A stretch of 64,000 nucleotides of DNA from Caldisphaera lagunensis DSM 15908. Lineage in GTDB: Archaea > Thermoproteota > Thermoprotei_A > Sulfolobales > Acidilobaceae. How positions within the stretch are numbered: the first letter of the stretch is position 1; each line of letters opens with the position of its first letter. The position numbers and the translations under genes were made by a program. The stretch lies in contig NC_019791.1 of NCBI RefSeq assembly GCF_000317795.1, positions 1,178,001 to 1,242,000 on the forward strand, in the 5' to 3' direction. Of the stretch, positions 1 to 64,000 are shown one piece after another. A model generated the notes under the pieces. It was given only the letters and a program-made list of their open reading frames with translations, was not told the DNA's origin and did no database searches.

Positions 1-1754
1 ACTATTCTATCAGTAACGCCGGATGTATCACTCTTAAATCCTCTTGCCGGAGCTATTGAATCGATTTCATCGAAGAAAACAACTGTTGGAGCTACTTCTC
101 TAGCTCTTTCAAATATTTTTCTTACAGCTTTTTCGCTTTCTCCAACCCATTTGCTCAAAACTTCTGGACCTCTAATTGTTATAAAATTAGCCCCACTTTC
201 CGTTGCAACTGCTTTTGCTAATAATGTCTTACCTGTTCCTGGAGGACCAAATAATAGGATTCCCTTTGGAGGTTCAATACCCATATCGCTAAATACCTTA
301 GGATATTTCATAGGCCATTCTACTGATTCTCTTAATTCTTGTTTTACATTTTCTAAACCACCAATATCTTCCCAATGTACTTCTGGAACCTCTACAAATA
401 TTTCCCTTATTAATGAAGGCCTAATAGATTTCATAGCCTCAGTAAAATGTTTCATAGAAACCTCAAGGTTCTTTAATATATCAGGTTTAATTGCTTCATT
501 TTTTGACAAATCAACCTTTCCACTTGCCATAAATTCTCTTAATGAAGCCATAGCTGCTTCTTTAACTAATGCAGCCAAATCTGCCCCAGTATATCCATTT
601 GTTAATTCTGCTATTTTCTCTAATTGTACATCTTTAGATAGAGGAACATTCCTTGTATGTACTTTAAGTATTTCTATTCTAGCCTTTTTATCAGGAGGCC
701 TTATTTCAATTTCTCTATCAAATCTTCCAGGTCTTCTTAATGCAGGATCTAAATCATCTGGTCTATTTGTTGCTCCAATAACTATAACTCTACCCCTTTC
801 CTGCATTCCGTCCATTAGCGTTAAAAGTTGGGCAACAACTCTTTTTTCAACTTCTCCAGTTACTTCCTCTCTTTTTGGAGCTATTGCATCTATTTCATCT
901 ATAAATATTATGGATGGAGCATTTTCTTGTGCTTCTTTAAACACCTCTCTTAATCTTTCCTCGCTTTCTCCATAGAACTTACTCATGATTTCTGGTCCAT
1001 TAATTGTTGTGAAGTAAGCTCCTATCTCATTTGCTAAGGCTTTTGCTAATAATGTCTTACCTGTTCCTGGAGGACCATATAATAGGATTCCCTTTGGAGG
1101 TTCAATACCAAGCCTCTTAAATACTTCAGGATGTCTCATAGGAAGCTCTGCAATTTCTCTTATCCTTTCTTTGGCTTCTTCCAAATCACCAATATCTTCC
1201 CATGTTACTCTAGTTGTTCTATGAATTGGAAATTCGTTTTCTTTAACAGGCTCTTTTCTTAGTTCAACAATTGTCCTATCTGTTACATAAACGTTATCCA
1301 CAGGTTTTGTTTGGACAACAACTAATGGTATTTCACCTTGAACTAAAACGAGTTCTCCTTGAGTTAATGGCTTTCTAATAAATTCTTCTTTTATATCTGA
1401 TGGTGATAAATAAAAATCAATTGTAAACGGCTCAGTCTTTTCTAATGGAGCAAAAACAATTTTTTCAGCAGGTTTTACATTTTCTGCTTTTTCAACTTCT
1501 ACATAATCTCCAACACTGACGCCTAATGACCATCTTAAATAACCATCCATTCTAATTATACCTGTATCTTCATCTTCAGAATGTAAAGGCCATACAACTG
1601 CTATTACTTGACTTTTTTGACTCTTTACTTTAACAAAATCTCCTGTTTCAATGTTTAACTTTTTCATAGTAGACTGATCGATCCTTACTATTTTTCTTCC
1701 AGGTGTATCAGTTCTATATGCTTCAGATACCATCAATGACATAGTTCCCGACAA
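1..1754 (-). CDS. cdc48: Cdc48/VCP-type AAA+ ATPase, C-terminal end cut by window
   Basis: Tandem AAA+ unfoldase that extracts and unfolds proteins, in archaea usually ahead of the proteasome. Read on the minus strand, a double-psi barrel N domain (about residues 1-190) is followed by D1, with Walker A GPPGTGKT near residue 228 and Walker [13 protein letters not shown], then D2 with a second GPPGTGKT near residue 505 and [12 protein letters not shown]. The gene runs off the window start shortly after the D2 Walker B, so the rest of D2 is missing here. The start is taken as TTG at 1754 because GGTGA lies six bases upstream (1761-1765). In-frame ATGs at 1742 and 1733 are alternatives. The family is certain; only the exact start is open. 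Confidence 0.95.
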
Positions 1755-1873
1755 TGTTTGTCACCATTTTTCTATTAACTTCTAAGGTTATAAATGTGTG
1801 CAAATATACAATAAGGAATTATATTTAAATCATGAACAAATAAAGCTATAAATTATATGAAATTTGAATATAA

Positions 1874-2305
1874 TTATTGACTTATTTCTTTTAGTATTTC
1901 TTTTGCTACATTATCTACTAAGCTTTGACCTGATGGAGATAGTTTTCTACCCTTACCAGATATTGTAACAATAAAACCTGCTTGTTCTAATTGCTGTAAT
2001 ATTGTCCTAATTATGCTTCCAGAACCTTTTCTGAAGTGAGGTGGTCTATTTCCATTTCTTTTTTTACCCCCATACATTGTTCTTAATGTACCAACACCTA
2101 AAGGCTCATCAGCAAGACTTATTTTTCTTAGCAAGGATGCAGCCCTTATGTACCACCAATCCTGTTCAACGGGGGGCTTTTCTTTAAATACACCAGTTTT
2201 TGCATACATAGCCCATGAAGGTGGCTCTATTTTCTGGCTTTTCTTTAAGCGTTCAGCCAATTTGGCTATGAGCTTATCTGCTGGAACTTCTTTAGCTGAA
2301 ACCAT
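1874..2305 (-). CDS. rps19e: Small-subunit ribosomal protein S19e
   Basis: A 143-residue protein of the archaeal/eukaryotic S19e family, part of the 30S head and absent from bacteria. The family's winged-helix core is recognisable: WWYIRAASLLRKI, then LGVGTLRTMYGGKKRNGNRP with FRKGSGSIIRTILQQLE, and a C-terminal stretch ending GKGRKLSPSGQSLVD. The length is normal. The ATG at 2305 follows a GGGGTAG ribosome-binding-like run. A TATA-like TATATAAAG (minus strand, about 2337-2346) lies about 30-40 bases upstream, so the leader is short. The gene stands alone, between cdc48 in the same direction and tRNA-Val. Confidence 0.95.
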   Translation of the reverse strand: MVSAKEVPADKLIAKLAERLKKSQKIEPPSWAMYAKTGVFKEKPPVEQDWWYIRAASLLRKISLADEPLGVGTLRTMYGGKKRNGNRPPHFRKGSGSIIRTILQQLEQAGFIVTISGKGRKLSPSGQSLVDNVAKEILKEISQ

Positions 2306-2553
2306 TTTTTCTACCCCTATATCTTTTTACAGCACGCTTTATATATGAATTACTCCCTTATATATTATAGATCTCCATCGCCCGAAAAGTTTTATGCAAT
2401 ATCAATTTTTTCTTTTATTAAACTAACATATCTATAACAATTAAATTTAAACATTTCTTATAAAATTTATTGAAATAAATTAGCGAGGCAAGCTTACAAA
2501 TTGAATATAATGACTATGTACTTTGAGCTCATAAAAACAGACCTATAGCATAG

Positions 2554-2627
2554 TGGGCCCGGCCGGACTCGAACCGGCGACCTCCGCCGTGTGAGGGCGG
2601 CGTCCTAACCACCTAGACTACGGGCCC
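2554..2627 (-). tRNA. tRNA-Val (anticodon CAC)
   Basis: On the minus strand the sequence folds as a standard cloverleaf. The acceptor stem GGGCCCG (2621-2627) pairs with CGGGCCC (2555-2561) and the discriminator is A. The anticodon stem CCGCC/GGCGG encloses loop CTCACAC, giving anticodon CAC, which reads GUG. The T arm is GCCGG-TTCGAGT-CCGGC. No intron is present and CCA is not encoded, so CCA-adding enzyme is needed. The high stem G+C contrasts with the AT-rich surroundings, as expected for a thermophile. Confidence 0.95.
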
Positions 2628-2975
2628 CATTTATAATAACACAAATATAATATAAAAAATTCTTATTAAACAGTTCTATCTGACTACTTACTTCCTTAAA
2701 GAGAGGTTTTCATTTGTTACAATATCCAAGCGTTTGTATGCAACAGCCAAGTATATGTAAACTACCCCGCTTGTAAAGGGGGGTCTCTTGTGAGGAGGAA
2801 AATCTTGATTGATCTAAGAAGTAGGAATCATAGAGAAATTGAGATATTACTCTTAGGTAGATAATATTTATCAAACATTTATATGAAAATATCAATGAAA
2901 TATTTATTCATATTTATAGCCCTTAAAAATGCTTTACATAATTGGAAACTATGTAATCTAAAAAGGTGCTAAAAT
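2628..2975. other. Gene-free stretch between tRNA-Val and an HTH gene
   Basis: About 350 bases with no convincing gene. It holds the AT-rich tRNA-Val upstream region (TATATTATATTT near 2648-2660), the IS-end-like hairpin described separately at 2757-2790, and the leader of the HTH gene at 2976. An open frame on the minus strand at 2710-2895 has no family resemblance and runs across the relic hairpin, so it is not called. Confidence 0.5.
2757..2790. repeat. Relic hairpin resembling an IS200/IS605-type end
   Basis: The motif AACTACCCCGC, a short spacer, then GGGG and TC closely matches the segment at 58309-58345, and more loosely the one at 60083-60120. The C-run can pair with the G-run. Subterminal hairpins of this kind are known at the ends of archaeal IS200/IS605-family elements. 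No transposase reading frame accompanies this copy, so it is best seen as a fossil end. The assignment to that family is from memory of such ends and is tentative. Confidence 0.4.
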
Positions 2976-3377
2976 TTGTCAAAAGAAAAAAGCATTGAAG
3001 AGCAAACAACAATAGAAATGCCATGCGAGGTAGCAGCTAGGATAGTAATTCCATCAATAAGAGCTTCTGTAGCATATATTTTGGTAAATGAATTTAAGCT
3101 ATCAAAATATACAGCTGCAAGATTGCTTGGACTAACCCCTGCAGCAATAAACAACTACATCAGCGGGAAGAGAGGAGATAGATATATGAAAATACTTACC
3201 GAGGATGAAAAATATCTAGAGAAAGTAAGAGAAGCTGCAAGGTTAATATTAGCTTATCAGGGAAGAACGGAAGAATCAATGGATGAATTTATGAAAAAAT
3301 ATCAAATAGCTATGTGTAGTATATGTAGTGAAGTAAATGAAGTTGCACATAAATATGGATGTCCTTATAGGCATTAA
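2976..3377 (+). CDS. HTH transcriptional regulator with C-terminal cysteines
   Basis: A 133-residue predicted DNA-binding protein of an archaeal family of small Xre-like regulators. The centre holds a helix-turn-helix (about residues 35-60, LSKYTAARLLGLTPAAINNY followed by ISGKRGDRY). The C-terminus carries CSIC and a later CPYRH, a possible metal or redox site. The start is TTG at 2976, chosen because GGTGC (2965-2969) is correctly spaced and no ATG fits. It is monocistronic with no informative neighbour. DNA binding is well supported; the target genes and ligand are unknown. Confidence 0.8.
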   Translation: MSKEKSIEEQTTIEMPCEVAARIVIPSIRASVAYILVNEFKLSKYTAARLLGLTPAAINNYISGKRGDRYMKILTEDEKYLEKVREAARLILAYQGRTEESMDEFMKKYQIAMCSICSEVNEVAHKYGCPYRH

Positions 3378-3536
3378 ATGTTTTTAACACAATAAATATA
3401 AAACTGAATTATTTCTAAATTTTATTATATGAAATTGTGGGAAATTGAGAGAAATTTTAAACATAAAAATATCTATTAATTAAAACAAAATTCATATAAA
3501 TCAATATGGCTAATAATTTATTGGAAGTGATAATAA

Positions 3537-5672
3537 ATGGAAAAGAATTCAATAAAAGTCTTCTTCGAACCCAATAGCGTAGCAATAATAGGAGCATCAC
3601 CAAAAAAGGAAAACCTTGGCAGGATAATACTTGATAGCATGCAGAAAAACTATAAAGGAAGACTTTATGTTATAAATCCAAATTATGATGAAGTCCAAGG
3701 TGTAAAATCATATAAATCCATATTAGATATAGATGATGAAATCGATATTGCTGTAATAGCTGTTGATGCAAAAAAAGTACCAGATTTAATGTTAGATGCA
3801 GGGAAGAAAGGAGTAAAAGGTGTTGTAATAGTAAGTGGAGGTTTTGCAGAAATTGATTCAGAATTGGGATACAAACTTCAAGAAGAAATTATAGAAATAG
3901 CAAACAAATTCAACATGAGAATATTGGGACCAAATTGTATTGGTATTTATAATTCATTTAAAGGCGTAGACACATTTTTCCTACCTTATGAAAGGATGAG
4001 AAGGCCCAAAAGTGGTGCTATATCAATTATAAGCCAAAGTGGTGCGTTATTAGCTACATTAATGGATTGGGCTGCATCGAAAAACATAGGGATAGGTAAG
4101 GCAATAAATTTTGGTAATAAGGCTGATATAGATGAAATTGATTCGTTAGAATATCTAGGTAAAGATGAAGAAACGAGAGTAATATTAATGTATATTGAAG
4201 GTATTACTCCTGGCAAGGGATATCAATTCGTTGAAACTGCAAGAAAGGTTACCTCTGTTTATAGAAAACCAATTATTTTAATTAAAGGAGGTAAAACTTC
4301 GAGAGGGGCTAGTGCCGCAAAAAGCCATACGGCTTCTCTAGCAGGTTCTTATGAAATATTCAAGGCAATATCTAAGCAGGCAAACATAATTATAGCAAAT
4401 GATTTAGAGGAATTATTTGATATTGCAAAGGTTATGTCATTTAATTTAATTCCAAAAGGAAATAGGGTTGGTATAATAACAAATTCTGGAGGTCATGGAG
4501 TAATAGCAGCTGATACATTGATTGAAAATGGATTATCTGTTCCAGAAATATCTGAAAAGATAAAAGAAAAGCTTAAAGAAGTATTTCCTCCAAGGGTTTC
4601 ATTGCATAATCCCATAGATTTTACTGGAGATGCAAAATCAGATTATTATAAATATGTATTAGATCTCTTATCAGAAAATGATGAAGTAGATATGTTTTTA
4701 ATCATAGCATTGATTCAACCTCAAACTATGGATTTATCGATTTCAAATGTTATTTTTGATTTCTCTCAAAAACACTTTGATAAACCTATTGCTGTTGTAA
4801 CAATAGGCGCAGAAATGGGAGAGAAACTAAAATTAATGCTAGAAGAAAAGGGGGTTCCAGTTTTTGAGTTTCCTGATAGGGCTTCTAAGGCACTAGCAAA
4901 GTTATATGATTGTAGAAAATGTTCAACAAAAAGATTTGAAAATTGTCGTAGAATTTCTATAAGCCAAGAATCCATAAATAGGGCAAGAGAAATTATTAAA
5001 AACGCTTTATATCAAAACAGGAACAAACTTTTAGAAAATGAGGCACTAGATTTATTAAATGTAATTGGTGTAAATACAGTAAAATATTGCATCGTAGAAA
5101 ATTATGATATGATTAAATCATGCATTAAGGAAATTAATTTTCCAGTAGCTATGAAAATAATTAGCGAAGGTATAATTCATAAATCTGATGTTGGAGGAGT
5201 TATATTAAATATAAATAATGAAGAGGAACTAGCAGAAAGCTATAAAAACATTATAAAAAACGTAAAATATAGGCTACCCCAAGCTAAGATAAGTGGAGTA
5301 ATGATTCAGGAAATGGCAAAACAGGGTAATGAAATCATAGTTGGTAGTAAATTTGATGAGAATTTCGGGCCAATAGTCTTGTTTGGCCTTGGGGGTATAT
5401 ATACTGAAGTTATAGGTGATGTCTCTATGAGAATGTCTCCAATAACTGATTGCGATGCAAGAGAAATGATAGATGAAATTAAAAGCGTAAAAATTTTAGA
5501 AGGTTACAGGGGCCTAGAACCTGTTGACAAGAATGCGGTGGCTGAGGCTATAATGAGGGTTGGTGAGTTAATGCTCGCAATACCGGAAATATCTGAGATG
5601 GATATTAACCCCCTAATAGCCTCTAGCCTCGGCGTGAAAGCGGTAGATGCAAGGGTAATATTGAAGAGGTGA
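3537..5672 (+). CDS. acd: Acetyl-CoA synthetase (ADP-forming), fused alpha and beta parts
   Basis: Converts acetyl-CoA (or another acyl-CoA), ADP and phosphate to the free acid, CoA and ATP: the archaeal substrate-level phosphorylation step of sugar and peptide fermentation. The N-terminal CoA-binding domain starts FFEPNSVAIIGASP. The succinyl-CoA-ligase-like part carries SHTASLAG, whose His is the expected phosphorylation site, near residue 263. The C-terminal third is an ATP-grasp domain (VAMKIISEGIIHKSDVGG, then IVGSKFDENFGPIVLFGLGG). At 711 residues it matches the fused alpha-beta form; some archaea keep separate subunits. The ATG is preceded by GGAAGTGATAATAA. The gene directly downstream overlaps or abuts the stop codon, so the two are probably co-transcribed. 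Confidence 0.92.
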   Translation: MEKNSIKVFFEPNSVAIIGASPKKENLGRIILDSMQKNYKGRLYVINPNYDEVQGVKSYKSILDIDDEIDIAVIAVDAKKVPDLMLDAGKKGVKGVVIVSGGFAEIDSELGYKLQEEIIEIANKFNMRILGPNCIGIYNSFKGVDTFFLPYERMRRPKSGAISIISQSGALLATLMDWAASKNIGIGKAINFGNKADIDEIDSLEYLGKDEETRVILMYIEGITPGKGYQFVETARKVTSVYRKPIILIKGGKTSRGASAAKSHTASLAGSYEIFKAISKQANIIIANDLEELFDIAKVMSFNLIPKGNRVGIITNSGGHGVIAADTLIENGLSVPEISEKIKEKLKEVFPPRVSLHNPIDFTGDAKSDYYKYVLDLLSENDEVDMFLIIALIQPQTMDLSISNVIFDFSQKHFDKPIAVVTIGAEMGEKLKLMLEEKGVPVFEFPDRASKALAKLYDCRKCSTKRFENCRRISISQESINRAREIIKNALYQNRNKLLENEALDLLNVIGVNTVKYCIVENYDMIKSCIKEINFPVAMKIISEGIIHKSDVGGVILNINNEEELAESYKNIIKNVKYRLPQAKISGVMIQEMAKQGNEIIVGSKFDENFGPIVLFGLGGIYTEVIGDVSMRMSPITDCDAREMIDEIKSVKILEGYRGLEPVDKNAVAEAIMRVGELMLAIPEISEMDINPLIASSLGVKAVDARVILKR

Positions 5673-5677
5673 TATGT

Positions 5678-6598
5678 TTGGTGGATTCAGGTCAAGTTCA
5701 ACAGAATTCCCAGCAACAAAGCAATTCAGAATCTAATGAACAAAATCTTTTAAAACATATTGATGAATTGAGGGACAAAATTTTAGAGGTAAAAAATCAG
5801 AGAAGACAGTTAATTGAAGAAATAAAATCTCTTAGAGATAAGAGAAGACAGTTAATTGAAGACAAAAAACAACTTATTGAAAGATTTAAAGTGCTAAGAG
5901 ATCAAAGAAAGAAGATTTTAGATGAACTTGCAAAATTGAAACAAGAAAGGGAAACATTAAGTAAGGAATTTAAGAGCAAATTAGATCAGCTAAAAGAAGC
6001 TCATAATATAACTCAAAAAGAAGGTGATGTTGCTAAATTAAGCTTAAGAAAAATACAAAAGAGAATGGAAGAACTAGAGTGGAGACAACAAACTAGCGTA
6101 TTAACACCAGAAGAAGAAAAAAGACTAGTTGAAGAAATAGATAAATTAGAAGAATTGGCTGAAAGAGTCAGAAGAGCAAGAGAAGAAGAAGTTTCAATAT
6201 TAGAACTTGAGGCTGATGTAAAAGGTCTAAAGCTTAAACTATCAGAAGCTATAAATAAAATAAAAGAATTAAGAGAAAATGCGGGGAGATTAAAAGCAGA
6301 AATTTCTTCGATTAATCCTAAAATAGATGAATATAATAAAAATATAGATTCTTTGGGTGCAGAAATACAGCAAAAGAGTCAAGAAATCGAAAACCTAACA
6401 AAGCAACTAGATGCATTATATCAAGATTATAGAAATACGATGGTAAAATTAAAAGAAATGAAGCTTGCAAAACAACGTGGTATAGAGGTTAACCTATTAG
6501 AACAAAAGAGAAAAGAGATAGAAGAAAAACAAAAGAAAGGGGAAGCATTAACACTAGATGAGCTAAGAATACTATACGGAGACTTGGATAGCATATAA
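5678..6598 (+). CDS. Archaeal long coiled-coil protein
   Basis: A roughly 306-residue, highly charged protein, almost entirely coiled coil (Lys/Glu/Arg/Gln heptads from about residue 20 to 290) with no catalytic motif. It resembles the uncharacterised archaeal coiled-coil family (COG1340-like), whose role is unknown. The start is set at TTG 5678 because GAGGTG (5666-5671) sits six bases upstream. A GTG at 5669, overlapping the acd stop, is the longer alternative. A 22-base exact repeat (5799-5820 and 5841-5862, 14 codons apart) encodes two RRQLIE units, one turn of the heptad pattern duplicated. It is followed after two bases by a DUF447-like gene. Confidence 0.75.
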   Translation: MVDSGQVQQNSQQQSNSESNEQNLLKHIDELRDKILEVKNQRRQLIEEIKSLRDKRRQLIEDKKQLIERFKVLRDQRKKILDELAKLKQERETLSKEFKSKLDQLKEAHNITQKEGDVAKLSLRKIQKRMEELEWRQQTSVLTPEEEKRLVEEIDKLEELAERVRRAREEEVSILELEADVKGLKLKLSEAINKIKELRENAGRLKAEISSINPKIDEYNKNIDSLGAEIQQKSQEIENLTKQLDALYQDYRNTMVKLKEMKLAKQRGIEVNLLEQKRKEIEEKQKKGEALTLDELRILYGDLDSI

Positions 6599-6600
6599 AA

Positions 6601-7152
6601 ATGCTTAAAAATATTTATTATGAATTCATTGCATTTACATGCAATACAAGATACTCAATGCCAATAGGAATTTTATTTAAAGATAAACCTAAGTTTTATG
6701 TTTATAAAACAACACGCCTTTCAAAAATTTTAAATGATAAAAGCTTAATTTATTTGCTATCTCCTAATGATCCTTTAATTTATTTAAAAAGCTTAGATCA
6801 CGAAATAGAAAACGAAATAAAATATGTAAACGGTTGCCCCGATTTAGATAATATGGGAAGTGTATATCTATGCTATTCACGTTTTCTAAGAGAAGATGAA
6901 AATGGTATAGAATTTGAGTGTGAAAAATTCGAAAAAATAAAAGGTGAAAATTTACCTTACACAAGAGTATATGGATGTCTAGTGGAAATGCTTATTTTAT
7001 TAACAAAAATAGAGGCCAATGTTATAGAAGATTGGTTTTTAGACTACGCAAAAGGACTAAAATGGTGTGTAGAAAGAGCATCAAAAATGGATGAAAAATA
7101 TGTCAGAATATCTAATGAGATATTCAAAAGAATTGAAAGACATTTTAAATAG
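6601..7152 (+). CDS. DUF447-like protein, probable flavin-binding split barrel
   Basis: A 183-residue protein whose N-terminus (FIAFTCN, then MPIGILF, then YKTTRLSKIL) recalls the archaeal DUF447 family, thought to adopt an FMN-binding split-barrel fold. The enzymatic role is unknown. It begins two bases after the coiled-coil gene and its 3' end overlaps the start of the MptE-like gene by 62 bases in another frame, so translation of the pair is likely coupled. The link to a pterin enzyme suggests a role near pterin or C1-carrier metabolism, which is inference from context. The family assignment is moderate because only scattered motifs are visible by eye. Confidence 0.6.
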   Translation: MLKNIYYEFIAFTCNTRYSMPIGILFKDKPKFYVYKTTRLSKILNDKSLIYLLSPNDPLIYLKSLDHEIENEIKYVNGCPDLDNMGSVYLCYSRFLREDENGIEFECEKFEKIKGENLPYTRVYGCLVEMLILLTKIEANVIEDWFLDYAKGLKWCVERASKMDEKYVRISNEIFKRIERHFK

Positions 7153-7843
7153 AATTGATAAAATAATCAATGTATATACAGATTACGTAGAACCAATTTT
7201 TAAATATCCAAGACATAAAGAATTGGAGTCATCAATGGAAATTTTACCAAGAATTTGTAATGAAAATTTCTATATAAACATAATTAATATATTTGAAAAA
7301 ATAAATAATTCAAATATATGTATAGTAGGTCCTGGAGATATAAATAATAATATTAGCAATTGCAAAATCTTTGCAGGTCCAGAAGGGGGTTTAATAAACG
7401 CACTAAAAAATAATATAAAATTCCTCTATATAACTGGTGACTTAGATTTATCATTGAAATTGTTAGGGGAAATGGAATTTTTATCAGAATATGTATTTCT
7501 TCATGTACATGGAGATAATTATACAAGAATAAGAAACGTATATAACATGAATTATAATATAATTTATACAACACAAGTAATCACACCTTATTGCGCTTTA
7601 CCAATTGGAGTATTTACTGATGGGGATAGGGCTATATCATTATCAATGTTATTTAATGCAAAAACAATAGAAGTTTACGGTTTCGATTTTAACAATGTTA
7701 AATGTTATCATAAAGATTATTGTTTCGAAGAAAAAATAGAAAAACTAAATATATCTAAAGAAATAATAAAAATGGTTGCAAAAAAACTTAATTATAATAT
7801 AAATTTTTACGATGGGAAAATTATACTTATTAACAATAATTAA
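7091..7843 (+). CDS. mptE: MptE-like 6-hydroxymethyl-7,8-dihydropterin pyrophosphokinase (DUF115)
   Basis: Archaeal enzyme that diphosphorylates 6-hydroxymethyl-dihydropterin on the way to methanopterin-type C1 carriers. The family's glycine/aspartate motifs appear in order: VGPGD, AGPEGG, ITGDLD, HVHGDN, GVFTDGDRAI and GFDFNN. At 250 residues the length fits. The reading frame opens at ATG 7091 inside the upstream gene; ATG 7100 and ATG 7115 are equally possible starts and no clear ribosome binding site decides between them. With glyA elsewhere in the window, it suggests a tetrahydropterin C1 pool. Confidence 0.82.
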   Translation: MKNMSEYLMRYSKELKDILNRIDKIINVYTDYVEPIFKYPRHKELESSMEILPRICNENFYINIINIFEKINNSNICIVGPGDINNNISNCKIFAGPEGGLINALKNNIKFLYITGDLDLSLKLLGEMEFLSEYVFLHVHGDNYTRIRNVYNMNYNIIYTTQVITPYCALPIGVFTDGDRAISLSMLFNAKTIEVYGFDFNNVKCYHKDYCFEEKIEKLNISKEIIKMVAKKLNYNINFYDGKIILINNN

Positions 7844-7884
7844 TAAATAAGTATAACGATATTACAAAATTTTGGTGGTAACTA

Positions 7885-9150
7885 GTGTTCAAAATTAAAA
7901 TGAAGGGATTTAAAGAATTAACAAAAGTCGATGATGCTCTTAGCCTTTTACTTAATAATTTAATTAAACCAAATCTTGATTATGAAGAAATAAACATAGA
8001 AGATGCCTATGGAAGAATTTCCTATGAAGATGTAAGGTCAAACGTAAATATACCTCCATATGATAGAAGCGCTGTTGATGGTTATGCAGTAATTTCATCT
8101 GATACTGTAGGAGCATCTATAACAAATCCTATATCATTGAAAATTGTTGGAGAAATAAAAGCAGGTGATGATCCTAAAATTATTAAGGAAATAAATAAAG
8201 GGGAGGCTATGATAATATATACTGGAGCACCAATACCAAAGAATTCCGATGCTGTAGTAATGGCAGAAGATGCGACCTATAAAGGGGATATTGTAGATAT
8301 CAATAAACCAGTTGCTCCATACCAAAACATATCAAAAAAAGGAGAAGATTTTAACGAAGGTAAAATAATTATACCTAAAAACACTTTTATAAAACCATGG
8401 CATATTGGTGCACTAGCATCTGCTGGAATTAAAAAAATTAAGGTACAAAGATATCTAAACATAGCAATATTGTCAACAGGAAATGAAATTGCAGAACTTA
8501 ATGAAAATACTGAAGGAAAGATAATAAATAGTACAAAACCTTTACTTAAATCCATGCTCAAATCAAACCAATGCAATCCAATAGATTTAGGAACTGTTAA
8601 TGATAATGTGAAATCTATAGAGGATAGAATAAGACTAGGCTTGCAAATAGCAGATATGGTAATAACAACTGGTGGGACAAGTGTAGGAAATTATGATTTA
8701 GTAATTGACGCGATATCATCAATAGAAGGATCTAAAATTTTATTTAATGGGGTTAGGATGAGACCTGGGAAGCCTACAAGTGGAGCTGTTGTTAATGGAA
8801 AGCCTATTATAATGGTCTCTGGCTTTCCTGTTGCTGCTATAGCAGCCTTTTATGCATTTATACTCCCAACAATAAATTTCCTCAGAAATACAAAAGAAGA
8901 ACCAATAGCAAAAATTAAGGGTAAAATAACAAGGAGGATTGCAAACATAGCTGGTGTTAAAACTTATCTTAGAGTTAAAGTAAGGAAAGAAGGCAATGAA
9001 ATATATGTTGACCCTCTAGCAATAACAGCTTCTGGAGTTTTATCGACGTTAACTGAAGCAAATGGTTTGTTAATTATACCTGAAAATGTCGAAGGATATG
9101 ATGAATATGATGAAGTTGAGGTTGACCTAATTTCACCTATAGATTCATGA
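7885..9150 (+). CDS. moeA: Molybdopterin molybdenumtransferase MoeA
   Basis: Inserts molybdate (or tungstate) into adenylylated molybdopterin. The 421-residue protein shows the MoeA order: an N-terminal PYDRSAVDGYA, a lid domain, the MogA-like core with ILSTGNE, MVITTGGTSVG and MRPGKP followed by SGFPVAA, and a C-terminal beta barrel. It starts with GTG at 7885 behind GGTGGT (7874-7879). Its product serves enzymes such as the molybdopterin oxidoreductase at 17.7-20.4 kb. The 3' end overlaps the convergent trm1 gene by six bases, leaving no room for separate terminators. Confidence 0.93.
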   Translation: MFKIKMKGFKELTKVDDALSLLLNNLIKPNLDYEEINIEDAYGRISYEDVRSNVNIPPYDRSAVDGYAVISSDTVGASITNPISLKIVGEIKAGDDPKIIKEINKGEAMIIYTGAPIPKNSDAVVMAEDATYKGDIVDINKPVAPYQNISKKGEDFNEGKIIIPKNTFIKPWHIGALASAGIKKIKVQRYLNIAILSTGNEIAELNENTEGKIINSTKPLLKSMLKSNQCNPIDLGTVNDNVKSIEDRIRLGLQIADMVITTGGTSVGNYDLVIDAISSIEGSKILFNGVRMRPGKPTSGAVVNGKPIIMVSGFPVAAIAAFYAFILPTINFLRNTKEEPIAKIKGKITRRIANIAGVKTYLRVKVRKEGNEIYVDPLAITASGVLSTLTEANGLLIIPENVEGYDEYDEVEVDLISPIDS

Positions 9151-10296
9151 GCTCTTAAATTCTCTACATGTCTCAATTAAAACATCATATGGGGCATTAC
9201 TCCTAAATCCAACATTTGAAAAAGTTGATCTAAAAGCCTTGTATCCTTTATTCTCCAATGCTGATATGAATTTAATTATAGAAGGCATGTTAATTTTTTG
9301 TGATTGGCAAATTGTGTCAAGCCTTTGGTGATAATAATTTGAAAACTCCATTTCATTTAAATACATCTTAACAAATTTATCCATCCTCTGATATGTTTCT
9401 ACATAAGAAAAATCTTTTAATTTATCATTAATACTTTTTAAAAATTCTATATCACTAATATTTCCATTCCAAATAGGTCCATAGCAATTATTATCGCATT
9501 TCATCAATATTCCATTTTCATATTTATAATATCCTATATTTTTATTTAGCATCTCTTCTGATTTTTTTGTTCCCCTATCTATTAATAAGTATACTCTTGC
9601 ATAATGGTCAACACTATATGCGATAAGGGGTTTTATAACCTTATCATAAGATGCTGCAACATAAGCAATAAATGCTAACAAAACCCTTAGGGCTATTTCT
9701 CTATAATGTTTTATACTAATTAGATTTACTCTATATTTCCTTTTTGCGGCGATATATTTAGAACCCCCTAATACGGCCAAATCAGTTGCAGTTAAAGCAA
9801 GTAAGGTCCCTTTTGATGATACAGAGATAGCAGTATCAATAAAAGGCAAAATACTTCCAAAAGGGTCAAGATCTATTATATTAATAATTTGATTTTGTTC
9901 AAATCTGATGGATCTCATCAAGCTATTTGCATCCTTATTATAAACATCAACATTTTTAACCCCATTTAATTCAACATTTTTAACCATTATATCATATGCA
10001 TCTTTATCTATATCATTAATTATTACCTTAGACATGCTGTTAATTTCTAAAGAATATCTTATCCCTCTTATACCAGTTGCTGATAAAGGGTCTATACCTA
10101 TTACTTCTTTTCCAGGCCAATAAGATTCAATAAACGTACTTACAGCTAAAACAGATAAATCCCTATTAAATTCCATAACTGGATTATAGAATACGTCTAA
10201 ATGGGACGGCTCAATAATTCCTTTTGATATTTGTGCATCTCTTGTATCTGGAATATATATGAGTGCTTTACCTTCCTTAATGACAGAGAGACGCAT
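9145..10296 (-). CDS. trm1: tRNA (guanine-26 N2/N2)-dimethyltransferase Trm1
   Basis: SAM-dependent methylase making N2,N2-dimethylguanosine at tRNA position 26. The N-terminal half is a Rossmann methyltransferase with IGIDPLSATGIRGIRYSLE (SAM site) and IIDLDPFGS (the Trm1 form of the catalytic motif IV), then TATDLAVLGG. The C-terminal half matches the Trm1-specific domain. The 383-residue length is normal. The ATG at 10296 overlaps the upstream NTPase gene by 20 bases, so the two are coupled. It converges on moeA with a six-base overlap. Confidence 0.92.
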   Translation of the reverse strand: MRLSVIKEGKALIYIPDTRDAQISKGIIEPSHLDVFYNPVMEFNRDLSVLAVSTFIESYWPGKEVIGIDPLSATGIRGIRYSLEINSMSKVIINDIDKDAYDIMVKNVELNGVKNVDVYNKDANSLMRSIRFEQNQIINIIDLDPFGSILPFIDTAISVSSKGTLLALTATDLAVLGGSKYIAAKRKYRVNLISIKHYREIALRVLLAFIAYVAASYDKVIKPLIAYSVDHYARVYLLIDRGTKKSEEMLNKNIGYYKYENGILMKCDNNCYGPIWNGNISDIEFLKSINDKLKDFSYVETYQRMDKFVKMYLNEMEFSNYYHQRLDTICQSQKINMPSIIKFISALENKGYKAFRSTFSNVGFRSNAPYDVLIETCREFKSS

Positions 10297-10843
10297 CTTT
10301 TATCATCTTTGCATATTGATCTATCTTTTCCATATATTTATTCCTATTTTCAAAATTAAGTTCTATAATTTCTCCTTTATTTAACAAATTATAAATATCA
10401 GGTCTTATTTCTTTAAGCTTATAATAAAAGGTTATTATATATGGCTTTTTACCAATTATATTTTTCAATAAATTATCAAAACCATTGATCTTTAATTCCA
10501 TTGGACCAATTTCATCTATAACAATAACATCAGAATCATTTAAGTTTTTTAAAATATCTATAATAAAGCTAAAAGATTCCTCGTTTAAATAATAACTTCC
10601 AACCCTTATCGTGCTTTTAATGTTTTTAGATGCTAATACAACTTGTTTATCATTTGATAAATCCTTTACTGTAAAACCTATTCTTGTATTTCCTTCCCTT
10701 ATTTCTTTTGTTATAAAACCTTTAACTTTGCATTGAAAAGATTTTAGTTTCTCAACCAATAATAAAGCATAAGTTGTTTTTCCAACCCCAGGTCTACCAG
10801 TAATTGAAATAGAGCTTTTGTTTAATTTCTCATTTATTCCCAA
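10277..10843 (-). CDS. THEP1-type nucleoside-triphosphatase
   Basis: A P-loop NTPase of the THEP1 family, which hydrolyses ATP, GTP and other NTPs to NDPs in vitro; its cellular role is unsettled. Walker A is GRPGVGKTT near residue 17 and Walker B VIVIDEIGPMEL near residue 104. The 188-residue length fits the family. The start is TTG at 10843, behind AGGGAT. It overlaps both the HTH gene upstream (14 bases) and trm1 downstream, forming a compact three-gene operon. Confidence 0.88.
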   Translation of the reverse strand: MGINEKLNKSSISITGRPGVGKTTYALLLVEKLKSFQCKVKGFITKEIREGNTRIGFTVKDLSNDKQVVLASKNIKSTIRVGSYYLNEESFSFIIDILKNLNDSDVIVIDEIGPMELKINGFDNLLKNIIGKKPYIITFYYKLKEIRPDIYNLLNKGEIIELNFENRNKYMEKIDQYAKMIKDASLCH

Positions 10844-11789
10844 AACTATCCCTAAGAAATTCTATGAATTCCTCAAGAGTTAAAGCTTTAGCCTTTTCAA
10901 TCTCAAGTTCCTTAATCAAATTCTTATCATTACTTACAACATAAGATGCTGAATTGGTTGTATCGCTTAGCTTTTCTAGATTTTGGGCTTTTGTTGATAG
11001 AGCAGAGGGACCTTCTTTTCCATGCCTAACTATAATTAATAGCCTATTTCCTTTATTATTCTTTGCTCCAATATCTAAAACTGTTCTTTTTGCATGATAT
11101 GTTATAAAACCTAGTTCTTTCAATTGATTTGATATAATTCTTTCTTCTACCACATCAACCGGCTGTTCTTCGATCTGAACATTTTCTAAATTTTCTTCGC
11201 TAAAAATATCTATTGGTTTTAATATATCATCTCCGAAAATATTGACAAGCTTTTCTCCTAACTCTATAGAGGGCTCTATGGTACCTCTTTCATATTCATA
11301 AACTGATCTTCTGGAGACATGAAGTAAAGATGCGATTTCTCCTAGGCTCATATTTCTTTCCATTCTCTTTTCTTTTAATTTTTCTGGGTTTATTTTTACC
11401 TTAAAGCTCTCTTTATCTTGATATATAAATACATCATTATTTTCTAATGCAGATACTAAGGTTTCAAGCTTTACTGCCTTTGCTCCATTCTTTTCGTAAA
11501 CAATACCATCTATCATTAAAATTCCTTTATTTTTTTCTGAGATAATTAAAGATGGAATATTAAGCCTTAAAGATAAACCTAAAAGCTCCTCAATTTCACC
11601 TTTAGATACTTCTTCTAAATCATGGGCAACCTTAATTAAAAGAAACTTACCATTATTTAGCTGAACTGCTAAGTCAATGCTCCTTCTATTCATACTTCTA
11701 GGATAGTCAAGTACCTCTATGTACTTTGATCTATTATACAGCTCTGCTATCACCTTATATAAAAAGTCCCTAGCCCTTCTATCTGACAT
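10830..11789 (-). CDS. Archaeal HTH-type regulator with duplicated nuclease-like domain
   Basis: A 319-residue protein of the conserved archaeal regulator family COG1395. A restriction-endonuclease-like N-terminal region (about 1-120) precedes a clear Xre-type helix-turn-helix (about 138-190: SLGEIASLLHVSRRSVYEYE, then RGTIEPS). The C-terminal part (about 220-300) repeats the first domain's pattern (compare LLIKVAHDLEEVS with LLIIVRHGKEGPS). The ATG at 11789 has a strong GGAGGAAATCAA in front. It leads the trm1 operon. The target is unknown; the helix-turn-helix makes DNA binding likely. Confidence 0.85.
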   Translation of the reverse strand: MSDRRARDFLYKVIAELYNRSKYIEVLDYPRSMNRRSIDLAVQLNNGKFLLIKVAHDLEEVSKGEIEELLGLSLRLNIPSLIISEKNKGILMIDGIVYEKNGAKAVKLETLVSALENNDVFIYQDKESFKVKINPEKLKEKRMERNMSLGEIASLLHVSRRSVYEYERGTIEPSIELGEKLVNIFGDDILKPIDIFSEENLENVQIEEQPVDVVEERIISNQLKELGFITYHAKRTVLDIGAKNNKGNRLLIIVRHGKEGPSALSTKAQNLEKLSDTTNSASYVVSNDKNLIKELEIEKAKALTLEEFIEFLRDSFGNK

Positions 11790-11907
11790 TTGATTTCCTC
11801 CGTTAATATTTCATTTATTATTGTACTTCTTTTATCCAAAAGGAAATGGTATCATTTAGAATTTAAATATTTTTAGTATAATTTCAATATAATAAAATCT
11901 TATTTAA

Positions 11908-12255
11908 TTATTCAATAAAAACTCCCATATAAGATTCTGGTTCATTCTTGCTAAATATTTCTATATTATCATTTACATTATTTAATGAACCAACGCTTAT
12001 ATTTTCCAAAACAAGATCTACTATTTTATTAACAATATGATCAATATCTTCATTATCTTCGATTACCAATTCATTATTACCAATTCTTATTTTTGGCATT
12101 TCATTAAACACTTCTAATGAATTAAGAGAATTTACTACCTCAACAAATACAGTCGTTGAATATTCATGCCTTAGTATATCAGCAGCTTTAAATGCTGCTT
12201 TTAACGAATTACCATCGCCAAATATGTTTGATGAGATAACTAATATTGTATTCAA
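11908..12255 (-). CDS. Conserved small protein, possible thioredoxin-like fold, unknown function
   Basis: About 115 residues, starting at the TTG at 12255. A run of six G's precedes this TTG on the minus strand, and a TATA-like CATATATATT lies about 60 bases upstream, so the longer open frame to 12357 is probably untranslated leader. The protein has alternating beta and helix patterns (NTILVISSNIFGDG, then AFKAADILRHEY, then TTVFVEVV, then MPKIRIGNNELVI). The MP-before-strand pattern recalls the cis-proline region of thioredoxin-like folds, but it has no cysteines and no known active site. I do not recognise the family. Confidence 0.5.
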   Translation of the reverse strand: MNTILVISSNIFGDGNSLKAAFKAADILRHEYSTTVFVEVVNSLNSLEVFNEMPKIRIGNNELVIEDNEDIDHIVNKIVDLVLENISVGSLNNVNDNIEIFSKNEPESYMGVFIE

Positions 12256-12481
12256 ATTAACCCCCCGACCCGAATCTACCCCATTATCACTGAATGTAAT
12301 ACGTATTTTTAGTAATATATATGGAATAGCATAGTAAGACCTAACATATCTAAACAATAATTTTATGAAGAAGTGATATACAACATAAAAAATAGAATTA
12401 CTTAAAATGTTAAGTAAACATTAAAACTTTAAATTACTTTATATATAAAAGTTTATGCAGTTTTATAAAAAATAGAATCAA

Positions 12482-13777
12482 TTATATTAAAAGATTTAAC
12501 AAATTAACATATTTCCCATTTATTAGATCAGAACTGTACCCATAATGTACCTTTTGATAATTCTTCCTAAACTCTTTTACTTCCTCCCTTACCTTGCTTA
12601 TATCTTCTTTTTTGATAGCAATCTTTTCTATAAATTCTGCTATTTGATCCATTTCATCTTCCTTCATACCAAATCTTGTCATTTCTTGGACTCCTATTCT
12701 TAATCCACTTGGATTCTGTACTGCTTCTGGAGGATCATGAGGTAACAAGTTCTTATTTAATATAATATTGCCATCTTCTAACATTTTAGCAATTTTTGCT
12801 CCCCCGCCTTGAGGAGAAACGTCTACAAGCACTTGATGACTCATTGTATAACCTAAATGTTCTCCTATTACTTTAAACCCTCTTTCTGCCAAAGACTCTG
12901 CTAGCTTTTTGGCATTTCTTGTTATTTGTTTTGCATATGCCTCTCCGAATTCAATCATTTCAAGAGCTGTTATAGCCGTTGCGGGTAATCTATGTAAATG
13001 ATGATTGCTTAAAAACCATGGGAATATAGTTTTTCCCACTTCTTTATATAAATCTTTATCCTTAAAAGCTATTACCCCCCCTTGAGGCCCTGGAAATGTC
13101 TTGTGTGTAGAAGAGGTCATAACATCAGCCCCATGGTCTAACGGATTTCTCCATGCATTTCCAACAATCAAACCTAAAACATGTGCAGAATCGTAGACAA
13201 GCTTTCCATTAACTGAATGTATTGCATTTGAAATCTCCTTTACTGGATGAGGGAATAAATAAACACTTCCTCCTAATACGGCAAATTTAGGTTTAACTTG
13301 TTCAATAACTTTGATTGCTTTATCTATGTCAACATTCATTCTTTCTTCATCGTATGGCAATTCTATTTGTTTTATACCCAATGCTCCTAGAGTGCCAAAC
13401 TTAGTGTGACTAACATGAGCTCCTGCTTGAACAGGTGCAATAACTGCTTGCTCTCCAGGTTCTGCTAAAATTCTAAAAACTGAGGCATTTGCTATAGTTC
13501 CACTAATTGGCCTTATATCAACCATATCTGTATGCAAAAGCTTTCCCATCAATTCATTAGACATGACTTCTAATTCATCTGAATATTTTGTTCCTTGATA
13601 ATATCTTTTAAATGGTTTTCCTTCAGCATATCTATTCATAAAATCGCTCATATAAACAGTTAGGGCTAAAGGACTCATAACATTTTCGCTGGCTATCAAA
13701 TTAATTGTTTCTTTAACTCTCCATACATTTTGTAAATTAGTATATTCCAAAATTTTATCAATATATTCCTTATTCAT
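12482..13777 (-). CDS. glyA: Serine hydroxymethyltransferase
   Basis: PLP enzyme interconverting serine and glycine while loading a C1 unit on a tetrahydropterin. The PLP lysine is in [12 protein letters not shown]. The family N-terminus [15 protein letters not shown] and the [12 protein letters not shown] region are clear. The start is placed at ATG 13777 (431 residues) because a good TATA element (TTTATATAAA, about 13800-13808) lies 25-27 bases upstream, implying a leaderless mRNA starting at that codon. An in-frame ATG at 13789 would sit too close to the TATA box. It is monocistronic. Archaeal enzymes often use a methanopterin-type carrier, in line with the MptE-like gene at 7.1 kb. Confidence 0.94.
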
Positions 13778-14025
13778 GATACTCGCCATTTATAATTTAT
13801 TTATATAAAGATTAAATATTTTTATAATTGAAAGACTTAATATTTTTAGCATAATAACTAAATCAATAATGACTTTGTTATCCTATGCGTTTTAGCATTA
13901 AATTTATAATTAAATTTGGCTATGATAAAGAGGCTATTAATTTATAATTATACCATTTTTCTATAATTAATATAAAAACAAGGGTATATCAAAATTAGAT
14001 GACTAAAAATTTATACATAAATAAG

Positions 14026-14268
14026 TCATCCTTCTTCTCTTCTTATAAATTGCCTACTTGGCGTACCTCTTCTTTTTTCAATGTATCCCTTAGCATGAGA
14101 AATTAAATGATTCATTAAATCAGATTCGCTGAAAAAATAAGAAGACTTGCATATTGGGCAAACCAGTATTGACGTACCTGATATATTGTAGGCCCAAACC
14201 TTTGAGCCTTTGTAGCTTACCAAAATTTCAACTAAATCTTTTTCATTATCTTGTTGATTATTTTCCAT
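14026..14268 (-). CDS. Small C2H2 zinc-finger protein
   Basis: An 80-residue protein with one classical zinc-finger pattern in the middle: CPIC, thirteen residues, then HLISH. An acidic Gln/Asn-rich N-terminus and a basic tail (KRRGTPSRQFIRREEG) flank the finger. Small single-finger proteins of this kind are common in crenarchaea and are presumed to bind nucleic acid. No function is known for this one. It stands between glyA and a PadR gene in the same direction, each with its own AT-rich upstream region. Confidence 0.7.
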   Translation of the reverse strand: MENNQQDNEKDLVEILVSYKGSKVWAYNISGTSILVCPICKSSYFFSESDLMNHLISHAKGYIEKRRGTPSRQFIRREEG

Positions 14269-14368
14269 TTTCAGCTACCAGTTTCTATATACTAATTGAA
14301 ATATTTACTTTTTTATGAAATTCATTTTAATTTATACTAATTAAAGATGAAAATAATTTTATTATTAA

Positions 14369-14689
14369 TTATATATGATCTAATGTTTCGCTTAATTGTT
14401 TTAAAGTATCAGAGGCATTCTTTAAAGCGATCTTTCCATCTTCAGTTATTTCATATGATCCATTTTCTGTTTTCCTTATCAAACCTTCTTTTTCTAAACG
14501 ATACATAACGGTGTATAAAGTAACTGTTGGAGGATTAAAATGAAATGTATCTTTTATTTTCTTTTTAACTTGATAAGGATAGGTTGATCCTCTTGCTAAA
14601 ATAGCTAACACATAAATCCAAAGTGTATGAACCGTTACATTTTTAATTAATCTTGCCATTGCTTTACTTATCTTTCCTTCTCTAGACAT
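14369..14689 (-). CDS. PadR-family transcriptional regulator
   Basis: A 106-residue winged-helix protein: LWIYVLAILARGSTYPYQVKKKI and PTVTLYTVMYRLEKEGLIRK are the PadR helix and recognition-helix/wing signatures. The C-terminal dimer helix is short. PadR proteins usually repress a neighbouring or their own gene in response to small molecules. Its only neighbour upstream is tRNA-Leu on the other strand, so the target cannot be read from context. A second PadR gene lies at 29268. Confidence 0.82.
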   Translation of the reverse strand: MSREGKISKAMARLIKNVTVHTLWIYVLAILARGSTYPYQVKKKIKDTFHFNPPTVTLYTVMYRLEKEGLIRKTENGSYEITEDGKIALKNASDTLKQLSETLDHI

Positions 14690-14779
14690 TTTTTACACCC
14701 ATTTTATTTTTCATTTCTAGGTTAAAATTTTATTGGCAAATTCATTTTTAAATTCAAAATGAACAAATAAATTAAATGC

Positions 14780-14864
14780 GCGGGGGTGCCCGAGCCTGGC
14801 CAAAGGGGACGGGTTGAGGGCCCGTTGGCGTAGGCCTGCGTGGGTTCAAACCCCACCCCCCGCA
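14780..14864 (+). tRNA. tRNA-Leu (anticodon GAG)
   Basis: Class II tRNA with a long variable arm, 85 nt. Acceptor GCGGGGG (14780-14786) pairs with CCCCCGC (14857-14863), with discriminator A. Anticodon stem ACGGG/CCCGT carries loop TTGAGGG, giving GAG for CUU/CUC. The T arm is GTGGG-TTCAAAC-CCCAC. CCA is not encoded and no intron is seen. Confidence 0.95.
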
Positions 14865-14934
14865 TAATTTTATTCATTAAAAGCATGAAAAAATAAATAT
14901 AGGTTTTATAATCTTTAGTTTTGAGGCGGTATAT

Positions 14935-16110
14935 ATGCGTACTATAAATAACAAAATAGATCTTTTAAAAGAATCTCCAACTAGAAAAATAGATGCTATA
15001 AGGGAAAAATTAAAGAGAGAAAACAAGGATATCATTGTTTTTTCTGCAGGACAGCCAAGTATTCCACCTCCAATTGAGATTAGAGAACTTATGGGTAAGT
15101 TATTAAAGGAAGAATCTATGAACCTTTACGGTTATACCCCAAGCCAAGGAATTTTAGAGTTAAGAGAGGCAATATCTGATGATCTAAAACTTCTAGGAGG
15201 AATAGATGTCAATCCCTCAAATATTGTTATAACTGCTGGCGGACAAGCAGCAATGTTTTCAACACTTGCAACCTTATTAGAACCTGGTGATGAGGTAATT
15301 TTATTTGATCCAACTTATTTTGGATACAAGCCATTATTAGATTATAATGGAGCAAAAATTGTTAGACATTATGTTACAATGGAAAAAGACTTTCAACCTA
15401 ACATTGATGATATTGCAAACATTATTTCAAAGAAAACTAAGGCAATTATCTTAGTTAGTCCTGATAACCCAACAGGAAGAATTATAGATCATAAAAGTGC
15501 TAAGGGATTAGCAGAGATAGCAATAGATAATGATATTTGGATAATTAATGATGAGGCCTATAAAACATTAATATATGAAGGAGAACATGAATTTTTATAT
15601 AAATATGCTCCAGACAATATTATATCAATAAACACATTTTCAAAAGACCCATCAATACCAGGATGGAGACTTGGCTATGTCTATGGGCCTAAAAATGTAA
15701 TAGATAAGATCAAACTAGTTAATGAAGAGATGGTATATTGTCCTCCTTCATTTGCACAACATATGGTCACAAGGTATTTGAGATCAGATATAAGATTAAA
15801 ATATATAAAAGATGTAATTAATGAATATAGGAAAAGAAGGGATGTGATGATAAACGCTATTAAGAAAAGAATTCCAAAGGCAAAGTATATAATACCTAAA
15901 GGTTCAATGTTTGTGTTTGTAGATTTAAAAGAATATATAAACGATGGGGAAGAATTTTCTGCAAATCTATTAGAAAAGTATCAAGTTGCATCAGTTCCTG
16001 GGAACTATTTCAGCGAGAAATATTTATCATCATTAAGGCTCTCATTCGTTGCTGAAAAACCTGAAAGAATAGAAAAAGGAATAGAAATTATATCAAAGGC
16101 ATTGGAATAA
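14935..16110 (+). CDS. Class I/II PLP aminotransferase (aspartate-aminotransferase-like)
   Basis: A 391-residue fold-type I aminotransferase. Visible landmarks are VFSAGQPSIPPP, LYGYTPSQGILELREAI, ITAGGQAAMFSTLATLLEPGDEV, LVSPDNPTGRI, IINDEAYK and the PLP-lysine motif NTFSKDPSIPGWRLGY. The substrate arginine lies in the C-terminal LRLSFV. Amino-group donor and acceptor cannot be told from sequence alone; aspartate, alanine or broad specificity are all plausible for archaeal members. The ATG at 14935 follows GAGGCGGTATAT. It is monocistronic, 70 bases after tRNA-Leu. Confidence 0.88.
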   Translation: MRTINNKIDLLKESPTRKIDAIREKLKRENKDIIVFSAGQPSIPPPIEIRELMGKLLKEESMNLYGYTPSQGILELREAISDDLKLLGGIDVNPSNIVITAGGQAAMFSTLATLLEPGDEVILFDPTYFGYKPLLDYNGAKIVRHYVTMEKDFQPNIDDIANIISKKTKAIILVSPDNPTGRIIDHKSAKGLAEIAIDNDIWIINDEAYKTLIYEGEHEFLYKYAPDNIISINTFSKDPSIPGWRLGYVYGPKNVIDKIKLVNEEMVYCPPSFAQHMVTRYLRSDIRLKYIKDVINEYRKRRDVMINAIKKRIPKAKYIIPKGSMFVFVDLKEYINDGEEFSANLLEKYQVASVPGNYFSEKYLSSLRLSFVAEKPERIEKGIEIISKALE

Positions 16111-16181
16111 TTTTTAATTTAAGATAAAAATTAATAAGGAGAAAATAATCAATATTAAATAGAGGACTGCGGGTAATTTTA

Positions 16182-16958
16182 ATGGTTACAAATATTGAAA
16201 TAAGTGGATATAGCGAAAATGCTTTAGATGCCTTAGTCAGGGCAGGCGTCTATTCTAATAAAACAGAAGCAGTTAGAGAAGCTATTAGGAGATTTATAGA
16301 TAGCTTTGATATGAAAGAAATAGCATTTAGAGCATATAAAGAAGGGAAGATAAGTTTTCAATTAGCTATAGAAATAAGTGGTATGGGTATTGAAGAAGTT
16401 ATATGGTATTTTTTAAAGAAAAATGTTTCACCGGAAATAGGCGTTATAGATATAAAAGAACTTAACGAAAATATAGAAGAAATTGAAAAAAGGAACTCTT
16501 TAGTATTTGACTTATCATCAACTTATACTATACTAGAATTGGATAAAATTGACTTAATTAAAAAGCTTGACAAAAGATTATTAATAAGTAAGGAAACAAA
16601 TAATTCGATAAGATCGCTGATAATGAGGTATTCCAAATTAAGAGGTTCATTAGTTTATTTAGGAAACTATGAAGTTATACAAGTAAAGAATCCTCTTAAT
16701 GAGTTTGCAAGAAAAAATGGTATAACTTTGCAAGAGGCTGAAGCTATTAGCATTTCAAAAAAAGAAAACGCAATACTTGTCTCCGATGACATTAGAACAA
16801 GGCAAACAGCAAAAAGCAAAGGTATTGTAGGTGTTCCAACTCTTTCTCTTTTCCTATATTCTAAAAAATTTAATATAATAGATGAAAAACAACTTAATGA
16901 AATTATAGCTAAGATGGGTACTATTCCTTTAATTATTCCGTCTGAACTCTTTGAGTAG
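16182..16958 (+). CDS. Ribbon-helix-helix / UPF0175-like / PIN-like fusion protein
   Basis: A 258-residue protein that seems to join parts usually found on separate genes. Residues 1-40 fit a ribbon-helix-helix DNA-binding unit (VTNIEISGYSENALDALV, then SNKTEAVREAIRRFID). Residues 45-85 resemble the small UPF0175-type helical domain (AFRAYKEGKISFQLAIEISG). From about 105 to the end the pattern matches PIN-like DUF3368 proteins: LVFDLSSTYTILELDKI with the first acidic residue, ITLQEAEAISISKK, then ILVSDDIRTRQTAKSKG with the DD pair. In toxin-antitoxin loci the first parts act as antitoxin and the PIN part as RNase toxin. Here one chain could be a self-neutralised or purely regulatory form, which is inference. 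Confidence 0.65.
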   Translation: MVTNIEISGYSENALDALVRAGVYSNKTEAVREAIRRFIDSFDMKEIAFRAYKEGKISFQLAIEISGMGIEEVIWYFLKKNVSPEIGVIDIKELNENIEEIEKRNSLVFDLSSTYTILELDKIDLIKKLDKRLLISKETNNSIRSLIMRYSKLRGSLVYLGNYEVIQVKNPLNEFARKNGITLQEAEAISISKKENAILVSDDIRTRQTAKSKGIVGVPTLSLFLYSKKFNIIDEKQLNEIIAKMGTIPLIIPSELFE

Positions 16959-17010
16959 AGTGGGTAAAGCTTAAAATATTAAAAATTGCATTAATTATTT
17001 TGGCGATAAA

Positions 17011-17106
17011 ATGTTTATAGTCGCCTATAAGAATTGTTTAGTTACTCTTAATGTAAATCTTCATACATTAGCGAATAGAATAATTGTAAGAATCCGAGAT
17101 GAGTAA
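17011..17106 (+). CDS. Possible 31-residue protein coupled to the VWA gene
   Basis: A short open frame from ATG 17011 whose TAA stop (17104-17106) shares a base with the ATG of the VWA gene, the TAATG arrangement typical of translational coupling. Its product alternates hydrophobic and polar residues (MFIVAYKNCLVTLNV, then ANRIIVRIRDE), like a small beta protein. A GGCGAT run precedes it. There is no family match by eye. It could equally be leader sequence, or the remnant of a longer N-terminus. I include it because the junction is unlikely to be accidental. Confidence 0.4.
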   Translation: MFIVAYKNCLVTLNVNLHTLANRIIVRIRDE

Positions 17107-17675
17107 TGTTGAAATTTATTGGAGAAGCCGTAATAATAGGAGTCGATACTAGTATAAGCATGGCAAGAAAAGATTATAAACCAAATAGATTTGAAAACGC
17201 TAAGAGAGCTGCATCTATAATAGCTAGGAGCTTATTTAGCAGAAACTTACCTACATTGTTATCATTAATGATATTTTATAGATATTCCTTTCCCCTAACA
17301 GATCTTACAGATAGATTAGAAGTTATAGAAAAAGCAATTTTACAACTCAAGATAATGGGAAAGGCTACTGCTCCAAGTGAGATAATTAAAGATGCGTATT
17401 TAATATTAAGAAATGTAAATCCTGGATATCATAAAAGAATTATTTTAATAACTGATGCAGGCTTTAATGAAGGAGTAAGCCTTGAAATGTCTGCATTATT
17501 ATTATCCATTTCAGAAATAGAATTAGATATGCTTACATTTGGTTCAATACCTAAAAGTATATTTGAACATATAGATAGGTCTGTTAAAAATACTAAAGGT
17601 GTTTGGTTGCATTCATCTAATACAGATGAAATATTAGCTAATGCAGCAAAACTAGGAGAAATGTATCCAGATTAG
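17106..17675 (+). CDS. von Willebrand factor A domain protein
   Basis: A 189-residue single VWA domain. The MIDAS metal site is recognisable: DTSIS (DxSxS) near residue 14 and the downstream aspartate in ILITDAGFN near residue 118. Such stand-alone archaeal VWA proteins often act as scaffolds with AAA+ ATPases, but no MoxR-like partner is adjacent here. The start ATG overlaps the stop of a 31-codon frame. It lies downstream of the PIN-like fusion gene in the same direction, separated by about 150 bases. Its role is unknown. Confidence 0.78.
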   Translation: MLKFIGEAVIIGVDTSISMARKDYKPNRFENAKRAASIIARSLFSRNLPTLLSLMIFYRYSFPLTDLTDRLEVIEKAILQLKIMGKATAPSEIIKDAYLILRNVNPGYHKRIILITDAGFNEGVSLEMSALLLSISEIELDMLTFGSIPKSIFEHIDRSVKNTKGVWLHSSNTDEILANAAKLGEMYPD

Positions 17676-17723
17676 TCCTTTAAATATGTCAATTTTTACC
17701 AATTTTATTTATAATAAAAAGTT

Positions 17724-20384
17724 TTATAATTTTTCTATCCTTACTGCAGTTACTTTATATTCTGGTATATGACTAATCCTGTCTATATTAGGCGATACAA
17801 CGTAGTTTATTGATTGTTCTGGAAAATGAACTGTTGCAAAGACAACATTTTTAGGTACCCTATCACTAATCCTTGCTTTTATAATAGTACTGCCATATTT
17901 GCTAGCTATTTTAACCAAATCCCCATCTTTAATTCCTAAGGAATTTGCATTGATAGGATTTATTTCTAATATATCTTCACCAAAAATTACTTTGTTTGGT
18001 GTTCTTCTAGTCATAGATCCCATATTAAAATGATACAAAGATCTCCCAGTTATCAATATTAATGGATATTCTTGGGTAACATTTTCAGGCGAAGGAATAA
18101 ACATAACCGGTTTAAGTCTTGCTTTTTCACCAATTGTAAACTTATCTTTGTGAAGTATTTTAATTGGTTCTTTATCTAATTCCGGCGTTGGATAAGGTAA
18201 TCCTCCTTGATTTTCAAGTCTTTCATATGTAATACCATAAACTGAAGACCAAAGAATTCTGATCTCATTCCAAACATCTTCTGGAGTATCATAATTAAAA
18301 TATTCCTTAAGCCCTAATGATTCGGCTAATTTCATAACAATCTTCCAATCAGGCATGGAATTACCTAATGGATCTATAACTTTATTCACTTTTTGAATCC
18401 TCCTTTCTGCATTTGTAAACGTACCTTCTTTTTCGAATGAACTGCTTGCTGGCAAAAATACGTTAGCAAACTTTGATGTTTCGTTATGAAACATATCAAT
18501 CAAAACTAATAAATCTAAATTTGATAAAGCTTCTTCTGCCATTTTTCTAAATGGATGGGACATAGCTAAATCTTCTCCAAAAACAATTAATCCCTTTAGT
18601 TCTCCTCTCAATGCAGCTTCTACCATTTCTATTGCATCTAATCCAGGCTCTTCAGGAACCTTTTGTCTCCAAATTTTTTCAAACCTAAATCTATTTTGAG
18701 GGTCGGATAAGGGAACAGCTCCTAATAACTTTTTAGGATGGGCTCCCATTATTGCTGTTCCTTGTACGTTGTTTTTACCCCTTAGCGGCATTAAACCTGT
18801 TCCTTCCTTTCCTAAATTCCCTGTTATTAATGCCAAATCTATTAACAAATAAACTATTTCTGTTCCTTGTATGTGCTCCGTTACCCCAAGTCCCCAAAAT
18901 ATCATAGATGGCTTATTTGATGCATATAGCCTTGCTGCTTCTCTAATTAGATCCGCTTTAACTCCAGTTATCTGTTCAGCAAATTCTGGTGTATAATTAT
19001 AGACTACCTGTTTAAATTCTTCAAACCCATCGACTCTTTTATTTAAAAAGTCTTTATCTATCAAATCTTCTGAAATAATAGTATTAGCAATTGCATTAAG
19101 TAATACCACATCCGTCCCAGGCTTTAGTTGTAAAAATATATCAGCATATTGTGCTATTTCAGTTTTCCTTGGGTCTATAACTATTAATTTTATTTTCCCT
19201 TCAGATGCAAGTCTTTTTAATCTAACTCCTATTACAGGATGATTTTCTGTTATATTGCTTCCAATAACTATAACAGTCTTTGTCTTATCCAAATCCTCAA
19301 ATGTATTTGTTGCACCCCCTGTTCCTAAAATATCCTCAAGACCTTGAGCGGAGGGTTCATGGCAAACTCTTGCGCAGCTATCTACATTATTGGTTTTTAA
19401 TGCAACTCTAGCAAACTTTGCTGCTAAGTATTCTTCTTCATTTGTTATTCTTGCCCCTACTAAAACTCCTATAGCTTTTGGCCCATATCTTTTTAATATA
19501 TCATTTATTTTTTGAGAAACATATGTTATTGCTTCATCCCAACTAACTTCTTTCCATTCTCCATTTTCTTTAATCATAGGATTTAAAACCCTATCTTCAG
19601 AATAAACATACCCCCAAGCATATCTTCCTTTAACGCATAAGTTTCCTTTATTAACAATAGATTTCTTAGAAGGCCTTATATCTATTATTTTTCCATTTTT
19701 TGTTCCAACATCAATTTGACAACCAACACCACAATATGGGCATATAGTATTAACCCAATTATTAGGCCATCCATTTATTGCTATAGTTCTATCCTCTAAT
19801 GCTCCAGTTGGGCAAACATCAACACAAAGGCCACAACTTACGCAACTGCTATGACCAAAATCTAAACCATCAGGCCTAATTAATACTTTACTACCTCTAA
19901 ACCAAGTTCTCCATACATGATATCCTTGTATTTCATCACAAGCCCTTACGCATCTAAAGCATTTAATGCATTTATTCATATCAACATAAATATATGGGTG
20001 AGATTCATCAATTAGTTCTTTTTTAATTTCTTTTGGCTCATAGTAAATTCCATATTTATCTAATGCCTCGCTTATTTCTTTTTCTTTTAATAAATCTCCG
20101 CTTATCTGATTTGAAACCATTTCTAAAATTGTCTTCCTGTTTTCACTTATTTCCTGATCTTCTGTAACTATTCTCATGCCTTCTTTAACCTTAGTTGTAC
20201 AAGAAGGTAAGAGAGTTCCATTAACTCTTACATAGCATAGCCTACAAGAGCCATAAGGTTCTAGTCTATCGTCGTAACAAAGGCTAGGTATATAATAGCC
20301 TAAAGATTTTAATGTTTGAAGAAGGTTCCTATCTTTATCAACATAATATTCCTTATCATTAACTGTTATCTTTACTTTTTCCAT
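17724..20384 (-). CDS. fdhA: Formate dehydrogenase-type molybdopterin oxidoreductase, large subunit
   Basis: An 886-residue catalytic subunit with the build of soluble NAD-linked formate dehydrogenases. It has a 2Fe-2S ferredoxin domain (C36, C47, C50, C62), two 4Fe-4S clusters (C139/142/145/149 and C181/184/187/191), then the molybdopterin core with its own 4Fe-4S site (C215, C218, C222, C250). The metal-ligand position has Cys, not selenocysteine, in SCARVCHEPS (C341), and the adjacent His is kept. Formate is the likeliest substrate, but related enzymes act on other small molecules. It overlaps the upstream NuoF-like gene by one base (TAATG) and has a strong GAGGTGGTGAAGTA site. MoeA at 7.9 kb would help supply its cofactor. 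Confidence 0.85.
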   Translation of the reverse strand: MEKVKITVNDKEYYVDKDRNLLQTLKSLGYYIPSLCYDDRLEPYGSCRLCYVRVNGTLLPSCTTKVKEGMRIVTEDQEISENRKTILEMVSNQISGDLLKEKEISEALDKYGIYYEPKEIKKELIDESHPYIYVDMNKCIKCFRCVRACDEIQGYHVWRTWFRGSKVLIRPDGLDFGHSSCVSCGLCVDVCPTGALEDRTIAINGWPNNWVNTICPYCGVGCQIDVGTKNGKIIDIRPSKKSIVNKGNLCVKGRYAWGYVYSEDRVLNPMIKENGEWKEVSWDEAITYVSQKINDILKRYGPKAIGVLVGARITNEEEYLAAKFARVALKTNNVDSCARVCHEPSAQGLEDILGTGGATNTFEDLDKTKTVIVIGSNITENHPVIGVRLKRLASEGKIKLIVIDPRKTEIAQYADIFLQLKPGTDVVLLNAIANTIISEDLIDKDFLNKRVDGFEEFKQVVYNYTPEFAEQITGVKADLIREAARLYASNKPSMIFWGLGVTEHIQGTEIVYLLIDLALITGNLGKEGTGLMPLRGKNNVQGTAIMGAHPKKLLGAVPLSDPQNRFRFEKIWRQKVPEEPGLDAIEMVEAALRGELKGLIVFGEDLAMSHPFRKMAEEALSNLDLLVLIDMFHNETSKFANVFLPASSSFEKEGTFTNAERRIQKVNKVIDPLGNSMPDWKIVMKLAESLGLKEYFNYDTPEDVWNEIRILWSSVYGITYERLENQGGLPYPTPELDKEPIKILHKDKFTIGEKARLKPVMFIPSPENVTQEYPLILITGRSLYHFNMGSMTRRTPNKVIFGEDILEINPINANSLGIKDGDLVKIASKYGSTIIKARISDRVPKNVVFATVHFPEQSINYVVSPNIDRISHIPEYKVTAVRIEKL

Positions 20385-21880
20385 TACTTCACCACCTCGT
20401 CTCTTAATTTATTAATTATAGATAAAACAGCATCTCCAGTTCCAACTCCATGACCACAAAGGCTTTGTGATTTCATTACTCTAGCTATTCTTTCAATAGA
20501 ATTTGATTCTTCTTTAGTAAAATAACCCCTTTTCTTTGCATTTTCAACTATGGAAAGAAGGCTTTGTGTTCCAAATCTGCATGGAAAACATTTCCCACAA
20601 GATTCATAAGCTGCAAAATCAATAATTTCATATAGTAAATCAAATGCTGTGGTATCATTGCTAAATGCTATTATATTTCCATGACCTAGGCTAGCATTTA
20701 TATTTCTTAATTCCTCTACACCAAGCTTCGTATCTAACTCATTAGGTAAAATAGGACCTGCTAAAGGACCTCCTATAATTAACATCTTTAAAGGCAAATT
20801 ATTCTTAAGGCCATCTCCTATATTATAAACTATTTCATTTAGGCTAATTCCAAATTCTACCTCATACACTCCTGGCTTATTAAAGAGATTATTTAATGAA
20901 ATTAATTTTGTTCCCCTGCTCTTGTTAAAGCCTAGTTCATAATATGATTTCCCACTATTTTTTATTATCCAAGGAATATTTGAAATAGTTTCTACATTAT
21001 TTACAACTGTGGGTTTATTAAATAGACCTAATTCTGTTGGATAAGGAGGCCTTGCTCTCGGTTCTCCTCTTAACCCCATAATTGCATTTATCATAGCAGT
21101 TTCTTCGCCAACTACATAAGATCCTTTCCCTTTTTCCAATATTATATTTATACTCCTTCCTTTCAAGGCATTTGTTCCTATAAGGCCTTTGTTTTTAAAT
21201 TCATTGATTGCTTTTTTCATTGTTTCATATGCAAAAGGATATTCTTTTCTTACATAAATGTAAATGGTTTTAGCACCTATTGCATAAGCAGCTATCAAAG
21301 CTCCTTCTATAACCAAATAAGGATTATCTTCCATTAGAACTTTATCTATATATGCTCCTGCATCCCCTTCGTCTCCATTAATAATTAAATATCTTTCCTC
21401 TTCTCTTTGATTATATGCTGATTCCCATTTAAGACCTGTTGGAAAATAAGCTCCTCCTCTTCCTCTTAATCCAGATTCCTTTACCTCTTTTATTATATCT
21501 ATGGGCTCCATATTCAAAGCCTTTTTAAGAGCAGATAGACCATCAAGAGAAATATATTGCTCTATATCATATATTCTATCCTTAACTATATCCTTTAAGA
21601 GAACTGATTTCTTTGTTTTAATATCAATGATGGGCCTCTTATAATATCCCTTGCTATATGAGGGACCTGCATAACAAAAACCTAAACAATATGTCCTTGG
21701 TATTTGGACTTTAGATTTAGAAAAAATTTTTTCATTTAAAGATCTTGAGGCAAAACATGCAAGTCCTCTACAATATTGCTCAGGAAGTTCTACTGTAGAA
21801 AATGTATAAAATGAATCTACCTCAGGCCTCTTTATTAAAATCTGAGGCAAGCTAACCACATCGTTAAAAATGAAAAACAA
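20384..21880 (-). CDS. fdhB: NuoE/NuoF-like NAD(P)H- and FMN-binding subunit of the formate dehydrogenase
   Basis: A 498-residue electron-transfer subunit. The N-terminus is thioredoxin-like with a 2Fe-2S site (C37-x4-C42 and C65-x3-C69) as in NuoE. The middle is NuoF, with GLRGRGGAYFPTGLKW (FMN) and NGDEGDAGAYIDK. The C-terminal 4Fe-4S motif is SCGKCFPCR with a later LCGHG. It would pass electrons between the molybdopterin subunit and NAD(P). Co-transcribed with it, this gene being first. The start is uncertain: TTG at 21880 gives the longest frame, GTG or TTG codons up to ten residues later are possible, and no ribosome binding site is convincing. Confidence 0.87.
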   Translation of the reverse strand: MFFIFNDVVSLPQILIKRPEVDSFYTFSTVELPEQYCRGLACFASRSLNEKIFSKSKVQIPRTYCLGFCYAGPSYSKGYYKRPIIDIKTKKSVLLKDIVKDRIYDIEQYISLDGLSALKKALNMEPIDIIKEVKESGLRGRGGAYFPTGLKWESAYNQREEERYLIINGDEGDAGAYIDKVLMEDNPYLVIEGALIAAYAIGAKTIYIYVRKEYPFAYETMKKAINEFKNKGLIGTNALKGRSINIILEKGKGSYVVGEETAMINAIMGLRGEPRARPPYPTELGLFNKPTVVNNVETISNIPWIIKNSGKSYYELGFNKSRGTKLISLNNLFNKPGVYEVEFGISLNEIVYNIGDGLKNNLPLKMLIIGGPLAGPILPNELDTKLGVEELRNINASLGHGNIIAFSNDTTAFDLLYEIIDFAAYESCGKCFPCRFGTQSLLSIVENAKKRGYFTKEESNSIERIARVMKSQSLCGHGVGTGDAVLSIINKLRDEVVK

Positions 21881-21921
21881 AAATAATAAGTTTTTAGCTT
21901 TAGCTTAGTAAATTAAAAAAT

Positions 21922-21975
21922 GTCGATGATGATGGTTAAAAGCTGTGAGAGGTGAACTATACTAGGCTCTGAGAC
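21922..21975 (+). ncRNA. Probable C/D box guide sRNA
   Basis: In the gap between the divergent fdhB and pyrH genes, an exact C box ATGATGA (21926-21932) and an exact D box CTGA (21969-21972) are about 36 nt apart. They are flanked by a terminal stem GTC (21922-21924) and GAC (21973-21975) with one extra unpaired base before the C box, exactly as a C/D kink-turn requires. Degenerate internal boxes (CTGT near 21943, GGTGAA near 21951) could be D' and C'. Such RNAs guide 2'-O-methylation of rRNA or tRNA. I did not identify the targets. It could also be leader of pyrH. Confidence 0.6.
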
Positions 21976-22022
21976 TAATAAATTAATTAATAACATGTTT
22001 ACGATTATAAAATAGGGAGAAT

Positions 22023-22703
22023 ATGGAAAAAATTGTTATCAAAATTAGCGGAAGTTTATTATATCCACCTGATAAAAAATACTATGAAAAGACTAGAGAA
22101 GTTATTGGAAAAATTATCAACAAAGGATATAGAATTGGAATCGTTGTTGGAGGAGGACCTTTAGCAAGAAGCTATATAAATAGTTTAAGGGAATTAAACA
22201 TACAAGAGTCTATATTAGATATCTTGGGCATAGAATCCGCAAGGTTAAATGCATTATCTCTATCTTCTGCCTTGCAACCATATAGTATACCAAAGGTTCC
22301 AAAGGATTTAACTGAGGCCATAGAAATTTTCAGCAATAATTTAATCCCCATATTAGGGGGTTTACAACCAGGGCATAGCACAAATGCTGTATCTATGGTT
22401 TTGGCTGAAAGCCTTAATGCAAATGTTGTAATAAATATGCTTAATAATATTGATGGAATCTATGATAAAAATCCTAACGATCCTAGATCAAAGAAGCTTG
22501 ATAAAATAACATATAAAGAAATGGAGGAATTAATAAAAAATATGAATCAAATTGCAGGAGGATATGAATTACTTGATCATGTAGCTTTTGAATTAATAAA
22601 AAGAAGCAAAATAAAAGTAATATTTATTAATGGTAAAGATCCGGAAAATTTATTAAAAGTAATAAATGGAGAAAAAATAGGTACAGAATTAATACCTGAT
22701 TGA
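22023..22703 (+). CDS. pyrH: UMP kinase (archaeal type)
   Basis: Phosphorylates UMP to UDP in pyrimidine synthesis. The 226-residue amino-acid-kinase-fold protein shows IVIKISGSLLYPP at the N-terminus, VVGGGPLAR near residue 42, GGLQPGHSTNAVS at the substrate site and NNIDGIYDKNPND near residue 142. The length matches the short archaeal UMP kinases. AGGGAGAAT precedes the ATG. Its stop codon abuts the stop of the convergent ATP synthase B gene with no base between, so their transcripts must overlap at the 3' ends. Confidence 0.93.
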   Translation: MEKIVIKISGSLLYPPDKKYYEKTREVIGKIINKGYRIGIVVGGGPLARSYINSLRELNIQESILDILGIESARLNALSLSSALQPYSIPKVPKDLTEAIEIFSNNLIPILGGLQPGHSTNAVSMVLAESLNANVVINMLNNIDGIYDKNPNDPRSKKLDKITYKEMEELIKNMNQIAGGYELLDHVAFELIKRSKIKVIFINGKDPENLLKVINGEKIGTELIPD

Positions 22704-24098
22704 TTATTTCTTGTATTTTGGATGATATTTCTTAATAATTTCTTCTTTTATATTTGTAAGCTCTTCTTCTGGTAATTCAGATAATATTTCCCATGCTAAA
22801 TCTAATGTGTTTTCTATGCTTCTATTTTCTCTTACACCTTGAGCTAAGAATTTCTTTTCAAATGAATCTGCAAACTTTAGGAATTTCCTATCAGTTTCAC
22901 TTAAGCTTTCTTCTCCTACAACGGCCGCTAAACTTCTTAAATCAACTCCCCTACTATATGAAGCATATAATTGATCACTAACTGATGCATGATCATCTCT
23001 AGTCTTTCCTGGACCAATACCTTCCTTCATTAATCTAGATAAACTCATCAAAACATTTATTGGAGGATATATACCCTTGTTATATAAATCTCTGCTTAAT
23101 ACTATTTGCCCCTCTGTTATATAACCAGTTAAATCAGGTATTGGGTGTGTTATATCATCGTTAGGCATTGTTAATATAGGTATTTGTGTTATGCTTCCCT
23201 TTTTACCATGAACTCTACCTGCCCTCTCATAAATGCTTGCCAAGTCACTGTACATATAACCAGGATAACCTTGTCTTCCAGGTACTTCCTCTCTTGATGA
23301 ACTTATTTCTCTTAAAGCTTCTGCATAGTTTGTCATATCAGTTAATATTACTAGTATATGCAAATCTTTTTCATAAGCTAAATACTCTGCTAACGTTAAT
23401 GCAACTCTAGGAGTAACAAGCCTAATCATTGCAGGCTCATCAGCTAGATTTACAAACATTGCTACTCTATTTAATGCTCCTGTTTCTTCAAAGAATTTCT
23501 TAAAGAATATGTAATCATCATATTTAATTCCTATGGCAGCAAATACAACACCAAATTCTTCCCCTTCTCCTTTAACTGTCGCCTGTCTTGCTATTTGGGC
23601 TGCCAATATATTATGAGGCAATCCACTACCACTAAATATTGGTAATTTTTGCCCCCTAACTAATGTGTTCATACCATCTATCGCACTAATCCCTGTTTGT
23701 ATAAAATCTTCAGGATATGCTCTAACAGCTGGATTTATTGGAGAACCATTTATATCATATTTTTCTTCAGCAACAATTTCAGGACCATTATCTATTGGCT
23801 CTCCTAAACCATTAAATATTCTCCCAAGCATATCTTCAGAAACTGGTAATTCTAAAGGCCTTCCCAAAAATCTAACCCTTGTTCCTGTTGTTGTTATACC
23901 AGTTGTACCTTCAAATACCTGAACGACAGCAACGTTTTTAGATACATCTAAAACCCTACCCCTCCTTCTAGTTCCATCTGATAATTCTACTTCTACTATT
24001 TCATCATAAGATGCCTTACTAACTCCTTCAACTACAATTAATGGTCCCTTTATTTCAACTATCTTAGAATATTCTCTTATACCATATAAAGAGCTCAT
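22704..24098 (-). CDS. atpB: A-type ATP synthase subunit B
   Basis: Non-catalytic nucleotide-binding subunit of the A1 head. The 464-residue protein begins with the beta-barrel domain ([14 protein letters not shown]) and has [17 protein letters not shown], the replaced P-loop region [30 protein letters not shown] and the arginine-containing [16 protein letters not shown]. The start ATG overlaps the stop of subunit A by four bases (ATGA). It is the last gene of the F-E-A-B operon; no subunit D gene follows, only convergent pyrH. Confidence 0.96.
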
Positions 24099-25900
24099 GC
24101 ACTTTTCACCTCTTTTGATTTTAATTCTTCAAGAGCGTTCAAAGTACGCTTTCTAAGATCTTCTATCATTTCAAGCTTATCATTTGGTATATTAAACCTA
24201 GCCTTAATTATATCTACATAAAGTCTTCCTAAAGATTCTCTTGCTTTTGCTGCAGGAACACCATTTTGAACTAATTCTCTTGCTTTTCTATAATAATCTA
24301 CTATCAACTTCATTAATTCAACTTGTTTTTTAGGAGAGGTAAATGTATCTATAGGATCGAATGCATTTTGTTTTAAGAATCCTTCTCTAATCATTCTTGC
24401 TACATCTAACACCAATTTATCCCCTTCATCTAAGCTTTCTGTACCTACAAGCCTTACTATTTCTTGCAATTCATTTTCTCTAAGCAATATATCCATAATT
24501 TCATCCCTATATTCTCTCCATCTTGGATCAACATTTTTGGCCCACCATTCAGCTACGGTATCTGCATATGCGCTATAGCTTAAGATCCAATTTATTGCTG
24601 GATAATGTCTGCTATAAGCTAAAGCAGTATCTAGTGCCCAAAATACTCTGGTAAATCTCCTAGTATGAGTTGTTACTGGCTCTGTAAAGTCTCCTCCTGG
24701 AGGGCTTACCGCACCTACTACAGTAACGCTTCCAACCCTATCAGGAGAACCTATTGTTTTTACCCTACCTGCTCTTTCATAAAATTCTGCTAGTCTAGAA
24801 GCCAAATAGCTTGGATATCCTTCTTCGGCAGGCATTTCTTCCAATCTTCCAGCTATCTCTCTTAATGCTTCTGCCCATCTACTCGTTGAGTCAGCAACTA
24901 AAAGAACATCATAACCCATATCTCTATAAAACTCCGCTATAGTAATTCCTACATAAATACTTGCTTCTCTCGCAGCAACTGGCATATTACTTGTGTTTGC
25001 AATTAAAACAGTTCTTTCCATTAATGGTTTACCAGTCCATGGATCTTTATAAGTTGGGAACCTTTCTAAAACCTCGGTCATTTCATTTCCTCTTTCTCCA
25101 CAACCAATATATAAAACAACGTTTGCTGAAGACCATTGAGCCAATCCATGCATTGTAACAGTTTTTCCTGTTCCAAAACCTCCTGGTATCATTCCAGTAC
25201 CTCCTTTGGCCATTGGGAATAAAGTATCAACTATTCTCAACCCTGTTATTAAAGGTTCAGATGGATCTAGTTTTAGATTATATGGTCTTGGGAATCTAAC
25301 TGGCCAACGATGAGTCAAATATAGCTCTTTTACTTTTCCACCAACTTTTATTTCTGCTATAGGATCTACTATAGTATAATCTCCTTCAGGTGCAATCCAA
25401 CTTATTTCTCCATATGTATTTGGAGGGACCATAACCTTGTGTAATATTAATTCAGTTTCCTGAACTAAACCTAAAAGGTCCCCACCAGAAACTTTATCAC
25501 CAGCTTTTATTTCTCCTGGCATAAAGTGCCATTTTTTATCTCTTGGTAATGGGCTTACATCAATACCTTTCTCAACAAATATGCTCCTTTTTGGAGAAGT
25601 TTTAGTTAGTAAGTCAGCAATAAAGGGTAAAGGCCTTTGAACTCCATCGTAGATGTTCCCTAATAATCCAGGGCCTAATTCAACACTTAACGGAGATCCT
25701 GTACCTTCAACGATTTCCCCTGGCTTTAAGCCTGTAGTAGACTCGTATACTTGAATATATGCCTCATCACCTTTAATTCTCGTTACTTCTCCAATAAGTC
25801 TCTCTTCACCAACTCTAACCATTTCGTACATTTGAACTCCAGTCATGTTTTCCGCAACTACAAGAGGTCCTGTAATTCTACTAATTTTCCCTTTTACCAT
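24095..25900 (-). CDS. atpA: A-type ATP synthase catalytic subunit A
   Basis: Catalytic subunit of the A1 head. Walker A is [13 protein letters not shown], the archaeal-type non-homologous insert lies before it ([18 protein letters not shown]), and the catalytic region has [14 protein letters not shown] and [15 protein letters not shown]. The start is placed at ATG 25900 (601 residues) because GGAGGG lies just upstream and the product then starts [15 protein letters not shown] as in the family. An upstream extension to 25954 would overlap subunit E and is unlikely. It sits one base after the E stop and overlaps B. Confidence 0.96.
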
Positions 25901-25901
25901 A

Positions 25902-26504
25902 TTACTTCCCTCCAAATAATTTCTCTGAGGCAATACCCTTAAGAAAAACCTCATTTTCCTTTATAATCTGATCTATACTAAAATCTAATTTAATTGTTCC
26001 ATCTTTATTTGTTGCTATTACACCACCAATTATATTTGCGTTTTCTTGCGAAACCTCAATGTTTTTAAATTGTGACGTCAATTTTTTGACAAGATCTTTA
26101 TCATCTTCTGATGTATATACTATTAAGCCATTATAGCTATCAGCTTCAGATGAAATTATTGAAATAACCTTCTTCATAAAGTTAATATACCAATCCTTGC
26201 TTTTTTCTTTTTTAATTTCATTAATTGCATTGTTAAAAACATCATCGATATATTTATTCCTTTTTTCTGAAACGGCTTTTCTTAACTCTAATTGAAGACT
26301 AGCTTCAACGCTTTTCAAGGACTCATTAAGTTCTTGGGATTTATCATTTAATCCTTTTTTAAACTCATTTAATGCAGCTTGATATGATTCATTTAATAGT
26401 TTCAAAGATGCACTATATGCATCATCGACTAGCTTTTTTGTTTCAACAAAATTTTTTTCTTTTATTTCTTCAGCAACCTTTTTTGGATTTCCTGCTAATG
26501 TCAT
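25902..26504 (-). CDS. atpE: A-type ATP synthase subunit E
   Basis: A 200-residue peripheral-stalk subunit linking the A1 head to the membrane part. The N-terminal half is a long charged helix/coiled coil (about residues 5-100, rich in Lys, Glu, Leu). The C-terminal half is the mixed alpha/beta head-binding domain with a recognisable [22 protein letters not shown]. The sequence is poorly conserved, so identity rests on that motif, the length and its place between F and A. It is six bases after F and one base before A. Confidence 0.9.
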
Positions 26505-26510
26505 ACTACA

Positions 26511-26822
26511 TCACCCCATACCTAGAGCTTTAGCTAACAACTTATCAATATTTATGGGCTCTGCTTTAACCCATTTAGTTGGTAATATCAACAAGGTAAT
26601 ATTTAATGAATTCGCCAAATTCCTTAAAGAAGCTTCATCATCTACAATGTGCTTTAAAATTATAGCAAGTGTTCCTCCTTTTTCTTTTGCTTTTTTTAAG
26701 CCTTCTTCAGCTTCCTTTTGATTATTTGCATCTATTATTGTTATTCCTGCTAACTTAAATAGATTAGCACTTTGCCTATCTCCTATAACGATAAGCTTGC
26801 CTTCTGAACTCAATTTAATCAC
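26511..26822 (-). CDS. atpF: A-type ATP synthase subunit F
   Basis: A 103-residue central-stalk subunit with a Rossmann-like fold, starting KLIVIGDRQSANLFKLAGI and ending with a flexible helix, as in the family. The start codon is either GTG 26822 or TTG 26813; the ribosome-binding context does not decide. It is the first gene of the F-E-A-B operon. A TATA-like CTATTTAAGC on the minus strand near 26857-26866 is a plausible promoter, divergent from that of subunit I. Confidence 0.88.
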   Translation of the reverse strand: MIKLSSEGKLIVIGDRQSANLFKLAGITIIDANNQKEAEEGLKKAKEKGGTLAIILKHIVDDEASLRNLANSLNITLLILPTKWVKAEPINIDKLLAKALGMG

Positions 26823-27009
26823 TTACATTTTTTAAGATTAAAAAGGTGGCTTTTAAGCTTAAATAGTGAAACAATCAATACATATTTAATTTTGAATAAT
26901 TATTATAATGCCATTTCTTTTAAAATACAAGCTGAAAACATTTATAACAAAATTACCTTAAGTTTTAAAATGCCCTTATATAAATTAAAGAAATTGTAAG
27001 GGATCCAAA

Positions 27010-29055
27010 TTGCTGATCGCCAATAGAGTTGAAGAAGTAGTAATAGCTGTGCCTAATAGCGTTTATGATAGAGTTGTTGCTAGCCTGGCTACTTCTGGTA
27101 TTTTTCATATAGAACCTCCCACTAAAGAATTAACAAAATATTCTATGAAGATTTACAGATCTGCATCGGCTCTTTCATCAGAAAGAAAGGCAAGGCTGGA
27201 AGGTTTCTTTAAAGCTATCAACAAAGATCCAGAAATCATTTCTGGTATAAATATAAAGATATCTAATTGGGTTGATTTCCTAAATGAGATAATCAATCAA
27301 AACAAAGATTTGGAAGTATTTTTCGAGAAAAATATATCAAACCTAAATGAAATAAGAAATAAGGTAAATGATTTATTGGAATTAAAAAAGCTTATTGGTT
27401 TCATATCTTATCTAGATGTAGATATTAAAAAAGCCCATGAGTCTAAATTGATTTCATTTTCTATTGGAATAATTCCAGAAGATATGATAGAATATGCTAA
27501 AAATGCTGCAAAAGATGTAATATTAGCTTATGAAAAAACTCAAGAAAATTATTATACTATAGCAATAGCTGGAAATAATGATAATGTTAAAAAAACATAT
27601 AATGATTTAATTAAGCTAGGATTTACAGCTATATCAATTCCCAGTGAATTTAATGGAAATCCATCTAAAGCATATAAAGAAATAGAAGAAGAAATAAAGA
27701 AGTTAAATGAGCAAATAGATAATATTTTAAAAAGCCTAATGGAAAAATATAATAATTTAAAGGAGTACTATACAAAAATCTATGTTATAAATGAAATATT
27801 TAAAATACTTAATAATACAGCATCGTCTGAAACAACATCATTTATACATGGCTTTGTAGATGCAAAGGATTCTAAAAAATTGAGAAACTTAATTAAAAAT
27901 TCCACGGATGATAGATATTTAATATACAGCCTTGGCATTAAAAGAGGACAAAGAGAAATACCTACTAAAATGAGTGTACCTAAAGCATTTAAACCATTTG
28001 AATCTATAATAAAAATGTATGGAATTCCTAATTCTAATGAAATTATTCCAACAATATTTATGGCCATTACAATGCCAATAATATTTGGTCTTATGTTCCC
28101 GGATATTGGTCATGGACTGCTAGTTGTGCTCTTTGCATTGTTTTTCTTGGTGCCAAGAAGTAAGGATTTAGGAAAAGTAGCGCTTATTTTAGGCATTGTA
28201 GGTATGATAACGGGATTTCTTGCAGCAGAGTTTTTTGGCCCTCTACCAGCTCAAGCAATTCATTTGGAAGAATTTTGGAGAAGTCTTGGATTTCAATCAG
28301 CTCCCATAGAATCACCAGTTGATATATCAATAAGTGGAGGATCGCAACAATTAATGTTGAAGTTATTTTACTTATCAATGGATATATCATTTTGGATAGG
28401 AGCCTTTATGCTCATTTTTGGTACTTTGTTAGGTATAATTAATAGCTACCTAAAAAGGGATTTTGAGGACTTATATGGAGAAAAATTACCTCTATTTTTA
28501 TTATTCTTATCAGCAGGTTCACCATTTTTAATATACTTTAACGCAACACAAGCAGGATCTACAATAAAACAAGCTTTATTTGGATTAGGCAAGGGAGGGC
28601 CCATGGAAGCCTTTATATTTTATGGAGCGATAATTTCATTAATATGGATCCTTCTAGGCAAAGCTATTTACAGAGCAATTGAAGGAGAAGGATTTAAACT
28701 AAATCCAATAGAATCCTTTATAGGCTTGTTCGAATCTATGATATTAGTTTTAGGTAATAGCATTAGTTTTCTAAGGATATTGGGGTTGAGTCTCGCTCAT
28801 TCAGGTTTAATGGTTGGATTTACTATATTATATTTTGTTATAGATCCTGTAGGAATTAAAAATCCAGTTCTATTCATAGCAGCAGTAATAGTTTACATAC
28901 TAGGAAACCTACTTACTGCAGGATTGGAAGGTATAGTTGCATTTGCCCATGATTTAAGGCTTCACTTCTATGAATGGTTTAACAAATTCTATACTGGAAA
29001 TGGTGTACCATTTAATCCAATTCAATTACCTAATGTAACAATAACTTTCATCTGA
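27010..29055 (+). CDS. atpI: A-type ATP synthase subunit I (a)
   Basis: A 681-residue membrane stator and ion-path subunit. The N-terminal half (about 1-340) is soluble with coiled-coil arms. The C-terminal half has seven or eight membrane helices starting near residue 348 (IFMAITMPIIFGLMFPDIGHG). The essential arginine of the half-channel is in SFLRILGLSLAHSGLM, and GLEGIVAFAHDLRLHFYEWF is the family C-terminus. It starts with TTG at 27010. A TATA element (TTATATAAA, 26976-26984) lies about 30 bases upstream, so the leader is very short. It is transcribed away from F-E-A-B. Confidence 0.93.
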   Translation: MLIANRVEEVVIAVPNSVYDRVVASLATSGIFHIEPPTKELTKYSMKIYRSASALSSERKARLEGFFKAINKDPEIISGINIKISNWVDFLNEIINQNKDLEVFFEKNISNLNEIRNKVNDLLELKKLIGFISYLDVDIKKAHESKLISFSIGIIPEDMIEYAKNAAKDVILAYEKTQENYYTIAIAGNNDNVKKTYNDLIKLGFTAISIPSEFNGNPSKAYKEIEEEIKKLNEQIDNILKSLMEKYNNLKEYYTKIYVINEIFKILNNTASSETTSFIHGFVDAKDSKKLRNLIKNSTDDRYLIYSLGIKRGQREIPTKMSVPKAFKPFESIIKMYGIPNSNEIIPTIFMAITMPIIFGLMFPDIGHGLLVVLFALFFLVPRSKDLGKVALILGIVGMITGFLAAEFFGPLPAQAIHLEEFWRSLGFQSAPIESPVDISISGGSQQLMLKLFYLSMDISFWIGAFMLIFGTLLGIINSYLKRDFEDLYGEKLPLFLLFLSAGSPFLIYFNATQAGSTIKQALFGLGKGGPMEAFIFYGAIISLIWILLGKAIYRAIEGEGFKLNPIESFIGLFESMILVLGNSISFLRILGLSLAHSGLMVGFTILYFVIDPVGIKNPVLFIAAVIVYILGNLLTAGLEGIVAFAHDLRLHFYEWFNKFYTGNGVPFNPIQLPNVTITFI

Positions 29056-29130
29056 TTCTCAGCCCTAAAGGAAGAAACTTTCATTATTGTGTAACGAAAA
29101 GCTTTTTCACTTTCTTTATAACTATTTATT

Positions 29131-29187
29131 TGCCGATGAGGAAGGCTGGTATTACAGATTAGTGAAGAAAGATACCAGAACTGAGGT
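29131..29187 (+). ncRNA. Candidate C/D box sRNA (weak)
   Basis: Downstream of atpI, a C-like box CCGATGA (29133-29139), a D'-like CAGA (29155-29158), a C'-like AGTGAAG and a D box CTGA (29181-29184) are spaced as in archaeal C/D sRNAs, with two 15-nt guides and a 3-nt D'-C' spacer. Guide one contains GGCTGGTATTA, complementary to UAAUACCAGCC, which I recall from the 530-loop region of crenarchaeal 16S rRNA. Against it: the C box lacks the usual bulged U, the terminal stem is weak, and the two guides share a 7-bp complement (CTGGTAT/ATACCAG), so it may instead be a plain hairpin. Confidence 0.35.
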
Positions 29188-29267
29188 AAAATGGGTATAG
29201 TTCATACACTGATATAATAGAAACCAATATAAACCTCCTCTTACTATATTTAAATAGGTGAATTTTA

Positions 29268-29747
29268 ATGAAAATTCAAGAAGAGAATGAACTACAACCA
29301 AAAGGTGCTAAAGCATTTAGAGAGAGCCTAATGTGGCTAGTTCTTAGAATATTAGCAGAAAAACCAAGTCATGGATACGAGATTATGAAGAAAATTGAAG
29401 AGATGACTCATGGTAGATGGAAGCCTGCTGCAGGTACATTATATCCATTATTAGACTCAATGCAAAATGAAGGGTTAATAGAAATAAAATCATATGAACA
29501 AGAAGGCGTAAGAGGTGGGAAAAAGATAATTTATGGGTTAACTACAAACGGATGGGTATTATTAAAAGATCAACTTATAAACAAAATTTCAATATATACA
29601 TCTATGATTAATTATATTATATTGGGAGGAATAGATTGCATGAGAAAAGAAGGATATAAAAATGAGGCATCAGAAGTTTGCAATAGCTTAATGGAATGGT
29701 TAACAAAGGTTCAATCTGAATTAAATGTATATTGCAAGAAAAGTTAA
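29268..29747 (+). CDS. PadR-family transcriptional regulator
   Basis: A 159-residue protein with the full PadR winged helix (about residues 15-95): LMWLVLRILAEKPSHGYEIM, then WKPAAGTLYPLLDSMQNEGL, followed by a wing GGKKIIYGLT. The C-terminal helices form the usual dimer arm and contain three cysteines. The start ATG follows AGGTGAATTTTA. The dphB gene follows by 16 bases, but co-regulation of a housekeeping gene by PadR seems unlikely, so read-through is the simpler view. The ligand and target are unknown. Confidence 0.87.
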   Translation: MKIQEENELQPKGAKAFRESLMWLVLRILAEKPSHGYEIMKKIEEMTHGRWKPAAGTLYPLLDSMQNEGLIEIKSYEQEGVRGGKKIIYGLTTNGWVLLKDQLINKISIYTSMINYIILGGIDCMRKEGYKNEASEVCNSLMEWLTKVQSELNVYCKKS

Positions 29748-29763
29748 ACTTGGTGTTTAATTA

Positions 29764-30600
29764 TTGCCTTTATACCTTATAGGTTTAAATCATGAATATA
29801 TTACAAAAAAAGCATTAGAATATATAAAATCTTCTGATTTAATTATCATAGATTCTTATACAATGCCAAATTCTGATAAAATAGTTTCTGATGTTTTAAA
29901 TATTGCAAAGGAAAAGAAGGTAATTATTGCAAATAGAAGAATGCTTGAAGATGAGTCTTCTGATGTTTTAAATATTGCAAAGGAAAAGAAGGTAGGTATA
30001 ATAATTCCAGGTGATCCTTTAATAGCGACAACCCATGCCTCTATAGTTATAGATGCAAAAATCAAAAACATTGATGTAGAAATAATAAATGGAATATCAG
30101 GAATTTGTATGACAAAGTCCTTGTCAGGACTACAATATTATAAATATGGTAAAACACTAACGATACCAGGCCCTTGGAGGAATGTAAAAGCATATAGCCT
30201 ATTATTTAACTTATATGCAAATCTATGCATTAAAGCTCACACTCTTTTACTATTTGATATTGATGATAACAAAAAAACGTTAGATGCATCTATAGGAATA
30301 AAAACAATTCTTGAGTTGAATAATGAATTAAAATTGTATAGCTATTTAGAAAAATTATTAGGAATTCTTATACATGCCGGGGATAAAAATATGTTTATAG
30401 GAAATTCCTTAAGAAATTTATTAGATGATGCTAATATAGAAGAACCTTATAGCTTAGTGATCCCTTCAAATTTGCATTCTGAAGAAGAAAAATATCTTAA
30501 ATATGTTTTAGGAATTAAAAGCGAGGCTTTAGAAAATCATAAAAAATATATCAAAGAAGATTTTTGTAAATATATGCAATATTTAAGTAATTATATTTGA
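29764..30600 (+). CDS. dphB: Diphthine synthase with an internal exact duplication
   Basis: SAM-dependent methylase that builds diphthine on elongation factor 2. The tetrapyrrole-methylase fold is clear from MPLYLIGLNHEYITKKALEYI, IIIPGDPLIATTHASIVIDA, and GISGICMTKSLSGLQYYKYG with TIPGPW. At 278 residues it is longer than the usual 255-265. The excess maps to an exact 37-base direct repeat (29886-29922 and 29958-29994, 72 bases apart, in frame), which gives SDVLNIAKEKKV twice before the SAM loop. The start is TTG at 29764. The enzyme is probably active since the catalytic motifs are intact, but the first helix region is altered. Confidence 0.88.
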   Translation: MPLYLIGLNHEYITKKALEYIKSSDLIIIDSYTMPNSDKIVSDVLNIAKEKKVIIANRRMLEDESSDVLNIAKEKKVGIIIPGDPLIATTHASIVIDAKIKNIDVEIINGISGICMTKSLSGLQYYKYGKTLTIPGPWRNVKAYSLLFNLYANLCIKAHTLLLFDIDDNKKTLDASIGIKTILELNNELKLYSYLEKLLGILIHAGDKNMFIGNSLRNLLDDANIEEPYSLVIPSNLHSEEEKYLKYVLGIKSEALENHKKYIKEDFCKYMQYLSNYI

Positions 30601-30661
30601 TAAATTAAATATTGATCTAAAAGATTTAAGTCCTATTTTAATCTTAACTAATAGGATAAAA

Positions 30662-31720
30662 ATGGAAACTTTAGAAAAAAATGATATAGAAAAATTAATA
30701 TTAAAATACTTTGATGCAAAATTTGTTTCTCAAGATAAAAATGCGCTTAAGTATAAAATTGTTGGAATTAATGAAAGTGATCTTTCCAAGTCATTTATAA
30801 ATTTATATAAAGAATCTTTTAAGCTAAATTATGCGGTTAGCCTTAGAAAAGAAAATAACATGTTATTTATTTATGTTTTCAAGAAGGTTAATAGAACGAA
30901 CAAATTTGTAGTTATTATATTAGCTATAGTGACATTAATAAGCGTTTATATATCAGGCCTAGTATTTAATAACCAGGGAAAATCTTTAGTATATAATCCG
31001 TTTGCTTATTTAGTTGCATTAATCGTTCCCCTTCTTTTACATGAAACAGGTCATTGGTTAACTATGAGGAGGTTTAAGGTTCCTGCAAGCCCACCATATC
31101 TTTTACCAGCCCCTCCATTACAGCTGGGATTTTTAGGAACCTTTGGGGCTGTAATAAATATGGAATGGTTACCTCCAACAAACAATATATTAGCTTTAAC
31201 TGGGGTTATGGGCCCATTAACTGGCTTTCTGAGCGCAATACCCTTTACAGTTATTGGATTAAAATATTCTACCCTAGTTCCCCAATCACTAGTTCCTCCA
31301 GGTTCTACAATAAATTTGGTTCCTTTAATTGTAAGCATAATAACTTATATTGAAAAAATACCTACTGAATACGTAATACAGCCTTCTGCTATGATGTTTG
31401 CATCATACATAGTATTTTTCGTTACATTTCTGAATTTAATTCCTGTTGCTCAACTAGATGGGGGTCATGTTTTAAGGGCTGCTTTAGGAGAAAGAAACCA
31501 TAGAATTATTTCTATTATATTCATATTTGCATTAATTTTTGCAGGGCTATGGTATGATACATTTGCAGTATTTGGTTTATTTGCATTTTTCTTCTTCATA
31601 TTATCAGGAGGAAGGCATCCTGGATCAGCTATGGGTGATGATAAACTTTCCAAGTCTGGAATGATTGCAGTAATAATTTATAGCATCTTGCTAATTCTTA
31701 CTTTGCCCCTTCCTGCATAA
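30662..31720 (+). CDS. Site-2-protease-like M50 membrane metalloprotease
   Basis: A 352-residue polytopic membrane protein. The zinc site is in LLLHETGHWLTM (near residue 123) and the third ligand in NLIPVAQLDGGHVLRA (near residue 262), the two hallmarks of intramembrane M50 proteases. A soluble N-terminal region (about 1-75) precedes six or so membrane segments. Family members cleave membrane-bound regulators or signal-peptide remnants. No anti-sigma-like substrate is relevant in archaea, so the substrate is unknown. The ATG at 30662 has only AATAGGATAAAA ahead. It is monocistronic. Confidence 0.86.
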   Translation: METLEKNDIEKLILKYFDAKFVSQDKNALKYKIVGINESDLSKSFINLYKESFKLNYAVSLRKENNMLFIYVFKKVNRTNKFVVIILAIVTLISVYISGLVFNNQGKSLVYNPFAYLVALIVPLLLHETGHWLTMRRFKVPASPPYLLPAPPLQLGFLGTFGAVINMEWLPPTNNILALTGVMGPLTGFLSAIPFTVIGLKYSTLVPQSLVPPGSTINLVPLIVSIITYIEKIPTEYVIQPSAMMFASYIVFFVTFLNLIPVAQLDGGHVLRAALGERNHRIISIIFIFALIFAGLWYDTFAVFGLFAFFFFILSGGRHPGSAMGDDKLSKSGMIAVIIYSILLILTLPLPA

Positions 31721-31769
31721 TAGCCATTTATTTGTTATAATTAATAGGATTTAATAATAGAAAATAGAG

Positions 31770-32132
31770 TTATGAACCAATATTTCTCTTATGGTTTCTG
31801 ATTCTATTACAATTGTTTATTATAATATCTCTTATACCATCAAACTCACTTCCTTTTAAAATAGACCTTATTAAAATTATAAATTGTTCCCCTAAAACTT
31901 CATTTCCTAAAGCACATCCATATTCTGGGTGCCTTAATAATAGCTCAATAAAACTAATATTATATTTTGCCCTTGATTGATTATCTAATAATATATATCC
32001 TCCCATAAATGAATTTAATGCTTTATTTCTTAATAGATTTATTATTTCATTAGATTTATCCCCTTCTAGATCTATATCTCCCATTTCTAAAGTCCTCCAT
32101 AATATATTAGGGTCTATTAAGATCACCTTCAT
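31770..32132 (-). CDS. Unknown conserved-looking small protein
   Basis: A 120-residue protein starting MKVILIDPNILWRTLEMGD, with predicted mixed helix and strand and two cysteines, and no motif I can assign. The start has IDPN like a PIN-type first strand, but the other acidic residues of a PIN domain are not apparent. It is a single gene convergent to the M50 protease and divergent from rpo13. Codon use resembles its neighbours, so it is probably a real native gene of unknown function. Confidence 0.5.
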   Translation of the reverse strand: MKVILIDPNILWRTLEMGDIDLEGDKSNEIINLLRNKALNSFMGGYILLDNQSRAKYNISFIELLLRHPEYGCALGNEVLGEQFIILIRSILKGSEFDGIRDIIINNCNRIRNHKRNIGS

Positions 32133-32202
32133 ATACCTCTAAATCTATAATTACATTCCAATCTAGATAGGTATATAATGAAGGTTATCTCTTTAATTAA
32201 GG

Positions 32203-32218
32203 AGAAAAGCTTATATAC
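32203..32218 (+). promoter_or_regulatory. Promoter (BRE/TATA) of rpo13
   Basis: GAAAAGCTTATATACC is a textbook crenarchaeal BRE-plus-TATA element. It predicts a transcription start near 32240 and a leader of about 60 bases. A perfect 8-bp inverted repeat, TTGTTTTG (32225-32232) and CAAAACAA (32242-32249), surrounds that predicted start and could be an operator or a leader hairpin. Confidence 0.6.
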
Positions 32219-32298
32219 CACTAATTGTTTTGCTTATTCCACAAAACAAATGAAAATATTAAACTAGAAATTTACTCCTTATAATTTTGGTGTTAAAA

Positions 32299-32706
32299 AT
32301 GAGCGAAAATGGAGAGGAAGCTAACGAAGAGGAAGAAGTTGAAGAGAGCAGCTCGCAAGAAGAATCTCAGCAATTAATTGAATACAAAGTAGAAAGTCCA
32401 GAACTTTTAGATATTATGTTAAAATCGTTTGATATCCTAGAAAAGGCAGCAGCCAATGTAATAAAGGTTAATGAGGCTAGAGCCTATTATAACGAAGAAG
32501 TAGAGAAAAAGATGTCAGAGCTTTCAACCTCTTCTATAAAGAAGACAAGGAAGGCGAAGAAATCTAAGAAAGGGAAGAAGGAAGAAAAAAGTAAGAAGAA
32601 AACTGCTGAGAAAAAGAAAGAGAGCGTTAAAGAAAGTAAGAAAAAAGAGAGAAAAGCGAAGAGAGGGAAGAAGGAAGAAAAAAGCGAAGAGACTAATGAA
32701 AGTTAA
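32299..32706 (+). CDS. rpo13: Probable RNA polymerase subunit Rpo13
   Basis: A 135-residue protein with the build of the crenarchaeal-specific polymerase subunit: an acidic N-terminus (about 1-30, Glu/Ser), a short helical centre (SPELLDIMLKSFDILEKAA, then VNEARAYYNEEVEKK) that lines up with the Sulfolobus Rpo13 helix-turn-helix, and a long Lys/Arg-rich tail thought to contact DNA downstream of the polymerase. The Sulfolobus protein, as I recall it, is about 104 residues; the extra length here is in the tail, which holds a 20-base exact repeat (32572-32591 and 32665-32684). The ATG at 32299 is preferred over TTG 32287 because GGTG lies at 32289. Polymerase genes rpoK and rpoF are nearby. Confidence 0.68.
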   Translation: MSENGEEANEEEEVEESSSQEESQQLIEYKVESPELLDIMLKSFDILEKAAANVIKVNEARAYYNEEVEKKMSELSTSSIKKTRKAKKSKKGKKEEKSKKKTAEKKKESVKESKKKERKAKRGKKEEKSEETNES

Positions 32707-32708
32707 TT

Positions 32709-33083
32709 TTATTTTTCTATTTTAACTTCATAACCCATATTATTAAGGGCCTTAATTATTAATTCTTCTTTTAACCTTCTATCAAACGTTATCACTACAT
32801 ATTTTTTATTATTTTCTTTGATAAGCTTTAAATTATCTACAACAACAGCTCCCCTAATCATATCGCTTACATCCTTATCTGGCGTAACATAATCCTTAAA
32901 CTTCTTTTTTTGATATTCATAAAATTCATCAAAGTTATTTAATATCCTAAATGATTCATTTATATCCTTTGTTTCGATTCCTCTTAATGAAACAACTTTA
33001 TTTAATAACTCAATTGCATCACTTAACTCAAGTTTAACACTCCTATAGTTTCCGGGCTCTATTTTCATATGAATTTCTTTCAT
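32709..33083 (-). CDS. Unknown archaeal protein
   Basis: A 124-residue alpha/beta protein (KYVVITFDRRLKEELIIKAL, then NNMGYEVKIEK at the C-terminus). I do not recognise a family with certainty. It is convergent with rpo13, two bases apart, and divergent from rpoK. CCAGGGATAAA in front of the ATG gives a partial ribosome binding site. Its steady position among information-processing genes hints at a housekeeping role, but that is context only. Confidence 0.5.
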   Translation of the reverse strand: MKEIHMKIEPGNYRSVKLELSDAIELLNKVVSLRGIETKDINESFRILNNFDEFYEYQKKKFKDYVTPDKDVSDMIRGAVVVDNLKLIKENNKKYVVITFDRRLKEELIIKALNNMGYEVKIEK

Positions 33084-33188
33084 TTTATCCCTGGTATAAT
33101 ATTATATACAATAATATTTTAATTTAAATGATAAATGTTAACACTTAATTTTTAATCCCTATTTTTTACAATAATTAGAGGTGGAAAA

Positions 33189-33476
33189 ATGTCAGGCTCG
33201 TATATGGCATATCCAAAAATTAGAGAAGATATAATAATAGGACCTCCCTATCTGACTAAATATGAAAAAGCAAAAATAATTGGAATAAGATCTTTACAAC
33301 TAACAAAAAATGCTCCTCCTTTAATTAAACTTGATGTTGTAAAATCCTCTGATCCGGTTAGTATTGCAAAATATGAGGTTGAAAATGGTATATTACCAGT
33401 TTCCATAATCAGATACACTCAATCTGGATTAAAACAAGTTATTCCATTAAAATTGTTACTGGAAAGCACAATATAA
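33189..33476 (+). CDS. rpoK: RNA polymerase subunit K (Rpo6)
   Basis: The archaeal homologue of Rpb6/omega, which holds the polymerase clamp and assembly. The 95-residue protein has the defining core LTKYEKAKIIGIRSLQLTKNAPPLIKLD and the C-terminal IAKYEVENGILPVSIIRY. The length is typical. GAGGTGGAAAA stands just before the ATG. It is monocistronic or led by its own AT-rich promoter. Confidence 0.95.
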   Translation: MSGSYMAYPKIREDIIIGPPYLTKYEKAKIIGIRSLQLTKNAPPLIKLDVVKSSDPVSIAKYEVENGILPVSIIRYTQSGLKQVIPLKLLLESTI

Positions 33477-33661
33477 TAATGAATATTTAGCTTAAAATTT
33501 TGTTCATTAAAGAAATTTATATGCAAATATCAATTTTACTAAAGGCATCCCAAATTGGATAAATTATCACTTTACTTCCTAAAGAAAAGGATTTCCATTG
33601 AAAATTTATAAACCTACCTATACCTATAATTGTCGAGGTCTTCAAAAGTAAGGTGAAAGAA

Positions 33662-33973
33662 ATGGTAAAAGCATCAACAGGTTATAGAAGCAAGACAAGA
33701 AATATGCTAAGAAAACATATTAGAGAAAGAGGAGGAGTTCCAAGGCTTAGCAAGGCTTTATATCCTTATAATATAGGAGATAAAGTTGTAATTTATATAA
33801 ACTCTTCTTTTCATGATGGAATGCCTCATAGGAGATTCCATGGTTTAACTGGGACTATTGTAGATAAAAGAGGAAAAGCCTATGTAATAAAAGTCAACTT
33901 AGGTGATAAAACAAAGACAATAATAACATATGCAGTTCACCTTAAACCTTTTACCCAACAAAACACCCAGTAG
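33662..33973 (+). CDS. rpl21e: Large-subunit ribosomal protein L21e
   Basis: A 103-residue 50S protein specific to archaea and eukaryotes. The N-terminus MVKASTGYRSKTRNMLRKHI and the SH3-like core (IGDKVVIYINSSFHDGMPHRRFHGLTG) are diagnostic. The start is ATG 33662 with GGTGA nine bases upstream; a GTG at 33653 belongs to that ribosome binding site. It is followed after 12 bases by rpoF, the usual archaeal pairing, so the two form an operon. Confidence 0.95.
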   Translation: MVKASTGYRSKTRNMLRKHIRERGGVPRLSKALYPYNIGDKVVIYINSSFHDGMPHRRFHGLTGTIVDKRGKAYVIKVNLGDKTKTIITYAVHLKPFTQQNTQ

Positions 33974-33985
33974 GGGTCCTATATT

Positions 33986-34345
33986 ATGGAAAGAAGAATA
34001 GAAGAAAGACGATATATTTCTTATTATGAAGCTAAATATTTTATGGAAAGAAGAATAGAAGATTCTCCTCAAATAAATTCTTTACAGGAGAAGTCTTGGG
34101 ATTATTTAAAAACTTTTGGTGATGGAGATTCTGAAAAAGCAAGCAAAGCAATAAAAGATCTTATGGAAATGGGTCTAAAGGATACAACGGCAATCATGCT
34201 GCTAAATATTTGTTCTGATAACTATTCTTTTATTCTTTCCATAATTTCTTCATTACCTGAAGAAGAATCAACAAAAATTGATGAGGAAAAATCAAAGAAA
34301 ATTTTTGAAATAATAAATAATTTCTGTGCTAACAAAAAAAGTTAA
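33986..34345 (+). CDS. rpoF: RNA polymerase subunit F (Rpo4)
   Basis: The Rpb4 homologue that forms the polymerase stalk with Rpo7. The 119-residue protein shows ERRYISYYEAKYFMERR, then LQEKSWDYLKTFGDGDSEKASKAI, and the HRDC-like C-terminal half with KDTTAIMLLNICSD. A 20-base exact repeat (33986-34005 and 34043-34062, 19 codons apart in frame) gives MERRIE twice, so the N-terminal MERRIEE may be a duplicated extension and ATG 34043 cannot be the true start because YISYYEAK precedes it. Operon with rpl21e. Confidence 0.88.
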   Translation: MERRIEERRYISYYEAKYFMERRIEDSPQINSLQEKSWDYLKTFGDGDSEKASKAIKDLMEMGLKDTTAIMLLNICSDNYSFILSIISSLPEEESTKIDEEKSKKIFEIINNFCANKKS

Positions 34346-34376
34346 ACCTCTTTGTATATAAAATAGTTGGAGAGCT

Positions 34377-36446
34377 ATGAGCAAAAATACTAGCAGAAAT
34401 TGTTATTCCTATAAAGATTTTATAGCATTAATAGCAGAAAAGCCAAAAGCAGCTGAAAAGATAGCATTAGCGCTAGGAAGCTATGGAAAATTAGAGAAGT
34501 GTAGATATTATAAAGTTCCATATTATGTAATTAGAAGTGATGGTAGGACTATTTTAATTCTACCAAGTGCTGGCCATTTATTTGGCCCCTCAACAACAGG
34601 AAGAGGAGTTCCTATAGTAAAAATAGTATGGAAACCATTATGGGAATTTGACAAAGCTGCATATTATACTAAAACATACTATATGATGATGTCATCTATT
34701 TTACCAAATGCTGGTTCCTATATAAATGCTTGCGACTTTGATATTGAAGGAAGTGTTATAGGCTATAAAATAATAGAAAGCTTTGGAGATGTGAAAAAAG
34801 CAAAGAGAATGAAATACTCAACCTTAACAAAAAATGACATTATTGATGCATTTAATAAATTATCACCATTGGATTTAGAGAATGTTAACGCTGGTTATGC
34901 AAGGCATGAGTTAGATTGGTTATGGGGTATAAATGTATCAAGACTTCTTATGAAATCATTTAAAAATGAAACAAACAAAAGTATCTCATTAAGCGCAGGA
35001 AGAGTTCAAAGCCCTACTCTTGCTGAGGCAATAAGAAGATGGATAGAAATAAACCTCTATTTACCAAAACCTTTTTTATCAATATTAATATTAGGGGAAT
35101 ATGATGGCAAAAGGTTTCTAATAACACCTAAAAATTGGTCTCCAAAAACAATTTCTGAAGCAAAAGAAATAAAGAAATTCCTAGAAAAGAACCCAGTTTT
35201 AAATGTTGACGACTACCAAGAAAGTAAAGAGAAAGTTCCTCCTCCCCCAGCATTTAATTTAGGAGATCTCCAAAAAGAGTCCTCAAGAATTTATGGATTT
35301 TCCCCATTTAAAACCCAAAGTATTGCAGAAGAGCTTTATTTAGAAACATTAATTAGTTATCCTAGAACAAATAGCCAAAAACTGCCTAAAACAATAAATT
35401 ATAAGCAAATAATCAATGACCTATCTAAACAAAGCTATAAAAATTTAATTGATACGTTATTAAAAGAAACACAAGGCAAACTAAATCCTGTTCAGGGAAG
35501 AGAAGATGATCCAGCACATCCTGCAATATATCCAACAGGTGAAGTTCCTAAAAAAATATACGGAGATTATTTAAAAATATATGATCTTATAGTCAGAAGG
35601 TTTTTGTCAGCATTTTCAAAAGAAGCTATTCTAGGAAAAAGCTATGTTACGTTAAGCGATAATGAGAATAGAAAGTATAAGGCTGAAGGTTTAGTTGTAA
35701 TGGAAGAAGGATGGTTAAAATATTACACATTTTCATATCCAAAAATCAACGAAATACCAGTTTTAAGGAAAAATGATAAGGTAAAAATAATAAAAGTTGA
35801 TTTGAAAACCATATGGCCCAAAATAAATGTATCCCTTAGTAGAACTTCATTATTAAGATGGATGGAAAGAGTTAATATTGGAACAGAAGCAACTAGAGCT
35901 AGAATTATTGAACTATTATATAAAAGAAAGTATTTAATAAACAAAGGAAGAAATACAGAAATAACTAATTTAGGATATGCAGTTTATAAGGCCATTGAGC
36001 TTGTCTCTAAGGAGTTAATTTCTCCTGAATTAACAAGAAATTTTGAAGAAAAGCTGGATCTAATATCAAAAGGAAAATATACAAAGGATGAGATAGTGAA
36101 TGAAGCAAAGGAATTTCTAACTAAAATAATAAAAGAAAAATTAAATGATAAAAGCATTGGAAAAAGTTTAGCAATTGCTTTAGGTATAGAAAAGCCGGAA
36201 GAAATGTGTTATATCTGTAAAAGGGAGGCCAAACACAAAGTTTTAAACTACAGTTTATGTGATTTTCATTTTATGGCATTAAGTAAAATAAAAGAGAATA
36301 TAGCGGATTTGGTTAACATATTAGAAGATAATGATGTAAATATATTAAAAGAACTTTCAGAAAATAAATCTATAGGCTTATGGATTAGAGAGACAAGTAA
36401 GTTTTTAATTAATAATGATATTAAAATACAAAATTTAAAAGTTTAA
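34377..36446 (+). CDS. topA: DNA topoisomerase I (type IA)
   Basis: A 689-residue type IA topoisomerase that relaxes or decatenates DNA through a 5'-phosphotyrosine. The TOPRIM domain begins LIAEKPKAAEKIALAL with the acidic DFDIEG motif near residue 120. The active tyrosine is in ETLISYPRTNSQ, near residue 330. A late cysteine/histidine motif (CYIC, then LCDFH) near residue 615-635 is a small zinc site. It lies 31 bases after rpoF and may be in its operon. The 3' end overlaps the convergent signal peptidase gene by four bases. Confidence 0.92.
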   Translation: MSKNTSRNCYSYKDFIALIAEKPKAAEKIALALGSYGKLEKCRYYKVPYYVIRSDGRTILILPSAGHLFGPSTTGRGVPIVKIVWKPLWEFDKAAYYTKTYYMMMSSILPNAGSYINACDFDIEGSVIGYKIIESFGDVKKAKRMKYSTLTKNDIIDAFNKLSPLDLENVNAGYARHELDWLWGINVSRLLMKSFKNETNKSISLSAGRVQSPTLAEAIRRWIEINLYLPKPFLSILILGEYDGKRFLITPKNWSPKTISEAKEIKKFLEKNPVLNVDDYQESKEKVPPPPAFNLGDLQKESSRIYGFSPFKTQSIAEELYLETLISYPRTNSQKLPKTINYKQIINDLSKQSYKNLIDTLLKETQGKLNPVQGREDDPAHPAIYPTGEVPKKIYGDYLKIYDLIVRRFLSAFSKEAILGKSYVTLSDNENRKYKAEGLVVMEEGWLKYYTFSYPKINEIPVLRKNDKVKIIKVDLKTIWPKINVSLSRTSLLRWMERVNIGTEATRARIIELLYKRKYLINKGRNTEITNLGYAVYKAIELVSKELISPELTRNFEEKLDLISKGKYTKDEIVNEAKEFLTKIIKEKLNDKSIGKSLAIALGIEKPEEMCYICKREAKHKVLNYSLCDFHFMALSKIKENIADLVNILEDNDVNILKELSENKSIGLWIRETSKFLINNDIKIQNLKV

Positions 36447-36955
36447 AAAGTATCGCTACCTGTACCTCTTATGGCTAAGGCAAACGACCCTATATATGGT
36501 ATAATAATTGGTGTATTTCCATTATAAGTCAATATAACTCCTTTTATTTCATAATATGGAATTCCTCCTGAAGTAAATCCATCAACTGTATGATAACCAC
36601 AATATTGTGGATAACCTGGGTCTGGTACTGGATTATTATCTCCTTTTGTTATAAAGCATTCAACCCCATTATGATAATATATTCCTATAACTCTATGTAT
36701 AATCAATATACCATCATAATTATAAACAACAATATTACCAATTTTTATATCTTGATAAGGCTCCTTATATAAAATAGCTATATCTCCTGTATGTAAAGTG
36801 GGTTTCATGCTTATTCCATCAACTATAACTAATGAGAAACCATAGAAGTAATATGCATATAAACCTAATGCAATTATAATTATAATAACAGATATAAATA
36901 ATATATCTCCTTTACTTAAAACGTTTTTATTTCCTTTACCTGTTTTTTTACTCAT
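36443..36955 (-). CDS. sec11: Signal peptidase I (archaeal S26B/Sec11 type)
   Basis: A 170-residue membrane protease that removes secretory signal peptides. One N-terminal membrane helix (about 19-42) precedes the catalytic serine in GISMKPTLHTGD. The general-base position is His (IIHRVIGI), as in archaeal and ER enzymes, with an aspartate in KGDNNP. GAGGAAAA precedes the ATG. It would process the secreted proteins at 54.4-56.5 kb, though pilins use a different peptidase. It converges on topA with a four-base overlap. Confidence 0.92.
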   Translation of the reverse strand: MSKKTGKGNKNVLSKGDILFISVIIIIIALGLYAYYFYGFSLVIVDGISMKPTLHTGDIAILYKEPYQDIKIGNIVVYNYDGILIIHRVIGIYYHNGVECFITKGDNNPVPDPGYPQYCGYHTVDGFTSGGIPYYEIKGVILTYNGNTPIIIPYIGSFALAIRGTGSDTF

Positions 36956-36995
36956 TTTTCCTCAAGAAATACTAGACAAAAAGAATTAAAAAATA

Positions 36996-39992
36996 TTAAA
37001 GATCGCATGTTTTACATGTGCTGTTTTCATCTGGCCTTAAACTTACAACACCTTTTGTACTATCTTTTGATATACCAAATAATTGCGATATCTTTCTATC
37101 AGATTCAACATCAGTTACCTTCATCTCTTTCTTTACTATTGCCATTCTTGACTTTGTCTTTTTCTTTATTGGCTCAATCAATATATTTTTTGCTTCCCCT
37201 CCAAAGTATATTACTTGTATTCCTTTGCTCTCATCTCTATAAATTGTAACTCCCTTTAGGCCACCTAGCCATGCAACAAAGTATGTTGTATAAACATCAT
37301 CTATTTTTGCATCACTTGGGAGATTTATTGTTTTACTTATGGCTTGATCTGTATATATTTGAGAGGCTATTTGATGTGATAAATGATACCATAAATCGAA
37401 GTCCATGCTTGTTGGGAAGAGCTTTGCAAGCTCCCTTATCTCTTCTAATAATTCTTTATAATTATTTTTAGTTATTATCTTATTACCTTCCTTCTCTTCA
37501 GTGCTCATACTAACTATATAATTTTCTATATCGTTTAAGGCCCACCTTATACTACCTTTATGAGATGATATTATCTTAAATAAGTTATCTAAGAAATCAA
37601 ATGATAGGTTATATTTCTTTGCTATTTCTAATACTTTATCTCTAAATATAGATATCGTCTCCCAAAATTCGCCTATAGCAACTCTCCTCAAGTATACTAA
37701 AGCAAAGTAAGGCTCTATTCCAGAGCTTGTTCCTGAGATAATGCTAATAGTACCTGTTGGGGCAACGGTATTTACAACACTATTTCTTGGGGCTTTTGCA
37801 CCAATAGATTTTCCATATTCAATTAGTTTATTCCACGTCTCTGCAGGTTTAAATAATGCATTTATAAGCAGGCTCTTTTCATTATTTATTGAGAAGTTTT
37901 CTAAATAATTATTAATATCCTCTTTTGATATTCCAAACACGTCATTTAATACCTTATAAAATGCGTCTTCCTTTATCAAGTTTATTGTACCATCTTCTTC
38001 AACTCTTTTAGCAGTTTCTCCTACCATCCTCTTTGATACATCAGCAGGTATTTTTACATCATGATACTTTACTTTTATAAATCCATCTTTAATACTCATA
38101 ACTTCGTTTGCCTTCAATAGTGCAGGGGTATGCAATTTTATTGTCTCATTAACATCTGCTTTTTCAATGCATTTCATTTCTTTCCAATCCCATCTTTTAC
38201 ATTCAAATACAGGAGCAGAACCTAATTTTGCCCCCAATTCCCAACTTCTCTTCCATGCAAATACTTCTATAGCTGAGGATATGATTAGTGTAAATGCTAC
38301 GGCCTCATCACTATCATATGGATAATTCAATTTAGCTAAAGCATTAGCTAAACCCATTATACCTAAACCTATTTTTCTAGTTATGGAATTTATTAAAGTT
38401 TGTCTTTTATCAGGGTGTTTGTTTAAATCAATTACAGCATCCATTGAATCAACAATTATGTGTATATCATTGAAGAAACTTCTCAAATCAAATTTATTGT
38501 TTTCATCAACATATTTGTTTAGATCTATTGAACCTAAATTGCAGCTTTCAAATGGATATAAATGCTGTTCTCCGCATGGATTTGTTGCCGTTACTACACC
38601 TAGCCATGGAGTTGGATTATATTTATTATGATTATCTACAAAAATTAAGCCTGGATCTCCTCCTTCCCATGCAGATTTAATTATTTCCTCCCATAAAATT
38701 CTTGAGTTAATCTTCCATGTTTTTGTATTTCTTTCATTTAAATCCAATTTCTTATTTGATAGCTTCATTGCTTCTTCTAAATCTCTTAATGCTAATGATT
38801 TGCTTTTTTCAAACACATCCTCATATATGTTCAAATATGGGTTATCTAATAGCCATTTGTTTTCTTCAATAAGCTTTCCCAATCTTCCTAAACCGGTTTT
38901 CATGCTAACACTATAATGAATTCTATAAATATCATTACTATCAGAACTATATTTAGGATTAACCATCCACCAATCTTCATTATTTAAAACACTATTCATA
39001 AATGCATCATTAACACCAACACTAATATTAAAGTTTGTTAAAAATGTATCTTGCATGGGACTCTTCTTAGATTGTATAAAGCCTGCATCTTCAGGCATAT
39101 AATATCCTTCTTTAGATAGTCTCTCTGCCATTTCTTTTAATATTGGGTTTATCTCATACAAATCATCTTTTTCTATTTGATCAAATGCATCTTTGACTGC
39201 TTTTATAAAGGCCCTTATTTGAGGAGGCAATGTATTAGATAAGGCTTGCCATGAATCATACTTTGGATTATATATATCAGGATGCCATACATGAAGAATT
39301 CCCATATTTGCTCCTCTTCTCTTACCTCCTTGTTTAACAACATCTGTTGCAACATCATAAAGCCTCATAAAACTTAATGGTCCACTTGCTACCCCGCTAG
39401 TCCCAGCAACAATATCTCCTCTAGGCCTTAGTTCTGAAAAGCTGAATCCTTGACCTCCTCCATATTTAAATGTTAAGGCCTGAACCTTAACACCATCTAA
39501 TATACCTTCCATACTATCGAATACTGGGGTAACATAACAAGCGCTTAAAGCTCCTTTTGCACCATCTGAAAACATATTGAACAATGTTGGAGAATTAAAC
39601 ATGAATTTACCATTTATTAACAAATCATATAATTTTTCTTTATCAGATCTAGAAGAAAAACCTTCCGCAACCCTTCTCATAACCATAGAAGGTGTTTCTA
39701 AGGGATTCATTAGTTGACTCTTAACCATGTATCTTGATTGCAAAACTTTAATCGCATTATATGTAAATTTCATATCATCATCGCATGGCTCTTCTCTTTT
39801 CCCTTCAATATAATCTTTAACACATTGAGGAAGATCTGCTAACAAACCTCCATTAGGAGCCCTTTTATTATATTCCTTTAAAACTCCTTCATAAATTTCC
39901 TTTAATAAAAGTTTTCTAGCCTCTATTTCTATTTCGGGCTTAAATGTAGATTCTTTTATTAGTTCTAACTGTTTTGCCTCATTAGTAGTCAT
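36996..39992 (-). CDS. nrdJ: Adenosylcobalamin-dependent (class II) ribonucleotide reductase
   Basis: A 998-residue enzyme reducing ribonucleotides with a cobalamin-derived thiyl radical. Landmarks are FNSPTLFNMF, KYGGGQGFSFSELRPRGD, VKQGGKRRGANMGIL, ATNPCGEQHLYPFESCNLGS (active-site Cys in NPCGE), VAPTGTISIISGTSSGIEP, and a C-terminal CKTC redox pair as the last cysteines. No intein or inserted nuclease is visible. GAGAGGTGTTAATAG stands before the ATG. A TATA element at about 40101-40112 implies a roughly 88-base leader with a hairpin at its 5' end. No B12-synthesis genes are near. Confidence 0.95.
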   Translation of the reverse strand: MTTNEAKQLELIKESTFKPEIEIEARKLLLKEIYEGVLKEYNKRAPNGGLLADLPQCVKDYIEGKREEPCDDDMKFTYNAIKVLQSRYMVKSQLMNPLETPSMVMRRVAEGFSSRSDKEKLYDLLINGKFMFNSPTLFNMFSDGAKGALSACYVTPVFDSMEGILDGVKVQALTFKYGGGQGFSFSELRPRGDIVAGTSGVASGPLSFMRLYDVATDVVKQGGKRRGANMGILHVWHPDIYNPKYDSWQALSNTLPPQIRAFIKAVKDAFDQIEKDDLYEINPILKEMAERLSKEGYYMPEDAGFIQSKKSPMQDTFLTNFNISVGVNDAFMNSVLNNEDWWMVNPKYSSDSNDIYRIHYSVSMKTGLGRLGKLIEENKWLLDNPYLNIYEDVFEKSKSLALRDLEEAMKLSNKKLDLNERNTKTWKINSRILWEEIIKSAWEGGDPGLIFVDNHNKYNPTPWLGVVTATNPCGEQHLYPFESCNLGSIDLNKYVDENNKFDLRSFFNDIHIIVDSMDAVIDLNKHPDKRQTLINSITRKIGLGIMGLANALAKLNYPYDSDEAVAFTLIISSAIEVFAWKRSWELGAKLGSAPVFECKRWDWKEMKCIEKADVNETIKLHTPALLKANEVMSIKDGFIKVKYHDVKIPADVSKRMVGETAKRVEEDGTINLIKEDAFYKVLNDVFGISKEDINNYLENFSINNEKSLLINALFKPAETWNKLIEYGKSIGAKAPRNSVVNTVAPTGTISIISGTSSGIEPYFALVYLRRVAIGEFWETISIFRDKVLEIAKKYNLSFDFLDNLFKIISSHKGSIRWALNDIENYIVSMSTEEKEGNKIITKNNYKELLEEIRELAKLFPTSMDFDLWYHLSHQIASQIYTDQAISKTINLPSDAKIDDVYTTYFVAWLGGLKGVTIYRDESKGIQVIYFGGEAKNILIEPIKKKTKSRMAIVKKEMKVTDVESDRKISQLFGISKDSTKGVVSLRPDENSTCKTCDL

Positions 39993-40030
39993 CTATTAAC
40001 ACCTCTCCCTAATTATATTCTATTAAATAC

Positions 40031-40076
40031 TGCGTAGTTATACAAATGCCTGCCAGAGTAGATATTTCTCTACGCA
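40031..40076 (-). promoter_or_regulatory. Hairpin at the predicted 5' end of the nrdJ mRNA
   Basis: An inverted repeat TGCGTAG (40031-40037) and CTACGCA (40070-40076) encloses 32 bases that can form a smaller inner pairing. A TATA element (AATATATAAATA on the minus strand, about 40101-40112) places the transcription start near 40080, just before this hairpin, so the leader would begin with it. It could control stability or translation of nrdJ, or the inverted repeat could be an operator. It lacks the conserved boxes of known cobalamin riboswitches. Confidence 0.4.
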
Positions 40077-40276
40077 TAGCCTTACACAACCTACCTACAA
40101 TATTTATATATTATCAGTATTACCTTATCTATCTTACTATAGACTTAGCCAGAAAAAAATTGATTAACTAAACTTTTACATCATAAAATGAGAGAATACT
40201 ACTATTGTTAAATCTTTTCTTGCATCTATTATGCAAAAATTTTTTATGTTCTTATATAGGATAATCATGGATAGAA

Positions 40277-41125
40277 ATGGATAAAATATGCTCAATATGC
40301 AAAAAAAGACAAGCTATTTATTATAGAGCTTATAGTGGTGAATATATTTGCGCTAAATGTCTAAATAATGTTATGGAAAAAAATGTAAAGAAAGAAATTA
40401 ATAAGACTAAATCTCTAAGCATTGATAGCAAAATTGTTATACCTATAACGTACTTTTCCCCAAGCTCATCTATTGCATTATCAAATCTAATTTATAGAAT
40501 TGAAAAACGGTATAAGTCTAGAATTGCTATAGTAATTCCCAAAGATTATAATATTGAAGAAATCAAAAATTTTTTAGAAAACAAATCTGACTTATTTATT
40601 GCAGAAATTAACATTAAACCTCCAGAAAGGCTATCTTTACAAGAATGTATTAGATTTGAAAGAGTATGGTCAATGAGGGCTGCAAAGATTTTAGGATATG
40701 AATTTGTATTTTTACCGGTAAGCAGAACTGATATATCCCTAATTGTCATTGATTCTTTAATAAATGGAAAAGCAAATCTACTTTCAGAATCCCTTGAATT
40801 TATTGAATATAATGGAATAAAGTTCCTCTATCCGTTTTCTGGAATAGAAGGAGAAACACTTGTTTCATATGAATTTTTATCAGGCATAAATGTTAAACCA
40901 TTATGTTTAACAAATATAAAATCAAAAAATGTATTTTATTCAATAGCTGGTAATAGACCAGAACTGGATTTTGGTAGCGAAAGACTTTTGGATAAATTAG
41001 GTAATTTTTTAGATAAACTAGGAAAATGTAAAATCTGCGCTGGATTTTCAGATAAAGAAATATGCGATACATGCAATAAGCTAAATCTAAAGGAATTAGA
41101 TGTTAAGTTAAGCTTTGCTCAATAA
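40277..41125 (+). CDS. TtuA/Ncs6-like protein with a degenerate PP-loop
   Basis: A 282-residue protein built like the archaeal tRNA thiolation enzyme TtuA, with an N-terminal zinc finger (CSICKKRQAIYYRAYSGEYI, ending CAKC) and a C-terminal one (CKICAGFSDKEICDTC). The ATP-binding PP-loop that should read SGGxDS is FSPSSSIAL. The second catalytic cysteine and the GH..DD segment are replaced (QECIRFERVWSMRAA, then FLPVSRTDIS). It is therefore unlikely to thiolate tRNA itself and may be a non-catalytic paralogue or partner. The ATG at 40277 is about 25 bases past TATA-like CTTATATAG, so the mRNA is probably leaderless. It converges on the next gene with an 18-base overlap. Confidence 0.68.
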   Translation: MDKICSICKKRQAIYYRAYSGEYICAKCLNNVMEKNVKKEINKTKSLSIDSKIVIPITYFSPSSSIALSNLIYRIEKRYKSRIAIVIPKDYNIEEIKNFLENKSDLFIAEINIKPPERLSLQECIRFERVWSMRAAKILGYEFVFLPVSRTDISLIVIDSLINGKANLLSESLEFIEYNGIKFLYPFSGIEGETLVSYEFLSGINVKPLCLTNIKSKNVFYSIAGNRPELDFGSERLLDKLGNFLDKLGKCKICAGFSDKEICDTCNKLNLKELDVKLSFAQ

Positions 41126-41905
41126 CTTTAATAAAATATCTTTTTCATCCTTATTTAAATGTAAAGATATGCTTATCTTATCTTTTTCCTTTAAGCTTGG
41201 GGGTTTTATTTCTCCATCAAAAACTACATAGCCAGAATCTATAATTTCTCTTATTAATTTATCATTATAAACATTTTTTAGTTTTGATAGCTGTTCCCTT
41301 AAATTTATCTCCTTTTTTATATCTTTTTCATCAAGTAAGGATCCACAAACAATGCAAGACATGTCTGGCATAACAGAATTAAATCCACAAACTGGACATC
41401 TAATAGGTGTTGATAAACCATATCGATTCCAAAGCTGTCTTAAGTTATCAATTAAATCTATAGCGTTTAATTGCTTAGCAATTTTATAAAGCCTTGGTGA
41501 AGCTCTACCAGCAATTTCTGGAGCATATGCAATTATAAGTTCTAATCTTTCTCTAGAATTTACTTCATCTCTTTCTATTAATCTCCCTGCAATTCCCTTC
41601 ATAAACTGATCCTTCGAATTTATGAATTTTTTTAATAATGATTCTTCAGACGGTTTTGTCACTCTAGATTCAACTATGGAATTTATTATTTCTTCTACTA
41701 AATCCTTTATATCATCTGGCTTTAAATTAATCAAATCTAAACCAAACTTGTCTATAATTTCTCTTGATATATCATTAACAAAGGAATTAAACTCATCATT
41801 GCTAAGCTTAGCTTGTTTTTGAGATTTCTTCTTTGTTTTTGAGATTTCGTTGTTTGGATCTTTAATTTTATTTTCATCTTTTTTATTACTCTTCTTTCTT
41901 GGCAT
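41108..41905 (-). CDS. Unknown zinc-ribbon protein with basic N-terminus
   Basis: A 265-residue protein: a lysine-rich N-terminal tail (about 1-33), a helical middle (about 40-160), one zinc ribbon (CPVCGFNSVMPDMSCIVCG, near residue 168-186) and a helical end. There is no family I can name. The basic tail plus zinc ribbon would suit nucleic-acid or ribosome binding. The 3' end overlaps the convergent TtuA-like gene. Upstream, between it and the MFS gene, lies the 28-bp palindrome described separately. Confidence 0.6.
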   Translation of the reverse strand: MPRKKSNKKDENKIKDPNNEISKTKKKSQKQAKLSNDEFNSFVNDISREIIDKFGLDLINLKPDDIKDLVEEIINSIVESRVTKPSEESLLKKFINSKDQFMKGIAGRLIERDEVNSRERLELIIAYAPEIAGRASPRLYKIAKQLNAIDLIDNLRQLWNRYGLSTPIRCPVCGFNSVMPDMSCIVCGSLLDEKDIKKEINLREQLSKLKNVYNDKLIREIIDSGYVVFDGEIKPPSLKEKDKISISLHLNKDEKDILLKLLSKA

Positions 41906-41958
41906 TTTTATCGATCCAAGATAAATAATTTAAAACTAACCTTAAATATTAAATCTGT

Positions 41959-41986
41959 ACATTGTTAACTCCCCGGTTAACAATGT
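41959..41986. repeat. 28-bp palindrome, copy 1 (intergenic)
   Basis: Perfect inverted repeat: left arm ACATTGTTAAC (41959-41969), centre TCCCCG, right arm GTTAACAATGT (41976-41986). Its 26-bp core (41960-41985) differs at one central base from the reverse complement of 57254-57279. Here it lies five bases after the stop of the MFS gene (transcribed leftward) and upstream of the zinc-ribbon gene. A terminator, a protein-binding site or a tiny mobile repeat are all possible. Confidence 0.75.
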
Positions 41987-41990
41987 CGTA

Positions 41991-43181
41991 TTATGCTAAG
42001 ACAACCATTATTAGAGATAATATGGTGGATATTATTGGTATTGTTATAAATATTTCCTTACCAAGGCTAAAAGCTATACCAACCAATAATGAACCTGTTA
42101 ACGTACCTAATTCTCTTGAATTATAATAAATGTGTGAGCTATAACCGCTTGAACCTTCTGAGAACAAATTGTATAGGATTATATCAATTATGCTAAACAA
42201 GATGGACGATATTGTTATATATGCTATCAAATCTAACAAATTGTTAATAAATGATATAGCTGTAACTAGCCAAATACCTCTAAGCAATATTGATAGAAAA
42301 GCTATCCTTTTATTGCTAGTTGTCCCAAATAGGGAAAGCAAGATCAAAGAAATTCCTATTAAAAGGCCAGTTATCCCATATGACAGCCATAATAAATTCA
42401 AACTCAAATCAGATTTAACTAATAATGGAAGTATAGCAAAAATGTAGTCTCCTGTTAAGGTTGCAAAAAATAAAGACATTGATATTCTTTTTATTGATAT
42501 TCTTCTATGCGATACATACCCATTTTTTATTGCATTAGGAAATGAACCTACATTATCGTATGCTAAATATGAAAATATTTTTATATGGCTACTTATTGAA
42601 TCTAAGTTCTTTGTAAATGAATGAAGAGATCTCTCAATGCTTAGATTTATCCTAGGTAATGATAAAAATGTAATAAACCCAATCATTATTGTAAAGTAAA
42701 TGAAATAGTCAAATGGAACTCCTTGTATAAAATAGAAAGAAAGAAGCCCTAAACCTCTTATAAAATAGAAAGAAAATTTTTGTAATTCTATATAATAATT
42801 CCATTTATCGCTGCTCTTTAGTTCAAATATTGTTATGGAAATTGCCAAGTTAGAGGATGCCACTCCTAAGGCATGAAACATATAAGCTAATGCCAATGAA
42901 ACCAAAGTATGAAACTCAAATAGTACTCCAGTTGCTAAAATTGATATAAATGATACAGCAATTAGCAATTTATTGTTTCCATTATTAGATATCTTACCTA
43001 AGGCAAAATTAGAAACAATAAAAACCAAGCTCCATAAAGCACTTATTAATCCATATTGAAAAGGGGTAACATTAGTTCTATAACCAATATAAGAATAAAT
43101 TCCTATATCTAGAGACGATAATAGAGCGATGAATACCATAGATATGGCAAACCATGTTTCTTTACTCATTCTTTTTCCCAT
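41991..43181 (-). CDS. MFS-type transporter
   Basis: A 396-residue integral membrane protein with about eleven or twelve hydrophobic segments spread evenly, a short central loop (SSHIKIFSYLAYDN) between the two halves, and MFS-like loops (ALGKISNNGNNKLLIA between helices 2 and 3). The substrate cannot be predicted. The start is ATG 43181 or ATG 43169. It is a single gene beside the degraded nuclease-like pseudogene upstream and the palindrome just after its stop. Confidence 0.78.
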   Translation of the reverse strand: MGKRMSKETWFAISMVFIALLSSLDIGIYSYIGYRTNVTPFQYGLISALWSLVFIVSNFALGKISNNGNNKLLIAVSFISILATGVLFEFHTLVSLALAYMFHALGVASSNLAISITIFELKSSDKWNYYIELQKFSFYFIRGLGLLSFYFIQGVPFDYFIYFTIMIGFITFLSLPRINLSIERSLHSFTKNLDSISSHIKIFSYLAYDNVGSFPNAIKNGYVSHRRISIKRISMSLFFATLTGDYIFAILPLLVKSDLSLNLLWLSYGITGLLIGISLILLSLFGTTSNKRIAFLSILLRGIWLVTAISFINNLLDLIAYITISSILFSIIDIILYNLFSEGSSGYSSHIYYNSRELGTLTGSLLVGIAFSLGKEIFITIPIISTILSLIMVVLA

Positions 43182-43240
43182 ATTAAGCTAAAGGAATAAG
43201 AATTCATAAGGGGGTAAACTCTTTAATATATTACATTTTA

Positions 43241-43856
43241 TTATGTTTCCCTATAAAGTAAAATCCCTAATTTGTTTATACCTTCTAATGCCCTCTCGTC
43301 TACAAAGGGTGATATTATAACTAACTTGGGTTTAATACTAGTTACTTTTTCATAAAGTTTGCCTTTTTTCCAAAATATTGCTACATCTCCTCTAGAAATG
43401 CTAGATTTGATTTCTATTAATAGATGTTCTTAGTTCCTTATCAATATGTCTACTTCTATATCACTTGGATATCCATAGACTTCACCAGATTATCTCTATA
43501 TGTCACTTTTCAACTTTTCCAACACCTAATAATTTTTCAACTCTATTCATATCATCTCTAAAGGCTTGTTCTGAATAGGTCCCTCATCCAACTCCTAAGG
43601 ATTTTAATTACCTATTTAATGATCTATAAGCTTCCATAAAATCAGCTCTTAACTTTTTCAATTCATTTTCAATGGATTAAAATCTCTTATTGGCTTCTTT
43701 CCATCTTTTGTTCTCGAGTTCAACAAATCTGTTGAAGTCTTCTCTGAGTGTTTTTAGTTCCCTTAAATATGCTATCAAATCCTAAAATACCTGCTACTGT
43801 GAAACGAAATTCTTCATCCTCTTTAAGCAATTTTAAAAATTCTTTTTAATTGTCAT
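43241..43856 (-). pseudogene. Broken PD-(D/E)XK nuclease-like gene with coiled coil
   Basis: No open frame survives, but translating the minus strand across frames gives an ordered protein. First comes KEFLKLLKEDEEFRFTVAGI, then a coiled coil (ELKTLREDFNRFVELENKRW), then SEQAFRDDMNRVEKLLGVGK. The nuclease core follows: DIEVDIL with the Asp, LLIEIKSSISRGDVAIF with the ExK, and LVIISPFVDERALEGINKLG. This is the order of the crenarchaeal DUF3782/PDDEXK-like family. At least three frameshifts and several stops interrupt it. It is recent enough to read by eye. Such genes are often multi-copy in crenarchaea, suggesting relaxed selection or mobility. Confidence 0.78.
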
Positions 43857-44044
43857 GATTCTCAATTTAAAACTGTTAAATAGAGTCTATAAGCTTTTCT
43901 AATAGAAATCTAATAGAAATATTTCATTTTTCTAAATAAATTAAATATTCTAAAAATTTATTTATAAAATTTTAAAAATAATAATTTTAATTATTTAACA
44001 AAAATAAATTTTATGATTTTTAAACATAAAAATTATAAATTATA

Positions 44045-44119
44045 TGCCGCGGCCGGGATTTGAACCCGGGTCACGGGCTCGAGAGGCCCGCATACTGGAC
44101 CGGACTATACTACCGCGGC
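44045..44119 (-). tRNA. tRNA-Glu (anticodon CTC)
   Basis: On the minus strand the acceptor GCCGCGG (44113-44119) pairs with CCGCGGC (44046-44052), with discriminator A. Anticodon stem CGGGC/GCCCG holds loop CTCTCGA, giving CTC for GAG codons. The T arm is CCGGG-TTCAAAT-CCCGG. No intron is seen and CCA is not encoded. It sits between the pseudogene and lhr. Confidence 0.95.
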
Positions 44120-44159
44120 ACCAAAATCATATATAAAGAGGGGTTTTATAAAATTGTTG

Positions 44160-46985
44160 CTAATCCCAATATTTTTTATATGAAATGTAATCTTCCTTAG
44201 CCTTGAGTAGTGCTTTATAAAATTCCTTTTCCCCTCCCCTTATGTATGCATCAATAACCCTTCTAGTAGCTTTTGGACCAACACCTTGGGTCATAAGAGC
44301 TTCAATAACATATCTTCCTAAGCCTTGAGATGCATAATTAATATATAAGGCTGCCCTATCTTTAATCTCATTAATGATTTTCTTCTGCTCTTGGGTTAAC
44401 CTTTTTAATTCTCCTTTTTTCCATTGCTTAAATAAACTTATAGCATTATTTCCCCAATCGCTATTGGGCATTGGAGCTACCATCATTGCTTTACACTTAG
44501 GACATCTAACTGTATTATTCAAATCCTTAACTTTACTTACCCAACTCTCTCCGCATGCAACGCAAACAAAAGCAGCTTCCTTATTTAATGCATTTTTTCT
44601 AAGCCCCTCTATTATATAATCAATAGCTAAGGATTTCAAATTAGTCCCTAAATCCTTCCTAAGGTAAGGATTTGATAACACTTCCTTAGCCAAGGGGGTT
44701 GGCTCAGGAAGCTTAATTATGTTTACCTTACTAAACTCTTCTTTAAATTTTAATAAAGATTCAAGATCAAACATATCATAAATTATTTCCCTTATAGTTT
44801 CTTCATCAACAACGGTGTTTTTATATGCATCAATCAATTTCTTTCCAAATTCTAAAGGTATTTTAACATCTGTATCAACAACGCCCAATCTTTTTGCAAT
44901 TTGTAAAAACCTCGAGATGTAAGCTCTTGAGCTTTTTACTGCATCTTGAGATAATGCCATAATTTCTGGAGGGTCCATGTTCTTTAATTCCATCAATGCT
45001 TCCCTAATCAATTCTGCCGAAACCTTTAATTGAGAAGTAAAGATTATTGCATAAGGTATGTAATCTATTTGAACTTTTATATATTTTTCTAACAATTTTG
45101 ACAATATCAAAGCGAGAAGGAAGTTACCTTTACTTCCTAAGCACACATATAAAATAGAACCTCCATTTACTTCTTCTATAACCAAATTTTGAGGACTAAT
45201 ATCAACGCCCCATGCTTTTTTAGTATTATTTAGAACTTCTTTAACCTTCAAAATTGCTTCATCTGGTATTTTCCTCTTTTTTAACAATTCTTCTAAACCT
45301 TTGCTGTCAACCATACCTAGGCTGATTAATGAGCAAACTTCTCTTGCAACATTATAAGATACTGGTATTAACTCCCCTTCCCAAACTGGTATTGCCCCTT
45401 CATCTATAGCAATAGGTTTTGCTTCAATTTTTTCTTCTTCATAGTCAATTGAAATAACTTCCCATACCTTGCCAGCTAAGGTAAACCTAAAGTTTTCTTT
45501 TCCTTCCTCCAAAACGGCTGTTTCAACAAATCTTTCGCTAACTTCTCCTATTTTTGAGTTAGATGAAATATCATAAACGTTGAAGTTTACTTCATCTGGT
45601 ATCATTGAGACAGTATATAAGTACTTCCTAGTCCTCCTGGATTGGGTTATTGTTTTTGTTTCTTCATTGAATTTTATTATTTTAATGCTATCTAAATGAT
45701 CCAACACCCTTTTCATATCTTCATATGTTATTGTTGAAAATGGATATGCCCTATTAACAATGCTTAACAATTGATCTATATCATTAGATGTACCTTCAAC
45801 TATCATTGCAACCAATTGGTGAGCTAATGCATCCATTGATCTTTTTGGCAAAATTAAATCTTCAATTTCTCCCCTTTCAGTTCTTAATGCTATAACTCCT
45901 GATTCCATAATTTCAAACAAATTATTCATTGTTATTATAATTCCTTTGCTAACATCCCCTATTCTATGCCCAGATCTACCAGCTCTTTGCAACATTGTTA
46001 TTATTTGCCTAGGGGACATAAATTGAATAACAGTATCTATTTTACCTATATCAATACCCAATTCCATTGAAGATGTTGCAACCAACGTTTTAATTTTTCC
46101 CTCTCTGAACATCATCTCTGCTTTTTCTCTAACATCTTTAGATAAGCTTCCATGATGAACTCCTATTTCATTTTCCATATATTTTGATAAATCCTTTGAA
46201 AGCTTTTCTGCAACTGATCTTGTATTAGTAAATATTAATATTGAACCTTTGTTTTCTTTTATTATATTAGTTATTCCTTTAATCATATTATCCCATTTTT
46301 CATCTTTACCATTTGTTATCATTACAGATATATCATATTTTTTCATTGAATAGTCCTCAACAATTTCCACTTTTCTATTATAAGCCAATAGGCCCATTGC
46401 CTCTTTTTTTGATTTTTCAGACAATGTTGCTGATAAACCTATCCTTTGTATTCTATTTCTTGAAAATTCATCCAACCTTTCCAAAATTAATGAAAGCTCA
46501 ACTCCTCTTTTATTATCGAGCAATTCATGTATTTCATCTATTATAACATAAGAAACATTATTCCATAAGTTTTTTCTCACCGTTAAAAGCAAATTTAAGC
46601 TTTCAGGAGTTGTTACCATAACATCTGGAGGGTTTTCCAAAAACTTCTTCCTTTGAGATTGACTTGTATCGCCATGTCTTAAAAGTAGGGATAATCCAAC
46701 GCCCGTAACTATTTTATCAATCCTATAAGATATATCTCTATTTAATGCCCTTAATGGCGTTACGTATATAGCCTTTATCCCCTTTTCATGATTTTTATCC
46801 AAAATTAATGAAACAACGGGCAAAAAAGCAGCCTCGGTCTTTCCTGAGCCTGTAGGTGATATGATTAATGTATGATTTCCTCTTAATATTACTGGTATAG
46901 CCTTTTCTTGTATAGGCAAGAGTTTTTTATAGCCTAAGCTATTTATTACATCTTTAAGCATTGGATTGAGTAATTCCATTGCCAT
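44160..46985 (-). CDS. lhr: Lhr-family ATP-dependent helicase
   Basis: A 941-residue superfamily 2 helicase, implicated in DNA repair or replication restart in archaea. RecA1 carries the Q motif LLPIQEKAIP, Walker A SPTGSGKTEAA, TPLRALNRD and DEIH. RecA2 carries TSSMELGIDIGKID and QRAGRSGHR. A winged-helix and the Lhr-specific C-terminal region follow. A zinc ribbon (CVACGESW, later CPKC) near residue 800-825 and a C-terminal GVGPKATRRVIDAYI helix-hairpin motif complete it. The start at ATG 46985 has AGGAGTG upstream. It lies 74 bases after the thermosome stop in the same direction. Confidence 0.93.
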   Translation of the reverse strand: MAMELLNPMLKDVINSLGYKKLLPIQEKAIPVILRGNHTLIISPTGSGKTEAAFLPVVSLILDKNHEKGIKAIYVTPLRALNRDISYRIDKIVTGVGLSLLLRHGDTSQSQRKKFLENPPDVMVTTPESLNLLLTVRKNLWNNVSYVIIDEIHELLDNKRGVELSLILERLDEFSRNRIQRIGLSATLSEKSKKEAMGLLAYNRKVEIVEDYSMKKYDISVMITNGKDEKWDNMIKGITNIIKENKGSILIFTNTRSVAEKLSKDLSKYMENEIGVHHGSLSKDVREKAEMMFREGKIKTLVATSSMELGIDIGKIDTVIQFMSPRQIITMLQRAGRSGHRIGDVSKGIIITMNNLFEIMESGVIALRTERGEIEDLILPKRSMDALAHQLVAMIVEGTSNDIDQLLSIVNRAYPFSTITYEDMKRVLDHLDSIKIIKFNEETKTITQSRRTRKYLYTVSMIPDEVNFNVYDISSNSKIGEVSERFVETAVLEEGKENFRFTLAGKVWEVISIDYEEEKIEAKPIAIDEGAIPVWEGELIPVSYNVAREVCSLISLGMVDSKGLEELLKKRKIPDEAILKVKEVLNNTKKAWGVDISPQNLVIEEVNGGSILYVCLGSKGNFLLALILSKLLEKYIKVQIDYIPYAIIFTSQLKVSAELIREALMELKNMDPPEIMALSQDAVKSSRAYISRFLQIAKRLGVVDTDVKIPLEFGKKLIDAYKNTVVDEETIREIIYDMFDLESLLKFKEEFSKVNIIKLPEPTPLAKEVLSNPYLRKDLGTNLKSLAIDYIIEGLRKNALNKEAAFVCVACGESWVSKVKDLNNTVRCPKCKAMMVAPMPNSDWGNNAISLFKQWKKGELKRLTQEQKKIINEIKDRAALYINYASQGLGRYVIEALMTQGVGPKATRRVIDAYIRGGEKEFYKALLKAKEDYISYKKYWD

Positions 46986-47059
46986 TATTTATTTGCACTC
47001 CTAAGAAAAATTGGTAATACGAGAAATAATTAAGCTTTAATATAAGAAAATAAATTAGT

Positions 47060-48727
47060 TTACATTGGAGGCATGCCTGAAGGCATTCCTTGCTGTTGTC
47101 CTTCAGATCCTCCTTTACCTTCAGATTTTGGTGCGGAAGCAGCAATTAGATCATCTATCTTTAATAATGATATTGCTGCCTCAGAAGCACCTTTTATTAC
47201 CTGTTTCTTAACAAGTATTGGCTCATATATATCATGTTTTGTTACATCATCTACTATCTTACCATCTATTGCATTAATTCCTGCAAACTTCATGTTCTTT
47301 CCATGATAAGATCTTAGTTCCATTAATGCATCTAGTGGATCCATACCGCTGCTTTCAGCCAAAACTGTTGGAATTACTTCTAATGCATCTGCAAATGCTT
47401 CAATAGCTAATTGTTCTTTTCCTCCAATTGTTCTTGCATAATTCCTAATTGCCATAGCTATTTCTGTTTCTGTTGCTCCTCCTCCACCAACTATCTTTGG
47501 TTCTCTTAGCAGATTTCTTAATGAATGTAAGGCATCATTTATGTTTCTTTCAGCTTCGTCTAATAGCATATCATTTGCTCCCCTTATTAATATTGTTACG
47601 CTCTTTGGATTCTTTGCTCCTTCTATAAATATCATCTTATCATTTCCTACTTTTCTTTCCTCAACTAATCCTGCATAGCCTAAGCTTTCTGGTTTGAGGT
47701 CTTTAATGCTTGTTACAATCTTTGCTCCAGTTGCCTTTGCAATCTTTTCTATATCACTTCTCTTTACTCTTCTAGCTGCTAGTATACCTTTCTTAGCTAA
47801 GAAGTGTTGAGCAACATCATCAATTCCTTTTTGTGTAATAACAACATTTGCTCCTGTTGCAGCTATTTGATCAACCATTTCTCTTAATATCTTTGTTTCT
47901 TCTTCTAAGAAGTTATCTAATTGGTCTACATCTGTTACTCTTATCTTTGTTGATATATCAGGCTTTTGTATTTCTAAAGCAGCATCTAAAACAGCTATTT
48001 TTGCATCTTTAACTAATTTTGGCATCCCAGGGTGAACAACTTCCTTATCAATAACAATTCCTTTAATTAATGATGTGTCCATTAAGCTTTCTCCTTTCTT
48101 CTTCTCAATTTTTACATTATCTAAATCAACATAATAGGAACCGTCTTCTCTTTTTTCAGCAACTGCTTTTATAGCATCTACAACTATGTTTATTATTTTT
48201 TCCTTTTCTGGACCTTGGCCAGTATATTTGCTTGATATTGTTGTATCTACTATTTTTCTAAGTGTCGAATCGTCATTTATATCTACTATTTTACCAATAC
48301 TATCTAATGCCTCTAGTGCTTTATTCATTGCCTTTGAGTAACCATCAATTATAATAGATGGATGTATATTATCATCTAAAAGCTTCTCAGCTTTTTCTAA
48401 TAAGCTACCTGCTAATACTACAACGCTTGTTGTACCATCACCAACTTCGCTATCTTGAGCTTTTGCTATCTCTACCAATAGCTTAGCTGCTGGGTGTTGT
48501 ATTTCCATTTCTTTAACAATTGTTGCACCATCATTTGTTATAGTAATGTCTCCAAAAGAATCTATTAACATCTTATCAAGGCCACGAGGCCCTAAACTTG
48601 TTTTTAATAACTCAGATAATACCTTTGCAGCAAGTATGTTATTCTTTAATGCTTCCCTACCATAAGACCTTTGAGTTCCTTCTTTAAGTATTAATACAGG
48701 TATATTACTTCCCGCACCACTTGCCAT
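47060..48727 (-). CDS. Thermosome (group II chaperonin) subunit
   Basis: A roughly 555-residue ATP-dependent chaperonin subunit of the CCT/thermosome ring. Signatures are [57 protein letters not shown] and [20 protein letters not shown] Gly/Met-rich tail ([12 protein letters not shown]) ends it. The start is ATG 48727, since GGTGATAAAT stands directly upstream; the frame is open to 48736. A strong promoter lies at 48783-48800. Crenarchaea usually have two or three paralogous subunits; which one this is (alpha, beta or gamma) I cannot say. Confidence 0.96.
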
Positions 48728-48782
48728 ATTTATCACCTATTCACTAACTAATTTTAGCTCCAGTAAAATATTCGTGAGATCG

Positions 48783-48800
48783 CTTCTATATAAACTTTTC
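48783..48800 (-). promoter_or_regulatory. Promoter (BRE/TATA) of the thermosome gene
   Basis: Read on the minus strand, GAAAAGTTTATATAGAAG is a near-ideal crenarchaeal BRE plus TATA box (TTTATATAG at 48786-48794). It predicts a start near 48763 and a leader of about 36 bases, in line with a highly expressed chaperonin. Confidence 0.7.
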
Positions 48801-48940
48801 TATTTTAATTTAATAAAAGTTAAAGAACAAAGCCCCTTCTATTAAGATAACATCTATATAAAAATCAAGGAATATGATAAGCAATAAATATTCTGGCAAA
48901 TGTTTATGCATTTAAGAAATCTTAAGAAGATCAAACATTC

Positions 48941-49045
48941 ATGGCTTTCTTATTAATCCCTAAAATGGCCTCTAATGGAACCTCTATGCTAATTAAAGAG
49001 GATCTAGGTTGCTCTAAGAAGATTGAAAAATATTTGTTGGAATGA
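48941..49045 (+). other. Gap between thermosome and DHH genes with a doubtful short frame
   Basis: The roughly 330 bases from 48728 to 49055 hold the thermosome promoter and otherwise little. A 34-codon plus-strand frame (MAFLLIPKMASNGTSMLIKE at its start) has a TATA-like CTATATAAAAAT about 90 bases upstream (near 48851-48864) but no ribosome binding site and no recognisable relatives. It may be chance or a gene remnant. Confidence 0.2.
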
Positions 49046-49055
49046 TATATGATTC

Positions 49056-50114
49056 TTAAGTTTCCCCTTCTTGGAAAGATTGCAAAGAGGCCTTTCTTAA
49101 TGCTTCCTCTAAGTTCCTAACAGTTATTTCAGGTTTTATTTTAGCTACTGCAATATTCCCATGGCCTCCCACATCTTCTGTTATACCCATTGCAAAGAGA
49201 TTTTTCATTATTTTCAATGCCTCACCTTTGCTGCTCCTTATTATTAAAAGTCTAACATTATCTTCCTTCTTTTCTGTTAATAAAGCAGTTGTTACTTTTA
49301 ATATCTTAAATATTGCAGATGTTAATGCAGATGCTCCGCTTTTATTCCATTTATCTCTTGCATCAATAAATTTTATATATCCTAAGTTTTTTGCTGACAT
49401 TGCTAATTCCATTGCCTTTTCCTTAATTTCTTTATCGCTTTCTTTAGATACCTCAAATCCTAATTCTATAACATCTTTGAAATCCTCCTCTCCTTTTAAT
49501 AATGAAGGTTCAAAAGGTAATGGATTTGAGGCCCATTCAACATATTTTGCCCATATACTTTTATCTTTGTTTTGATTTAAAGCTTTAGAAATAGATGCTG
49601 CTAATTTTACTATACCTTCGGGGACTTGTTGTTTATTCCTTAAATACCCTCCCCCCTCTAATGTTCCTATTGCGTCTATTAAATTAAGAAGTCTTGGGGT
49701 TAATTTTATATTAAGTCCATCTAAAAACCTTCTAACTAATATTGCTGTAGGGCTTTTACCTAAAATTGCTAATGCATTATACTTGCTTTCTATATTGCTC
49801 ATGTTTTCAAGAGTAACTGGGTGATGATCAAAATAATATATCTTTGGTTTACAACCCCTTGCATACAAATCATCTAATGCCTTGCTTACCTCTTGAGAAA
49901 ATGGTATATCTAATATTATTAAAATATCCCAGCATTTATTTTTTAATGAATGCTCAATTTCCCTTGGACCTGATGGAATTAATTCAACCTTTTTCTTACC
50001 TTTAACTGGAAAGATGCCCAATTTTTCTTGGGAATATACTATTTCTGCGGCAGCAATTACTCCATCAGCATCCCAATCAGCTATTATTGCTATTGTTTCT
50101 TTGCTTTCTTCCAT
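49056..50114 (-). CDS. DHH/DHHA1 family phosphoesterase
   Basis: A roughly 352-residue manganese phosphoesterase of the RecJ/NrnA superfamily. DHH-domain motifs are IIADWDADGVIAAA, LIILDIPF and YYFDHHPV. The DHHA1 domain ends in the substrate-binding EDVGGHGNIAVAKIK. All metal-binding aspartates and histidines appear present, so an active nuclease or nanoRNase is likely, unlike the inactive RecJ-like replisome subunit of some crenarchaea. The start is ATG 50114; a GTG at 50123 is possible, and neither has a clear ribosome binding site. It lies 25 bases downstream of the MFS gene in the same direction. Confidence 0.82.
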   Translation of the reverse strand: MEESKETIAIIADWDADGVIAAAEIVYSQEKLGIFPVKGKKKVELIPSGPREIEHSLKNKCWDILIILDIPFSQEVSKALDDLYARGCKPKIYYFDHHPVTLENMSNIESKYNALAILGKSPTAILVRRFLDGLNIKLTPRLLNLIDAIGTLEGGGYLRNKQQVPEGIVKLAASISKALNQNKDKSIWAKYVEWASNPLPFEPSLLKGEEDFKDVIELGFEVSKESDKEIKEKAMELAMSAKNLGYIKFIDARDKWNKSGASALTSAIFKILKVTTALLTEKKEDNVRLLIIRSSKGEALKIMKNLFAMGITEDVGGHGNIAVAKIKPEITVRNLEEALRKASLQSFQEGET

Positions 50115-50138
50115 TACTTCCACAACCTTTTATATTTT

Positions 50139-51227
50139 TTATAATTTTTTAATTAATACTACCGGTATAATAGTTACAGCAAGCAATATATATAAAGATA
50201 ACTTCAAATTAATTGCCATTGTAAATGAAAAAAGTGGTGAGACCCATACACCTATTACCATATTAATAAGATTTATTATTGATAAAGATAAGGATTCATT
50301 TATTGAATTAAGTTCATCTACAGCTAATGCATAATAAATGCTTGTTGCAACATTAATAAAAATTCCATTTAATAAAGCCGCTATTGCCATAAAATAAATT
50401 CCTATAATTCCATATAAAGGATAAGTCAAAGCAGTTAAGATAGACATAAAAATTATTGCTCTAAATTTATTTCTTTTCTCAAATAAATAAGTTATAGATC
50501 CTCCTATAATATTACCCAAAAAGTATAAGGAAACAAGAGGGCTAACCTTATAGGGACTTATTTTATACAATTCCGACGCAAATGAAGGAATTAATGTGCC
50601 AACAGCATAGCTGCTCCCCCAAATACCAGATGTTGCTATTCCTAAGATTACTAGTTTCTTATCAAAAACTAATTTGCTTTGGGTTATTAACTTAACATCT
50701 TTAACTAAAAATAGGTTCTCTGAAAAAGCTATTAAACCTAATAAACCTCCAATAAATGTAGCAATCCTCCAACCAAGTATTGCATCTAATATTCCCCAAG
50801 ATAATCCTATCAAACCTCCTATGCTAAATGCAGCATTATATAAACCCATGAGAGTTGCTGACCTCTCTTTGTTTGATGAAACCAAAACTGCTGCAGCTGG
50901 AGAAAAATAAAGACCTGCACCAAGGCCTGCCAAGATCCTTAAGGAAAATGCTTCTAAAAATGTATTTGTAAATGAAACTACTATATCAGATAATGACAAT
51001 ATAAAAAGTCCTATTAAAAACGTCTTTTTAGGACCTATTTTAGATGATAAATATGCAGCTGGTATTTGAGTTGTAGCTGCGCCTATGATAAAAGCAAAAG
51101 GTAAAAAACCGATTAGACCTTGGCTAATCTTATCTGATTCTGCTATAGCTAGAGTTGCTGGAGCTAATATATACCATTGAGCTGCATAAATAATCCTTGA
51201 AAAATAAATTGATAGCTCTTGTCTCAT
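50139..51227 (-). CDS. MFS-type transporter
   Basis: A 362-residue membrane protein with about eleven or twelve helices. The MFS loop-2/3 motif is visible as AAYLSSKIGPKKTFLIG, and ILAGLGAGLYFSPAAAVLV matches helix 4. It is more typical of the drug/organic-acid carriers than of sugar symporters, but the substrate is not predictable. GGTGAACTT precedes the ATG. It starts four bases after the stop of a small membrane protein gene, so the two are one operon, probably also with the DHH gene. Confidence 0.82.
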   Translation of the reverse strand: MRQELSIYFSRIIYAAQWYILAPATLAIAESDKISQGLIGFLPFAFIIGAATTQIPAAYLSSKIGPKKTFLIGLFILSLSDIVVSFTNTFLEAFSLRILAGLGAGLYFSPAAAVLVSSNKERSATLMGLYNAAFSIGGLIGLSWGILDAILGWRIATFIGGLLGLIAFSENLFLVKDVKLITQSKLVFDKKLVILGIATSGIWGSSYAVGTLIPSFASELYKISPYKVSPLVSLYFLGNIIGGSITYLFEKRNKFRAIIFMSILTALTYPLYGIIGIYFMAIAALLNGIFINVATSIYYALAVDELNSINESLSLSIINLINMVIGVWVSPLFSFTMAINLKLSLYILLAVTIIPVVLIKKL

Positions 51228-51231
51228 AAGT

Positions 51232-51585
51232 TCACCTTTTAATTTTCTTCGTTATTATATAATATATTACTTCTATGAAAACTATTATCTGGACAAAGTC
51301 TATGTCAATGGAACTATGACCCCTACCTCTTTCTATTATAACAAATGGCAATACCAAAGGATGGGAAAAAAGGGTTATTATTGCCCCAACATCTCCTCCT
51401 ACCATAACTCCTAGGAAAATAAACCTAGATTTTGGATATATTAAGCCGAAAACTATGTATAAAATAAATCCTATTGTTACAGTTAACCCATCTATCATAG
51501 GTATACCTGTTATACCTAGTATCAAGCCTGTCATTATTCCTAATGAAACTAATATTATCATCATTATTCTAAGTTCTTTTTCCAA
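51232..51585 (-). CDS. Small four-helix membrane protein, unknown
   Basis: About 117 residues with three or four hydrophobic segments (IMMIILVSLGIMTGLILGI, then TVTIGFILYIVFGLIY, then FIFLGVMVGGDVGAIITLF, then IIVFIEVIYYII). There is no charged catalytic pattern and no family recognised. The start is placed at TTG 51585, six bases after GGAG; the frame itself is open to TTG 51597. It is co-transcribed with the MFS gene and lies downstream of the HxlR regulator in the same direction, so it may share that control. Confidence 0.55.
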   Translation of the reverse strand: MEKELRIMMIILVSLGIMTGLILGITGIPMIDGLTVTIGFILYIVFGLIYPKSRFIFLGVMVGGDVGAIITLFSHPLVLPFVIIERGRGHSSIDIDFVQIIVFIEVIYYIITKKIKR

Positions 51586-51626
51586 TTTTAGCTCCAAAAA
51601 ATGTCTAATGGATTAAAAATAAAAAT

Positions 51627-51965
51627 TTATGCTATTTCTTTATTCCCTATAATTACTTCTGAGTTTTTCAAATACCACGAAACAAGCTGATCTAATATAT
51701 TATATAATTCCTCTCCCTTTTTAGTTAGTTTATATAAAACCCTTGGAGGTTTATTAGGTATAACTTCCCTCTTTATTATACCCATACTTTCTAGTTCTGT
51801 TAGCCTTTCAACAAGGCTCGATGGGCTTATATTTCCTATATTATTTTTAAGCTCATTAAAACCACTTCCATTTGATTTACCTAAATTATAAACAACAGCC
51901 AAAGTCCATTTCTTTGCTAGTTTCTCCCATAAATTTTGAGTTAACTCACATTTATCCTGGCTCAT
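51627..51965 (-). CDS. HxlR-family transcriptional regulator
   Basis: A 112-residue winged-helix regulator. CELTQNLWEKLAKKWTLAVV, FNELKNNIGNISPSSLVERL and RVLYKLTKKGEEL are the HxlR signatures. The single N-terminal cysteine (C6) occupies the place used for redox or electrophile sensing in several family members. It is divergent from the DoxX-like gene and a dyad-symmetric site lies between them, so it probably controls doxX and itself. The linked membrane-protein and MFS genes downstream may belong to the same response. Confidence 0.85.
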   Translation of the reverse strand: MSQDKCELTQNLWEKLAKKWTLAVVYNLGKSNGSGFNELKNNIGNISPSSLVERLTELESMGIIKREVIPNKPPRVLYKLTKKGEELYNILDQLVSWYLKNSEVIIGNKEIA

Positions 51966-51989
51966 TTTTTAGTCACTTCACTACAAAAA

Positions 51990-52015
51990 AGCTACTACCT
52001 ACAGTAATAGTTGCT
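51990..52015. promoter_or_regulatory. Candidate HxlR operator between hxlR and doxX
   Basis: Dyad AGCTACTA (51990-51997), ten bases, TAGTTGCT (52008-52015), with one mismatch. The centre also contains ACTAC and GTAAT half-sites like those bound by HxlR proteins. A TATA-like AAATATATACT on the minus strand (about 52016-52026) places the hxlR transcription start inside this dyad, which fits autorepression. Confidence 0.45.
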
Positions 52016-52068
52016 AGTATATATTTAGTATTTTAATTATAAATATCTAAAAACAATTAGGTGATAAA

Positions 52069-52500
52069 ATGATCACATATCTGTTTGAGGCTTCCATTGG
52101 CATATTATTAGTTAGATTAATTATGGGTATAAATATGATTGGTCATGGTTCAGTTAAATTCAAAGATCTTAAAGGTACAGCTAAATATATGAAAGGTGCA
52201 GGAGTTCCTGAAGGATTAACATATGCGACAGCCCTTTTAGAATTAGTTGGAGGAATCGCTTTAGTTCTTGGGTTCTTAACAAGGCTAGCTTCTCTTTTGT
52301 TCTTTTTGCAGTTCTTAATAATAATATTATATGTTAAAATAACAAGAATGAAATCACCATATCTAATGATAACGAATCCAGCTGCAGCTGAAATCGATAC
52401 AATTTATATGATAATATCTCTGGCATTGCTAATATCAGGTCCAGGCATTTATTCAGTAGATTACTTATTGAAAAATTATCTATTAAATGGGTTATTATAA
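52069..52500 (+). CDS. DoxX-family membrane protein
   Basis: A 143-residue protein with four hydrophobic helices in the DoxX/DoxD arrangement: ILLVRLIMGINMIGHGSVKF, YMKGAGVPEGLTYATALLEL, VGGIALVLGFLTRLASLLFF and a final helix. In acidophilic archaea DoxD/DoxA is a thiosulfate:quinone oxidoreductase; other DoxX proteins act in redox or thiol stress. The HxlR neighbour favours the stress role, which is inference. GGTGATAAA precedes the ATG. Confidence 0.8.
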   Translation: MITYLFEASIGILLVRLIMGINMIGHGSVKFKDLKGTAKYMKGAGVPEGLTYATALLELVGGIALVLGFLTRLASLLFFLQFLIIILYVKITRMKSPYLMITNPAAAEIDTIYMIISLALLISGPGIYSVDYLLKNYLLNGLL

Positions 52501-52503
52501 AAA

Positions 52504-53697
52504 TTAAATTATAAGATCCTCATCAGGGAAATTAGTTAAAAGCTCATTACCATTTTTTGTTATTAAAACCGTATCGCTATGCCTAAACCCTCCATAATCA
52601 TTGTATATACCAGGCTCTATACTAACAACCATTCCTGGTTTTAGAATAACATCATAACCAACATCTAAAAAAGGAGGTTCATGACCTTCGAGGCCTAATC
52701 CATGACCTGTATGATGTCTTATAAATTCTTCAACCTTTAATTTCTTTGCTTTTTCCATAACAGCTTTATCTACATCTGATGCTTTTATATTAGGTCTTAA
52801 TGTATCAAAAGCTTCTTTTCTTAGCTCTAGCATCTTATTGAAATAATTTAATACTTTCTCGCTTGGCTTCCCATATATAAGAGTTCTTTCTAGCTCTGAA
52901 TAATAGCCTCCTATTTCTGGACCAGAACCTATACCTAAAACATCCCCTTTCCTTATAGCCCTTTCGCTTACCAATGCATGGGGATATGAAGAAAATTCTC
53001 CTACTTGCCCCCTAAAACCTACAATTAAACCTATTGATTCCCTTAATGGTAAATAAGGTGAGAAGTTTTTGTTCATTTCATGCAATACTTGTTTACTGGC
53101 ATCAATAGCTATTTCCCAGTCCCACTTATTTTCTTGAATTAAATCCATAGCTACTCTTATAGCTCTAGATGCCCACTTTCCGCTTTCCCTTATTAATTCT
53201 ATCTCTTCTTCACTTTTTATTAGCCTCATTTCATTTATTAAATCTTCAACCTTCCCAACATTAATTCCCTCCTTTTTTAATAATTCAGATAGATTTGGGC
53301 CTTTATACCCCCATATAGGATTTGCTCCCAAAGGATTATCTAATGCAATACTTTTTATTTTAAGCTCTTTTATTAAATCAACAACCTTATTCAAAGGATG
53401 AACTTCACCTGGATAATCAAAGTAATAATAAAAGTTTGATATTATACCGCCTCCCATTGAATTTCTATATTCAATGTGATTTTTCTCAACAGATGGAGAA
53501 AAAGCTATTGGTGAACCATTTACTGGTATTATTAAAGCAAATGGTCTTTCTGTAGATATTATTGAGACATTGGTTAAATAAAAAATATTGGTTGGGTTAG
53601 TTAAATAAACTGCATCATAATTTTCCTTTATTTTATCAAGCAAGAAACTAATCCTCTTTAATAATTCCCCTCTACTTATCTTGAGAATTTTTACCAC
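52504..53697 (-). CDS. M24 (creatinase/Xaa-Pro peptidase-like) protein with altered metal site
   Basis: A 397-residue pita-bread protein with a creatinase-type N-terminal domain and an M24 C-terminal domain. Of the five usual metal ligands, HHTGHGLGLEGHEPP and SIEPGIY keep His and Glu. The first Asp is a glycine (VLGIGSGPEI), the second is Glu (YYSELERT) and the last Glu is Ser (GFRHSDTVLI). Metal-free creatinase-like chemistry or a non-prolyl substrate is therefore more likely than proline peptidase. A TATA-like ATATAAATATT upstream suggests a leaderless mRNA beginning near GTG 53697. It precedes the doxX stop, convergent, by three bases. Confidence 0.82.
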   Translation of the reverse strand: MVKILKISRGELLKRISFLLDKIKENYDAVYLTNPTNIFYLTNVSIISTERPFALIIPVNGSPIAFSPSVEKNHIEYRNSMGGGIISNFYYYFDYPGEVHPLNKVVDLIKELKIKSIALDNPLGANPIWGYKGPNLSELLKKEGINVGKVEDLINEMRLIKSEEEIELIRESGKWASRAIRVAMDLIQENKWDWEIAIDASKQVLHEMNKNFSPYLPLRESIGLIVGFRGQVGEFSSYPHALVSERAIRKGDVLGIGSGPEIGGYYSELERTLIYGKPSEKVLNYFNKMLELRKEAFDTLRPNIKASDVDKAVMEKAKKLKVEEFIRHHTGHGLGLEGHEPPFLDVGYDVILKPGMVVSIEPGIYNDYGGFRHSDTVLITKNGNELLTNFPDEDLII

Positions 53698-53724
53698 CTA
53701 ATAATTCATTAAAAACAAAAATAT

Positions 53725-54309
53725 TTATATTATTGGTTTAGCCTCAACCAAATAATGATATTTTCCTATTTCTCCTAGATATTTAACTGAAAAGCCATTA
53801 TTTGATAACATTTTAGACAGCTCTTCATAAGAGATTCTCATCATAAATGGTGGTCCAGGTGGTCCATGCGTCTTTTTGAATTCTAAAATAATCCATTTAC
53901 CATTATCTTTTAAAATTCTTTTTATTTCATTAAAAACATTCATTTCATTCCCTTCATAAATTATATCATGAAATACGTTTGCCATAAATGCTATATCTAT
54001 ATACTTATCATTGAGTGGGATCTTTTTTGATATATCTCCATAAATAATTTCTATGTTGTTTAAGTTTTCTTTTTCAGCATTTTCTTTTAATATCATCAAG
54101 GATTCTTTGGAAAGATCTATTGCAAATACTTTCCCTTTATCCCCAACTATTTTAGCGATAGGTATTGTAAATCTTCCAATTCCTGATCCTAAATCTGCTA
54201 TATAAGATCCTTCATTTATTTGAATTTTTCCTAAAACATCTTTTATCATTTCATCATTATTAAAATAATGCATTCCTGAATGATGCCTCCAAAAATTCTC
54301 TGCAAACAT
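53725..54309 (-). CDS. Class I SAM-dependent methyltransferase
   Basis: A 194-residue Rossmann-fold methyltransferase: motif I YIADLGSGIGRFTIPIA, motif II VFAIDLSKES, motif III IIYGDISKKIPL, and FMANVFHDI around motif IV. It belongs to the UbiE/arsenite-methyltransferase-like group of small enzymes. The substrate is unknown, and no arsenite-type cysteines are present. It lies upstream of the M24 gene in the same direction, with 27 bases between, and has an AT-rich upstream region. Confidence 0.82.
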   Translation of the reverse strand: MFAENFWRHHSGMHYFNNDEMIKDVLGKIQINEGSYIADLGSGIGRFTIPIAKIVGDKGKVFAIDLSKESLMILKENAEKENLNNIEIIYGDISKKIPLNDKYIDIAFMANVFHDIIYEGNEMNVFNEIKRILKDNGKWIILEFKKTHGPPGPPFMMRISYEELSKMLSNNGFSVKYLGEIGKYHYLVEAKPII

Positions 54310-54366
54310 TTTTTCACCAGTAAATAATTTATGTATAGGGAATATAAAGTTTTGTATTAAAAAAGG

Positions 54367-55059
54367 TTATTTTCTTCTTAAAAGAATTACTGCTAATATA
54401 ATTATAACTATTAAAACAACAGCTGCAATTCCATATAAAGTTGATGAAACCTTTGTAGGTTTTGGTGAAGTTTGAGATGGTGTTGATGTTGAAGATGAAG
54501 TAGATGTTGGTGTTGATGTAAAGGATGTAAATGTTGTTGAAGTTGTTGTTGAAGTTGTTAAAGTAGATGTTACGTTTTGCAAAGAATATTCAATTTCTAT
54601 ATTTCCAGGATTTACATTTATTATGTTTGAATTAATATCATTTATTGACGCATTGGTATAAATTATAACAGAATTTTTGGGTAAAACAATGTTTGTTTCA
54701 ACAGGCAAATTTAAATTCAATATAAACACTTCCCCTTTTTGTATTGCGCCACTTAATGATACAAAGGATATATTTACCAAACTGTTATTTTCAACCAATA
54801 CACTTATATTATTATTAGAAATGCTAACAGGTAATGCAGAATTATTATTTAAGCTAATAGCCTCATAACCAGTTATGTTTCCAGGTATGGTTATTGTTAA
54901 AACTGTTGGAGCGTTTTGTACATTTATTATATAATAACCCATTATGTTTCCATATTGATCTATGTTAATTTGGCTTAATTGAGATGCATGGCTAATAATT
55001 GGTGATAAAAAAATTAAAGAAAACAAAAATATTGCTAGATAGTATTTTTTATTATTCAT
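54367..55059 (-). CDS. Membrane-anchored surface protein with Ser/Thr stalk
   Basis: A 230-residue exported protein. The signal peptide (about 1-26, ending ISHASQ) is followed by a beta-rich ectodomain with many N-x-S/T glycosylation sites. A low-complexity Ser/Thr/Pro stalk (about 163-205) leads to a C-terminal membrane anchor (GIAAVVLIVIIILAVILL) and basic stop RRK. It starts 13 bases after the stop of the next secreted-protein gene, so the two probably act together at the cell surface. There is no family match. Confidence 0.75.
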   Translation of the reverse strand: MNNKKYYLAIFLFSLIFLSPIISHASQLSQINIDQYGNIMGYYIINVQNAPTVLTITIPGNITGYEAISLNNNSALPVSISNNNISVLVENNSLVNISFVSLSGAIQKGEVFILNLNLPVETNIVLPKNSVIIYTNASINDINSNIINVNPGNIEIEYSLQNVTSTLTTSTTTSTTFTSFTSTPTSTSSSTSTPSQTSPKPTKVSSTLYGIAAVVLIVIIILAVILLRRK

Positions 55060-55072
55060 TTCTTACACCATT

Positions 55073-56515
55073 TTAACTTGTTATATTTTGCATAAATTCA
55101 TTTAAAACAATTATTTGAGATGCATTAACTATATATATTGAATAGTATTTCCCTGATATTATACCATTTATCTTAACAAGTGAATTTGGATAAATTGTAC
55201 CGTTTATTTGGGTTGAATTTGTTGTATTAACTATCATTAATTGCCACATGTGCTCCTCTACTGGCATAAACCCTCTATAATTACCGAGGGATATTATATG
55301 ACCAACTATTAAGTAACTGTTTGATGATATATTCCATATTACAAATCCTATTATTTCTACTTTTTTACCTATTATTATGCTACTGTTTATTACGTTATAG
55401 ACCATCAGGTCTAGATGATATATCCTATTTGAGATTCCTAGTAATCCATTACCCATCATATCATTTGTTAAATAGCTTTGAGCCATCATATCATTTTGTA
55501 TTGATTCATTTATAAGATTTAAGGCTATTGTATCATTACCAACATACCATTCCTTAATTGAATACCAAGTTTCATTTATTGATTCTTTCATTAGGCTTAC
55601 TGCTTTACTTATGTTTGTGTTGCTTGTTGCAAGTGATATTGCGTTTAAAGTATCATTTATTCTATTTAGTTGGAATAATAATGGCCATAGTTCTTTACTC
55701 CTCCCAGTAAAGTTAAAAACAAATGAAATGTTTTTATTTGCCATAATGTTTTCTAAGTTATTTAATGCAATGAGCAAATGAGCATATGTTTCAACACTTA
55801 TGTTTGTATTATTTTCCAAACTTCTCTCAACTAAGGTTAATATGGGTGTTTCATTTAAATTATAGTTAAACTCTGAGGTTGCATTTCCTAACTCTGTCAT
55901 AAATATGTTATTTAATTGATTTACATCATGATGAACCTTCTTTATTATACTATGAGAAACCCTTTGTTTTGCTATATTTGATATACTTATTGAGACCTGC
56001 ATTAATTCTTTCTTTATTAATGCAAGCATCTGAGCAGCTTTTGGTACATTACCTTGATTTAAGTAATTTAATGAATCATTTACTTGATTTATTATCATTT
56101 CTTTAAAGGTATTGTTAAATATCTTGCTTGAATTAACATATTTTTCTATTAATATCAATTGCATCTTTATTCCTATTGCATTAGGAATAGGCGTTGTTGG
56201 CTTTGATTCCATTTCTTTGGCTAGAACTTTCATAGCTAAATGCAAATAAATTTGAGCTCCTGTATAGTTCCCTTGTTTATAATATGATAATGCTTGTTGA
56301 TAATAGCTTTCCGCTAGAGAAGTGTTTATACCTTTGCTTTTAGCAAAATTTATTGCTTTTTCTGTTATATTAATTAAAATTGATGTTGAATTTACATTAC
56401 TTTGATTTTGATTGCTTTGAGAACTGCTTTGAGCATTAGCAAATGGCAAAATGACTCCAGCTAAAACAAGTAAGGCCAATACAAACGATGTTACCTTAAT
56501 CCAATATTTCCTCAC
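55073..56515 (-). CDS. Secreted helical protein, unknown
   Basis: A roughly 480-residue exported protein: signal peptide (SFVLALLVLAGVILPFANAQ), a Ser/Gln/Asn-rich linker, then a long helical region (about 45-360) with a tetratricopeptide-like start (AESYYQQALSYYKQGNYTGA) and many N-glycosylation sites, and a beta-rich end (about 375-480) that may be an OB-like fold. GTG 56515 is taken as the start because GGTGGT stands just upstream. First gene of a two-gene surface operon, divergent from the pilin gene across the GGGAA repeats. Confidence 0.72.
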   Translation of the reverse strand: MRKYWIKVTSFVLALLVLAGVILPFANAQSSSQSNQNQSNVNSTSILINITEKAINFAKSKGINTSLAESYYQQALSYYKQGNYTGAQIYLHLAMKVLAKEMESKPTTPIPNAIGIKMQLILIEKYVNSSKIFNNTFKEMIINQVNDSLNYLNQGNVPKAAQMLALIKKELMQVSISISNIAKQRVSHSIIKKVHHDVNQLNNIFMTELGNATSEFNYNLNETPILTLVERSLENNTNISVETYAHLLIALNNLENIMANKNISFVFNFTGRSKELWPLLFQLNRINDTLNAISLATSNTNISKAVSLMKESINETWYSIKEWYVGNDTIALNLINESIQNDMMAQSYLTNDMMGNGLLGISNRIYHLDLMVYNVINSSIIIGKKVEIIGFVIWNISSNSYLIVGHIISLGNYRGFMPVEEHMWQLMIVNTTNSTQINGTIYPNSLVKINGIISGKYYSIYIVNASQIIVLNEFMQNITS

Positions 56516-56564
56516 GACTACCACCTTTTTCTTCTATGTATTAATGTATTTCTCAACCTTATTA

Positions 56565-56600
56565 GGGAACCCCTGGGAATTGTAGGGAAACTCTAGGGAA
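56565..56600. promoter_or_regulatory. Four helically phased GGGAA repeats upstream of the pilin gene
   Basis: GGGAA begins at 56565, 56575, 56585 and 56596, a spacing of 10, 10 and 11 bases, with a preceding TA or T each time. The array ends about 25 bases before a TATA-like TTATAAATTTT (56625-56635) of the pilin gene and also lies upstream of the divergent secreted-protein operon. One helical turn per repeat puts all copies on one DNA face, as in activator arrays. Confidence 0.55.
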
Positions 56601-56670
56601 TCAGTTATATTTGCTTCTCTATTATTATAAATTTTTAAATTGAAGTTTCCAATATAAGAATGGTGAAAAA

Positions 56671-57114
56671 TTGAGCAAAAAGAGATCAGTATCTGAAATT
56701 GTTGCTGTTGTTATGTTAATTATTGTAGCAATTTCTGCCTCTACTTTGCTTTATATTTGGCTAAATAGTGTTATAGGAACAATGCATTATAATAATCCAG
56801 CTTTATATGAAAAGATAAGTATAAGTGCTGGAAATATTACGAAGACAAGTAATGGTAATTATACTGCATATGCATATGTTCAAAATTCTGGCTCACCAGT
56901 AACGATAAGTAGTGTTGTAGTTTTATATTATAACAACTCCTTAATATACTTCAACAATACACCATCCGGAGATCTAAATATAAAACCAAATAGTGTAGGT
57001 CTTGTTTATGCATCTAATAATACAAAAGTAAAAGTTCCATCAGGATCTCCTGTTATAATTGAGGTTATAACAGCAAATGGAGTTAAGGCAACTTATCAAA
57101 CAACATGGCCTTGA
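56671..57114 (+). CDS. Type IV pilin-like protein
   Basis: A 147-residue archaeal pilin. The N-terminus KKRSVSEIVAVVMLIIVAIS is a class III signal sequence: a basic tip, a probable prepilin-peptidase site before VSEIV, then a hydrophobic assembly helix, as in the archaeal pilin N-terminal domain. The rest is a beta-rich, Asn/Ser-rich globular head with several N-x-S/T sites, ending ATYQTTWP. The start is TTG 56671, nine bases after GGTG. A paralogue interrupted by a stop lies at 60412-60900 and shares NPALYEKISI and the C-terminus. No assembly ATPase is in the window. The 3' end overlaps the convergent next gene by 19 bases. Confidence 0.82.
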   Translation: MSKKRSVSEIVAVVMLIIVAISASTLLYIWLNSVIGTMHYNNPALYEKISISAGNITKTSNGNYTAYAYVQNSGSPVTISSVVVLYYNNSLIYFNNTPSGDLNIKPNSVGLVYASNNTKVKVPSGSPVIIEVITANGVKATYQTTWP

Positions 57115-57554
57115 GAAAACGAATATAAAATTAAGGCTGCCTCTGCAACACTACCAATCCTTGATTTAATACCTTTTATATAATATGGTTCCCCTAAAGT
57201 TAATTCATTTGGAGAAAATGAAGAATCTGAGCCATTAAATACTATAAGAGTCTCATTGTTAACCGGGGGGTTAACAATGTCTATTTCTTCTTTAGCATTA
57301 TCTTTATCTATTAAAATTACTTTTTTTGGATTATAAAGCTCTAAAGCATCTTTTAGATCAGGCAAAACTACTACTCCCTTTCCTTCCTTTAATGCAATCT
57401 TAAAAACTTCAGCAATACCATTTTGCGCAGCGCTTCCATAAGCTTTACTTATAATTATCATCTTATATCCAAAACCAAAGCTAAGTTTTGCCATATCTAT
57501 TAATTTTTGCACACTGCTTACATTATGGATAACCGGAATTATCTTTGCATCCAT
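57096..57554 (-). CDS. DUF2122-like protein
   Basis: A 152-residue archaeal protein matching, from memory, the DUF2122 family once labelled RecB-family nuclease: VIHNVSSVQKLIDMAKLSFG, then KAYGSAAQNGIAEVFKIALK, VVVLPDLKDALELYNP, and a late GSDSSFSPNELTLGEPYYI. The nuclease label is doubtful because no clear ExK core is visible. The start is ATG 57554 since GGGAGATAAA lies just upstream. Notably, residues about 92-100 (IVNPPVNNE) are encoded by the second copy of the 26-bp palindrome. Confidence 0.62.
   Translation of the reverse strand: MDAKIIPVIHNVSSVQKLIDMAKLSFGFGYKMIIISKAYGSAAQNGIAEVFKIALKEGKGVVVLPDLKDALELYNPKKVILIDKDNAKEEIDIVNPPVNNETLIVFNGSDSSFSPNELTLGEPYYIKGIKSRIGSVAEAALILYSFSQGHVV
57254..57279. 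repeat. 26-bp palindrome, copy 2 (inside the DUF2122-like gene)
   Basis: Perfect inverted repeat CATTGTTAACC (57254-57264), GGGG, GGTTAACAATG (57269-57279). Its reverse complement is identical to 41960-41985 except for one central base. This copy lies wholly within a coding region and is read in frame, so if it was inserted it brought in extra bases that kept the frame open. Confidence 0.75.
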
Positions 57555-57667
57555 TTTATCTCCCATTTATTAACATTGAAAAGAATTAAAAAAGTTCTAA
57601 TGTTTTATTATCCATATTTAATATAAAAATTTAAATTTTGTTGCTATTAAAAAATCTGGGATTAAAA

Positions 57668-58231
57668 ATGAATAAATTATTTAAAATTATTAATAATTCT
57701 ATTAATAATAAAAAAACAAATAAATCAAATCAAGGTAAAAACAGTAAGGGTTTTATGATAATTATTTCAATCCTAATAATTATTATTCTTGCTGGTGATA
57801 TATATGGAATTGTTTACTTTGTTTTTATTAAACCATACCACATTAAATATTTGGTTTATCCAAATAATGTTATATACCTTTATCCAAATGGTTACAGTTA
57901 TGTTAGTGTTGGCCCCAGTTCATACAATGATATACGCATCCCCTTTATTACATTTTACGAGCACATATATGGTTCTTATAATACAAGTGGAAGCATTTAT
58001 GTTGCAATAATGAGTTTTTCTCAATTTAATTCTTGGGCTTCTCATGGAGAAAACATCTCATATTTATTGCATTCCCTATGGTTCTCTAATAGCAACAAAT
58101 CAACAATTAATTTCAATGCTAATCCTAATGTTGATTACGTTATAGTCTTTTATAATCCTAGCAAGAACTCTTCCGCATCAGTTAACATAAATTCTGATGG
58201 AATATATGTAAAATATTTAGGCCTTCCATAG
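57668..58231 (+). CDS. Membrane-anchored extracytoplasmic protein, unknown
   Basis: A 187-residue protein: a basic Asn/Lys-rich cytoplasmic head (about 1-27), one membrane helix (about 30-58, FMIIISILIIIILAGDIYGI) and an exported Asn/Ser/Tyr-rich beta domain with N-glycosylation sites, ending VFYNPSKNSSASVNIN, which recalls the tail of emp24-like sandwich domains. ATG 57668 is preferred because GGGATTAAA precedes it; the frame is open further upstream to 57638. It sits in the surface-protein region between the DUF2122-like gene and an element relic. Confidence 0.6.
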   Translation: MNKLFKIINNSINNKKTNKSNQGKNSKGFMIIISILIIIILAGDIYGIVYFVFIKPYHIKYLVYPNNVIYLYPNGYSYVSVGPSSYNDIRIPFITFYEHIYGSYNTSGSIYVAIMSFSQFNSWASHGENISYLLHSLWFSNSNKSTINFNANPNVDYVIVFYNPSKNSSASVNINSDGIYVKYLGLP

Positions 58232-58308
58232 CATTTAATATAAAAAGGCATCCATTATTCTAAAGAAGAGGTCTAGTATATATAATCTCATAAATAAAAA
58301 GAAGAAGT

Positions 58309-58550
58309 GAACTACCCCGCCCTCATGAATGGGGTATCACATCTCGTTGTGAAGATTTCCTTTTATAAAGAAACCTCGATCCCCCTACACCCAAAGTATT
58401 CTATTGAACGAAACTGTTTCGTTATGCCTTATGGTAAAGGGGTAAGAAAATTTGCCCTCCATAGTATAAATCTCTAATCCCAAGAGTATTGGCCTAGCAC
58501 TTTCAGCCGAGGCTTTATATTCATTGTTTTTCTTGAATAAAAATTCTATA
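58309..58550. mobile_element. Relic of an IS200/IS605-like element, copy A
   Basis: The gap between 58232 and 58651 has no gene. It begins with a terminal-type hairpin (AACTACCCCGCC, spacer, ATGGGGTATC at 58309-58335). The part near 58400-58550 shares many short blocks in the same order with 60170-60330, for example GCACTTTCAGCCGAGGCTTT here and GCTCTTTCAACCAATGCTT there, each followed by a TTTTTCTT block. A minus-strand fragment reads FIEFLFKKNNEYKASAESAR before a stop. No transposase motif is intact. Beyond 58550 lie two small palindromes (ATCCCT/AGGGAT near 58557 and TTAACC/GGTTAA near 58590) and the thrS promoter. Confidence 0.45.
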
Positions 58551-58651
58551 AAGGGGTATCCCTCGCGGAAAGGGATTTTCGCCCCTTAACCCCATAAGGT
58601 TAAAATAGAACATTTAAATTTTAAAGAAATAAACGTAAATGTGGTGGAATT

Positions 58652-60040
58652 ATGAGCGAAAAAATTGAAAAGAACCACATGGATTATGCCCATGATTTAG
58701 ATATAGCAATAAAACCTGAAACCAATGTACCGAAATTAGATAGAGAATATGGTTATTATATTGGTTTGGGAATTCCCTTATTTAGCATAGGAGGGGGTTA
58801 TCTAAGAGCTTCACTTTATCAAATCTTAACTAATTTCCATGCAAGAAGGGGTTATTATATAGCAGAAACCCCTGTTATTAGTAGCGCAGCGTTATTTGAT
58901 GTTTCAGGCCATTTAGGTTATTATAAGCAAAACATGTATGTTTTTCATCTAGAAGATAGAGATTATGCTGTTAAACCAATGAATTGCCCATTCCATTTAA
59001 TGATTTTCTTAAATGAACTTGGAAAATATAGGAATAAGATACAATTACCTTTTAAGATATTTGAATTGGGAAGGGTTCATAGGCTAGAGAATAGCGGAAG
59101 TGTTTATGGCCTTTTAAGAGCAAGGGCATTTACTCAAGATGATGCACACATAATAACTTTTGAAAAGGATGCAGTAAAAGTTATTACTGATGTTTTTGAG
59201 GAAATGATAACTATATATTCCAATTTATTTAGAATAAAGGTTTCTCCTGAAACCATTAAAATAAGATTAAGCGTTTCTGATAGAAGTAAAATAGGGACTG
59301 AATTTATGGGAACTTTAGAAGAATGGGAAAGAGCCGAAGAATTTTTAGAAAAAGCTGCTAAGAAAATTGATGAAGAATATGGAATTTCATTTATAAAAGG
59401 CATTGGGGAAGCTGCTTTTTATGGACCAAAAATAGATGTTATTGTAAAGATGGAAGACAACAAGGAATGGCAACTTGGAACGATACAATTTGACTTTAAT
59501 TTAGCTAGAAGGTTTAAGATATATGATATGGTTAAGGAAGTTTTTGGGGATATAAACGTTTATGTTATACATAGAGCATTGCTTGGATCCATTGAGAGAT
59601 TTTTGGGTGTTTATTTAGAAAACTATAAAGGTAGGTTACCATTTTCAATTTCCCCCTTGCAATTTGCAGTATTAGCTATTAAGGCAGGAGATGAAAGCGA
59701 TAGCAAGGTTGAGGATGTTGCTAAAGGTTTACATAAAGAGTTAATAAAGAATGGATTTAGATCAGGTTATAAAGAAACCAGTAGGACTAGCTTATCAGGA
59801 GATGTTAGGTTAATAGAAACAACGGCAAAGCCTCCCATAATAATATATGTTGGTAAAAAAGAAGTTGAAAGCAATATGATAACTGTTTCAATATTTTATC
59901 AAAAAAGAGTTGAAAAAAAGGTTGAATTAAATAAAATCAATGAAAAAATTGAAGAAATTGTTAACGATTTGGAAAAAGATGTTATAAGCATTGCTGGAGA
60001 AATACCTAAAATACCTGGAGATCTAAGCTATTTAATATAA
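58652..60040 (+). CDS. thrS: Threonyl-tRNA synthetase, catalytic form without editing domain
   Basis: Class II aminoacyl-tRNA synthetase charging tRNA-Thr. The 462-residue protein starts directly with the catalytic core: SIGGGYLRASLYQIL (motif 1), the zinc ligand Cys in KPMNCPFH, FELGRVHRLENSGSVYG (motif 2), and VIHRALLGSIERFL (motif 3), then the anticodon-binding domain. Both N-terminal domains of ordinary ThrRS, including the archaeal-type editing domain, are absent. This matches the crenarchaeal ThrRS-cat, which relies on a separate ThrRS-ed protein not encoded here. GTGGTGGAATT precedes the ATG. Confidence 0.92.
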   Translation: MSEKIEKNHMDYAHDLDIAIKPETNVPKLDREYGYYIGLGIPLFSIGGGYLRASLYQILTNFHARRGYYIAETPVISSAALFDVSGHLGYYKQNMYVFHLEDRDYAVKPMNCPFHLMIFLNELGKYRNKIQLPFKIFELGRVHRLENSGSVYGLLRARAFTQDDAHIITFEKDAVKVITDVFEEMITIYSNLFRIKVSPETIKIRLSVSDRSKIGTEFMGTLEEWERAEEFLEKAAKKIDEEYGISFIKGIGEAAFYGPKIDVIVKMEDNKEWQLGTIQFDFNLARRFKIYDMVKEVFGDINVYVIHRALLGSIERFLGVYLENYKGRLPFSISPLQFAVLAIKAGDESDSKVEDVAKGLHKELIKNGFRSGYKETSRTSLSGDVRLIETTAKPPIIIYVGKKEVESNMITVSIFYQKRVEKKVELNKINEKIEEIVNDLEKDVISIAGEIPKIPGDLSYLI

Positions 60041-60082
60041 ATCTATAAAATCCAATGAGCACCTCACTCTAATAGAGTACAT

Positions 60083-60330
60083 ATCTGACCTCCCGCTCTG
60101 AATGGTGGGGTTTGCCTTTTTTCTATCATAATAATTATTGCTTCTCAATAAATCTCATTCCTTTTTACCAAGAGAATTCCATTGAGCAGAAGTGTTTTGA
60201 TGATCAATATGGAAAGGCTATGAAGATAACCCTAATAGGCTTAAGATATCAGTTCTAAGATTTATGATAGCTCTTTCAACCAATGCTTATTTTTATCATT
60301 TTTCTTAAGAATCTTTATATGAGGACTATC
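60083..60330. mobile_element. Relic of an IS200/IS605-like element, copy B
   Basis: The 370-base gap after thrS holds TGACCTCCCGCTCTGAATGG and then GGGGTTTGCC (60088-60117), which can form a hairpin like those at IS605-type ends. A 160-base stretch (60170-60330) is homologous to copy A. Minus-strand translation gives ILSLLG-like pieces broken by stops. No transposase catalytic motif is present. The two copies flank thrS, which suggests old insertions or one element split by the gene; which one is not resolvable here. Confidence 0.45.
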
Positions 60331-60411
60331 TTAGCTCTAAGCTCTCTTACCTTGCTTAAAAAGAATTGGCTTTATTTCTATAAAAAATAAAAATGTTTTT
60401 AAATTATAAGA

Positions 60412-60900
60412 TTAGGGCCATGTTGTTTGATAAGTTGCCTGAACTCCATTTGTTGTTACTACTTCAACAGTAATTGGTGTACCAGGAGTGATAGGGATCT
60501 TACTAGTATTAGTATATGAAACAGCTCCAATGCTATTAGGTCCTATTGTAACAGGACCCGGGGCCGGAGTGTTCGGAGTTCCACCAAATAATGTCACTCC
60601 ACTAGCATTAATTACATATATAGCATCTATTGTAACAGGACTACTACCAGAGTTTAACACATAAGCTGTAACATTATAACTACTACCTGTTTTAATTTGA
60701 ACAGCATTTATACTAATTTTTTCATATAAAGCAGGATTTGATGAATGTACTGATCCAACTAAACCTGAGAGTCATAGATAAATTAAAACAGCAGCAGCTA
60801 TTGCTATTAATATAAGCATTACAACTGCAACTATATCTGATATTGTTTTGCTATTCTTTTTTCCTTTACCATTACCAACTCCCTTAATTGTATAATGCAT
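60412..60900 (-). pseudogene. Type IV pilin gene interrupted by a single TGA
   Basis: Frame from ATG 60900 (with GGTGTGAATA upstream) to TAA 60412, 162 residues if the one internal stop is read through. The class III signal (KKNSKTISDIVAVVMLILIA) is intact. Codon 43 (60772-60774) is TGA exactly where the paralogue at 56671 has the Trp of YIWLNS. The remainder matches it (SNPALYEKISIN, and TTNGVQATYQTTWP at the end). No other stop or frameshift is present, so this is either a fresh nonsense mutation, a sequencing error, or read-through. The AT-rich upstream region is preserved. Confidence 0.8.
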
Positions 60901-61036
60901 TATTCACACCTCTAATTTTACTACTTACAATATTTAATTTTTAATATTTTTAAATTTTTCTACTCAGTATTAATAACCTAAATAGATTAAAAAACGTTTT
61001 AAATTTAATGTTTTCTTAATAAATAAGGTAATTAAA

Positions 61037-63472
61037 ATGGAAGCGTTAAAGCCCAAAACCAATGAAACAAAATGGGATCCATCTTTAGAATTGAAAATAA
61101 TTGAAGAATGGGAAAAAGAAAAAGAGGAGGAGGAAAAAGAAAAAGAGGAGGAAAATTTAGATAACAAACTCCTCGTTATAGATACCCCCCCACCATATGC
61201 AAGTGGGAAGTGGCATGTAGGAGGTGCAGCTCATTATTCTCAAATTGATATGATATCAAGGTATTATAAATTAAAGGGTTTTAAAGTTATCACACCATTT
61301 TATGCTGATAGAAATGGATTACCTGTTGAAGTTCAAGTAGAGAAGGCATATAACATAAAGGCAAATGAGTTTGCGTCAACCCCAGAAGGGAGGGAAAAAT
61401 TTCTAAATTTATGTAAAAATTTTTTAGATAATGCCGAAAAAGAAATAGTTAATGTATGGAAGAGGCTTGGTTGCAGCTTTGATTATTGGAAAGAAGGGAC
61501 TGATAGTGAAAAATATAGAAAAATGACGCAGAAAACTTTTACAGAACTTTATAAAAAAGGGTTAATATATGAGGATGAAAGACCTGTTAGATGGTGTCCC
61601 AGATGTGGGACAACTTTAGCTGAGGCGGAAATAGAATATGATGAAGAAGAAGGTTACTTATATTACATAAACTTTAAAATAAAGGGAGAAGAAAGATATG
61701 TAACTGTTGCAACAACGAGGCCAGAATTATTAGCTTCTTGTGCTGCATTGATTTACAATCCTAAAGATGAAAGATATAAAGATCTCAAAGGAAAGAAAGC
61801 AATATCTCCTTTGTATGAAAATGAATTAGAAATATTTGAGCATCCAAGTGTTGATATGAGCTTTGGAACAGGGCTAATGATGGTATGCTCTTATGGAGAT
61901 GAAAATGATGTAAGGCTTTTTAAGGAATTGAATTTAAAACCAAAGGTTTTAATAGGACCAATAGGAACGATGCTACCAAATTCAGGTATTTTATCTGGAT
62001 TAACAGTAAATAAGGCAAGAGAAAAAATTGCAGAAGAGCTTGATAAGAAAAAATTATTAGTAAAAAAAGAAAAAATTAGGCATAGTATACCGGTTTGTTG
62101 GAGATGTAAAACACCTTTGCAAATAATAAATAGAAGGGAATTTTTCTTAAAGCAATTGTCATTTAAAGATGAGCTGAAAGAAATCATAAATAAAATAGAT
62201 ATAAGGCCTGAAATGCATAAGAAGAAGCTATTAGATTGGATAGATAGCATATCTATGGATTGGCCAATATCAAGGGATAGATTTTATGGGACAGAAATAC
62301 CTGTTTGGAGGTGTACAAATTGCAATTCAATACTTATTCCGCCAGAAGAAAACAAATATTATAGGCCATGGAAAGATGAAATACCTTTTGATAAATGCCC
62401 AGTTTGCAATGCCCCAAAAGAAAAAATTGTTGGAGAAAAGAGGGTTTTTGATACATGGTTTGATTCAAGTATTTCAGTTTTATATGTAACAAAATGGAAT
62501 GAAAACAAGGAGTTTTTTGAAAAGGCTATACAAAACACTTTAAGACCTCAAGGGGAAGATATAATAAGGTCTTGGCTATACTATTCTTTATTAAGAGTTT
62601 ATCAATTAACCAAAAGGCCTGCCTTTAAATACATAAGAATAACAGGTATGGGCCTTGATCCTAAAGGTAGGCCAATGCACAAATCATTGGGAAATGTAAT
62701 TGATCCTGATCCCATAATAAGCAAATATGGTGCTGATTCATTTAGATTTTGGGCTGCTATTTCTGCAAAATTAGGCTATGATTATAGATTTGATGAAAAT
62801 AAAATAATAACTGGAAGGAACTTTGCAACAAAGATATGGAATTTAACAAGATTTATATCTTCATTTCCATATTTAGAAGGGGAATATAGAGATACTGAAA
62901 AGGCTTTCTTAGCATTAACTCAAGACTATATAGAAAAAATCGATAAAGGCTATCAAACCCTTGACATGTTTGAGCCTATAAGCTTATTATATGAATTAAT
63001 ATGGGATATATTTGCATCTAATTATGTTGAATTGGTTAAAAACAGGGCATATAATAAAGAAAATGAATTTAGTAAAGAAGAACAAATTTCTTCTTGGAGG
63101 GGATTGCATGAGATGTTTAAGTCATCTTTAATAATGCTTTCCCCTATAATGCCTTTCATAACATATTATTCTTATAAGATACTTTATAATAAAAACATAA
63201 ATGAAGAAAACATACCTAAGCCTTGGTTTAATGAAGAAGAAAAACAAAAACTTATGAAAGATGCTTTGGAAATAATAGAAATAAATAAGGAAATATGGGC
63301 TTATAAGAAATCTCATAATATTAGCTTAAATAAACCTATAGAAGGTAAAATCATCATAGATGAGAGCTTATCTAAATATGTTAAAGACTTGAGATCATTG
63401 CATAAAACGGAATTTATAACAAGCAAAGAAGCTAAAGGAGAAAAAATAGGTAAAATTTATTTGGTGAAGTAA
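61037..63472 (+). CDS. valS: Valyl-tRNA synthetase
   Basis: Class I synthetase of the Ile/Val/Leu group, 811 residues. The HIGH-equivalent is in PPPYASGKWHVGGAAHY, the crenarchaeal ValRS variant. The editing domain carries VATTRPELLASCAAL. Zinc sites are WCPRCGTT, CWRCKTP and CTNC/CPVC. The KMSKS-equivalent is MHKSLGNVIDPD. An anticodon-binding domain follows. Near residues 26-39 a perfect 21-base tandem repeat (61111-61131 and 61132-61152) encodes EKEKEEE twice, lengthening a charged helix before the catalytic core. The ATG at 61037 follows AAGGTAATTAAA. Its last bases carry the GGTGA used by the next gene. Confidence 0.94.
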   Translation: MEALKPKTNETKWDPSLELKIIEEWEKEKEEEEKEKEEENLDNKLLVIDTPPPYASGKWHVGGAAHYSQIDMISRYYKLKGFKVITPFYADRNGLPVEVQVEKAYNIKANEFASTPEGREKFLNLCKNFLDNAEKEIVNVWKRLGCSFDYWKEGTDSEKYRKMTQKTFTELYKKGLIYEDERPVRWCPRCGTTLAEAEIEYDEEEGYLYYINFKIKGEERYVTVATTRPELLASCAALIYNPKDERYKDLKGKKAISPLYENELEIFEHPSVDMSFGTGLMMVCSYGDENDVRLFKELNLKPKVLIGPIGTMLPNSGILSGLTVNKAREKIAEELDKKKLLVKKEKIRHSIPVCWRCKTPLQIINRREFFLKQLSFKDELKEIINKIDIRPEMHKKKLLDWIDSISMDWPISRDRFYGTEIPVWRCTNCNSILIPPEENKYYRPWKDEIPFDKCPVCNAPKEKIVGEKRVFDTWFDSSISVLYVTKWNENKEFFEKAIQNTLRPQGEDIIRSWLYYSLLRVYQLTKRPAFKYIRITGMGLDPKGRPMHKSLGNVIDPDPIISKYGADSFRFWAAISAKLGYDYRFDENKIITGRNFATKIWNLTRFISSFPYLEGEYRDTEKAFLALTQDYIEKIDKGYQTLDMFEPISLLYELIWDIFASNYVELVKNRAYNKENEFSKEEQISSWRGLHEMFKSSLIMLSPIMPFITYYSYKILYNKNINEENIPKPWFNEEEKQKLMKDALEIIEINKEIWAYKKSHNISLNKPIEGKIIIDESLSKYVKDLRSLHKTEFITSKEAKGEKIGKIYLVK

Positions 63473-64000
63473 ATGGAGCTTTACGATTTAATTGTAATTG
63501 GGGGAGGTCCAGCTGGTTATCCAGCAGCAATTAGAGCATCCCAATTAGGCCTAAGAGTTGCATTAATAGAAAAAAACAAGCTTGGAGGGGAATGTACAAA
63601 TTATGGATGTATACCCACTAAAGCATTAATAAAAAGCTCCTATGAAAATAAAGATTTTAAAGATGCAATTGAAGAAGCAATAAGCGCATCAGATAAGGTA
63701 AGAGAAGGTATTTCATTTCTATTAAAAAACAATAAAGTAGATGTTTTTTATAATGAAGCAAAAATAGAAGAAAATAATGAAATGTTTATAGAAGAAAATA
63801 ATAATATAAAATCAAAAAAATTAATTATAGCAACTGGAACTGAGCCCATTGATTTACCTAATTTGAAAGTTGATGGGAAATTAATCCATAATAATAGAAC
63901 AATATTGAATTTAAAGGAAAAACCTTCAAGCCTATTAATAATAGGAGCCGGTTATGTTGGGGTTGAATTTGCAAATGCATTTTCAAAGCTTGACTCTAAA
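63473..64000 (+). CDS. lpd: Dihydrolipoamide dehydrogenase, 3' end cut by window
   Basis: Flavoprotein disulfide reductase; 176 codons are inside the window. LIVIGGGPAGYPAAIRASQL is the FAD-binding dinucleotide fold and GGECTNYGCIPTKALI the redox-active disulfide (CxxxxC) typical of lipoamide dehydrogenases. LIIGAGYVGVEFANAFSKL near the cut edge is the NAD-binding fold. It begins with ATG directly after the valS stop, with GGTGA (63463-63467) inside valS, so the two are an operon. Its role in 2-oxoacid or glycine-cleavage chemistry depends on partners outside the window. Confidence 0.92.
   Translation, partial: MELYDLIVIGGGPAGYPAAIRASQLGLRVALIEKNKLGGECTNYGCIPTKALIKSSYENKDFKDAIEEAISASDKVREGISFLLKNNKVDVFYNEAKIEENNEMFIEENNNIKSKKLIIATGTEPIDLPNLKVDGKLIHNNRTILNLKEKPSSLLIIGAGYVGVEFANAFSKLDSK

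Follow-up and report, generated by a model that had tools for sequence, protein, structure and literature searches.

A conserved palindromic box of Caldisphaera lagunensis and other Acidilobaceae, a probable dispersed binding site for a dimeric protein

Among the closest described systems are the DnaA boxes with datA and the bacterial parS sites, which number a few tens and hardly vary in sequence, some of them lying near an origin and near the initiator gene. The dif/XerA sites have palindromic arms around a 6-bp centre (11-6-11) and occur in one copy per chromosome, and REP/BIME elements are repetitive extragenic palindromes. Sequence-specific marks for the nucleoid or for segregation are known in few archaea. 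The SegB sites of Sulfolobales are 13-bp sequences of the form TCTAGA-S-TCTAGA, with about 32-46 per chromosome and 83% of them intragenic (PMC12284271). The ucm sites of Sulfolobus are an 11-bp motif with hundreds of ChIP sites, bound by the protein UBP and also found at origins (PMC12141716). The palindrome considered here had no described counterpart of the same sequence in the literature searched, which took in few subscription journals.

The window is a stretch of 64,000 nucleotides (bases 1178001-1242000) of the single 1,546,846-bp contig of Caldisphaera lagunensis DSM 15908. A preliminary description had reported two near-identical palindromes in it, and both are indeed there (Table 1), with copy 1 and the reverse complement of 57254-57279 identical at 25/26 positions and the sole mismatch, T in copy 1 vs C in copy 2, falling in the centre. 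The arms had been called perfect over 10-11 bp, which holds for copy 2 (11 bp), whereas copy 1 is perfect over 10 bp only and its next pair is T/G. Chance recurrence had been judged negligible, and with up to three mismatches allowed the window yielded just these two copies, against zero in 100 dinucleotide shuffles.

Table 1. The two palindromes and the genes at which they lie, in window coordinates
Feature	Position	Strand	Remarks
Palindrome, copy 1	41960..41985	+	CATTGTTAACTCCCCGGTTAACAATG; invariant core 41963-41982
Palindrome, copy 2	57254..57279	-	CATTGTTAACCCCCCGGTTAACAATG on the minus strand; invariant core 57257-57276
Gene of a DUF2122 (RecB-family nuclease) protein, 156 aa, host of copy 2	57096..57566	-	Pfam PF09895, 1.2e-38
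MFS-like transporter gene	41991..43181	-	ends 5 nt from copy 1; MFS_1, 6.8e-8, slightly below the curated cut-off
Gene of a conserved 265-aa protein	41108..41905	-	starts 54 nt beyond copy 1

Copy 1 is intergenic, just past the stop codon of the transporter gene, and an orthologous copy occupies the same place in the same orientation in Acidilobaceae archaeon UBA158. Copy 2 lies within the DUF2122 coding frame, where it is translated as IVNPPVN; it is found at the same place in Caldisphaera sp. KMA_Bin23. Orthologues of the DUF2122 protein were found in 37/40 genomes searched. A Pfam search with the 265-aa protein gave no match, and its likely homologue in a putative S. acidocaldarius genome, judged by eye from sequence likeness and from gene order, its 282-aa neighbour included, is two genes away from the WhiP-like, two-winged-helix gene discussed below. 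The window also holds other repeats. Two pilin-like genes in opposite orientation have a common 52-nt 3' end that is 90% identical (57059-57110 and 60416-60467). In-gene direct repeats at 29886-29999 (42 nt, 95%) and 5796-5876 (39 nt, 85%) are perhaps recent internal duplications, and the 300-nt stretches 41-340 and 869-1168, which are 73% alike, are probably duplicated gene segments.

The search for arm, spacer and arm that the preliminary description had suggested returned six exact copies of the long form in the genome and none with the reversed pattern. A shorter core, TGTTAACNCCCCNGTTAACA, occurs in 27 exact copies in the 1.55-Mb genome, with a further 2, 1 and 1 copies at one, two and three mismatches, respectively; reversed-pattern controls for this 20-mer gave 1-2 matches at three mismatches. 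So steep a drop from exact to mismatched copies is expected of a site under selection. The consensus is TGTTAAC-YCCCCR-GTTAACA, a palindrome of 20-22 bases whose core arms, GTTAAC, stand around a 6-bp centre, which among the 30 copies of this genome reads CCCCCG (13), TCCCCG (10), TCCCCA (4), CCCCCA (1) or a one-base variant of these (2). With some 30 copies that are kept in relatives, the box is more than a pair of unconserved sequences, and a recent local duplication does not account for the two in the window, whose flanks do not match. Elsewhere, two boxes near 81197 and 88875 of the chromosome apparently have a common right flank, both matching the same stretch of one other locus (L020), and there the box appears to have been carried by a local duplication.

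Most copies (24/30) are intergenic, compared with about 10% noncoding DNA in the window, the gene calls being longest open frames without curation. Of these 24, 14 lie between tandem genes, five between divergent and five between convergent ones; the other six copies are in coding DNA. About ten copies stand within 25 nt past a stop codon, those in tandem or divergent settings lie 50-400 bp upstream of a start, and both orientations of the box relative to genes are found. The copies stand alone at distances of kilobases to tens of kilobases, or form loose pairs, an arrangement that rules out a CRISPR repeat or a tandem array with spacers. Neighbouring genes are functionally mixed, including by Pfam aroA, tiaS, POR gamma, endonuclease dU and aldehyde dehydrogenase, and by eye hemB, PAN and prefoldin. 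Two neighbourhoods are common to at least four genera, namely that of tiaS and that of the two-winged-helix gene, the latter with a PH0730-like winged-helix neighbour. In this genome orc1-1 was matched at 109-1191, and one copy follows it at 1699, some 0.5 kb on. Clustering at oriC1 is not general, however, since an Acidilobus-like genome and genus g14 have no box within about 19 kb of it.

When GTTAAC or GTTTAC half sites were allowed, 38/98 relatives had matches, nearly all of them members of the same family, and controls had none. Bearers mostly have 3-29 boxes per genome and belong to genera g1, g4, g6, g9, g10, g12, g13, g14 and part of g5; in the same search no box was found in genera g3, g7, g8 and g11 of this family, and other families of the order had just 0-2 stray matches per genome. 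In a scan of 84,980 GTDB species, chance matches to the arms alone turned up in bacteria, but the C-rich Y-CYCC-R centre is present in 34/34 Acidilobaceae copies and absent from every chance match outside the family. Among 2.9 million viral contigs the long form was absent and an 18-mer had eight matches, which is roughly the estimated chance level, and a viral origin was dropped since there was no excess.

The copies occupy orthologous places in sister species whose DNA is about 80% identical. Across 17 orthologous pairs all 14 arm positions are identical and the two bases beyond the arms on each side are 94-100% identical, whereas the flanks are at 49-54%. The C-rich centre, by contrast, is inverted in 9/15 noncoding pairs (8/14 without one double-counted target) and in 0/5 coding pairs. 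A centre that is freely inverted means that the reader of the box is indifferent to its direction; in coding copies the direction is fixed, since the two orientations spell different codons. Template switching inside the palindrome would yield such inversions, and the box offers a clean natural case of a palindrome whose centre is repeatedly inverted while its arms are under strong selection.

The preliminary description had offered three readings of the element, a site bound by a nucleoid or regulatory protein, a very small mobile repeat and a processed RNA hairpin, and these comparisons bear on each of them. A mobile repeat of the REP or MITE kind would be dispersed, palindromic and mainly intergenic, as the box is, but the box sits at orthologous positions across species, the flanks of different copies are unrelated, target duplications are absent, and no clean 26-28-bp empty site was seen among the orthologues compared. 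Copies within the DUF2122, AroA and PH0730-like genes give gap-free alignments with orthologues in which the box is missing; the DUF2122 protein of UBA158, for instance, reads DIENPLIDKD where the box-bearing protein reads DIVNPPVNNE. In POR gamma the box uses residues present in the family anyway, and the boxes a few nt past the tiaS stop codon and inside POR gamma (G000:C1:548696-549379, L155 and L259) are kept between Caldisphaera and genus g10. The gap-free alignments indicate that boxes are gained and lost by substitution and not inserted, and we consider mobility the least probable of the explanations, to the point of setting it aside. An RNA hairpin acting as a terminator, a processing signal or a small RNA would agree with the perfect inverted repeat, the C-rich loop and the many copies directly behind stop codons. 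It is nevertheless very improbable, given that about half of the orthologous noncoding copies have the centre switched from C4 to G4 or back, so that no strand or loop is conserved, that copies lie in both orientations relative to genes and also inside them, and that the GTTTAC-type half sites of other genera break the pairing.

The first of the three readings is the one that the kept arms, drifting flanks, inverting centre and intergenic bias favour. We propose, with a probability of roughly 0.8, that in Acidilobaceae a sequence-specific DNA-binding protein docks on the box as a symmetric dimer, and that the box serves as a sparse architectural or nucleoid mark with local regulatory effect. 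Each half, TTGTTAAC, would be contacted by one subunit, and the YCCCCR centre would be needed but tolerated in either direction, at about 30 boxes chromosome-wide that lie mostly between genes and next to unrelated functions. The dyad, the invariant arms, the indifferent direction, the intergenic preference and the mixed neighbours fit such a protein and such a mark. An ordinary transcription factor with a regulon of about 20-30 genes would explain the intergenic bias, the positions upstream of starts and the two neighbourhoods conserved over genera; as an operator, however, the box would have to be reconciled with the copies between convergent genes, just behind stop codons and in coding DNA, and with the functional mixture of its neighbours. 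This spread argues for an architectural mark and not the operator of one metabolic regulon, and we regard an ordinary operator as possible but doubtful. The sites are so well defined that one oligonucleotide could fish out the reader. The box-bearing family also includes Aeropyrum, for which contact maps exist for comparison, and which is a Desulfurococcales model naturally without SMC proteins (PMC10769869). In the probable A. pernix genome (G016) there are boxes near 444.6, 445.2, 1260.2, 1261.2 and 1505.9 kb.

As to which protein reads the box, some boxes stand in loose, inverted pairs at 0.7-1.1 kb from each other, and these pointed to the gene of a 241-aa protein, which in the C. lagunensis contig is at 1275967-1276689. 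Sequence searches of Pfam, NCBIfam and the PDB gave no match for this protein above cut-offs, but its AlphaFold model consists of two winged-helix domains (pLDDT about 90 each) with a disordered linker between them, for which the best PDB folds are MarR-type and Sso10a. It was found in 59/98 genomes of the order. A box with at most two mismatches lies within 450 bp of the gene in about 21/30 genomes of the family, and on both sides of it in about 12, where chance would place one near it in an estimated 1% or so per genome; this association was noticed post hoc and not predicted. The box stands 21-172 bp upstream in many genomes and 134-232 bp downstream in many genera. Since boxes bracket the gene, its product or the PH0730-like neighbour is the leading candidate reader, by the argument from autoregulation.

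The two-winged-helix protein is probably WhiP, the initiator of oriC3, which we presume from synteny. The WhiP-like gene of the putative S. acidocaldarius genome lies between the ornithine carbamoyltransferase and thermosome genes; in S. islandicus whiP is SiL_1206 and cdc6-2 SiL_1228, while orc1-2 is SiRe_1231, ornithine carbamoyltransferase SiRe_1208 and thermosome SiRe_1214. This synteny indicates WhiP, although the identification stays at probable, because the tag arithmetic also fits the PH0730-like neighbour. A noncoding segment about 50-250 nt behind the gene (compared over loci L156-L205) is conserved in five families of the order and contains inverted CTACTAC/GTAGTAG repeats, GTATTATTG, and GTTTGTATAAT or TTATACAAAC. 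It looks like the core of a WhiP-linked origin. The conserved GTTTGTATAAT was tested as a ucm candidate and sought beside orc1-1, where it was not found.

If WhiP is the reader, it would bind boxes upstream and downstream of the gene that encodes it and some 25 more elsewhere, much as DnaA binds outside oriC, so as to link replication with expression or to be titrated. The boxes upstream and downstream of the gene in many genera, the agreement with the whiP synteny of S. islandicus and the origin-like segment directly behind the gene speak for this reading, to which we give tentative weight at most. A fuller analogy with DnaA, in which a fixed set of about 30 boxes, including those on both sides of the WhiP gene and its origin, marks architecture or couples replication with transcription, seems to us unlikely. 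The origin-like segment has its own repeats and the Acidilobaceae box lies just outside it. Genera g3 and g7 and families f3, f4, f7 and f11 have the two-winged-helix protein without the box, its recognition helices are well conserved in genera that have no box, and in the order's other families a search at the whiP-like gene did not turn up the same palindrome. A protein kept with conserved helices where the box is missing may not be its reader. The helices of the two candidate readers, compared between genera with and without boxes, gave no telling difference. In five genomes of genus g7 the word GGGGWCCCTC recurs about 140-380 times each (more than 200 times in G010), which is roughly tenfold or more the count of the reversed-pattern control, and several copies flank the whiP-like gene. 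It is not an obvious counterpart of the box, being a genome-wide word there.

Set beside the known systems, the box, read as the mark of a dimeric protein, has partial likenesses to several. It differs from REP/BIME in that its positions evolve by substitution and not by insertion, and in that no conserved head motif flanks it. Its arms and 6-bp centre recall dif/XerA, but about 30 copies (27 with the exact core) and a centre inverted between orthologues reject a dif site. In number and near-invariance it resembles the DnaA boxes with datA and parS, though it is not clearly clustered at an origin in its own genome and its reader is a candidate. The ucm sites are, like the box, dispersed and biased towards intergenic DNA, and UBP is a sequence-specific nucleoid protein (PMC12141716). 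The box is instead a palindrome, about 22 bp long and present some 30 times, and it lies outside the conserved origin-like segment; UBP, a 111-aa protein described with another motif (PMC12141716), is probably not its reader. Among the 60 neighbours listed, a minority of them searched against Pfam, inspection by eye turned up no ParA/SegA-like gene. SegB sites are likewise dispersed palindromes, each a pair of self-complementary hexamers, and one of them stands beside the gene of their reader (PMC12284271), as boxes stand beside the gene of the candidate reader. The core GTTAAC-YCCCCR-GTTAAC is not a motif of the TCTAGA-S-TCTAGA type, and a SegB site was excluded; the two differ in sequence, in spacing (6 bp vs 1 bp) and in placement, 80% of the boxes being intergenic and 83% of the SegB sites intragenic (PMC12284271). 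The box would add a further, independent set to the few such marks described in archaea.
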